Origin: Gemmataceae bacterium
Lineage (GTDB): Bacteria > Planctomycetota > Planctomycetia > Gemmatales > Gemmataceae
DNA: 38,715 nucleotides
Assembly: GCA_009692005.1 (NCBI GenBank)
Contig: SHZZ01000036.1
Span: 1 to 38,715 of the forward strand
Direction of reading: 5' to 3'
In this document: in pieces, positions 1 through 38,715 of the stretch
Layout: the number at the start of each line of letters is the position of its first letter
Numbering within the stretch: position 1 is the stretch's first letter
Made by a program: the position numbers and the translations under genes
Notes under the pieces: generated by a model
Told to the model about the DNA's origin: nothing
Databases searched by the model: none
Seen by the model: the letters and a program-made list of their open reading frames with translations, nothing else

Positions 1-845
1 GCGGGAACCGCGAATTTATCCGCCCGTAAGCGCCAGTCGTAAGTCGCATCCTCCTGGTGAAAGGCATTTTTATAAACCCCGGTGCGTTCATCCAGGGTTG
101 AGAAATCCAACACGATGGGGGGGCCATCATCGGTTGTCACGGTGAGATTTGCGGGGGCCTGGATATCTGAACCAACCGGTTGGGCCACGGTTCCCTGCAT
201 CACTGCTTGCATGGAAGGCTGGGACCAATGTCCAAATTTAGGAATGCGGCGATCCGGGTTCATGGAGCCAAGAATATTATCATAGAAAGGATACCCGTTC
301 AGGCTGTTAAAACGCATGGAGCCCGAAAAGTCGAGGACGATGGAAATATCGCGGGGTTTGTGGACCGCAGTTGCTTTGGCTTCCACATCAAAGGCATTGA
401 AGTTGAAAATCTTGGCAAAAAAAGAGTTGTTATTTTGCGACTTGACCGTAGCCTCCACGGTGGACCAGGCATCACTGGCTGGTTTGTTCTTGCCTTTCGG
501 GAATACCGGGGTGAAGGTGCCCTTGTTGTTATCGTAATTGTAATAGCCAATCCGAGTGGCAACTTCGGGGTCGGCTACCTCTTTGCCCAGGACCTTGGAT
601 TTGCGGGTAATTCCCAACACTGAAGGTTGCACCCCGTCGTAATTATGTTCCTCGCTGGCCAGGCCATTCAAGGTCCTGGCGCCGGCAAAAGCGGCGGCAT
701 CAGCGGTTAACTGTGCGTTGTTTTTCGCCAGCGCGATTATGCCGATGTCCACAGCCAAGGCCGTCATGCCGATCAGTGCCACCAGGGAGATGGCCAAAAG
801 GGGAATAATCGTCCCCGGCCTTTTACAAGAGAAATCAGTCTTCAT
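1..845 (-). CDS. Tad-domain / vWA pilus-assembly protein (TadG-like), C terminus cut by window edge
   Basis: I translated this frame from the ATG at 843-845 and it stays open to base 1, so about 281 residues are seen and the C terminus lies outside. The N terminus has a short basic stretch, then a hydrophobic segment (about residues 12-35) typical of Tad/TadG proteins, followed by an AADAAAxAGA-like region (TADAAAFAGA). Around residue 171 a von Willebrand factor A domain begins, with the MIDAS-type signature DFSGS preceded by a hydrophobic strand. TadG-like proteins belong to the tight-adherence pilus apparatus and sit in the cell envelope. It is last of three same-strand genes, 17 bases after a TadE-like gene, so they are probably co-transcribed. 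The family call is firm; its exact role is inferred. Confidence 0.8.
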   Translation of the reverse strand, partial: MKTDFSCKRPGTIIPLLAISLVALIGMTALAVDIGIIALAKNNAQLTADAAAFAGARTLNGLASEEHNYDGVQPSVLGITRKSKVLGKEVADPEVATRIGYYNYDNNKGTFTPVFPKGKNKPASDAWSTVEATVKSQNNNSFFAKIFNFNAFDVEAKATAVHKPRDISIVLDFSGSMRFNSLNGYPFYDNILGSMNPDRRIPKFGHWSQPSMQAVMQGTVAQPVGSDIQAPANLTVTTDDGPPIVLDFSTLDERTGVYKNAFHQEDATYDWRLRADKFAVP

Positions 846-862
846 GATTTTCCCTTCCACTA

Positions 863-1327
863 TTAATTACCTTCACTGCCCATGACGCTGGCGGTTTCAA
901 CAGAAAAAGTCGTGGGCAGAAAAAACAAAACGGGCATGATCGGTCGGTAAGATCCGGTTATTCTCACGCGAATTGCCCCGCCAAATTGGGAATCTTGCCA
1001 GACTGTATTGGGGATGTCTTCTCCAGTGGCCGGGTCGGCGTTTTCCACCGCCACATTGAAAGTGGAACCAAAGCGCGCCTGCTGCCCAGCCATTTTGTCC
1101 TGGACAAAGGTTATTACTTGCTGAGTGGTGGTGCCATTTCCGGTGCGGACGACGGCATAACGGGCGCCTTCCCTGACGGCATTATTCGCCACATGAAAAG
1201 TAAAAAAGTAAAGGCCATATTCCAGCACGCCCATGAACATCATGATGAAGACTACCAGCACCACGGCCATTTCCACCGCGGTGGTTCCTTTTCTTTTCAT
1301 TTGAAACGGCCTTATCCGCATTGACAT
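863..1327 (-). CDS. TadE-like pilus assembly protein
   Basis: The product has 154 residues. After a basic start (MKRKG at residues 10-14) comes the TadE signature: TTAVEMA followed by a hydrophobic helix (about residues 18-40) and then NNAVREGARYA, the conserved region after the helix. TadE proteins are pseudopilin-like minor subunits of the Tad (Flp) secretion/pilus system. The gene starts 7 bases after the upstream TadE-like gene and ends 17 bases before the TadG-like gene, so an operon is likely. The start could be residue 1, 3 or 10: an AAGG lies about 9 bases before Met10, and the earlier ATGs have only a weak GCGGG. The longest form is given. Confidence 0.8.
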   Translation of the reverse strand: MSMRIRPFQMKRKGTTAVEMAVVLVVFIMMFMGVLEYGLYFFTFHVANNAVREGARYAVVRTGNGTTTQQVITFVQDKMAGQQARFGSTFNVAVENADPATGEDIPNTVWQDSQFGGAIRVRITGSYRPIMPVLFFLPTTFSVETASVMGSEGN

Positions 1328-1334
1328 CCCGCTT

Positions 1335-1862
1335 TCAATTGCCTGGGAGAGTGGTGTTGACCTGAAACGGGTCGTTCACCAGTGAGACCATGGAAGCCGA
1401 CGCCGACAAAGTCTGCGAACTGAAAATGCGGAAGGTCAAAAAATTCACATCGGCAAAGGGTATTTCCACAGTAACGGTAAAAGCTTGGCCTTTGACTCCA
1501 TCGCCGGGTTGGGTTTTTGAAAGATCGCCGTTGATATAACTGAAGGAGGTTTTCACATTGGCAGTTGGAATTTTAGCGCGCCGAAGAACCGAAAGGACAA
1601 TGGTTTCCACGGAAGGGTCCCCCGATTTAACCTGGATGGAGGTAAAGTTTCCCAGGGAGTTAATAATGACACCCTGTGCGCTCAAGCGGGCGCCTTCGCG
1701 GGCGGCATTGGCCAGGTGGAATTGAACCTGAATCAAACGGCCAACTTCAATCAGGCCAAAAACCAGGATTAACATAAAGGGGAGGCAAAGGGCAAATTCC
1801 ACTGCTGCAACGCCGGGACGGCGCGACTTCCTGAGGCCAAAATGGGGTGGGCCAGTATACAT
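1335..1862 (-). CDS. TadE-like pilus assembly protein, first of the tad group
   Basis: The N-terminal RRPGVAAVEFA motif, a hydrophobic helix (PFMLILVFGLIEVGRLI) and NAAREGARL downstream place this in the TadE family of pseudopilins. I start it at the ATG at 1860-1862 because GGAAGG lies about 7 bases upstream. An in-frame ATG at 1910 would add 16 residues but has no good ribosome-binding site. The rest is a beta-rich periplasmic region without conserved catalytic residues. Two TadE-like genes in a row followed by a vWA/Tad gene is a common arrangement in planctomycete and proteobacterial tad loci. The core tad genes (ATPase, secretin, platform proteins) are not in this window. Confidence 0.8.
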   Translation of the reverse strand: MYTGPPHFGLRKSRRPGVAAVEFALCLPFMLILVFGLIEVGRLIQVQFHLANAAREGARLSAQGVIINSLGNFTSIQVKSGDPSVETIVLSVLRRAKIPTANVKTSFSYINGDLSKTQPGDGVKGQAFTVTVEIPFADVNFLTFRIFSSQTLSASASMVSLVNDPFQVNTTLPGN

Positions 1863-2058
1863 GGTTGGGCCTTCCCGGGGCGCCTTATTAAGCCGCCTCC
1901 ATCCTAGCAAAAGTTAACTGCGGCACAAATGAATTTAGGTCACAAAATGGCGGCGGGAGAGAAAAATACTGGGAAAAAGGAAAAAATTTAGAGCTTACCC
2001 AGGGGCAAATAACCCAGGAGTTGGCATGCGATCCCGAAGGGCGCTCCGGGCTCACATG

Positions 2059-2079
2059 ACGCTTAACGCTTAACGCTTT
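2059..2079. repeat. Short tandem heptamer repeat (three copies)
   Basis: Three consecutive seven-base units read ACGCTTA, ACGCTTA and ACGCTTT in the spacer between the tad genes and tRNA-Lys. The rest of the roughly 250-base spacer (1863-2112) contains a GC-rich stretch at about 2030-2052 with weak self-complementarity and no open frame I can support. It may be a fragment of a dispersed element; its function is unknown. Confidence 0.5.
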
Positions 2080-2112
2080 GATGGGTAACGATTAAGGAAG
2101 GGTAGAAAGAAA

Positions 2113-2185
<73 letters not shown>

Positions 2186-2234
2186 TCACCTCTTTATGAA
2201 TAGTTGTCTGGGGGAAAAGTTCAACTCCGGGCCC

Positions 2235-3296
2235 TTAGAGTTCTCCTTGTTCCGCCAGCCATCTTTCCGCATCCAGCGCTGCCATGCATCCGGAACCCGC
2301 CGCTGTCACCGCTTGCTTGTAGTAATGGTCGGCCACATCCCCCGCCGCGAAAACCCCCTCCACGCTTGTCCAGGTGCGAAACGGCTTGGTCCAGCGGATG
2401 TAGCCATTGGCCTCCAGCTCCAGCTTTCCTTGGAGAAAATCGGTGTTGGGAGTGTGTCCAATGGCGACAAACATTCCGCTGGCCGGCAGATCCCGGCCGA
2501 CGGTGCCGTTCAATCCCGCCAATTTTACCCCGGTCACCCCGTCCTGGTCATTGCCCACGACTTCATTCACGGCGGAATTCCAGCACGGCTTGATCTTCGG
2601 ATTGCTCAGCGCCCTATCCTGCATGATCTTGCTGGCCCGCAACTTGTCCCTTCGATGAACTAAATAAACTTCACTGGCAAACTTGCTGAGGTAAGTGGCT
2701 TCTTCAACGGCGGAATCGCCGCCACCCACCACCACCAGCGGCTTGTTGCGAAAGCGGGGCAAGGCCCCGTCGCAGACGGCGCAGGCCGAAACCCCGCGGT
2801 TTTTAAAATTGTCCTCGCTGGGCAAGCCGAGGTAATTGGCCCGGGCCCCAGTGGCGATGATCACGGCCATGGCCTCCGTAACTTCTCCTTCCAGGGATTT
2901 CACCTTGAATGGGCGGCGGGAAAAATCGACCTCGGCGATGTCGTCGGTGATGATGCGGGTGCCGAAATTCACTGCCTGCTGGCGCATGAGATCGACAAGT
3001 TCCGGGCCGGTGACGCCATGCCCCGGCGGGGCCGCCTTGTCCTGAACCCAATACGGCTGGCGCTCGGGCGGCAGGGCCGATTCCAGAAATTGGAAGAGTT
3101 TCCCGGCTGGGAACCCGGGGTAATTCTCCACCTCGGTGGTCAGGGCGAGCTGGCCCAAGGGAAGCGTGCCCTTCATGCGGTTCTCTTCCGTAATGGCGCC
3201 TTCGTAAACCAAGGGTTGCAAATTGGCCCGGGCGCAATAAATGGCAGCGGTCCAACCCGCCGGGCCTGACCCCACTATCACCACCTTCTCTGCCAT
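2235..3296 (-). CDS. trxB: Thioredoxin reductase
   Basis: This FAD/NADPH flavoenzyme reduces thioredoxin in the cytoplasm. The 353-residue product begins with the FAD-binding motif [12 protein letters not shown] (residues 9-20), has the redox-active CAVC pair (Cys172 and Cys175) followed by DG, and the NADPH-binding [10 protein letters not shown]. Near the C terminus it has the second FAD motif [10 protein letters not shown]. Compared with the usual length of about 310-320 residues there is an insertion of about 25-30 residues between NYPGFPAG (residue 65) and VTGPEL (residue 95), rich in Pro and charged residues. AGGAGA lies 4-9 bases before the ATG. Divergent from the N-acetylglutamate synthase gene, with 123 bases between the starts. 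Confidence 0.95.
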
Positions 3297-3419
3297 GCTT
3301 TCTCCTGAAAAAATGCTGCCAATGTCCGGCAGACTGCTACCATAATTTGTAACGCCAGGCTATTTTAGGAACCGTGATGCCCGGGCGCAACGACCCGGAA
3401 GACAGAGATAATTCTTTCG

Positions 3420-4727
3420 ATGATACACCAACTGACCAAGCTGCGAGACATTCTCCATTATGTGCCCCGTTTCCGCGACCGCACTTTCGTTATCGCCCTC
3501 GATGGCGCCGTGGTCGAATGCGAAAACTTCCGCAACATCATACTGGACATTGCCTTGTTGCGCAGCTTGAACATTGATGTGGTGCTGGTACACGGTGCAG
3601 CCCATCAAATCCACAAGCTGGCTGGTGAAATGGGCAAGAAAATCAGCAACGCCGATGGGACAGGCATCACTGATTTCGAAACCTTGCAGATCAGCCTCCT
3701 CGCCGCCAATCGCGTTTCCCATGAACTTTTGGAAGGACTTTCCGCCAGCGACCTGCGCGGCGCGGTGGGCAACGCTGTTATTGCCCACCCGGCGGGAATC
3801 TTGCAAGGCATTGATCAGCAGCACACCGGCCGGGTGGAACGCGTCGATACCGGTCTGCTCGCCTCGCTAATAAAACAGGGAATCGTCCCGGTCATTCCCC
3901 CCCTGGGAAACGATGGCGAAGGGCACAGCTACCGGCTAAATTCCGATGCGGTCGCCTTTGAAATCGCCCGCTCGCTGCAAGCGGTCAAGCTGATTTACCT
4001 GACCACGCACCGCGGCCTTACCTGGCAAAAGCCCCAGAAGAATTCCAAGGACAATCTCGTCAGGCAAATATCCGTGGAGGAAGCCGAGAACCTTTTGAAA
4101 AAGCAAAAGGATGGCATTACTCCGGAGATTTTGTCGAAGTTGGAACAAGCAGTGAAGGCCGTTCGGGGTGGCGTTCCGCGGGTCCACCTCATCGACGGGC
4201 AGGAAGAGGAAGGTCTTCTGGCCGAGGTCTTTTCAAACGAGGGGATCGGCACACTCATTCATGCCAATGAGTATGTCGCCATCCGCAAGGCGCAAAAGAA
4301 GGATGTGCGGGCCATTCATTCGCTTATCCGCACGGCGGTGGTCAACGATGAGCTCATTGGCCGCACGCGGGCCGAAATTGAGAAGCAAGTAGACGATTTC
4401 TTCGTGTTTGAAGTGGACAAGAACCCAGCGGGTTGCGCCGCCATCCACCTCTATCCGCAGGAGAAAAAGGCTGAGCTGGCTTGCCTGTGCGTCGACCCGC
4501 GCTACGAGAACCAGGGTATCGGCACCAAGCTAATGCAGTATGGGGAAACGCAAGCGCGGTCGGCGGGGGCGCATGAATTGCTTTGCCTGTCGACGCAGGC
4601 CTTCCGGTTTTTTCAATTGAAGGGAGGTTTTCAACCGGGCGCGCCGGAGATGCTTCCTTCAGCGCGGAAGGAAAAATTCGACAAGAGCGGGCGCAACTCG
4701 CTGGTGTTGATGAAGAAACTGGTTTGA
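3420..4727 (+). CDS. argA: Amino-acid N-acetyltransferase (N-acetylglutamate synthase)
   Basis: It catalyses acetyl-CoA + L-glutamate to N-acetylglutamate, the first step of arginine synthesis. The 435 residues match the two-domain architecture and length of classical ArgA. Residues 1 to about 280 form an amino-acid-kinase fold domain (VVLVHGA near residue 60, NSDAVAFEIARSL near 175), which in this family usually acts as the arginine-sensing part. Residues about 285-435 form a GNAT domain with the acetyl-CoA loop seen as CVDPRYENQGIGTKLM. The start has no strong ribosome-binding site; a GGAAG lies too far upstream. Arginine feedback is known for the family, but I cannot confirm the binding residues here. 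Confidence 0.9.
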   Translation: MIHQLTKLRDILHYVPRFRDRTFVIALDGAVVECENFRNIILDIALLRSLNIDVVLVHGAAHQIHKLAGEMGKKISNADGTGITDFETLQISLLAANRVSHELLEGLSASDLRGAVGNAVIAHPAGILQGIDQQHTGRVERVDTGLLASLIKQGIVPVIPPLGNDGEGHSYRLNSDAVAFEIARSLQAVKLIYLTTHRGLTWQKPQKNSKDNLVRQISVEEAENLLKKQKDGITPEILSKLEQAVKAVRGGVPRVHLIDGQEEEGLLAEVFSNEGIGTLIHANEYVAIRKAQKKDVRAIHSLIRTAVVNDELIGRTRAEIEKQVDDFFVFEVDKNPAGCAAIHLYPQEKKAELACLCVDPRYENQGIGTKLMQYGETQARSAGAHELLCLSTQAFRFFQLKGGFQPGAPEMLPSARKEKFDKSGRNSLVLMKKLV

Positions 4728-4827
4728 CCCTGGACCCGTTGGCAATTCCGGGAGGGAATGTGGAGCTGTTAACGCCAGGGGCCCGCCCGGCAGAATAAAT
4801 AGTGCTTTTTTCTTTAGGGGCGAACGG

Positions 4828-5571
4828 TTACCCCTTCTTTTTCTTTCCCTTCATATCGCCTTTGCCGCCGCTTTCGATCTGCCTGACCGCTGTTCCCACC
4901 GCCTGCATGAAATTCTTGTCTCTGCGGGCGTTCTTGTCTTCCATGAAATCGCGGAGTGGTTTGAGCGCTTCCTTGGCGTCGGGGCCGATTTTGCCCAAGG
5001 CTGTGGCGGCCTCGATGCGCGCCGTCGTGTTTTTCAAAGTGTTCACCAGTACGGGAACGGCGGCCTTGGCCTGGGGGCCGATTTCCCCCAGGGCGCTGGC
5101 AGCCCGCGTCCGCATGGCCCCATCGGGATCGCTTTTTAAAACGCTTCCGCCCTTGTCGCCACCTTTTTTCTTCATGTCACCGCGGGGGGTGTCGGAAAGA
5201 AAGTCCACCAGGGGAGTTACGCCGTCGGCGCCCATTTTCCCCAGGCTGCCCAGCGCCGCCTCGATGATATCCTTGCTGGGTTCGCGAAGCAGAAGGGTCA
5301 AGACTGGCACGGCCATTTTCGGGTCGGCGCCTATGGCACCAAGCGCTTGCGTGAGAAACTTCCTCACATATTTATCAGTCTCTTTTCTCAAGGCGGCGAT
5401 GATGTCCGGCCCCGCGGACTTGGCTTCGCCTTTTAGCTTGCCAATTTCCGCCGCTGCTTGCCGCCTCTCATCGGTATCAGAGCTTTTCAATTTCTTCACC
5501 AAATCGAGAACATCGTCGGCGACGATCACCCCGCCGAACAACAATACAACTGCAAAGGAAAAAGTTCTCAT
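4828..5571 (-). CDS. Exported HEAT-repeat protein
   Basis: The product (about 247 residues) starts with a signal-peptide-like segment (MRTFSFAVVLLFGGVIVADD), followed by several HEAT/PBS-lyase-type helical repeats recognisable as AAAEIGKL, LGAIGADPK, LGSLGKMGAD, ASALGEIGPQAKAAVPVLV and ATALGKIGPDAKEAL. Such repeats form superhelical scaffolds for protein binding; no enzymatic motif is visible. The start at 5569-5571 is preferred because GGGAGG lies 7 bases upstream; longer in-frame starts up to 5619 would bury the signal peptide. The C terminus is Lys/Gly-rich. It converges on the argA gene across a 100-base spacer. The function is unknown. Confidence 0.8.
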   Translation of the reverse strand: MRTFSFAVVLLFGGVIVADDVLDLVKKLKSSDTDERRQAAAEIGKLKGEAKSAGPDIIAALRKETDKYVRKFLTQALGAIGADPKMAVPVLTLLLREPSKDIIEAALGSLGKMGADGVTPLVDFLSDTPRGDMKKKGGDKGGSVLKSDPDGAMRTRAASALGEIGPQAKAAVPVLVNTLKNTTARIEAATALGKIGPDAKEALKPLRDFMEDKNARRDKNFMQAVGTAVRQIESGGKGDMKGKKKKG

Positions 5572-5773
5572 CGACATGCCTCCCGGATTTTCTCCCCTGT
5601 CCTTTAGACCGCGAAACACCTGCTGCGGTTCCCAGGCGGGGAGTGCTTCCGCCGCTATTCTAATTGAATTTCTTCAGGAATGACATTTCCGGAACAGGAT
5701 TTTCTTGTCCTGCCCGCCCTGGCCGCATAAAAAAACGCCAAGACAATTATTCCCTTTTTCCCAGGAGTGGCAC

Positions 5774-6349
5774 ATGGCGACCAAGCAAAGTAGCAAGAAA
5801 AAACGGCTTATCCTTCGCACGGGGGAAGCTCTGGTTGAAGGCGTCCTCGATTACCTTTGCGCTGAGCCCGAGATCGTTCTCGGAGAACTCGACGGGCCGG
5901 TTGGCCATGCCATTGCCAACCTTATTGGCGACCAGGTCAAAGGCCACACCAAGGTCTACGCCATTCTCAACAGCGATGTCCAGGTCCGCCCGGTCACCGT
6001 CATGGTCAGCAAGGTGACGGTGCGCGACCATCGCTACACCAATATTTTGATGGGAACAGTGCAGGCGGCGATAGCGCATGGCGTGCTGGATGCTGTCCGC
6101 GCCGGCGACATCCCCAGGAAGAAAGCCGACGAACTGGGCATCATCTACTCCGTTTGGCTTGACCCGAACATTCTCAATGTCCCCGCCGGGCAGGTTGACC
6201 ATAAAGCCCTGTTCGATGTGCACCGGGAAGCGACCGCTAAAGTGATCCGCAAGGCTGTGCGTGGCGAACCTACCATCGACTGGCTGTTAAAGAATCAGAA
6301 CACGGTGGAACACTATTTCCATCAACAGGGGATTGAGGGGAAGTGCTAG
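5774..6349 (+). CDS. fae: Formaldehyde-activating enzyme (Fae) homologue, divergent
   Basis: Fae condenses formaldehyde with tetrahydromethanopterin in C1 oxidation. The 191-residue product aligns by eye through DGPVGHAIANLIGD (residues 40-53), GHTKVYAIL, VRPVTVMVSKVTVRD (71-85), then TVQAAIAHGVLDAV and the C-terminal GEPTI. The start at 5774 has AGGAG about 7 bases upstream; an upstream in-frame start at 5705 lacks this. In characterised Fae the N-terminal region carries a catalytic His in an AHIDL-type motif. Here the equivalent stretch reads AEPEIVLGELDG, with no His between residues 12 and 44. So the protein may be a paralogue with altered chemistry. No other methanopterin-pathway gene is in this window. 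Family membership is likely; activity is uncertain. Confidence 0.75.
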   Translation: MATKQSSKKKRLILRTGEALVEGVLDYLCAEPEIVLGELDGPVGHAIANLIGDQVKGHTKVYAILNSDVQVRPVTVMVSKVTVRDHRYTNILMGTVQAAIAHGVLDAVRAGDIPRKKADELGIIYSVWLDPNILNVPAGQVDHKALFDVHREATAKVIRKAVRGEPTIDWLLKNQNTVEHYFHQQGIEGKC

Positions 6350-6385
6350 GTCATGAGATTGGCGAAATAAAACGAGGCCGAAGTG

Positions 6386-8209
6386 TCAGCGGGGGATTTT
6401 CCAGCAGGTTGCCCTGGTGATTTCTTCCAGATCCATGGGCCCTTCACTACTAAACAACGAGTGCAGTTCAGGGTCCTTGAGAACCTCGCCCAGTTTCATT
6501 TCCTTGCCGTTGACCATTACCTTTTCGTGGATCAGCCGGACGCCATGGCTGTAATCGACATACCAATCGACATGGCCGGTGTAGAGCGGTTGAATGGGCC
6601 TGCCATCTGGGTAATGCCAGCCGTAGATCCCCACGCGGTTGGGTTTATCCTTGAGACGGTTGGACCAGACGAGGTCCTTTTTAATCCCGGCCACCAGCAT
6701 GCCGTGCTTATGGTTCGGAACCTGCCCTTCGATGATTTTCTGATGTTGAAAAAAAGTCGCGGGGGCATCGCGGTTCACTGTCAGCGGCTTCGGTTCCAGT
6801 TTTAATAATGCCGCCTGGTGCAAGTCGTCAGAAATCTTGGCGGTCAACAAGGTGCAACCGGCCACCCGTGCGATGGCCAGCGCTGTGCCCGGATTCATGG
6901 GCAGTCGGAAAAAATCCTGGTCTGTCCCCACCGCCAGATAATCGGGCATGACCTGGATCACTGCCTGGATTTTTTCTCCTTTGGGCGTAGTGGCCTGCAC
7001 TTGAACGGGAACCAGTGTCCTCAGGAAGTTGGGCATATTTCCGTCGAGAATTTCTTTCAGGGCCGCGGTCTCGCGCTCTTCTCTAGGCAAATTGCGGATG
7101 ATTTCCAGAAACTCGCTGCCGGTCTTTGCTCCAGCCTTGCGTGAAGGCAATTTCAATTTGACTTTTTCAGTGGTCTTGGCCAAAATCGCCTTCCCCCTCG
7201 GCATGGCCTGCGGCTTTTCCTGAATGAACTTCGAATAAGCCCTGGGCCCGCCAAAGGCCCCCCATTTTCCTTCCAGGGGAGTGTTCACGGTCAAGGCCTG
7301 CAATAAGCCGTTCATTTCCCCGACCAGGGCCGTATGCAGGATTTTCACTTCCGGGTTGGGGTGAACATAAAATCGCGCTTGCCCGTTCATGCCCAGTGTG
7401 GCGGAAAATGGCCCGAGCATGGATTTCTCAAAAGCCACTTCCTTGAAGCTTTGAAGCATGCGGACGGTGGCGCGAAAAGTGCCTCCTTCCGGGCCAACCA
7501 CCTTTTTCCCGTTCAGCATGACTTCCCTATCGTCGTAGGCGATGACCACCAAGGATCGCGAGGAATCTCCTTTTAGCCAATCATGCATTTTCTTCCCATG
7601 GCCCTGTTCTTGGGAAAAGGAATAGTTGGCATCGAGAAAGGCAATCCGGCCGATCGTTGAGGGGATTTTCTCCCCTGCGTTGACGCTGCCCAAGATAAAG
7701 GACCCGCCGCCGCTATGTCCGGTCAGGGTGATCGGTTCACTGGAGTAATCGCGGGCCAGGTTTTCCACCAGCGAGGCGATGATTGAATCCGCCCGCGGGT
7801 TGTCTTTGCGAAAGGCCGGCCAGCTCAGTTCGGGCGCCTGCACCACCGCCAGGATAATGTCGCGGGATTTATCCAGTTCACGCAGTTGGCGAACCTGCGC
7901 CCCCACATGCTGAATATCGAGTTTCCAATCCGAACCTGGGGAAATTTTGCAGCCAAAGGTTTGCTCAATCGTGCTGCCATTGGGCGTGGCGTAGAGGATC
8001 AGGTGGCGAGTTTTTCTCTCTAGGGCAAGAGGCGCGTTGATCAGGACGCGCGCGCCGCCTTCCTGAATAACCCAGCGATTCTGTTCGTTGAATTCACCCG
8101 CCAGGAAACTTTCCAAAGGTGCGCTGCTTACAACTGAAACTGTGGAAGCGGCAAGGAGAAGTGCGAATAGTCCCTGAACCAGGAATTTCACGCTGCCAAC
8201 CATGCTCAT
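6386..8209 (-). CDS. Exported alpha/beta-hydrolase-like protein
   Basis: The 607-residue product has a signal peptide (hydrophobic stretch about residues 9-30, then SSAPLES). The nucleophile elbow GHSGGGS (Ser166) sits in an esterase/alpha-beta-hydrolase context, preceded by a beta strand (PITLTG) and followed by IAFLDANYSF. After about residue 320 comes a long C-terminal region without a motif I recognise; it may bind substrate or the cell surface. A second start six bases further in (8203) is equally plausible, with AAGGG 9 bases upstream. It is last of four closely spaced minus-strand genes, all for exported proteins. The substrate is unknown. Confidence 0.75.
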   Translation of the reverse strand: MSMVGSVKFLVQGLFALLLAASTVSVVSSAPLESFLAGEFNEQNRWVIQEGGARVLINAPLALERKTRHLILYATPNGSTIEQTFGCKISPGSDWKLDIQHVGAQVRQLRELDKSRDIILAVVQAPELSWPAFRKDNPRADSIIASLVENLARDYSSEPITLTGHSGGGSFILGSVNAGEKIPSTIGRIAFLDANYSFSQEQGHGKKMHDWLKGDSSRSLVVIAYDDREVMLNGKKVVGPEGGTFRATVRMLQSFKEVAFEKSMLGPFSATLGMNGQARFYVHPNPEVKILHTALVGEMNGLLQALTVNTPLEGKWGAFGGPRAYSKFIQEKPQAMPRGKAILAKTTEKVKLKLPSRKAGAKTGSEFLEIIRNLPREERETAALKEILDGNMPNFLRTLVPVQVQATTPKGEKIQAVIQVMPDYLAVGTDQDFFRLPMNPGTALAIARVAGCTLLTAKISDDLHQAALLKLEPKPLTVNRDAPATFFQHQKIIEGQVPNHKHGMLVAGIKKDLVWSNRLKDKPNRVGIYGWHYPDGRPIQPLYTGHVDWYVDYSHGVRLIHEKVMVNGKEMKLGEVLKDPELHSLFSSEGPMDLEEITRATCWKIPR

Positions 8210-8235
8210 GAACCCTTGCAGGCGGGTTAGCCGGG

Positions 8236-9837
8236 TTATTTCCCAATGCAGACCAGTTCCGCCCGCGTGCGGATGAGGATCTTACCTCCGGCCACGGCGG
8301 GGGAGGCCAGGATGGGTGAACCGAGGTCGTTTTGCGCCAGCACTTCAAAGCGGTCCGCGGCCTTCACCACATAAATTTTCCCCGATTCACCGCAAGCGTA
8401 GAGCAAGCCCCCGGCTTCAATAGGTGAAGCCGAAAACTGGTCGGGCAAGCGTTCTGTCCACAACAGTTTCCCCGTGGCGGCATCGAGGCAAGTGGCCACG
8501 CCCATGTCGTTGAAGGTGAACAACCGCCCGCCCACGAGAATGGGGGTGGGCACATGCGGCCCATTGCGGACCGACTTCCACACGGTGTTGGCATCGGTGA
8601 TGTTGCCCGCCCCGCCCAGTCGGAAGGCGATGGTGGGGCCGTTTCTTCCCGAGGCGCAAAAAGCCATGTCCTTCCCCACCACGAGTGTGGGAACGACTTC
8701 GACGGTGGGGCCTTCCAAAGTCCACAGGGTGTTGCCATTGGCGGGGTCGTAACCCTTGACGGTTTTATTGCCTGCGAAGACGACCTCATCTCGCCCGCCG
8801 TTGTTGATCACCACGGGAGTGCACCAGGTCATGGCGCGGTCGCGTTTGACTTTCCACAGAAGCTTGCCGGTCTTTTTGTCCAAGGACAAGGCGATGGAGT
8901 CGCTTTGATTTTGGTCGTGGAAGAAGAAAACCTGGTCGCGGTACAAAACGGGGCTGGAGCCGCTGCCATGCGTCGTTTTGATGGGGATATCCTTGTAGTG
9001 CCAGAGGACTTTGCCTTCCATGTCGAGGCAAATAATTCCGGCCGAGCCGAGAAAGGCGATAACTCGTTCGCCATCGGTGACGGGTGTGGCCGAGGCGAAG
9101 CCGTTCTTGTCGCGCACGCCGGACTCGGGGGCTGGCCCGGGGACGGGGGTGGTCCACAATAATTTTCCGTTCTCCAGAGCCATGCAGTGAACAGCGCGGT
9201 TGTCGCCTTTCTCGCCGGAAGAGGTGAGAAAGATCCTGCCATCCCAGACAATGGGGGAGGAATTGCCCAAGCCGGGCACGGGCGACCGCCAGGCGATATT
9301 TTCCTGCGGACCCCACTTGACGGGGAGTGAAGATAAGCCGGTCAGGCCCTGGCCTGTGGGCCCGCGAAACCGCGACCATTGCTTTTCCGCGCCGGGGGAG
9401 GGCAGCACCATGTGAACCTCCTGTCCCTGGATTGAACCTTTGCCAGCCCGGGTGCCGCCGATTTCAGCCTTTTCTCCCTTATCAAAGGGAGGCACGGTCT
9501 TGTAGCGTAAATACCCTTCGCGCATGAGGTCGAGAAAATCGGCGCGGATTTTCACCCTGCGCTCGTAAGCGGCCTTCAACCCGGCATCGGCGAGAACCTT
9601 TTCTTTTCCACCATTCTTTTCCAGAAACGAATCGGGGTTGTCCGCTGTGAAAGCCCGCTGCCATTCCGCTGCCAGATCGGTCACCAGCATTTTCTTCGTC
9701 ACCAGTTCCCGGTACGACGGGCTGGTGACATCCGCGGCCAAGACTTTGAGCTGCGGGTCGAGCGGGAACTTGTCCGCAATCTCGTCGGCCAGGGAACATG
9801 TCCCGGCGAGAAGAAAAATCACCAGCGCGGTTCTCAT
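8236..9837 (-). CDS. Exported PQQ-like beta-propeller protein
   Basis: The 533-residue product has a signal peptide (MRTALVIFLLAGTCSLA) and an N-terminal helical region of about 100 residues. From about residue 155 there are repeated propeller blades with the pattern A-x-D-x-x-x-G-K-x-L-W, seen as LENGKLLWTTPVPG, LDKKTGKLLWKV, DPANGNTLWTLEG and LDAATGKLLWTERLP. The opening WSRFRGPTGQG and VKWGPQENIAWRSPVPG are typical of planctomycete PQQ-repeat proteins. These bear the PQQ-type fold but often lack cofactor and enzyme activity. It lies 26 bases upstream of the hydrolase gene and 20 bases downstream of a small exported protein gene. Confidence 0.88.
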   Translation of the reverse strand: MRTALVIFLLAGTCSLADEIADKFPLDPQLKVLAADVTSPSYRELVTKKMLVTDLAAEWQRAFTADNPDSFLEKNGGKEKVLADAGLKAAYERRVKIRADFLDLMREGYLRYKTVPPFDKGEKAEIGGTRAGKGSIQGQEVHMVLPSPGAEKQWSRFRGPTGQGLTGLSSLPVKWGPQENIAWRSPVPGLGNSSPIVWDGRIFLTSSGEKGDNRAVHCMALENGKLLWTTPVPGPAPESGVRDKNGFASATPVTDGERVIAFLGSAGIICLDMEGKVLWHYKDIPIKTTHGSGSSPVLYRDQVFFFHDQNQSDSIALSLDKKTGKLLWKVKRDRAMTWCTPVVINNGGRDEVVFAGNKTVKGYDPANGNTLWTLEGPTVEVVPTLVVGKDMAFCASGRNGPTIAFRLGGAGNITDANTVWKSVRNGPHVPTPILVGGRLFTFNDMGVATCLDAATGKLLWTERLPDQFSASPIEAGGLLYACGESGKIYVVKAADRFEVLAQNDLGSPILASPAVAGGKILIRTRAELVCIGK

Positions 9838-9857
9838 GGATGAACTCGTGATTAGGG

Positions 9858-10259
9858 TTAGCGGTCGAACTCGAAGCGGCCGTTGTCTTTGCGGGAGGAA
9901 TATTCAGCGCGGAAAGATTTCTCGTCAGCCAGGGCTTTGAAAGTGAAGACGCCAAAGCCTGGCAGGCGTTTGCTGCCTTCCAGCTTTATCTTGTTGCCTT
10001 CCTTGCCGGTGACGGCCAGGTTGGCGCGGTAGCGGAAGGGGAAGACTTTGAAAAAGCGGCCGGTGAAAAGGACATCGTAAGAGCCGTCACCAGCAGGTTG
10101 AAAAGTAGCGCGCATGGGGCCCTGGTGGCCGGAGCCGTCGCTGATCCACAGGCCGGACCAGGAACCTGATAAATCCGGGGCGGGCGGGTCCTTTGCCTGC
10201 AGGCTGAAGGTTGCCAGGCAAAGGAAAAGCAAGGCGCCAGCCAAGCGGATTTTTATCAT
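9858..10259 (-). CDS. Small exported protein of unknown function
   Basis: The 133 residues begin with a clear signal peptide ending near SLQAKDPPAP. The mature part (about 110 residues) starts LSGSWSGLW and appears all-beta, with alternating hydrophobic residues, reminiscent of small beta-barrel domains that bind lipids or ligands; I do not recognise a named family. The ATG is preceded by GAGGATTCTC, a good ribosome-binding site. It lies 23 bases after the SMP-30 gene and 20 bases before the PQQ-propeller gene, so it is probably part of the same transcript. Confidence 0.75.
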   Translation of the reverse strand: MIKIRLAGALLFLCLATFSLQAKDPPAPDLSGSWSGLWISDGSGHQGPMRATFQPAGDGSYDVLFTGRFFKVFPFRYRANLAVTGKEGNKIKLEGSKRLPGFGVFTFKALADEKSFRAEYSSRKDNGRFEFDR

Positions 10260-10282
10260 GAGAATCCTCGCGTTCAGAAAGG

Positions 10283-11197
10283 TTACGGTTTGCCCGGGAA
10301 AGTATGCCCCTGAGCTTCCAGCCGGACTTTATACAGGCTGGTGCGGGCCGTGACAAAAAGAGTTTTCCTGTCTGGCCCGGCGAAGGTGCAATTGGAAGGT
10401 TGTTCGGGAAACACCAACAGGCCAAGTTTTTCACCCTCTTTAGAAAAGACCTGAATTCCCATAGCGGAAGTGATGTAGAGATTCCCCTTGGTGTCAATGG
10501 TCAGGCCGTCGCCCCCGCCGCCCTTTTTGCCCTTGGGCTGATCCAGCGTGGCGAAAACTTTCCCCGCCCCGATCTTCCCCTGGCTTTCAACCGGGTAAGA
10601 CATCATCTCCGCCTGGCCTGTGGGGATGACATAAAGGGTTTTCTCGTCCGTCGAAAGGATCACGCCATTGGGGTTGGGCAGATTGTCGAGCAGGCGGGTT
10701 ACCTCTCCCTTGGCGTTGAGATAATAGACGGCGGCTTTTCCCTGGGGCAGCGGCATGGGCGCGCGGAAAGTTGGGTCGGTGAAATATATCCCCCCATGGC
10801 TGTCCACCACCAGGTCGTTGGGGGCGTTGAATCTATTCCCCTTGTAGCCTTCAGCCAGGATTACTCTTTTCCCGCTTGGAGAATAAGCGGCCAAACGGCC
10901 ATCCATTTCGCAGGCAATCAGCCGACCCTGGCCATCGAACATGAGCCCATTGGCGTGGTTGGACTTTTCCACGAAGGTGGAATGCTTGCCCTCAGGAGTG
11001 AGCTTGTGGATTTCCTCGTTGGGGATGTCGGTGAAGTACAGGTTGCCTGCGTTGTCGGCAGCCGGTCCTTCGGTGAAGGCAAAGCCGCCCTGGGCCTTTT
11101 CCACTTTGCCCACGGGCCCGATGCCGGGAATGGGATCCGCCATTAAGCTGGCCGACAGGGTTGACAGAACCAAGACAGAAAACAATTTTCGCAACAT
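10283..11197 (-). CDS. SMP-30/gluconolactonase/LRE family protein, exported
   Basis: The 304 residues have a signal peptide (LFSVLVLSTLSASLMADP) and a six-bladed propeller of the SMP-30/gluconolactonase type. Recognisable blades are GFAFTEGPAADNAGNLYFTD, ANGLMFDGQGRLIACE, APNDLVVDSHGGIYFTDP, PNPNGVILSTDEKTLYV and GDGLTIDTKGNLYITS. Conserved Glu and Asn residues at these positions bind a divalent metal in the family, consistent with lactone hydrolysis. The position after a signal peptide suggests a periplasmic sugar-lactone role, but the substrate cannot be read from the sequence. GAGGTG lies about 5 bases before the ATG. It is first gene of the four-gene run. Confidence 0.9.
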   Translation of the reverse strand: MLRKLFSVLVLSTLSASLMADPIPGIGPVGKVEKAQGGFAFTEGPAADNAGNLYFTDIPNEEIHKLTPEGKHSTFVEKSNHANGLMFDGQGRLIACEMDGRLAAYSPSGKRVILAEGYKGNRFNAPNDLVVDSHGGIYFTDPTFRAPMPLPQGKAAVYYLNAKGEVTRLLDNLPNPNGVILSTDEKTLYVIPTGQAEMMSYPVESQGKIGAGKVFATLDQPKGKKGGGGDGLTIDTKGNLYITSAMGIQVFSKEGEKLGLLVFPEQPSNCTFAGPDRKTLFVTARTSLYKVRLEAQGHTFPGKP

Positions 11198-11264
11198 GGC
11201 ACACCTCAGCCAACAGGGTAATTGCCAAAGTTATCTTTTGCAAGAACCTTCCCGGGAGGTTGTC

Positions 11265-11312
11265 TTCCACATTTAGAAATGTCCCCATCCTTCCACAGAT
11301 AGAAATGGCCCC
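11265..11312 (-). repeat. Paired 22-base direct repeats resembling an insertion-sequence end
   Basis: Copies at 11265-11286 and 11291-11312 match at 19 of 22 bases with a 26-base period. Read on the minus strand, each carries GGGGaCATTTCTA / GGGGcCATTTCTA. Repeated CATTTCTA units of this kind occur at the ends of some IS elements (from memory, IS481-like). No transposase frame or opposite end is nearby, so this may be a solitary relic in the 174-base spacer upstream of the SMP-30 gene. The repeat is certain; the IS origin is inference. Confidence 0.45.
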
Positions 11313-11371
11313 TTTTTACGGGGTGGTGTAGGGGCGAAGCGGAGGCCGTTGCTCGACAAGTATTTGCCCAA

Positions 11372-12751
11372 TCACCCCGGGTTTTTTTCTTTTTCCGCTT
11401 CCTGGCGAATGTGGTTCAACACCCGCATGTGAATCCGGTGGATTATTTCATCGGAAAGGGCGCCCCAGTAACTGGCGGGCCACATGCGATTGAGATACCA
11501 GGTGGTGCCTTCCAGCCGGGTCCGGCCGTTCCCCAAATCCACCAGGCGGAACTCGCCTTTCTTGCTGACCAGGTAATGGTCCAAATGTGGCGGGTGAATG
11601 GCATACGGGCTCCATTCCTCCATCGGGCAGGGTTGTTCCTTGACATCGAAGGCCAGGCGCTTGGGCTTATCCCACACAGTAATGGGTTCAACAAAGGGGC
11701 CGGTGGAAAAGACGCAATGGCGAACCGCACCGGGGCCTTCGCCACGAATTTCCGCCCGAATGGGGTAGGCCATGCCAACGCGAAACATCCATTCCCGGTT
11801 ATCCCCGGGTATTTCCGAAAAAGAAACCACATGATTCCAAACCACGCTGGGCGGCTGCTGGATTTCGATCCAGCTCACGACTTCCCTCACGGGCGGTTCT
11901 TCCTGCAAGATGGATTCCATGCCGATGAACAAGGGCAAGCCGGGAATGTAAAGGGCCAGGAAGGCGCCGTAAGCGCCCTGCAGCCAGGGGCGCGCCTGCA
12001 CCATGTAACCAAAGCAACTGCCGAGAAAGGCCAGCAAGGTCCCGATCGGTAAAAACATGATCAGGCAAATGGCGCCTTCAATCCCCACAAGGAATAGGGA
12101 ACAAAAAGTGAGCAGGGCGCAGGACATGCCAAAGCCAAGGCATTCGCCAAACCCGCGCTGCCTTTTCCAGCCATAAAGGAGTACAGCGAAAAAACCCTGG
12201 GCAAAAGGAGCTCCCAGGAACAGGCCAAAGCCATAGTTGCCCAGGAACTGCGCGGAAAAAAGCACAACCCCCACCGTGGCAATGACCGAGAGAATGGAAA
12301 TCCCCAAGGTGGTGGCAAAGGGCTGGCTCGTTTGCGGGTGAAGTAGCGGGCTCTGGCCTTCTTGGCCTGCATCGCCTTTTTTTTCTGGCGCCAGGCACAA
12401 TACCCCAATGAAAGCGAAATTGATAACCGGCAAAAAGAAGAGCGCCACTAATCCCAGAGGCAACCCCGCCGAGCGCAACCGCCGAAAAGTCATCCAGGTG
12501 CCCACTGCGATAAAGGGCAGGGCGGTCCCCATCATAACCAGGCCAGATTGCCTGGTTTGCGGGTCCATGTCCCAGAGGTTTATCTTCTCAAAGGCTGGCC
12601 AGATCAAATAACTCAAGGGCGACCATGGTATTTGTAAAAGGAAATGAGCCACCATCATGTCGAGGAAATATTTGACGCCAAAGAGGAGAAATCCGGTTAG
12701 GGCGTAGTTGCCCCGGTTCACCGGGCTTAACAGGATTTGCTGAAATTTCAT
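11372..12751 (-). CDS. Multi-pass membrane protein with C-terminal SRPBCC-like domain
   Basis: The roughly 459-residue product starts at the ATG at 12749-12751, preceded 8 bases upstream by GAGGG; an upstream in-frame ATG at 12778 is possible. The first 280 residues or so hold about seven hydrophobic segments (for example YALTGFLLFGVKYFLDMM, ALPFIAVGTWMTF, LGLVALFFLPVINFAFIGVL). The last 170 residues are soluble and begin VVSWIEIQQPPSVVWNHVVSF, like the START/polyketide-cyclase (SRPBCC) fold. That fold forms a hydrophobic ligand pocket. The N terminus (NRGNYALTGFLLFG) faintly recalls DUF805 proteins. A membrane part fused to a lipid-pocket-like domain suggests lipid handling, but this is a guess. 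Confidence 0.7.
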   Translation of the reverse strand: MKFQQILLSPVNRGNYALTGFLLFGVKYFLDMMVAHFLLQIPWSPLSYLIWPAFEKINLWDMDPQTRQSGLVMMGTALPFIAVGTWMTFRRLRSAGLPLGLVALFFLPVINFAFIGVLCLAPEKKGDAGQEGQSPLLHPQTSQPFATTLGISILSVIATVGVVLFSAQFLGNYGFGLFLGAPFAQGFFAVLLYGWKRQRGFGECLGFGMSCALLTFCSLFLVGIEGAICLIMFLPIGTLLAFLGSCFGYMVQARPWLQGAYGAFLALYIPGLPLFIGMESILQEEPPVREVVSWIEIQQPPSVVWNHVVSFSEIPGDNREWMFRVGMAYPIRAEIRGEGPGAVRHCVFSTGPFVEPITVWDKPKRLAFDVKEQPCPMEEWSPYAIHPPHLDHYLVSKKGEFRLVDLGNGRTRLEGTTWYLNRMWPASYWGALSDEIIHRIHMRVLNHIRQEAEKEKNPG

Positions 12752-12851
12752 GATTGCGCCCTCAATTGGAATGATCAATCATGATAACCGCTTCCCTTTC
12801 ATCAGGATAACTTGGCTTCGCAGTCATGATTTTTTTTAACGGGACTGGACC

Positions 12852-13262
12852 TTGAACTCCTTCAACCTCACCCCAGCCCATTTTTTCGCAGCAGGCTTGA
12901 ACCTCCGCCTGGCCAAGAAAAAAGTCAATGCCTGGCGATACCGGCTGGTTTGGGCCATAGTAACTCTTTTCCTTTTCACCAAATTTCTGTTCCTTTTCCT
13001 CTTGCCTGGAGAATCGGGCGCCTTTGTCGGTATGGGAACCTGGCACCTTGTTTTGTTTGTTTTCATTTGCGGAGCCTTTATCTCCATCGAAATGGTTTAC
13101 AAAAAAGTGCAGGATTACTTTGTCGATTGCGAGCAAGTTGAGCCCGATTGGATTAAATACTGCATGGTATTGCTGGAAAACAATTTCCCCATATTTCTGA
13201 TACTGCTTACCAGCTTGAGGGAGCCCTTGGGCCATGTCCTGGAGGAAATCCCCCCCCCTTAG
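12852..13262 (+). CDS. N-terminal membrane part of adenylate cyclase, separated by a frameshift
   Basis: This 136-residue frame uses a TTG start with no good ribosome-binding site. It encodes three hydrophobic segments (LVWAIVTLFLFTKFLFLFLL, LVLFVFICGAFISIEMVY, PIFLILLTSL). It ends in a run of nine C as ATC CCC CCC CCT TAG. The downstream frame continues with more membrane helices and the cyclase domain, and would be joined if the run had eight C. I therefore read this as the N-terminal part of one membrane-anchored cyclase gene of about 435 codons covering 12852-14172. Whether the frame break is real, phase-variable or an assembly error is unknown. It may instead be translated as a separate short protein. 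Confidence 0.55.
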   Translation: MNSFNLTPAHFFAAGLNLRLAKKKVNAWRYRLVWAIVTLFLFTKFLFLFLLPGESGAFVGMGTWHLVLFVFICGAFISIEMVYKKVQDYFVDCEQVEPDWIKYCMVLLENNFPIFLILLTSLREPLGHVLEEIPPP

Positions 13263-14172
13263 CCATGCGCCTTTATTGCTCCTTTCCATTCACTACTTGC
13301 GTTTCCGTTTTTGTTTATTCGCGGGGATTGTGATCGGCCTGGAAAGAGGCTTTCTCTTCTGCTGGGCATGGCATACGCCGGGAAGCGGCTTGAGCGGCCA
13401 GCCGCTCGATTATCTTTGGCAAATTGGTAATATCAATGTAACGGCGGTGGTGGCGGGCGGTATTGCCACTCTCACTCGCAATATGATGGAAGCCGCCATC
13501 CGTTTCAGCGACGAAAGAAACCTGGCCAAAGACACTTTTGGCCAGTTTGTGTCGAAGGATGTGGCCGAGAAAATATTACGCAATCGGTTCAGTTTCAGTG
13601 GCGACACAATTCAGGCCGGTGTGCTCTTTTTGGATATTCGCAATTTCATTGCTTACAGCTCGCGAATTTCTCCGGAAGAAACGGTGGCATTTCTCAATCA
13701 GGTCTTTGGTTTTTCTGTCGAGGAGATCGAAAGAGAAGGAGGTGTGGTAAACAAATTCCTGGGAGACGGATTTTTGGCCATTTTCGGGGCGCCCTTGCCA
13801 CATGCGGAACCGGTGGCCGCCTCACTGCGGGCTTCGCAAAAGATTTTTCTCGCCCTGGAAGAATTCAACCGGAAAAAAAGCGGCAGCCCGATTGCCCTCG
13901 GCATCGGCATCCATTACGGCCCGATGGTGGCGGGGGTCATCGGCACGAAAGAACGCCGGGAATACACCGTCATTGGCGACACGGTGAACATCGCCTCCCG
14001 CATCGAGGAGATGAATAAGGTGTTTGGTTCGCGGTTGCTAATTTCCTCCCAGGCGGTGGAAACCCTCCGCCCAGGGGAAAAAGCCCTGCTTTCACCCCTG
14101 CCCCCAACCCATATCAAGGGAAGAAGCGACAGCCTCATTGTTTATCGGGAGGCGCAAGTCCCCTCGGCTTGA
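13234..14172 (+). CDS. Class III adenylate/guanylate cyclase, catalytic part
   Basis: The 312-residue frame contains one or two membrane helices (residues 10-40 and about 68-80), a short linker with FGQFVSKDVAEKIL typical just before cyclase domains, and a complete class III catalytic domain. The first metal-binding Asp is in VLFLDIRNF, the second in NKFLGDGFLAIFGAP, and the C-terminal catalytic stretch is YTVIGDTVNIASRIEEM. The Lys in VNKFLGDG fits ATP preference, so cAMP is the likely product. The 13234 ATG may not be the natural start: the frame probably continues from the upstream membrane ORF across the C9 tract. Its stop codon abuts the stop of the convergent aldehyde dehydrogenase gene with no gap. 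Confidence 0.85.
   Translation: MSWRKSPPLSHAPLLLLSIHYLRFRFCLFAGIVIGLERGFLFCWAWHTPGSGLSGQPLDYLWQIGNINVTAVVAGGIATLTRNMMEAAIRFSDERNLAKDTFGQFVSKDVAEKILRNRFSFSGDTIQAGVLFLDIRNFIAYSSRISPEETVAFLNQVFGFSVEEIEREGGVVNKFLGDGFLAIFGAPLPHAEPVAASLRASQKIFLALEEFNRKKSGSPIALGIGIHYGPMVAGVIGTKERREYTVIGDTVNIASRIEEMNKVFGSRLLISSQAVETLRPGEKALLSPLPPTHIKGRSDSLIVYREAQVPSA
13250..13258. repeat. Run of nine C at the frame break in the cyclase gene
   Basis: The plus strand has nine consecutive C. Upstream the frame ends in TAG two bases after the run; downstream the cyclase frame is shifted by one base. Homopolymers of this length are slippage-prone during replication and also error-prone in sequencing. Confidence 0.9.
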
Positions 14173-15654
14173 TCAACCGAGGTTCACCGTGACGGTTTTC
14201 AACTCGGTGTAATGTTCCAAAGCCGTTTCCCCGTTTTCTCTTCCCTGGCCCGACATCTTGAAGCCGCCAAACGGCGTGGTGGTGTCCACGACATGGTAGC
14301 AGTTCACCCAGATGGTGCCGGCCTTGATTGCCCGAGCGTAGTTATGCGCCTTGTCGATATTCTTGGTCCAAATCGCGGCCGCCAGGCCGTAGTTGGTGTT
14401 GTTCGCCCGTTCGATCACTTCGCCCATGTCTTTGAAAGGCAGCACGCTCACCACTGGGCCAAAGATCTCATCCTTGGCAATTGTCATGGAATCGCGGACT
14501 CCATCGAAGATGGTCGGTTCGACAAAGTAGCCCTTATTGCCTTTCCTGCTGCCGCCGGTTACCAGGCGGGCGCCCTCCCTCTCGCCGATATCGACATAGC
14601 GCAGGATCTTGTCCAATTGTTCCTGGGAAACTTGCGGGCCCTGCTCGGTGGCCTCATCGAGCGGGTTGCCGACTTTTCTCTGCTTGGCTTTTGCTGCCAG
14701 CCGTTCCACGAATTCCTTGTGAATCTTCTGTTCGATGAAGAGCCTGCTGCCGGCGGTGCAGCACTGGCCGCAGTGGAAGTAAATGGCGTGAAAAGCGCCG
14801 GCCACCGCTTGCTCCATGTCGCAGTCAGCGAAGACGACATTGGGGCTTTTTCCCCCGAGTTCAAAAGTGGTGCGCTTGAGGGTGTCCGCGGCGCGTTTCT
14901 GAATAATTTTGGCGGTTTCCACATGCCCGGTGAAGGCGATTTTGTCGATCCCCGGGTGGACCACCATGGCATCGCCAGTGGTTTCCCCAAAACCATTGAC
15001 CAAGTTAATGACACCTGCGGGAAAGCCAGCCTCGATAGCCAGTTCTCCGACGCGCAGGGCGGTGAGCGGGGTTTGTTCCGCCGGTTTCATCACCACCGTG
15101 TTGCCGCAAGCCAGGGCAGGCCCCCATTTCCACGCCAACATGAACAAAGGAAAGTTCCAAGGAATGATTTGCCCGACCACTCCCACCGGCTGGCGAAGGG
15201 TGTAGGAGAGGAAATTCCCGCGCACGGGCACGGTGCGCCCTTCGATCTTGTCGGCCCAGCCGGCATAATACCGGAGTGAGTTGGCGGTGCCGATGAGGTC
15301 GCCGCGCGAATCGGTAATGGTTTTGCCGCAATTGTAAGTTTCCAGTTGCGCCAGCTCCTCGGCATTGGCGTCAATCAGGTCGGCGAGTTTGAACAAAAGT
15401 TTGCCTCGGTCGGCGGCGTCCATGCGGGCCCAGGGGCCTTTTTCCAAGGCATTGCGCGCGGCCGTCACGGCCAGGTTCACATCCTTGGCACCGGCGGCGC
15501 CCACCTTGGCAATCACTTCGCCCGTGGCCGGGTTGTAGGTTTCAAAAGCGCCGCCCTCGATCGGATCGACCCATTTGTTGTTGATCAACATTTTGGTCTG
15601 CTTGATTTTCGGGGTTTTTTGGGCTTTGACAGCTTTTTTAATCGTGGCGCTCAT
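14173..15654 (-). CDS. NAD(P)-dependent aldehyde dehydrogenase
   Basis: The 493-residue product has the family's standard length and motifs. These are PWNFPL (residues 165-170), [11 protein letters not shown] (190-200), the general-base Glu265 in FELGGKSP, the nucleophile Cys298 in GQCCTAGSR, and [12 protein letters not shown] near residue 400. It oxidises aldehydes to carboxylic acids in the cytoplasm and resembles broad-specificity betaine/retinal-type enzymes. The nucleotide-binding loop usually written FTGSTEVG here reads FTGHVETA, an unusual change in a region that contacts the cofactor. The first 20 residues are a basic Lys/Ala extension. AAGGA precedes the ATG by 5 bases. It is a single gene, divergent from the parvulin gene across 230 bases. 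Confidence 0.93.
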
Positions 15655-15797
15655 GCATGGATTCCTTGCAATCAGATCGGCAATCTAGGCAGCCGAAACA
15701 AGTTAAGGGTAAAGAGCAAAGCTCGGCAAGCATGATAAATCCTCCTTGCCAAGTTGCAAGCCTCTTCTCCTTTTCCTCACCCTTTTTCCTTTCGGCC

Positions 15798-15827
15798 TTG
15801 CTCCCAACTACTTTTTCTCGGTATAGA
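15798..15827 (+). promoter_or_regulatory. Possible sigma-70-type promoter for the parvulin gene
   Basis: TTGCTC at 15798-15803 and TATAGA at 15822-15827 are separated by 18 bases and lie about 60 bases before the ATG at 15885. Both boxes match the consensus only partly, so this is a weak call. Confidence 0.25.
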
Positions 15828-15884
15828 AGCCTTTTGCAGGGCGAAGGAATGCTCTGAAAAAAAAGCGGCAAGGAGGCCACGGCC

Positions 15885-17024
15885 ATGTTGAATATTCCCC
15901 GTATTTCGTTCAAAAGCTGGAAAAACCGCCTCGGGCTCGCCGCCTTTTCCCTCACCCTGGTCTGCACCGCCCTTTTCCTCGCCAGAAAATTACCCCAGAG
16001 CAAAGCCACTGCCCAGGCGTCAGCCCCTAAAGTAGCGCCAAAAGGAAAACCCCAGCCCCCGGCCCCACTGCCAGCTTCCTTTCAGGAAACCGGTAAGAGC
16101 CTCATCACGCCAGTAACCCCTTCCGACTATTCCTCTCGCGTGGTCGCTTACATCTACGAAAATATCCCCATCACCCGGGAAGAATTGGGTGAATATCTGA
16201 TTGCCCGCTACGGTTCGGATCGGCTCGACCTATTGTGCAATAAAAAAATCATCGAAAGCGAATGCCGCAAGTTCGGGATCGAAGTCACCGCGGCCGAGGT
16301 GGAGGATGCACTGGCGGAGGACCTCAAGGGATTGAATGTCGACCGAAAAACCTTCGTCGATAAAGTTTTGCGCAACTATCGCAAAACCCTTTATGAATGG
16401 AAGGAAGATGTCCTGCGGCCGAAGCTGTTGCTGGGCAAGCTGGTTCGTTCCAAGATCAAGGTGACGGAAGAGGATGTGAAGAAAGCCTACGAGGCTTACT
16501 ACGGTGAAAAAGTGGAGTGCCGGGTGATCATGTGGGAAAAGGGCGCCGAGCGAGCCGTTCTGGCCGAGTACCCGAAACTGCGGGATTCCGAAGATGAATT
16601 CAATCGGGCGGCGAAGAATCAGAAAAGCGCTTCGCTGTCAGCCACAGCGGGAAAGATCCGTCCTTTTGGCCGCAGCACCACCGGCAACGATGAATTAGAA
16701 AAGGCGGCTTTTTCTCTGCAACCTGGTGAAGTCAGCTCGGTAATTGGCACCCCGGAGGGCCTGATAGTGGTGAAGTGCGACAAGCGCATTCCCGCCGACA
16801 CCACGGCCAACCTGGAAACCACCCGTGACAAATTAGTGAAGGAGATCATCGAGAAGAAAGTGCAGGTCGAAATTCCTGTGGCCTTTGCGGAAATGAAGAA
16901 AAAAGCCAATGTGAAAATGATTCTGCAAGGGTCGAGTCAGGCGGAAGATTTGAATAAAACCGTGGCGCCGTTGTTGAAGGAAGTTGACGATGCCTTGAAA
17001 TCTGGGTTCAAAGGCGGGAAATAA
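15885..17024 (+). CDS. Membrane-anchored parvulin-type peptidyl-prolyl isomerase (SurA/PpiC-like)
   Basis: The 379 residues start with a basic segment and a hydrophobic anchor (LGLAAFSLTLVCTALFL), then a Pro/Ala-rich linker (about residues 45-70). A helical chaperone-like region (about 80-210) includes ITREELGEYLIARYG. The parvulin core (about 235-310) is recognised by IRPFGRSTTGNDELEKAAF and LQPGEVSSVIGTPEGLIVVKC. Such proteins help fold exported proteins in the periplasm. AAGGAGG lies about 10 bases before the ATG, supporting this start. The substrates are unknown; the nearby exported proteins are natural candidates, but no link is shown by the sequence. Confidence 0.85.
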   Translation: MLNIPRISFKSWKNRLGLAAFSLTLVCTALFLARKLPQSKATAQASAPKVAPKGKPQPPAPLPASFQETGKSLITPVTPSDYSSRVVAYIYENIPITREELGEYLIARYGSDRLDLLCNKKIIESECRKFGIEVTAAEVEDALAEDLKGLNVDRKTFVDKVLRNYRKTLYEWKEDVLRPKLLLGKLVRSKIKVTEEDVKKAYEAYYGEKVECRVIMWEKGAERAVLAEYPKLRDSEDEFNRAAKNQKSASLSATAGKIRPFGRSTTGNDELEKAAFSLQPGEVSSVIGTPEGLIVVKCDKRIPADTTANLETTRDKLVKEIIEKKVQVEIPVAFAEMKKKANVKMILQGSSQAEDLNKTVAPLLKEVDDALKSGFKGGK

Positions 17025-17360
17025 GCTTAATAAGCGGGACAAGGTTCGTTTCCCAATCAATAGACTTTTCGCCTACTTTTTAAAACCTTTCGAGCCGGGA
17101 ATTCATCTCGCACTGTGAGAAGAGTCCCAAGGTGAACTTGGAAGGTAAAAGGTTCGAGTGAAAAATTCAGAAGGAAAGAAAGTGAAGTAGGCCAATCCCT
17201 CTCCTTGGTCGGCATTCCTACGACTTGGTTGATTAAAAAAACCTGTTTGTAATTTGGTTTATCCCATTGTATTCTTGAGCTTGCCTATCTGTTTTGTTTC
17301 TTCCCAGCCCCACCTGGCGCCCCGTTTTCATCCATGGGAAATACTTCTCGAGGGGGAATC
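17025..17360. other. 336-base spacer with a possible structured RNA segment
   Basis: No coding frame is supported here. At 17071-17192 nested inverted repeats could close a long stem: GCCTACTT (17071-17078) with AAGTAGGC (17185-17192), and AACCTTT (17084-17090) with AAAGGTT (17148-17154). Inside are two small hairpins, TCTCGC-ACT-GTGAGA (17106-17120) and CCAAG-GTGAA-CTTGG (17127-17141). The 3' third of the spacer is AT-rich and probably carries the promoter of the following DUF1559 gene. The AGGGGGAA immediately before 17361 is its ribosome-binding site. Confidence 0.3.
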
Positions 17361-18329
17361 ATGTTTAAGCAAGTGGGAAAACTGGCTGGGTTCACTTTGA
17401 TTGAACTCCTGGTGGTCATTGCCATCATTGCCATTTTAATTGGGCTGTTGTTGCCTGCGGTGCAGAAAGTGCGGGAAGCTGCGGCCCGCGCCAAGTGCCA
17501 AAACAATCTTAAGCAATTGGCCCTGGGTGTTCATAATTACCACGATACTCATCAGGCCTTGCCGCATAACGGATCGAAAACTTTCCTGACCAATGGCATT
17601 ATGCCAAGTTGCTGCGGCCTTGGGGCCCCGCGCTGAAGTTGGATTGCCCGCGTGCTGCCTTATGTCGAGCAGGAGGCGGTTTATAAACTGGCCAATGTCA
17701 GCGACACTACCAATCTGGATGCCAACGCCACGGTGCTGTCGGCCATTGCTCGGCCGATGGCGTTCTTGCGGTGTCCAACGGACATCACCCCCGGCACCCG
17801 GACTGATGCCGCCAACATTGCCGGGGTTACCGTCGGCCTGACTAGCTACAAAGGCGTGGCGGGAAGCAATTGGGGCAATGGCGAAACCCGCTGGCGCAAT
17901 GGCACACCCGAGGGGCCTTTCCCTTCTCCCACGGGAACCTCGGACCATGTGGGCGTGATCAACGGCAACGGTATATTCTTCCGCACCGATTATCTCCGCC
18001 CATTAAAGTTGCTGGCCATTACCGATGGCACCAGCAACACCTTCATGATTGGCGAAGCCATTGGCATGAAGGACATCCACACCTCCTGGCCCTACAGCAA
18101 CAATGTCTGCGCCACCTGCGGTATCGGGCCCAATTCGCTGCGAACCAACAGCACGGAGTACGCTGCCAACGATTGGGGCAATGTCTATTCATTCCGCAGC
18201 ATGCATTCCGGCGGATTGCAATTTGCCAATGCCGACGCCTCGGTTCGCTTTGTCCGGGACACCATTCCCTTGGCGAATTACCGAGCCATGTGCACCATCA
18301 CCGGTGGCGAGGTGGTCAACCCGGATTAA
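17361..18329 (+). pseudogene. DUF1559 family protein gene interrupted by an in-frame TGA
   Basis: Both parts are in the same frame. The first part (from the ATG at 17361) holds the pilin-like signature [19 protein letters not shown] and [17 protein letters not shown], followed by [21 protein letters not shown]. It stops at TGA (17634-17636). Directly after comes SWIARVLPYVEQEAVYKLA, exactly the segment expected next in DUF1559 proteins. The remainder runs to the typical C terminus with MHSGGLQFANADASVRFV. Many family members have a Trp or similar residue before SWIARVLPY, so a TGG-to-TGA change is the simplest explanation. TGA is a normal stop here (argA and the cyclase end in TGA), so general recoding is unlikely. 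Without the stop the product would be about 322 residues. Confidence 0.85.
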
Positions 18330-18398
18330 GGTTTTTTTGTGGCCTTTCCTTTGGCGCCCACTTGGCAACACCCGCTTTAGTGGAAAGCGGAGCCAGGG

Positions 18399-18436
18399 AG
18401 AAAAAACAAACGAGCCCGGAGGGAACTCCGAGCTCG
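18399..18436 (-). terminator. Rho-independent terminator of the metalloprotease gene
   Basis: Arms at 18411-18421 and 18426-18436 pair at 10 of 11 positions around a four-base loop. On the minus strand the hairpin is followed by TTTGTTTTTTCTC (complement of 18399-18410). It lies 22 bases past the stop of the metalloprotease gene. Confidence 0.8.
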
Positions 18437-18458
18437 GAAAAATCTGCCCGCCCTTGGG

Positions 18459-20960
18459 CTATTTCTTGGGCTCGAGAATGCCATGGATCTCGGCGGCGAG
18501 ATCCTTCAAGTGCGCCCCGGTGGCCGGTTCCTTGGCCTTGGTCGCCGCCTCGGCGATTTCCTTGGCCAAGCGGTCGAGCGCCACGCGGGCCACGGGCCGC
18601 AGTTCACTCGTTCTCAAACCCGAACCGCCAGACGAACCGCGTCGGGAAGGCGGACCGGTTGGCACGGCTGCCGCGGATTCCATCGGCGGTTCAAATTCCC
18701 TGGCCAGAATGTCGATGTAGGACCGCTGCAACTGCCGGCGCAGCGGATCGACCTTCGGTTCGCCAGCTTTCAATTCGGAAAAGATCCCGTTCTGCAGTTC
18801 GTTGACCATTTCATTGGCGGTGAAGGTCTTGTCACCGAGTTGGAACTCGGCGTCGAAGAGCCGCCCCATTATGGAAGCGCCGAGCAAGGTGGAAAGCAGG
18901 GCCCGCTGCTGGGAAGCCACATCGTTGGCGGAACCGTTGTACTTGAACTGATTGATAATGGCAGGGTTCAGGATTTTGGCCGGAGTGACAAAGGCATTAT
19001 CTAAAAGGAACTTGAGAGCTGCGCGCTGCTTTTCCTCAGTCACGCGGGTGAAAGTTTCACCGCCACGGCCGGCCAGGGTGCGGTTCTCCACCACCCCGCC
19101 AACCATTTTGGCCACGGCGCTCAGCCAGCGGCCGCGGGTTCCGATGATTTCCTTGTGCGTCTCCTCAAGAAGGGAAAAGTCCTCGCCCTTGGTGGTGGTG
19201 GCGGCGACGAGGTGATCCATGACGCGGTCGAGGTTTTTCAAACCCAGAGCGGTTGCCTGGACGGGGTCGCTGCCGATGTTCTCTGTCAGCACGGTGGGGT
19301 CGGCGGTGCTGGGGCCGTCCTCGCCGCCAAAGCGCAAGAAAGGCTCCTGAACCTGCTTGGATGCCAAGGCGTCCAGGGCTGTTTTCTCGTCATCGGGGGT
19401 GCGGGCATTGGGAATGGCCTTGTAACCCCATTCAATGGCGAAGAAATCGTATGGGGCCAGTTTTGGGATCATGTCCTTGACTGGGATTTTGTCCTCTGGC
19501 TGGGCCACATAGTTATAGCGGCCGTAGGACATGATGGAACCGACGGTCCCATGTTGGGAAACGAACTTGGGATCCCGTAGTTGCGCGATGGAATAGGCCT
19601 GGCTGGCTCGGTGATTGTGCCTCAGGCCAAGCGTGTGCCCCACTTCATGAGCGCAGACATAGCGCAGCAGTTCCCCTGTCAGGTCATCGGGAAGGGGAAG
19701 TTTTTTGGCGCGGTCATCCTGGGCCGAGCATTGGATGAAGTACCACATCTGCGTCAGCTTGACGACATCGTGCCAAAAGATGATATGGGCGGAAATGATT
19801 TCGCCGCTGCGGGGATCGTGGACATGCGGCCCCATGGCGTTGGCTACCGGCTCCGCCACCCAGCGAATGACGGAATAGCGGGCGTCTTCCGGATCAAAGT
19901 GGGGATCCTCGGCGCGGCTGGGGGCGTCTTTGCAAATGATGGCGTTTTTGAATCCGGCCTTTTCAAAGGCAGGCGCCCAGTCTTCCACGCCCTTTTTCAA
20001 ATACGGCCGCCACTTTTCCGGAATCTCCTTGGATAGGTAGTAAACCATCGGCTTGACCACTTCGCTAACCGCCGCCGTGGGGTCTTTCTTTTCCAAACGG
20101 TAGCGGGCGATGAACTGCTTGGTTTGCGACCACCCGTGTGGATGGGCGAAGTCAACAAAGGATTCGGTAAAATAGCCGACCCGGGGATCGAAGTAGCGGC
20201 CCATCATGGGGGTTTCGGGGAGTTGCACGAGGCTGTGATGAACCACGGCAGTGGCGCTGCGTGAGCCGCCAAGCCCGCCCGAACCACGGAAGGTCACCGT
20301 CGCCACCACTTCTACATTGGTGGGGAAGGCCTTGACTTCGGACAGGAAAGAGCGCGAGGGATCGTGCGACGCGCCAGAGAATCCAGCGGCAGCGGTGATT
20401 GGCAAATCGGCAATACCGTTGACGAACACCTCGCCCACGCTGATCACCGCCGTGCGGTCTTTCCCTTCGCATTCCACATTGAACACCGCGATGATGGCAT
20501 CACTGGCGCTGGCCTCGATGGCTGATTGAATGGCTTTACCATCCGAACGCTTGGCGAAGCCGCTCTTCCACAAGTAGATTTTGTTGCCACGGCGCTCGAA
20601 GCGGATTACTTCTTCTCCCAGAGACGCTCCACCCCAGCTACTGCCGCCTGGTCCCTTGGCCACCTCGGCCCGCCACAGGAAAAGTTTCCCCAGCATCTCC
20701 TTGGGGATTTCAAAGAAGACTTTTTCCTCGTAGCGATGGACGGCGAAGATGCCGGGTTGCGTGACGAAGTTTTTGGTGATGACATCGTCATATTTTTTGA
20801 GTTCGCCGGCCGCGGTTGCCGCCGGAGGAGTTAATCCCCCTTTCTGGCCAAGGCCGGGGCCCTTGCCCTTGGGCGCATCGGAAGGCCGTTGTTGTTGGCC
20901 CAAAGCGGAAAGAGTCAACCCTGCTGCAAGCAGTAATAGGGAGAGAATAGAATGCTTCAT
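18459..20960 (-). CDS. Exported zinc-dependent metalloprotease (DUF5117-type)
   Basis: The 833-residue product starts at the ATG at 20958-20960, with GAGG about 9 bases upstream, and has a signal peptide (ILSLLLLAAGLTLSALG). The zinc site HEVGHTLGLRHN (about residue 437) is the extended metzincin-like HExxHxxGxxH motif. It follows AHIIFWHDVVKL and precedes GSIMSYGRYNYVAQPED, where a Met-turn-like SIMSYGRYNY fits the family. The N-terminal 400 residues are mostly beta and match the DUF5117/DUF5118 arrangement common in planctomycetes and Bacteroidetes. The C terminus is helical with a Ser/Gly-rich loop. Peptidase activity is very likely, but the substrate is unknown. Confidence 0.88.
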   Translation of the reverse strand: MKHSILSLLLLAAGLTLSALGQQQRPSDAPKGKGPGLGQKGGLTPPAATAAGELKKYDDVITKNFVTQPGIFAVHRYEEKVFFEIPKEMLGKLFLWRAEVAKGPGGSSWGGASLGEEVIRFERRGNKIYLWKSGFAKRSDGKAIQSAIEASASDAIIAVFNVECEGKDRTAVISVGEVFVNGIADLPITAAAGFSGASHDPSRSFLSEVKAFPTNVEVVATVTFRGSGGLGGSRSATAVVHHSLVQLPETPMMGRYFDPRVGYFTESFVDFAHPHGWSQTKQFIARYRLEKKDPTAAVSEVVKPMVYYLSKEIPEKWRPYLKKGVEDWAPAFEKAGFKNAIICKDAPSRAEDPHFDPEDARYSVIRWVAEPVANAMGPHVHDPRSGEIISAHIIFWHDVVKLTQMWYFIQCSAQDDRAKKLPLPDDLTGELLRYVCAHEVGHTLGLRHNHRASQAYSIAQLRDPKFVSQHGTVGSIMSYGRYNYVAQPEDKIPVKDMIPKLAPYDFFAIEWGYKAIPNARTPDDEKTALDALASKQVQEPFLRFGGEDGPSTADPTVLTENIGSDPVQATALGLKNLDRVMDHLVAATTTKGEDFSLLEETHKEIIGTRGRWLSAVAKMVGGVVENRTLAGRGGETFTRVTEEKQRAALKFLLDNAFVTPAKILNPAIINQFKYNGSANDVASQQRALLSTLLGASIMGRLFDAEFQLGDKTFTANEMVNELQNGIFSELKAGEPKVDPLRRQLQRSYIDILAREFEPPMESAAAVPTGPPSRRGSSGGSGLRTSELRPVARVALDRLAKEIAEAATKAKEPATGAHLKDLAAEIHGILEPKK

Positions 20961-21210
20961 GAAAAGGAACCTCAAAATGCCTGGTGGAGAGCAGGACTAT
21001 TGTCCAATGACAAAGCACAAGGATCAATAGGGACAAAATAGGAAATTTTTTTGGTCTGAATAGAGATTAAGGGTTGTAATGATTGTGCGGATTGCGATGG
21101 GCCTGGGAAAATCGGTTGGATCCGGCCTTTTGTTTACCCGGTTCTCTGGGCTTTTACTCCTTGAACAAACGACAAAAGAAGGCGATAACTTCCCTATTGG
21201 AAGGAAACCC

Positions 21211-22761
21211 ATGCGTTTGATTGGTTGCCCGAACTGTAAGAAGACATTATCCGTTCCGCCCGACCTTGGGAACCGGTCGGCGGTTTGCCCCTTTTGCAAA
21301 ACCACATTTAGCGCCAGCGAGGGCCCGCCCGCGATACCCGGCCAGGGTGGAAAAAGCCCCCTGAAACATGGCCTTCCCGTGGCAGTGCCCAGGTCGGCCA
21401 GGCCCCTTTCCAGTCCAAAAGACCCAAATAAAACCGACACCCAGAATCCCCTGACCCCCGAGGAGTTTTCGCGGCCTGCCTCGGTCCATTTGCGGAAAAA
21501 AAGCGCCAGCCCGCTGCCGTTCATCATCATTGGCGGGATCCTGGGCTTTATTGGCATGGGGTTTCTCACGATTCCCCTCCTCACTAAGGAGCAACCGGAA
21601 AAGAAATCGCCAGATTCCCCACTCCTGACCAAAACCAAGGAAGTGAAAAAAGGGGAAAAGAAAAAAGAGGGGAGTCAGCAAAAAGAGTCCCCTGTAGAAG
21701 AGGAAAAGGTCAAGGAGGAAAAGAAGGAAAAACCCAAACCGCTGGAAGAAAAGCCTGAACCGCCAGCCAAGAAATCTTCCGAAAAAGAAGTCGCCAAGCA
21801 AGGGCCAATCGGACCATGGATTGCCGCCTACGACTATTCCGCCATTGATAAGCACGCCTTGGCTGCGCCAGTTGAGGAGGAAAAAACTCCTGCGCGCCTC
21901 GGAGCCTATTTGGCTTCCCAGGCCAGGAATGACCGGGAAAAAGCTCGTGCAATCTTCCGCTGGATAACCGACCGCATCTCCTACGATGCCGAGAGTTTTT
22001 TCAACAACAGTTTCACGCAAGAATCGAATTTTCCAGAAACGGTGCTGAAAACGCGGAAGGGTGTCTGCGCCGGCTATGCCTGCCTTTTTCAGGAGCTGGC
22101 CCGCTTCGGCGGGTTGCCCCAAGTCATCACCATTAATGGCTACGCCAAGGGCGTCTCCTACAAACCAGGGGAGGAACTTAAACCCAACCACGCCTGGAAC
22201 GCCATCCGCCTCGATGGCCATTGGCGGATGATCGAGTCGACCTGGGGCGCGGGCTCCCTTTCCGACAAGGCTTTCAAAAAGGGCTTCGACGATTATTATT
22301 TTCTCACAGCGCCGGAGGATTTCATCTTCCGCCATTTCCCCGAAAACCCCGAGGAGCAATTTTTCTCCCCGCAGGTGACCCGGGCAGAAATGCAAAACTG
22401 GCCCATGGTCAAAGATGACCTGATCAAGTTTGGCGTTCCCACAGTGGCCATTCGCAAATTCCTCAATGAGAATATGGGGAAGGAATTGGCGGACACTTAC
22501 CATATCCCCAAGGGAAAATACCGGCTGCTGAATATCCCCTTGAGTGGCAAGGTCAAGGCGGGGCAGGCGTACCGTTACCAGGTGGAGTCGGACGATTTTG
22601 AAAGAGCCGCCCTGATTCAGAACGGGAAATTCACTTTTTTTCAAAAAACTGGCAAGGTGTTTACCTTGGAAACTGTAATGCCGTCAGGAGAATTCAGGCT
22701 GGGCCTGCAGATGCCCGGGGGAAAAACTTTCTGGGGCATTTTGAAATACCAGGCGGAGTGA
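21211..22761 (+). CDS. Zinc-ribbon, membrane-anchored transglutaminase-like protein
   Basis: The start at 21211 has GGAAGG 7 bases upstream; earlier in-frame codons to 21079 add a sequence without a motif. The 516 residues begin with a zinc-ribbon (Cys6, Cys9, Cys26 and Cys29), as in MJ0042-type fingers. A membrane helix follows at about 103-125, then a Lys/Glu/Pro-rich linker of about 70 residues. The transglutaminase-like domain has Cys286 (KGVCAGYA) and His327 (NHAWNAI). The third catalytic position reads IESTWG, so Glu342 replaces the usual Asp. Related domains act as proteases or peptide ligases. The zinc-ribbon would be cytoplasmic and the catalytic domain outside. The C-terminal 170 residues show no known domain. 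Confidence 0.8.
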   Translation: MRLIGCPNCKKTLSVPPDLGNRSAVCPFCKTTFSASEGPPAIPGQGGKSPLKHGLPVAVPRSARPLSSPKDPNKTDTQNPLTPEEFSRPASVHLRKKSASPLPFIIIGGILGFIGMGFLTIPLLTKEQPEKKSPDSPLLTKTKEVKKGEKKKEGSQQKESPVEEEKVKEEKKEKPKPLEEKPEPPAKKSSEKEVAKQGPIGPWIAAYDYSAIDKHALAAPVEEEKTPARLGAYLASQARNDREKARAIFRWITDRISYDAESFFNNSFTQESNFPETVLKTRKGVCAGYACLFQELARFGGLPQVITINGYAKGVSYKPGEELKPNHAWNAIRLDGHWRMIESTWGAGSLSDKAFKKGFDDYYFLTAPEDFIFRHFPENPEEQFFSPQVTRAEMQNWPMVKDDLIKFGVPTVAIRKFLNENMGKELADTYHIPKGKYRLLNIPLSGKVKAGQAYRYQVESDDFERAALIQNGKFTFFQKTGKVFTLETVMPSGEFRLGLQMPGGKTFWGILKYQAE

Positions 22762-22860
22762 TCCAAGTTTTTGTCCGGGCTCTAGTCCCGGCGCATGATG
22801 TCTGGCGGAAATAGCTGAAATTCAACGACTGCTCTGCCGAGCACACTTAAAGAATAAGAG

Positions 22861-23616
22861 TCAGATTCCCGCGCGGACAATTGGGAGAAACTGATCGGCC
22901 TTCAGGCTGGCGCCGCCGATCAAGCCCCCATCGACATCGGGTTGTTTCAAAAGAGACTCGGCGTTGTCTGCCTTGACACTGCCGCCGTACTGAATTCTCA
23001 AAGCGTCGGCGGCCGGTTTGCCATGCGTCTGTGCAATCCAGCCACGAAGGAAGGCATGCGCCTCTTGGGCCTGTTGCGGTGTGGCGTTGTGCCCGGTGCC
23101 TATCGCCCAGACCGGCTCATAAGCCAGGACCATTCTTTCCAGCTTTGCTTCATCCAACCCGGCCAGGCTTCCTTCGAGTTGTTTTTTGAGCACAAGTCCC
23201 GTTTGATTTCCCTGCCGATCCTCCAGCGTTTCGCCCAGGCAGAGAATGACTTTAAGCCCGGCGGCCAGGGCGGCGTGAACTTTTTTGTTGATCAGGGCAT
23301 CGCCTTCGCCCATTTTGTGCCGCCGCTCGCTGTGCCCGAGAATGACATGGGAACAGCCGAGGTCCAGCAGCATGAGGGGGCTGATTTCGCCGGTGAAGGC
23401 GCCTTCATTTTCAAAGTGGCAATTTTGCGCTCCAAGGGCAACCGGGGTTCCCCTTAGCACCGCCGCCACGGTTTCCAAATTAGTGAAAGGGGGGCATAGC
23501 GCCACCTCAACACGGTTGTCGCCAGCCAAGCCCGCAACGACAGCTTCAGCCAGTTTTTTGGCCCCGGCGCGGTCGGTGAACATTTTCCAATTGCCCGCGA
23601 CAAACTTCTTGCGCAT
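22861..23616 (-). CDS. tpiA: Triosephosphate isomerase
   Basis: It interconverts dihydroxyacetone phosphate and glyceraldehyde-3-phosphate in glycolysis. The 251 residues match the normal length. Asn9 and Lys11 in AGNWKM, His in ILGHSERR, the catalytic Glu in AYEPVWAIGTG, and loop-6/phosphate-binding elements (ATPQQAQEAH, QYGGSVKADNA, GGLIGGASL) are all present. GGGG lies about 8 bases before the ATG. It follows pheA on the same strand, with a 114-base gap that contains an inverted repeat CCGTTT/AAACGG. Whether the two genes share a transcript is unclear. Confidence 0.97.
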   Translation of the reverse strand: MRKKFVAGNWKMFTDRAGAKKLAEAVVAGLAGDNRVEVALCPPFTNLETVAAVLRGTPVALGAQNCHFENEGAFTGEISPLMLLDLGCSHVILGHSERRHKMGEGDALINKKVHAALAAGLKVILCLGETLEDRQGNQTGLVLKKQLEGSLAGLDEAKLERMVLAYEPVWAIGTGHNATPQQAQEAHAFLRGWIAQTHGKPAADALRIQYGGSVKADNAESLLKQPDVDGGLIGGASLKADQFLPIVRAGI

Positions 23617-23730
23617 TGGTTTTCCCCGAAGTTATCTCAACCCCGAGTTCATCCTATGAATTTCACGGAACGACCGTTTTGTCGGCTGAAACGGGCCGCT
23701 AAATTTCCGGAGAGTCCGGCTGGAAAAGTA

Positions 23731-24876
23731 TTATCCGCTCACTTGCGCAATGGGGAAAGACCCGAAGACAAGCACTTCGGTGCAATGGTCGTCCAATGCT
23801 TTCAGCAAACGGGCGGCCTTGGGGTCTTCTTTGTGGCCTTCAAAGTCGGCGAAGAAGATGTACTCGGCTTTGGCCAATCGCGAAGGGAACGATTCAATCC
23901 AGGTCAGATTGACTTTGGTCTGCTTGAAGATGTCGAGAACATCGGCGAGCGACCCCGGTGCGTGGGGGATGCGAAACATGATGGTAGTTTTGTCTTTGCC
24001 GGTGCGGGCCGATTTCTGGTGGCCGATCACCGCGAAGCGGGTTTCGTTGTCCGGGCAATCCTGGATGTCTTCGCAAAGGGTGCGCAGTCCGTAACGGACC
24101 GCTGCCTGGCGGCTGGCCACTGCCGCCGCTCCGGGCTCCCGTTGGGCCAGCTCCGCCGCCGTGGTGGTGCTGGAAACTTCAGTCAGCAGGGCATAGGGCA
24201 CATTCTTGCTCAACCAGTTACGGCATTGAGACAGGGCCTGGGGTTTACTGTACACCCGGCGGATATCCTTCGATTCACACTTGGCCAACAGGTTGTGATG
24301 CACCTGCAGGCGGATTTCCGCGCAGATGATCAGTTGCGCCATGCGCAGAAACATATCGAGGGTGTCTGCGACTCGGCCGTCGGTGCTGTTTTCTACCGGG
24401 ACGACGCCGAAGTCGGCGTGGCCGCGATTGACTTCCTCAAAAACGGCGGCAATGCTGCCGACCGGCATAAACTCCACCGCCTGGCCAAACTTTTCGATTG
24501 CCGCCAAGTGGCTGTAGGTGTACTCCGGTCCAAGGTAAGAGACTTTCAAAACTTTTTGCAAGGCGCGGGATCCGCTCATGATTTCGCGGAACACGGCCTT
24601 TACAGTCCCGACATCCAGCGCCCCTTGGTGCTTGGAGTGGGCCTCGAGAACATTGGCGAAGACTTCATCTTCGCGTGCCGGGGCGAAGACCTCTTCGCCG
24701 TTTTCCACCTTGATGCTACCAATCTCGCCGGCCATTTCGGCCCGTTCATTGATAAGCTTGAGGATTTGTAAATCGAGTTTATCGATTTGGTGTCGCAAGG
24801 TCCGTACCGTTGCTTGAGCTTTCGCCGGGGAAATGGAATTGGCTTGTTCGGGTTTGCGCACCATGGGAAGTCTCAT
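23731..24876 (-). CDS. pheA: Bifunctional chorismate mutase / prephenate dehydratase
   Basis: It converts chorismate to prephenate and then to phenylpyruvate in phenylalanine synthesis. Three domains are seen. A chorismate-mutase helix set (about residues 25-105) has LRHQIDKLDLQILKLINERAEMA. A prephenate-dehydratase domain (about 110-290) has SYLGPEYTYSH and GVVPVENSTDGRV. A C-terminal ACT domain (about 300-375) has PGSLADVLDIF and IESFPSR, where the family normally binds phenylalanine for feedback control. The start is uncertain: a TTG at 24882, ATG at 24876 and ATG at 24864 share the frame, and none has a clear ribosome-binding site; 24876 is given. It is divergent from dnaK, with 466 bases between them. 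Confidence 0.93.
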   Translation of the reverse strand: MRLPMVRKPEQANSISPAKAQATVRTLRHQIDKLDLQILKLINERAEMAGEIGSIKVENGEEVFAPAREDEVFANVLEAHSKHQGALDVGTVKAVFREIMSGSRALQKVLKVSYLGPEYTYSHLAAIEKFGQAVEFMPVGSIAAVFEEVNRGHADFGVVPVENSTDGRVADTLDMFLRMAQLIICAEIRLQVHHNLLAKCESKDIRRVYSKPQALSQCRNWLSKNVPYALLTEVSSTTTAAELAQREPGAAAVASRQAAVRYGLRTLCEDIQDCPDNETRFAVIGHQKSARTGKDKTTIMFRIPHAPGSLADVLDIFKQTKVNLTWIESFPSRLAKAEYIFFADFEGHKEDPKAARLLKALDDHCTEVLVFGSFPIAQVSG

Positions 24877-25342
24877 AACCAAGAGGCAAAATTTCCGTTA
24901 AACTATGGGGGAATTAAGGGGTGTCAATCATAAAGGCCAACAAAAACCCTTAAAATCCCAAACTTCCTCCCTTTCTAACACATGGAACTCGGGAACTAAA
25001 TCAGTTCTTAAGGGTAAAGTGCCAAAAACCTGAAAGTTAACCCCTAAAATCGAACCCGCCTGCCAAAATGGCATACTTTTGGCCATTTGGATAGAATCCG
25101 GATTTTTCTGGCCGGGGGATAGTTTCATAAACTATTATCCAACTGATAGTTAGAACTATTAATCTAATATTAATTTTGCGGCACACCAGTTGCTTACCCC
25201 AGTAATAGGGTTTTTCCCTTTAATTGAGGCATGGGAATGATATTTCCGGGAATCAACCCTTTTGCAAGATTACGCTTCCGGGCTGACTACAAAATAGAGT
25301 GAATGAGAGTGGCCCTGCTTTCCTTAATAAGGAGTTTTCAAG
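24877..25342. promoter_or_regulatory. 466-base divergent spacer between pheA and dnaK with palindromic sites
   Basis: This AT-rich region contains several perfect inverted repeats. Two share the half-site ATAGTT/AACTAT: ATAGTTTCATAAACTAT at 25119-25135 and ATAGTTAGAACTAT at 25146-25159, about 25 bases centre to centre. A third pair, GCCAAAA/TTTTGGC, is at 25062-25083, and GAACT-N5-AGTTC is at 24993-25007. No CIRCE element is seen, although it would be expected if HrcA controlled dnaK. The ribosome-binding site of dnaK is AAGGAG just before 25343. A 66-codon frame on the minus strand (24928-25128) starts inside the first palindrome and is not supported as a gene. Confidence 0.6.
25119..25159. 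promoter_or_regulatory. Two related palindromes, candidate operators
   Basis: The first (25119-25135) has 7-base arms and a 3-base centre; the second (25146-25159) has 6-base arms and a 2-base centre. Both use the same half-site, about 2.4 helical turns apart. They lie 184 bases before the dnaK start and about 243 bases before the pheA start, so the target gene is not certain. No known heat-shock operator matches. Confidence 0.45.
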
Positions 25343-27322
25343 GTGGCTGAAGAAAAAATCATTGGCATCGATCTGGGTACCACCAATTCCGTGGTTGCTG
25401 TCATGGAAGGGGGCGAAGTCAAGGTGATCGCCAACCAGGAAGGCAACCGCCTGACCCCCAGCGTTGTGGCCTTCACCGACAAGGGCGACCGCCTGGTGGG
25501 CGACCCTGCCAAACGGCAGGCTATCACCAACCCCCGGCGAACCGTTTATTCCATCAAGCGGTTCATGGGTCGGCGGCACAAGGAAGTCGGCGAAGAGGAA
25601 AAGCTGATTCCTTACAAGATTACCGGCGGGCCTGAGGATCCGACAAAGGTGGACATCGACGGCAAGGCTTATACGCCGCCGGAAATTTCCGCCATGATTC
25701 TACGCAAGCTTAAAGAAGCCGCCGAGGCTTACCTCGGTCATACCGTGCGCAAAGCGGTTATCACCGTGCCGGCTTACTTCAACGACGCTCAGCGGCAGGC
25801 CACCATCGAGGCGGCGCAAATCGCTGGTTTCGAAACCGAATGGGATATCGAAGACCCGGCCACGGGGAAGAAAAACCGCCAGCGCATGCGCATTATCAAC
25901 GAGCCCACCGCCGCTTCTCTCGCCTATGGACTCGAGAAAAAAGCCAACGAGAAAATCGCCGTCTTCGACCTTGGGGGCGGCACTTTCGACATTTCCATCC
26001 TCGATGTTGGCGACGGCGTGTTCAAGGTGGAATCGACGAACGGCGACACTCACCTTGGCGGCGACGATTTCGATCAGGTCATCATTGACTTTATCGCCGA
26101 GGAGTTCAAACGGGAAAACGGCATCGACCTGCGCAAGGATCATATGGCGCTGCAGCGGCTGAAGGAAGCCGGCGAGCGGGCCAAGAAGGACCTTTCTCAA
26201 CAGGCCAGCACCGATATCAATTTGCCCTTCATCACCGCCGATGCCAGCGGGCCCAAGCATATGCAAATGTCCCTGACACGGGCCCAGTTAGAACAACTGG
26301 TGGACAAGCTGGTGGAACGCTGCCGCGGGCCAGTTGTCCGGGCCATGTCCGACGCCAAACTCAAACCCACCGACATTGACGAAATCGTCATGGTGGGCGG
26401 CATGACCCGCATGCCCAAGATTCAATGGCTGGTGAAGGACATTTTTGGCAAGGAAGGCCACCGCGGGGTCAACCCCGACGAGGTGGTGGCCATCGGCGCG
26501 GCCATTCAGGGCGCACAGCTTCTGCTCGGAAGCAAATCGGAAGTGCTTCTTGTCGATGTCACTCCCCTGTCGCTGGGAATTGAAACTCTCGGCGGGCGAC
26601 TCACCCGCTTGATCGAGCGCAATACCTCCATCCCGGTGGAAAAGAAACAGGTTTTTTCCACGGCTGCCGACGGCCAGACTGCTGTCACCATTTCCGTCTA
26701 CCAGGGCGAAAGTGAAATTGCCAAGAGCACGAGCAACCGCTTGCTGGGTGAATTCAACCTGGAGGGAATCCCGGCGGCGGCGCGCGGCGAACCGCAAATC
26801 GAAGTCACCTTCGCTCTGGACACCAATGGCATCCTCAAAGTCAACGCCAAGGATACGGGCACCGGCAAGGAAGCCAAAGTGGAAATCAAGGGCTCAAGCG
26901 GCCTAAGCCCTTCCGAAGTGGAGCGCATGAAGAAGGAATCGGAGTCTCACGCCGATGAAGACAAGAAACGGCTGGAATTGATCACCGCTCGAAATGAAGC
27001 CGACAATGTTGCCTTTCAAATTGAAAAGCAGCTCAAGGAGCATGGGGATAAATTGTCCGAGGCGGACAAGTCTGCCATTCAGGCGGCAGTGACCAAGACC
27101 AAAGACGCCATGAAGGGGGAGGATGTGCAGGCCATCCGCCAGGCGACATCGGATTTGGTGGCGGGCGCGCAAGCTCTGGCGCAGCACCTGAAGGGCCAGG
27201 CCGGTGGGCAAGGCCCGGGTGGTCCGCAAGGGCAGGCCGGGGGCCAAGGGGGTTCGGACCAAGCCAAGGATAAAGGCAAGGGCGGTGACGATGTCATCGA
27301 TGCTGAGTTCGAGGTCAAGTAA
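25343..27322 (+). CDS. dnaK: Molecular chaperone DnaK (Hsp70)
   Basis: The 659-residue product is a full Hsp70. The nucleotide-binding domain begins [19 protein letters not shown] and includes [41 protein letters not shown] and [11 protein letters not shown]. The substrate-binding domain contains [14 protein letters not shown]. The helical lid follows, and a Gly/Gln-rich tail ends in [11 protein letters not shown], the conserved C terminus seen in DnaK. The start is GTG, with AAGGAG about 9 bases upstream. No grpE, dnaJ or hrcA is adjacent, so dnaK stands alone here. A strong terminator follows at 27355. Confidence 0.98.
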
Positions 27323-27354
27323 ATTACGAATAGGCTTGGCTTGAAGACTTTTCT

Positions 27355-27387
27355 GAACCCGGGGCGCCAGCTCCGGGTTCTTTGTTT
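27355..27387 (+). terminator. Strong Rho-independent terminator after dnaK
   Basis: An 11-base-pair stem with one G-U pair (27355-27365 with 27370-27380) closes a four-base loop and is followed by TTTGTTT. It lies about 33 bases after the dnaK stop and separates dnaK from the acetyltransferase gene. Confidence 0.92.
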
Positions 27388-27462
27388 ACCCGCCTTGTTA
27401 TTTCCTTTCCCCCACTTTTCTGGGTAAAATTCAGGCGCTTCCCCCAGATTTTGGAGACCTCA

Positions 27463-28143
27463 ATGCAGGAAACTATCTCCTCTCAGCCGGTCCGAGGCCA
27501 GATCCAATACAAGTCCATGGAAAAAGCTGACCAGGCGCAAGTGATTCCCATTGTCGCAGGCACTTTCATCAAGCATGAGCCGGTTTCGCAAGCGTTGGGG
27601 TTGCAACAATCGGACATGGAAGCCTTGGTGAAGGAAATCCTGAGACATCCAGGAGTGGCCCGCCTGAGCACGGTGGCGTATCACGAACCCACGGGGGTGG
27701 TGGTGGGGGCATTTTTAGCCGAGGATTTCGCCGACCCGTCACCAATTCCGCAAGGCTGCAAAGCCCTGGCGCCTGTCTTGGCCCTGTTGGACCTTCTGGA
27801 AAAGCATTATCCCGCGAGCCATCCGCTTCCCCAAAACCGCCACCTGCACCTTTACATGCTCGGGGTGGACGAGGCCTTCATGCTCCAGGGCGTCGCCGGG
27901 TTGTTAACCGATTTCTGCCTTTACCACGCGGCCAAATTCGGTTTCACCCATGCTTTTGCCGAGGCCACTGCTCCAGGCTCGCAGCACCTTTTGAATAAGC
28001 GCGGCTTCGAAACGCTTTTTGAAATTCCCTATGCCGACTTCGAGTTTACTGGAAGAAAAGTATTTTCCCAGATTCAGCAACCGCCTTCGGTCAAGCTAAT
28101 GGCTCGGGACATTCCCCCGCGCCCGGACGCTTTCCCTTCCTGA
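27463..28143 (+). CDS. GNAT-like acetyltransferase family protein
   Basis: The 226-residue product starts at the ATG at 27463, with GGAG about 7 bases upstream; the frame is open from 27382 but the extra segment has no ribosome-binding site. The sequence resembles the GNAT fold: a first strand and helix (VIPIVAGTFIKHEPVSQAL), a central strand (GVVVGAFLAEDF) and a late region with LNKRGFETLFEIPY, the typical end of the acetyl-CoA domain. The usual Q/RxxGxG/A acetyl-CoA loop is not obvious; LHLYMLGVDEAFMLQGVAGLLTD occupies its place. Activity and substrate are unknown. It converges on the ACT-domain gene. Confidence 0.65.
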   Translation: MQETISSQPVRGQIQYKSMEKADQAQVIPIVAGTFIKHEPVSQALGLQQSDMEALVKEILRHPGVARLSTVAYHEPTGVVVGAFLAEDFADPSPIPQGCKALAPVLALLDLLEKHYPASHPLPQNRHLHLYMLGVDEAFMLQGVAGLLTDFCLYHAAKFGFTHAFAEATAPGSQHLLNKRGFETLFEIPYADFEFTGRKVFSQIQQPPSVKLMARDIPPRPDAFPS

Positions 28144-28235
28144 CTCTGGCTTGGTTTATGGGCGCTTCCGCGATCAACTAGCTGGCGGAAATGTGTTGAA
28201 GGGCCTTGACTGGCTAGCCAAAAAGTATCTGGAGT

Positions 28236-28628
28236 TTACGACAACAAAATATCGCGAACTAAATCAATGGCTTCGCCGGTGCGGTCGGTGGCGAGGGCGA
28301 CGATGGCTTTGTCCTGGTCGCGGCGCAGGATGACGACGCTGCGCAAGTTGATGCCCGCGGCTTTAAAGCGGGCCATGATTCGGGCCAACTCGCCGGGTTT
28401 GTCGGGGATGCCGACCACCAGCGCCGCTTCACTCACCGCCTTGAACGGGCTTTGAGCCAGAGCGCGCAAAGCCTCATCGTAATTATTGACCAAGAGGGTA
28501 AGCACTGCGGTTTTGCCCATGCTTTCTGCCGACATGCTATCGATATTGACATTAAAGCGGCCAAGGATTTCGCTGACATCCGCCAGCAACCCCGGCCGGT
28601 CTTCATGAACAATCGTGATCTGCCGCAT
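28236..28628 (-). CDS. Double ACT-domain regulatory protein
   Basis: The 130 residues contain two ACT domains. The first (about 1-65) has the strand IVHEDRPGLLADVSEILGRFNVNI; the second (about 68-130) has VVGIPDKPGELARIMARFKAAGINL. The Pro-Gly-x-Leu/Glu-(x)-Leu/Val pattern after the first strand is the ligand-binding loop. ACT domains bind amino acids and often regulate enzymes of their metabolism. GGAGGAGAT immediately before the ATG is a strong ribosome-binding site. The gene lies 15 bases after the histidine decarboxylase gene, so co-transcription is very likely. Which amino acid it binds is unknown; histidine is an obvious candidate by context. Confidence 0.85.
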   Translation of the reverse strand: MRQITIVHEDRPGLLADVSEILGRFNVNIDSMSAESMGKTAVLTLLVNNYDEALRALAQSPFKAVSEAALVVGIPDKPGELARIMARFKAAGINLRSVVILRRDQDKAIVALATDRTGEAIDLVRDILLS

Positions 28629-28643
28629 ATCTCCTCCGGAAAA

Positions 28644-29765
28644 TCATTTTACCTTGAGATCGTCTGCCAAGCGATCAATCTGTTCCTTTTTGACATGGGG
28701 CATGGCGATGAGGTGGGAGATTTTGTTCTGCGAGGCCAGTTGCCAGCGCGAGGTGATTTCTTCTCCCGGGCGGTCGAAGACGACGGTGATGGAATGAGGA
28801 TTGGTCCAGGGGTTGCGGTTCACTTGCCGCAGCTTTTCCAGTGCGTAGTCGGCCACCTGCAGGCAACCGGCCACGGTTTGCTGAAATCCCTCGCGCCCAA
28901 GAAGTTTCATGGCGTACCAAAGGAAAAGCGGTGTGATACCATTGCGCGAACCCATGATGGTAGTGTCAAGTGTGCCGACATATTCCACGCCACGGGCAAT
29001 CCGATCGACATGGCTTTTCTTGGCCAGGACAACCCCGCAAGGGATTGGCGAGCCGATCATCTTGTGTCCGCTGATGGAAATGCTGTCGATGCCTGCGGCG
29101 AAATCCCACGGCGGCGGGTTGGCCACAAAAGGTAGAATCATGCCGGAAAGTGCGGCATCGGCATGAATATAATGCCGCTGAATCGCCAGGTCCGATAGGA
29201 TTTGGTTTATACCCGCCAGGTCGTCGATGGCGCCTTTCATCGTCGTGCCGATGTTGACAAAGATGATCGGCGGGACATCGCGGTGGATGCGCACGGTTTC
29301 ATACAGGTCTTCCAAATCCATGCCGCCGTCTGGCTTGCTCTTGATCATGATGTTGCGCACATGCAGGCAGCGCAAGATCTTGGTGACCGAGTAGTGCGTG
29401 TCCTCGGAGAAATAAACCATGCAATCGCCGAGGAGTTCTCTGGCCAGAAAAATGCCATAGAGGTTTCCCTCGGTGCCGCCGTTGGTCACATATCCCCAGG
29501 TGGAATCAGTCGGGGCCTGGGTGAGTTCCTGAAAAAAGCGAATGACCTCGCGTTCCATCTCATGGGTATTTATGTGGTAATTGCTGGGGGCGAATGGGTC
29601 GCCTAGGTTGTTCAAAGGCAGTGAAAGGAAAGGGAACAAAGGCGAGTAATCGAACTGGGAATTGCACGGGTAACCGATGAAATTCTGGCTTTCTCCCTGG
29701 AGCGATTCCAGCAGTTGGCTCAGGCGGTAGCGGTCCAAGGGCGAAAGGGAATGATCGGTTTGCAT
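28644..29765 (-). CDS. hdc: PLP-dependent histidine decarboxylase
   Basis: The 373-residue product belongs to the group II PLP decarboxylases and most resembles the bacterial pyridoxal-type histidine decarboxylases, which make histamine. The PLP lysine is Lys235 in SISGHKMIGSP. His124 stacks on the cofactor in EDTHYSV, and Asp203 in HADAALSG contacts the pyridine nitrogen. The N-terminal YPCNSQFDYSPL and NNLGDPF (residues 32-58) are typical of this histidine decarboxylase subgroup. CO2 loss from histidine is inferred from similarity; other aromatic-amino-acid decarboxylase functions are possible. No clear ribosome-binding site precedes the ATG. It is first gene of a two-gene unit with the ACT-domain protein. 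Confidence 0.88.
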   Translation of the reverse strand: MQTDHSLSPLDRYRLSQLLESLQGESQNFIGYPCNSQFDYSPLFPFLSLPLNNLGDPFAPSNYHINTHEMEREVIRFFQELTQAPTDSTWGYVTNGGTEGNLYGIFLARELLGDCMVYFSEDTHYSVTKILRCLHVRNIMIKSKPDGGMDLEDLYETVRIHRDVPPIIFVNIGTTMKGAIDDLAGINQILSDLAIQRHYIHADAALSGMILPFVANPPPWDFAAGIDSISISGHKMIGSPIPCGVVLAKKSHVDRIARGVEYVGTLDTTIMGSRNGITPLFLWYAMKLLGREGFQQTVAGCLQVADYALEKLRQVNRNPWTNPHSITVVFDRPGEEITSRWQLASQNKISHLIAMPHVKKEQIDRLADDLKVK

Positions 29766-29848
29766 GGCGGGCTATTTTATGAAGCGGCGGGAAAAGGCGC
29801 ATCCTTCCAGTTGAAATTGCCCTCAGGGGTGGTGAAAGATTCAGTTTC

Positions 29849-32326
29849 TTATTCGAACAGGAGCAGGGAATGCATGCCCTTCTGAGTCAACTGCTGCTGG
29901 AAAGGGAGAAGAGAAATACGCAGATCATGCCGGTCTGCATTTTTCAATTGGGAAAAGAGTAGCCGGAATTGCGCCACGACTGTTGCGGATTCTTTTTCCT
30001 TGCCTTCCGTCGCCAATCGGGTGGCGAATTCCGCCAGGCTGCGTAAAAAGTCTTTGCTCAAAGCCGCCTGCCCGGGCAATTCTTTGGCCAATTCCATTGC
30101 CTCACGGAAGCAGGCTGCCTTCTCCAGGGACTCTTCTTCCCCAAGCAAAAGGATCAGCGCCATCAGCCCGTTGAGCCGGGTGGTTCTGAACTCGGGGATT
30201 TCGGGCTGGAGCTGCAGAATTTTTTCCGAGTATTGCCCGCCTTTTCTAATCAAGGCCAGGAGATCCTGCTTCGACAATTCACCATTGAGAAGATGGCCGG
30301 GTTGGCAACTGAAATAGGATTTTGCCAGCTCATGCAAATAAAAAGGGTTGGCCGGGTCTTCAATGGACAATTGCTCGAGCAGGGTCAGGCATCTTTCCCA
30401 ACCATTTTTGGAAAAACCCGGATCGAGATCCCTGCAATAGCAAGCTAATAGCAGACGGATGTCTTTATCGTTCGGGTGTAGCCGGTAAAGCTCTTCCAGG
30501 ATTGTCTTGCCTTTAATCAAAGCGGGGGAAGGCTCGGGGTGGCGATCCTTGCCGGGAAACAAGGGCGCCTTCCCTGGTTTTTTTGCATCGGCCAGCACGA
30601 GAACTGGAGGCATGCGTTGGGGCTGCCTGTCCTGAAAATAGAACAGAATGGCCAGTTCTTTTTTTGCCTGGAGTGTATCTTCCTTTTCGAGAATGGCGAC
30701 GGCTTCATGCCAAAGTTTTTCCCCTGCCTCGGTTTTTCCGCTCAGCCAGTTCAGCCGGGCCAACTTGTTTTTCAAAATCCCAACTTCGATCAGGCTGGAA
30801 GTTCCCTGACGGTTCGCTTCTCGCGTCAGTTGCACCGCTTTCCTGAAGTTTTCCAGGGCTTCGGGGTATTTTCCCATGACCGCTTGAATCTCTCCCAGGC
30901 GGGTGAAGGTTCGCGCCATCTCCCGGGCGGCGTTTCCCTTGGTATCCAATGACAAGGCCAAATGATCCATTTGCCGGGCGCTATCCTGCAATAGCAAGAG
31001 ATTTTCCCGGTTCAAGGCGTGCGCGGGAAATCCCCGGTAGTTTTTTTCCAGGGTGACAAAAAAAGGAAAGAGGGAGCTGCTGGGCAGCAGCCGGTCGATA
31101 AAGCCATCGACCAATTCCCAGGAATCGCGGAAGGATTGGGAGTTTTTCTGGCGCTGGGCCAGGGCCCTGCCGGCCTGGTCGCGGCCACTCACAGTGATAA
31201 ACCAGAAGGGGTAGACCGCCAGGGCAATCAAGGCCATGGCCATGAAAGAGATAATGGGGTGGCGATTGCATTCCAGGGCCAGATGAAGCAGCGGTCCGGC
31301 GTTTCTGGCCCGGGCCACTTTGCCTTCCAAGAAGCGCTGCAAATCGTCGGCCATGGCTTTGGCGGAATCATAGCGTAAAGCCGGTTCCCCTTTAGTTGCT
31401 TTGAGAACGATGGCTTTCAAGTCGTGGGGAACTCCCGGAACAAATCCCGGTTCGCAGTCAAGTTTCACAAACGCCAGCAAGGTGGCGCCCAGGGAAAAAA
31501 TGTCACTGCGCTCATTGCGCTGCCCTTGCGCCACTTCCGGGGCGATGAACCCCGGCGTGCCCCCCTGGCTGGCTCCATTTTCCCGATTCTCCGCCAGGCC
31601 GAAATCCGTGATCCAGACATGGCCGTCCTGCTGCACCAACAAGTTACCCGGCTTGATGTCGCAATGGAGGATGCCCACCTGGTGGGCGGCGTGCAGGGCG
31701 TTGGCGGCTTGAAATCCAATCTGCGCCAAGTGGTTCCAGTACTCTTTTTTCGGCTGGCATCGGCCGTTCTTGCCGACCTTCATGGGAAACAAGTCGATGA
31801 TGTCCCCGGCCGACTCTTGACCCCGTGACAGCCCGTGCGACAGAATTTTCAAGGCCTTCGATAGGTTCAATCCGGGAGCCAATTGCATGACGCAATACTG
31901 GAGATTTTCTCCCTGACCACCGCCGATGACCGGCACGATATTGGGGTGCTTGAGTTGGGAAAGGAGCTTGGCTTCTGGCGGCGCTTGTGCCTCTTGGCTG
32001 GACCCTGGCGCCTCCGGACGCAAGATCTTGATGGCGACTGTACGCCCCAAGGATTCCTGGGTGGCTTCGTAAACCACGCCCATGGAACCGCGGCCAATCT
32101 CTTTCCCCAGGGTATATTCCCCCAGCCGTTCAGGCACCGGGAAGGCAACCTGGCCGCTGGCTTGCTCTATTTCTCGGGCGGTTTCCAGCAATCCGCGCAC
32201 TTCTTCTTCCCGGTCTGGAAACAACCCAGAGTATTCCTCGATCGATGGCGATTCTCCCTCGCGCAAGCGCAAGATAAAATCCTCAATCAGGGTGTCCAGG
32301 GGTTCGCCAGAAAGGGAACCATTCAT
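29849..32326 (-). CDS. Membrane Ser/Thr protein kinase with C-terminal helical sensor region
   Basis: The 825 residues hold a kinase domain: Gly-rich loop IGRGSMGVVYEA (78-89), Lys100 in VAIKIL, catalytic loop HCDIKPGNLL (221-230), DFG at 241-243 and APE at 262-264. The His-Arg-Asp triplet reads His-Cys-Asp, so it belongs to the non-RD type. A short N-terminal segment (about 1-65) precedes the kinase. One membrane helix lies at about 358-379. The following roughly 440 residues are mainly helical with TPR-like pairs (for example GEIQAVMGKYPEALENFRKAVQL), likely outside the membrane. It follows the sigma gene by 21 bases, so the two are probably co-expressed, a common planctomycete arrangement. 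Confidence 0.9.
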   Translation of the reverse strand: MNGSLSGEPLDTLIEDFILRLREGESPSIEEYSGLFPDREEEVRGLLETAREIEQASGQVAFPVPERLGEYTLGKEIGRGSMGVVYEATQESLGRTVAIKILRPEAPGSSQEAQAPPEAKLLSQLKHPNIVPVIGGGQGENLQYCVMQLAPGLNLSKALKILSHGLSRGQESAGDIIDLFPMKVGKNGRCQPKKEYWNHLAQIGFQAANALHAAHQVGILHCDIKPGNLLVQQDGHVWITDFGLAENRENGASQGGTPGFIAPEVAQGQRNERSDIFSLGATLLAFVKLDCEPGFVPGVPHDLKAIVLKATKGEPALRYDSAKAMADDLQRFLEGKVARARNAGPLLHLALECNRHPIISFMAMALIALAVYPFWFITVSGRDQAGRALAQRQKNSQSFRDSWELVDGFIDRLLPSSSLFPFFVTLEKNYRGFPAHALNRENLLLLQDSARQMDHLALSLDTKGNAAREMARTFTRLGEIQAVMGKYPEALENFRKAVQLTREANRQGTSSLIEVGILKNKLARLNWLSGKTEAGEKLWHEAVAILEKEDTLQAKKELAILFYFQDRQPQRMPPVLVLADAKKPGKAPLFPGKDRHPEPSPALIKGKTILEELYRLHPNDKDIRLLLACYCRDLDPGFSKNGWERCLTLLEQLSIEDPANPFYLHELAKSYFSCQPGHLLNGELSKQDLLALIRKGGQYSEKILQLQPEIPEFRTTRLNGLMALILLLGEEESLEKAACFREAMELAKELPGQAALSKDFLRSLAEFATRLATEGKEKESATVVAQFRLLFSQLKNADRHDLRISLLPFQQQLTQKGMHSLLLFE

Positions 32327-32347
32327 GAGGGAACCTGCCGATTGAAA

Positions 32348-32947
32348 TCAGGGTTTACCCGACGCCAGGACTTCACGGATATGTCCCAGCGCCTTGAAGT
32401 AAATGCGGCTGGCCTGTTGCTCGCTTATGCCGAGTATCGCGGCGGTGTCTTTGTTCTTTTTTCCTTCCAGGTGCCGAAGCGCCAGGACTTTTCTTTCCAA
32501 CGGCGCGATTTTCCTCAAGGCGTTCTGCAGGGCGCCCTGACTTTCCTTTCTCGCCACAGCGGAGCTTGGCGATGTCCAGCTTCCAGGAAATTCATCAGCC
32601 GCCATTTGCAGCGACGCTTCGCCATATTCTTCCTTGCGCACGCTGCGCTTTTCAATAGCGGAATTGTTCCGCTGGATCTCCGCCAGAGTTTGCAAAACCA
32701 CCAGCCTCAGCCAGACATAAAGCTGGCGCGAATTCCTTCCCTGGTAATGTTTCCAGCGCGCCTTGGCGTCGAGAAAGGCCTGCTGCAAAACATCCTGCGG
32801 GTCGATCCGCCGTTTATACTCCTGCCCCATGCGCAGTTGCACCAGTTGCACCAGCCGACCCCGGTGTTCATCCAAAGCTTGGGAAAGTATCTCCTCGGGC
32901 CCGGAAAGCGGGGTTGCCTCAACGCGACTGGAAGGAAGGCTATTCAC
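32348..32947 (-). CDS. Sigma-70 family (ECF-like) RNA polymerase sigma factor
   Basis: The 199-residue product has region 2 (about residues 35-105, with IDPQDVLQQAFLDA and LYVWLRLVVLQTLAEIQR) and region 4 (about 140-195) with the helix-turn-helix LRHLEGKKNKDTAAILGISEQQASRIYFKALGHI. It resembles the ECF-type sigma factors expanded in planctomycetes. The start appears to be a GTG with little ribosome-binding sequence. It is followed 21 bases later by the membrane kinase gene, and no anti-sigma gene is seen, so the kinase may control it; this is inference. It is divergent from the aromatic hydroxylase gene across about 200 bases. Confidence 0.9.
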   Translation of the reverse strand: MNSLPSSRVEATPLSGPEEILSQALDEHRGRLVQLVQLRMGQEYKRRIDPQDVLQQAFLDAKARWKHYQGRNSRQLYVWLRLVVLQTLAEIQRNNSAIEKRSVRKEEYGEASLQMAADEFPGSWTSPSSAVARKESQGALQNALRKIAPLERKVLALRHLEGKKNKDTAAILGISEQQASRIYFKALGHIREVLASGKP

Positions 32948-33121
32948 GGGTTATCAATCCTTAAATCCCTGGCGGAGAACTCCCTTGAAACTGGCACCCG
33001 GGCATTTGTCTTTGCTTTTTATCCTAACATCCCAAAGGTGGAATCCAATTATTTAACTCGGGAAATTGGTTTTTTATGTTTACTCCCGGCTTCTCTCTTT
33101 TTTTAAAACGGAGTTCATTCC

Positions 33122-33127
33122 TATAAT
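33122..33127 (+). promoter_or_regulatory. Possible -10 box of the aromatic hydroxylase gene
   Basis: TATAAT is a perfect -10 match, 48 bases before the ATG at 33175. Upstream at the expected -35 distance there is only a T-rich stretch with no good TTGACA, so the promoter call is moderate. Confidence 0.4.
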
Positions 33128-33174
33128 AATGATGTTGATGCAGATCTCGGGTGGCCCAGGAAAAGGGCGCTTTC

Positions 33175-34071
33175 ATGAAAAAAGACCGGGCAATCATCGA
33201 ATACGGCGCCCCCATCGATCCAAAAGTGATGATCGAGCCGCCCGACGCCATGGAACTGGAGTTGGAAGCCGGCCACCCCGGGCTTGGCGACCCCAGTTAT
33301 GTGCCAAGGCGAAAGCACCTGTTTACCCTTTGCCGCAAGCATCGCCTGGAAAACCTGGGCCCGCCGGTTATCCACTACCTGCCCGAAGAAACAGGCATCT
33401 GGCGCCAGGTCAGTTCCAAGCTCGATGAACTTCACATCCAGCACGCCTGTTCCATTTATCTGCAAGCCAAGGAAGCGCTTGGCATCAGCGCGATGGAAAT
33501 TCCTCAATTACGCGATTTAAGCCTGCGCCTCGAACGCGAAACCAACATGCGGCTCGTTCCTGCTGAAGGGCCGCTGCCTTACCGCACTTTTTACAGCTAC
33601 ATTGCCGGCCGCGGTTTCCCGGTCACCCAGTTCATGCGGCATGGGTCGCACCCGGAGTTCACCCCCGAGCCGGACATGATCCACGATTGCCTCGGCCATG
33701 TCCCACCGCTGATGAATCACGATTACGCCGAGGTGCTGCACTTGATCGGCAAAGCTGCTTTTACCACAGCCGACCCCATTCAAGTATTGAACCTCAAGCG
33801 CTTCTCCTGGTTCTCCATCGAGTTCGGTTTGATCGAGGAAGCGGGCGGGATTAAAGTGTTTGGCGCGGGAATTCTCTCGTCCACTGGCGAGATTCCCTTT
33901 TCTCTTTTCTCAAAAGAAGTGGCGCGCAAGCCGTTCGTCACCGCGGAAGTCATTGAAACCGATTACGACCCTTCGCGCATGCAGGACCATTTGTTTGTCA
34001 TACCCTCATTCGCCTGGCTGCGGGCCGAGATCGAGCAACTCATCCGCAAAATGAAAATCCCTGGGATGTAA
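33175..34071 (+). CDS. phhA: Aromatic amino acid hydroxylase (phenylalanine 4-monooxygenase type)
   Basis: The 298-residue product is an iron- and pterin-dependent monooxygenase that hydroxylates an aromatic amino acid using O2. The three iron ligands are visible: His170 and His175 in MIHDCLGHVPPL and Glu216 in WFSIEFGLI. Other conserved stretches are GRGFPVTQFMRHGSHPEFTPEPD and KVFGAGILSSTGEIPFSL. It is shorter than animal enzymes because the N-terminal regulatory ACT domain is absent, as usual for bacteria. Phenylalanine is the likeliest substrate, but the specificity residues are not decisive. The ATG at 33175 has AAGGG about 8 bases upstream; a GTG at 33151 is also in frame. Confidence 0.92.
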   Translation: MKKDRAIIEYGAPIDPKVMIEPPDAMELELEAGHPGLGDPSYVPRRKHLFTLCRKHRLENLGPPVIHYLPEETGIWRQVSSKLDELHIQHACSIYLQAKEALGISAMEIPQLRDLSLRLERETNMRLVPAEGPLPYRTFYSYIAGRGFPVTQFMRHGSHPEFTPEPDMIHDCLGHVPPLMNHDYAEVLHLIGKAAFTTADPIQVLNLKRFSWFSIEFGLIEEAGGIKVFGAGILSSTGEIPFSLFSKEVARKPFVTAEVIETDYDPSRMQDHLFVIPSFAWLRAEIEQLIRKMKIPGM

Positions 34072-34182
34072 AGAAGGCTCCCGTCGCCAACCCTTTTCAC
34101 TCGGATGTTCCAATCTTGCAAATTCTTGCCAGGCTCCTTAAAACAAAAGAGCTTCCCGGGCCTTATTTCAAAGGACATTTCC

Positions 34183-35466
34183 ATGAAGAAAATCACACGC
34201 CGCCTTGCAATGAAATCCACTCTTGCCGCTGGCGGGGTTTGGCTCGGGCTGCAGCCTTCTCTAAGAGCCCTGGCGCCAAGTGAAAAACTAAACATCGCGG
34301 TGATCGGCGCAGGCGGGCAGGGCAAGGCCAACCTCAATGCCTCGGGCAAGGAAAATGTCGTGGCCATTTGCGATGTCGACGAAAGCCGCGCAGGCGACGC
34401 CTTCGACAAACATCCCAAGGCGAAAAAGTTCCACGACTTTCGCAAAATGTTCGACTCCATGGAAAAAGAGATCGACGCTGTTGCCATCAGCACTCCTGAT
34501 CACACCCACTTTCACACCGCCTTTTGGGCCATGCAGCGAGGCAAGCATGTCTACCTGGAAAAACCCCTGGCCCATGAAGTCTGGGAAGTTCGCAAGCTGA
34601 CGCAACTCGCCAAGGAAAAGAAACTGGCGACACAACTCGGCGCCCAGCGCCACACCATGACCGGCTTGCGCCAGTCGGTTGAGATCGTCCGCGCGGGGGT
34701 CATCGGCGAGGTCAGCGAGGTGCATTCCTGGATCGGCGGCGACCGCGGCATGTCTGCCATACCCAAGGATAAACCAGCCGTCCCCAGTCATGTGAAATGG
34801 GATCTTTGGCTCGGGCCCAATGCCGATTTCAACTTTCATCCTTCCATCTGCCCCTACGGATGGCGTTTCTGGTGGCAATTCGGCACAGGCGAGACCGGCA
34901 ACTGGGGTTGCCACATCCTCGACATTCCCTTCTGGGCGCTGAACCTGAAATACCCCACGCGGGTTGAAGCCTCGGGGCCGGAGGTGCACGGGTTGACCAC
35001 GCCCAAATCGATGAACACATCCTTTCTGTTTCCCGCCGAGGGTTCCCGCGGCCCGGTGACGCTGCACTGGTATCACGCCAAGAACGGCCCGCCCATTTTG
35101 GAAAAGCACGGACTGAAAGCCGGCGGGTTCAATAACCTTTTCATCGGCTCCAAGGGGATGCTCCTGTGCGGGTTCAACTCGTGGAAGCTCCTGCCGGAGG
35201 ACAAATTCCAGGGGGTCAAAGCGCCGAAGACCTTTGCTGACTCGCCGGGATTTCACCAGGAATGGTTCGATGCCATCCGCGGGGGCAAGACGGCCACTTG
35301 CAATTTCGATTACTCCGGCCCGATGACGGAAACCGTGCTGCTGGGAAATGTTGCCTACCGCGCCGGCGGCTTTGCCTGGGACTCAGCCAACCTTCAATGC
35401 CAGGGGAACCCCAAAGCGCAAGCGCTCATCCAGCGTCAATACCGCAAGGGTTGGGAAATTTCCTGA
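34183..35466 (+). CDS. Gfo/Idh/MocA family oxidoreductase, Tat-type signal
   Basis: The 427-residue product begins MKKITRRLAMKSTLAAGG, a twin-arginine-like signal, then a Rossmann dinucleotide-binding domain (IAVIGAGGQGKANL, about residues 38-51) and ICDVDESRAG. The EKPLAHEVWEVRKL motif carries the catalytic Lys of the family. The C-terminal domain contains DLWLGPNADFNFHP and GETGNWGCHILD, characteristic of planctomycete members. Such enzymes reduce or oxidise sugars with NAD(P), and the signal suggests an envelope location. AAGGA lies about 8 bases before the ATG. Its substrate is unknown. A second paralogue follows 339 bases downstream. Confidence 0.9.
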   Translation: MKKITRRLAMKSTLAAGGVWLGLQPSLRALAPSEKLNIAVIGAGGQGKANLNASGKENVVAICDVDESRAGDAFDKHPKAKKFHDFRKMFDSMEKEIDAVAISTPDHTHFHTAFWAMQRGKHVYLEKPLAHEVWEVRKLTQLAKEKKLATQLGAQRHTMTGLRQSVEIVRAGVIGEVSEVHSWIGGDRGMSAIPKDKPAVPSHVKWDLWLGPNADFNFHPSICPYGWRFWWQFGTGETGNWGCHILDIPFWALNLKYPTRVEASGPEVHGLTTPKSMNTSFLFPAEGSRGPVTLHWYHAKNGPPILEKHGLKAGGFNNLFIGSKGMLLCGFNSWKLLPEDKFQGVKAPKTFADSPGFHQEWFDAIRGGKTATCNFDYSGPMTETVLLGNVAYRAGGFAWDSANLQCQGNPKAQALIQRQYRKGWEIS

Positions 35467-35805
35467 ATGGAACAGAAAAGTAGTCGGCCAAGTGGGAGCA
35501 TCCGAGCCCCGCGCGTTTACAAGGGGTTGTTTAGTCGCGCTCCGCTTTAGGTTGCCAGCCCCTGGCGCAATCTTCACCATTCAAGCCATTTATTTCAGAA
35601 TAAAAACCAAGGACTCTCTCCTTTATTTATTTTTCACTCAGGCAAGCCCTTCCCCCATTCCTTTTGTCCTTCCTCTTGGCTTTTCAATCCTTGCAAAAGC
35701 CGTTTCCGCATACTTTTTTCTTGAAATTCCACCCGGTCGGAGTTGAAATCCTACAAGCTGCTTTCCCCACTTCGCCCTCCACCCGACGGAAAGGATCTGC
35801 AAGCC
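35467..35805. other. 339-base spacer between the two oxidoreductase genes, with repeat-like elements
   Basis: No coding frame is supported. At 35503-35543 is a GC-rich stretch CGAGCCCCGCGCG...AAGGGG, resembling dispersed palindromic elements of Gemmata-group genomes (from memory, not searched). GCCAG-CCC-CTGGC forms a small hairpin at 35554-35566. GGCTTTT (35678-35684) and AAAAGCC (35695-35701) form a perfect 7-base inverted repeat that could be an operator or a weak terminator. The remainder is T- and C-rich. Confidence 0.4.
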
Positions 35806-37092
35806 ATGAAAAAACTGAATCGCAGAGAATTCTCTCGCCAGGGCGGCGCCTTGGCCGCTGGCCTGTTCCTGGCCCCGTCAATCACCCAGGCCATTGGCCC
35901 CAATGACAAGATCCGCATCGCCTGCGTGGGTGTCCGTGGACGGGGAGGCGGCCTCCTGCACGAGTTTGCCTCACAGCCTGATGTCGAAGTCACGCACATT
36001 GCCGACATTGATGAATCGGTGCGCACCCGCCGTGCCGCCGAGATCAAGGATAAAACCAAGAAGGAGCCCAAGCTCGTTGTCGATTACCTCGACCTGCTCA
36101 AGGATCCTTCGATCGACGCCTTCGTGATCGGCACCCCAGACCATTGGCACGCACTGCCCGCCATCCACGCCTGCCTGGCCGGGAAGGATGTCTATGTGGA
36201 AAAGCCCGACGGCCACAATATCGTTGAAGGCAAGACGATGGTGGCCGCGGCCAGAAAGAACAACCGCATGGTGCAGATGGGCACCCAATCGCGCAGCGCC
36301 ACTTTCCTGAAAGAGGCGGTGGAGTACATTCGCAAGGGCAACATTGGCAAGACGATTTTCGCCCGCGCCTGGGAAACCGATCGACAGGGCGCCATCTCCA
36401 AAGTCCCCGATAGCGAACCGCCCAAGGGCGTTGATTACGACCTATGGCTCGGCGCGGCGCCCAAGAAACCGTTTAACTCACGCAGGTTTCATGGCAACTG
36501 GCGCTGGTTCTTCGATTACGGGTGCGGCGATCTCGGCAACGACGGCGTGCATCGACTCGACTACGCTCGTTGGGCCCTCGGCGCGCCTGCCTGGCCCGAT
36601 GCCATTTCCACCGCAGGAGGCAAATTCTTCTTCGACGATGTCCAGGAATGGCCCGACACCATGCAGGTCACTTACGAATACCCAGGAAAGATTCTCGTTT
36701 ATGAAATGCGCGTCTGGTCGAAGCCGAAACTGTACGGCATCACCGAAGGCGCTGCCATTCATGGCGACGGCGGCTGGGTTCTCCTTTCAAATTCCGATTG
36801 GAAAGCCTTCGACAAGGACGGCAAACAGGCCGCCGGAGGCACAGGCCCCAGCCCTTCTATCTTGCATGTCCGCAATTTTCTCGACTGCATGCGTTCTCGA
36901 AAACGCCAGGAGCTCAATCAGGAAATCGAACAGGGGCACCAGAGCAGCGTCCTCTGCCACGCGGGCAACATCGCCTGGCGGACCGGAAAGAAGCTCCGCT
37001 TCAATTCCGCCACCGAATCGTTTGATGATGCCGAGGCCAACCGGTACCTCGGCCGTGAAGCGAGAAAGGGATTCGAGCTGCCAAAAGTTTAA
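35806..37092 (+). CDS. Gfo/Idh/MocA family oxidoreductase, Tat-type signal
   Basis: The 428-residue product begins MKKLNRREFSRQGGALAAGLFLAPS, a good twin-arginine signal (NRREFS). The Rossmann motif is IACVGVRGRGGGLLHEF, followed by DAFVIGTPDHWHALP and the catalytic-Lys motif EKPDGHNIVEGK. Downstream VDYDLWLGAAPKKPFN and CGDLGNDGVHRLDYARWALG match the planctomycete family of exported oxidoreductases. The preceding open stretch from 35743 adds residues without a ribosome-binding site; the ATG at 35806 with AAGGA upstream is chosen. It is related to the preceding gene but clearly diverged. The substrate is probably a sugar or sugar derivative, by family. Confidence 0.9.
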   Translation: MKKLNRREFSRQGGALAAGLFLAPSITQAIGPNDKIRIACVGVRGRGGGLLHEFASQPDVEVTHIADIDESVRTRRAAEIKDKTKKEPKLVVDYLDLLKDPSIDAFVIGTPDHWHALPAIHACLAGKDVYVEKPDGHNIVEGKTMVAAARKNNRMVQMGTQSRSATFLKEAVEYIRKGNIGKTIFARAWETDRQGAISKVPDSEPPKGVDYDLWLGAAPKKPFNSRRFHGNWRWFFDYGCGDLGNDGVHRLDYARWALGAPAWPDAISTAGGKFFFDDVQEWPDTMQVTYEYPGKILVYEMRVWSKPKLYGITEGAAIHGDGGWVLLSNSDWKAFDKDGKQAAGGTGPSPSILHVRNFLDCMRSRKRQELNQEIEQGHQSSVLCHAGNIAWRTGKKLRFNSATESFDDAEANRYLGREARKGFELPKV

Positions 37093-37098
37093 AGGTTG

Positions 37099-37121
37099 AG
37101 CCCGGCGACCCAGCACGGGCT
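37099..37121. terminator. Possible terminator between convergent genes
   Basis: AGCCCG (37099-37104) and CGGGCT (37116-37121) form a perfect 6-base stem with an 11-base loop. On the plus strand TACTTCTTC follows, only weakly T-rich. Its position between two converging genes supports a terminator role. Confidence 0.35.
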
Positions 37122-37549
37122 TACTTCTTCAGGTTGATTTCCAACGGCGGGTTCGACCCTTCCTTCACCTCGGCGGTAAGGCCGCTGGTGGCGGATTTCA
37201 AGTATTTCGCAGGCACAGGAGACTTGGAAACATCCTTGGGCGGCTTGGGGTTCTTACCCACCAGCGGAATTTCCTCCGCCGACTGCAACATCGGCGACGG
37301 CGACACCGCCACCTTGTAGGAACCCACAGGAAGACCCGCGCCCTTGTGGGACGACAGTTCAAAGCTGCCATCGGGCTGGATTTGCCCGGTCAGGGCGATG
37401 CCCTTCTCCGTGTTTTCAAGGCTGACCGTGCCTTCCTTCAAGGGCTGGCCATCCAGCAAGGCTTTTCCCCGCACCGTGCCTCGCGGCCCCTCTCCCGAGC
37501 AGCCGCTCAGGAGGAAAAAAGCCAGCAATATCCCAAGTGTTCTTTTCAC
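37121..37549 (-). CDS. Lipoprotein, carboxypeptidase-regulatory-like
   Basis: The 142 residues begin with a lipoprotein signal (LLAFFLLSGC; lipidated Cys near residue 17). The mature part reads GTVRGKALLDGQPLKEGTVSLEN, the beginning of a transthyretin-like/carboxypeptidase-regulatory fold often seen in small planctomycete lipoproteins. QPDGSFELS and GLPVGSYKVAVSP fit later strands of that fold. The family often stands directly downstream of a DUF1559 gene, as here (19-base gap), which suggests a joint envelope function of unknown nature. Confidence 0.85.
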   Translation of the reverse strand: MKRTLGILLAFFLLSGCSGEGPRGTVRGKALLDGQPLKEGTVSLENTEKGIALTGQIQPDGSFELSSHKGAGLPVGSYKVAVSPSPMLQSAEEIPLVGKNPKPPKDVSKSPVPAKYLKSATSGLTAEVKEGSNPPLEINLKK

Positions 37550-37568
37550 GCGAGTTATCCAGTTTGGT

Positions 37569-38537
37569 TTAATAATCGGCGGTCACATTTCCATCATTGC
37601 GCTTGCACAGGTTAAACAGCGTATTCAAAGCAATGCCCTGGGAAATAAAGCGGGCCCCGCCATCCATGAACAGGGCGTTCATGCCGCCGGAATGAACCGA
37701 CTGCACCGGCCGATTCTGTCCGTAGAAAACCTCACTTACTCCGCGGTTTTCCCAGATCTTGTCGTTGATGCCATAGCGCACGGTGGTCAGGTTCCAGTGA
37801 CGGTTTTCTCCCGCAGGGCCAGGCCCCATGGAAAAACTGTGGCCGAAATCGCTGCGGCAATCGATCGGCGCCTTGGCCGCGTTCACGCAAAAATCCGATT
37901 GCTCGGCCACCCCGATTGTGGACGAGGTGCCATCGCTGAAATCCGACACCCGTTTTTTCTCATGCGAAACCAGGGCCCCGCTGTTATCGATTTGCCCTTT
38001 GCCACTATGCGCGTAGGTTTCGCCAGCGCGGTTGAGCATGGAGGCGCTATCCACAGCCCCGGAGATGCCGACATAGGTGGAAGCCATGACGCCTTGACCC
38101 GGGGTCGATCCGACCAGCACGAAAACCGGCAGGGGTGAAGAAGGGCAGCGCAGGTTGGGGATGGTTTTACCGCTGAGAACGGCGCCGTTTGCCTGGTTGG
38201 TGCCGTAGTACACCAGGCCGGTATAGGGGCTGGTGGCGCATTTCAGGTCGAGTTGTTTGTACAGGTTATCCTGTTCCAGGTAGGGGAGGGAGGAGATTGA
38301 TCCAAAAGGAATGGCCGTAGGAGTTCTGAGGCGAGATGGTGCCGCCCAGGGGGACTGGTTGTAGTTATGCAGCGCCAGGCCGATTTGTTTTAAGTTGTTG
38401 ATGCATTGCATGCGCGAGGCTGCTTCACGGACTTTCTGCACTGCGGGCAGGAGCAGCCCGATCAGGATGGCGATGATGGCGATCACCACCAGTAATTCGA
38501 TGAGGGTAAAACCGTTGCGCCCGTTCCAGCCTGGCAT
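37569..38537 (-). CDS. DUF1559 family protein with a pilin-like N terminus and an internal out-of-frame stretch
   Basis: The signature [19 protein letters not shown] followed by [17 protein letters not shown] and [14 protein letters not shown] is unmistakable. The C terminus has [20 protein letters not shown], typical of the family. The start at 38535-38537 places the pilin motif 9 residues in, as in most relatives, but has no good ribosome-binding site; a GTG at 38678 would add 47 residues. Between about 38287 and 38348 the expressed frame reads [17 protein letters not shown], while another frame of the same bases reads [12 protein letters not shown], which matches the family much better. 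This suggests compensating single-base indels at 38349-38353 (five G on the plus strand) and 38283-38286 (four G). Confidence 0.85.
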
Positions 38538-38715
38538 TAACCGGCAGCCAATGCCCACCTGGCTGGGCAATTGATTAACCAAGGGGGTATTTTCCGGGGC
38601 GCTACTGAGGCTGCCGAAGGGTGGCCGCCATACTTTTTTGAACTCATCCCCGCTGATAGCTTTTAAATCCCGGGTCACTTTTTTATGAGACGGTTTGCTT
38701 TGCCAAAGGAATTCG

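Follow-up and report, generated by a model that had tools for sequence, protein, structure and literature searches.

Does a predicted membrane adenylate cyclase gene that changes reading frame at a run of nine C carry a switch, a recoding site or the junction of two separate genes, or is it an ordinary gene altered by a single base? The sequence that we analysed (the window) is one whole contig of 38,715 bases from a genome of 4.19 Mb in 99 contigs, which its named relatives place among the planctomycetes. On its forward strand, the N-terminal part of the cyclase extends from a TTG start at 12852 to a TAG stop at 13260-13262 (136 aa) and holds three likely membrane helices. The C9 run occupies positions 13250-13258, about 30% of the way into the gene and thus mid-gene, and a single T separates it from the stop (CCCCCCCCC-T-TAG). 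At the run, the upstream frame reads CCC CCC CCT TAG, and a +1 shift is needed to continue. The C-terminal part (13259-14172, forward strand) lies in the frame that is +1 relative to the first, is open to a TGA ending at 14172 and carries the remaining membrane helices and a class III catalytic domain; counted from an ATG at 13234, this frame encodes 312 aa. The C9 run is the longest C run of the window and its only C run of at least 8, although runs of this length are not unusual per se, as dinucleotide composition predicts more of them than are seen.

Two signals place the frame change at the run. The hexamer coding score is 0.218 log-odds per codon for the N frame upstream of the run (GC3 of 0.61) and 0.232 for the C frame downstream of it (GC3 of 0.62), and the coding signal passes from one frame to the other at the C9 run. 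Homology confines the change to roughly 30 bases that include the run: the N frame aligns with orthologous proteins up to LREPLG and the C frame aligns from SHAP/EHIP (13261) onward. The homology switch and the coding-signal switch both coincide with the homopolymer.

The C-terminal part matches PF00211, the class III catalytic domain, with E = 2e-23 and a score of 83 bits, well above the 21.9-bit cut-off. Its catalytic motifs, FLDIRNF at 13627, NKFLGDGF at 13750 and YTVIGDTVNIASRIE at 13963, are all intact, and we take them to supply the metal-binding Asp pair, the substrate-specifying Lys and Thr/Asp, and the transition-state Asn and Arg. The same motifs align with 6fht, 2w01 and 5x4t. No Pfam family was matched by the membrane domain, and the structure model of the orthologue is poor (mean pLDDT of 46), so that helices are uncountable from it. 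By sequence, the orthologues nevertheless combine a multi-helix membrane domain and the catalytic domain in one polypeptide, whereas the window copy is interrupted by the frame change. Judging from this domain and motif content, the gene is probably that of a membrane-anchored class III adenylate cyclase with a class IIIb-like motif set, and its product is predicted to synthesize cAMP.

This architecture resembles that of the mycobacterial Cya (Rv1625c type; PDB 7yzi/7yzk), in which an N-terminal multi-helix membrane domain precedes one class III catalytic domain. The orthologue profile matches 7yzi over residues 208-431 (E 2e-23); the comparison differs in that the sequence match misses most of the membrane domain and in that the window copy is frame-broken. 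The best matches of the catalytic part were found to the cyanobacterial CyaC-type class IIIb enzymes (2w01 and the 6fht fusion, E 5e-26 and 2e-28). Unlike the window cyclase, CyaC is not known to have this membrane domain as its anchor.

Comparison with related genomes showed that the two frames derive from a single gene. The C part was matched at 46-49% identity in six genomes that belong to a single sister genus (g20), and the N part was matched in four of these six genomes, in the same open frames as the C part (best N-part match with E 4e-7, in the same single ORFs). In five g20 genomes, one uninterrupted ORF of 457 residues spans both parts, and the sixth copy has no interruption at the site and leaves its contig after 434 residues. 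In BLASTP comparisons with L057, where the gene is syntenic, residues 23-165 correspond to the N part and residues 163-456 to the C part. Because a single g20 ORF covers both pieces and both match the syntenic copy, the two window frames are, on the evidence of these alignments, halves of one ancestral gene whose frame was lost at the C run.

The genomic neighbourhood leads to the same copy in L057. An uncharacterised membrane protein is encoded divergently at 11372-12778 (reverse strand, likely start ATG at 12751) with 55% identity to its L057 counterpart, an aldehyde dehydrogenase is encoded convergently at 14173-15654 (reverse strand, 84% identity), and a putative SurA/PPIC-like protein is encoded at 15885-17024 (forward strand, 70% identity). 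These three shared neighbours make the L057 copy a positional orthologue of the window cyclase. The order of the four-gene block (11372-17024) is kept in L057, and at least its last three genes are also kept in order in L060. The C-terminal part of the orthologue of the divergent membrane protein weakly resembles Polyketide_cyc2. The intergenic stretch that separates the cyclase from the divergent gene holds a T8 run at 12830-12837, shortly before the TTG start; this run is unable to change the frame of the cyclase because an in-frame TAA follows it at any run length. Elsewhere in the window, the sole RNA family match is a tRNA gene at 2113-2185 (reverse strand; Rfam RF00005, 76.9 bits).

The overlap of the two frames might also be taken as an arrangement of two translationally coupled genes, in which a three-helix membrane protein and a cyclase started from the ATG at 13234-13236 would act together as a split cyclase. 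This ATG, a candidate start read from the sequence only, belongs to the C frame, precedes the run and creates an overlap of 29 bases with the upstream frame, and a putative Shine-Dalgarno-like GAGGGAG is found 10 nt upstream of it. However, such an overlap is what a frameshift within a single ancestral gene leaves behind, and the split two-gene form was found in no relative among the g20 copies, which are single ORFs. We rejected the existence of separate conserved genes for the two parts and consider coupled genes to be the least credible of the explanations discussed here. The original prediction had described a 136-codon frame broken at the C9 tract and a shifted downstream frame with an intact class III domain, and had proposed that both belong to one membrane cyclase; these points hold, including in the orthologue comparison that it had suggested, where separate conserved genes could have contradicted it. 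Its only slip concerned the stop codon, which it placed two bases after the run rather than one.

How old is the break? Between the window protein and L057, identity is 27% over the N-terminal membrane region, 34% over the C-terminal membrane region and 52% over the catalytic region, and L056 and L057 share 53%, 52% and 80% in the same regions. The divergence of the N part is roughly proportional to that of the C-terminal membrane part, and the N part has not decayed far beyond this proportion. Since both halves are coding-like and the N part has not decayed disproportionately, the break is recent or absent from the organism. We consider it very probable that the locus is a normal membrane cyclase gene with a non-programmed one-base change in a homopolymer, due either to an error in the consensus or to a recent slippage mutation. 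A change of one base in the length of the C homopolymer would take the assembled sequence off the uninterrupted frame and, if the mutation is real, slippage in the sequenced population would have separated the two halves, membrane and catalytic. A survey of frame transitions in prokaryotes (PMC3711429) explained validated singleton frameshifts as errors of sequencing or as indel mutations. The cyclase resembles these GeneTack singletons in that the frameshift is seen in a single genome and is confirmed by single-gene homologues, which speaks for an error or an indel. The survey was based on complete genomes, whereas the window genome, with its 99 contigs, is probably metagenome-assembled.

The frame might also be restored during expression: if ribosomes shifted by +1, or if transcription slipped, at the C run, the C9 gene could still yield some full-length cyclase. 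Such recoding has some appeal: the shift needed is +1, proline codons precede the stop in the N frame, and CCC-C is a slippery +1 site, with shifting of up to about 1% in E. coli when it adjoins the start codon (PMC4519876). However, the orthologues need no shift and the shift site is not conserved among them, no stable RNA structure was detected downstream of the run (z = +0.82), and unassisted shifting amounts to a low-percent leak. We thus found neither the conserved shift site nor the stimulatory element of a programmed +1 frameshift gene. A small frameshift leak at the C9 run is possible and a programmed event is unlikely; as an account of the locus, recoding has very little probability.

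Phase variation, which the original prediction had put forward, would imply that slipped-strand mispairing at the C run turns the full-length membrane cyclase on and off. As in a homopolymer phase-variable gene, a change in tract length would switch the frame; the frame change falls precisely on the run, and both halves are intact, as they would be in a gene caught in its off phase. The run is also long enough to be variable by the standard of Neisseria, in which tracts of at least 8 often change in length, and this counts against a non-programmed one-base change (PMC5084427). The locus recalls the poly-C/poly-G contingency loci of Neisseria and Campylobacter, as its reading frame breaks at nine consecutive C. 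It departs from them in that the run is not conserved and the gene does not encode a surface product but a cytosolic signalling enzyme, with the run mid-gene. None of the six g20 orthologues (46-49% identity, none closer than 49%) presents a C run at the site, and a conserved tract of variable length was therefore not found among these relatives. An exact search for the C-run site in viral contigs returned nothing.

The rest of the genome shows no sign of a contingency habit, as long C/G runs are depleted. We counted 73 C/G runs of at least 8 in the 4.19 Mb, and a synonymous-codon shuffle predicts ~65 per Mb of coding DNA, such that these runs are about 3-4 times rarer than predicted. This statement rests on genome-wide counts rather than on our run-count sample, which used contigs already holding C9 runs and whose observed number of runs of at least 9 is biased upward. 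CCC is the commonest proline codon of the genome (39%) despite the rarity of long C/G runs. The genome contains 12 C/G runs of at least 9: seven were scored as internal to an open coding frame, one coincides with an ordinary gene end, and the other four, including the C9 at 13250-13258, were unscorable by this rule. Judged by the distance between stops, two or three of the other unscorable runs are also inside long open frames. The C9 run of the cyclase is the only one of the 12 found to break a gene. A C10 run at C2:3292 was considered as another broken gene and rejected, as one gene ends there in the ordinary way and the next follows closely. Among A/T runs, an A10 at C31:100699 appears just after a TGA stop and ahead of another frame, and two runs of nine (L182 and L184, both at position 1501) have flanks that both scored as coding in one shared frame, interrupted by a stop; these two could be gene ends or broken genes.

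Mismatch repair also bears on phase variation, as the genome encodes MutS and MutL. The presence of these proteins keeps slippage rates low. Contingency loci thus differ from the window cyclase in this regard as well, since its genome combines mismatch repair genes with a depletion of long runs. Taken with the absence of the run from the orthologues and with no second run found to break a gene, these observations lend no support to a phase-variable switch, which is improbable, and we infer that the change at the C9 run is not an evolved switch. Among the alternatives that the original prediction had listed, sequencing error and true decay fare better than phase variation, while ribosomal frameshifting is disfavoured by its unconserved site and the value of z = +0.82.

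The one-base change itself could have arisen in the data or in the cell. We compared frame jumps at homopolymers and at random sites over 0.84 Mb of the genome: jumps were found at 1/131 scored A/T and G/C runs of 7-9 and at 54/4925 random sites. Broad inaccuracy of the assembly at homopolymers is not supported as an explanation, as runs of 7-9 show no excess of frame jumps, in a test that includes only a handful of scorable runs as long as C9. The apparent accuracy of the other homopolymers in the sampled part of the genome makes a miscall at the C9 run less likely. An error in the consensus or in the reads has a little less than an even chance of being the cause, and a real recent mutation at the run follows at a somewhat lower probability that is nearly even with it.

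The locus calls for caution: where a frame breaks at a homopolymer and the orthologues are intact single genes, an error or a chance indel is the first explanation to consider. It is unlikely that a planctomycete switches a membrane adenylate cyclase by replication slippage, which would generate heritable cAMP heterogeneity in a free-living bacterium. If variation of the tract length were shown, this gene would be a rare example, among bacteria that are not pathogens, of second-messenger synthesis under phase variation.
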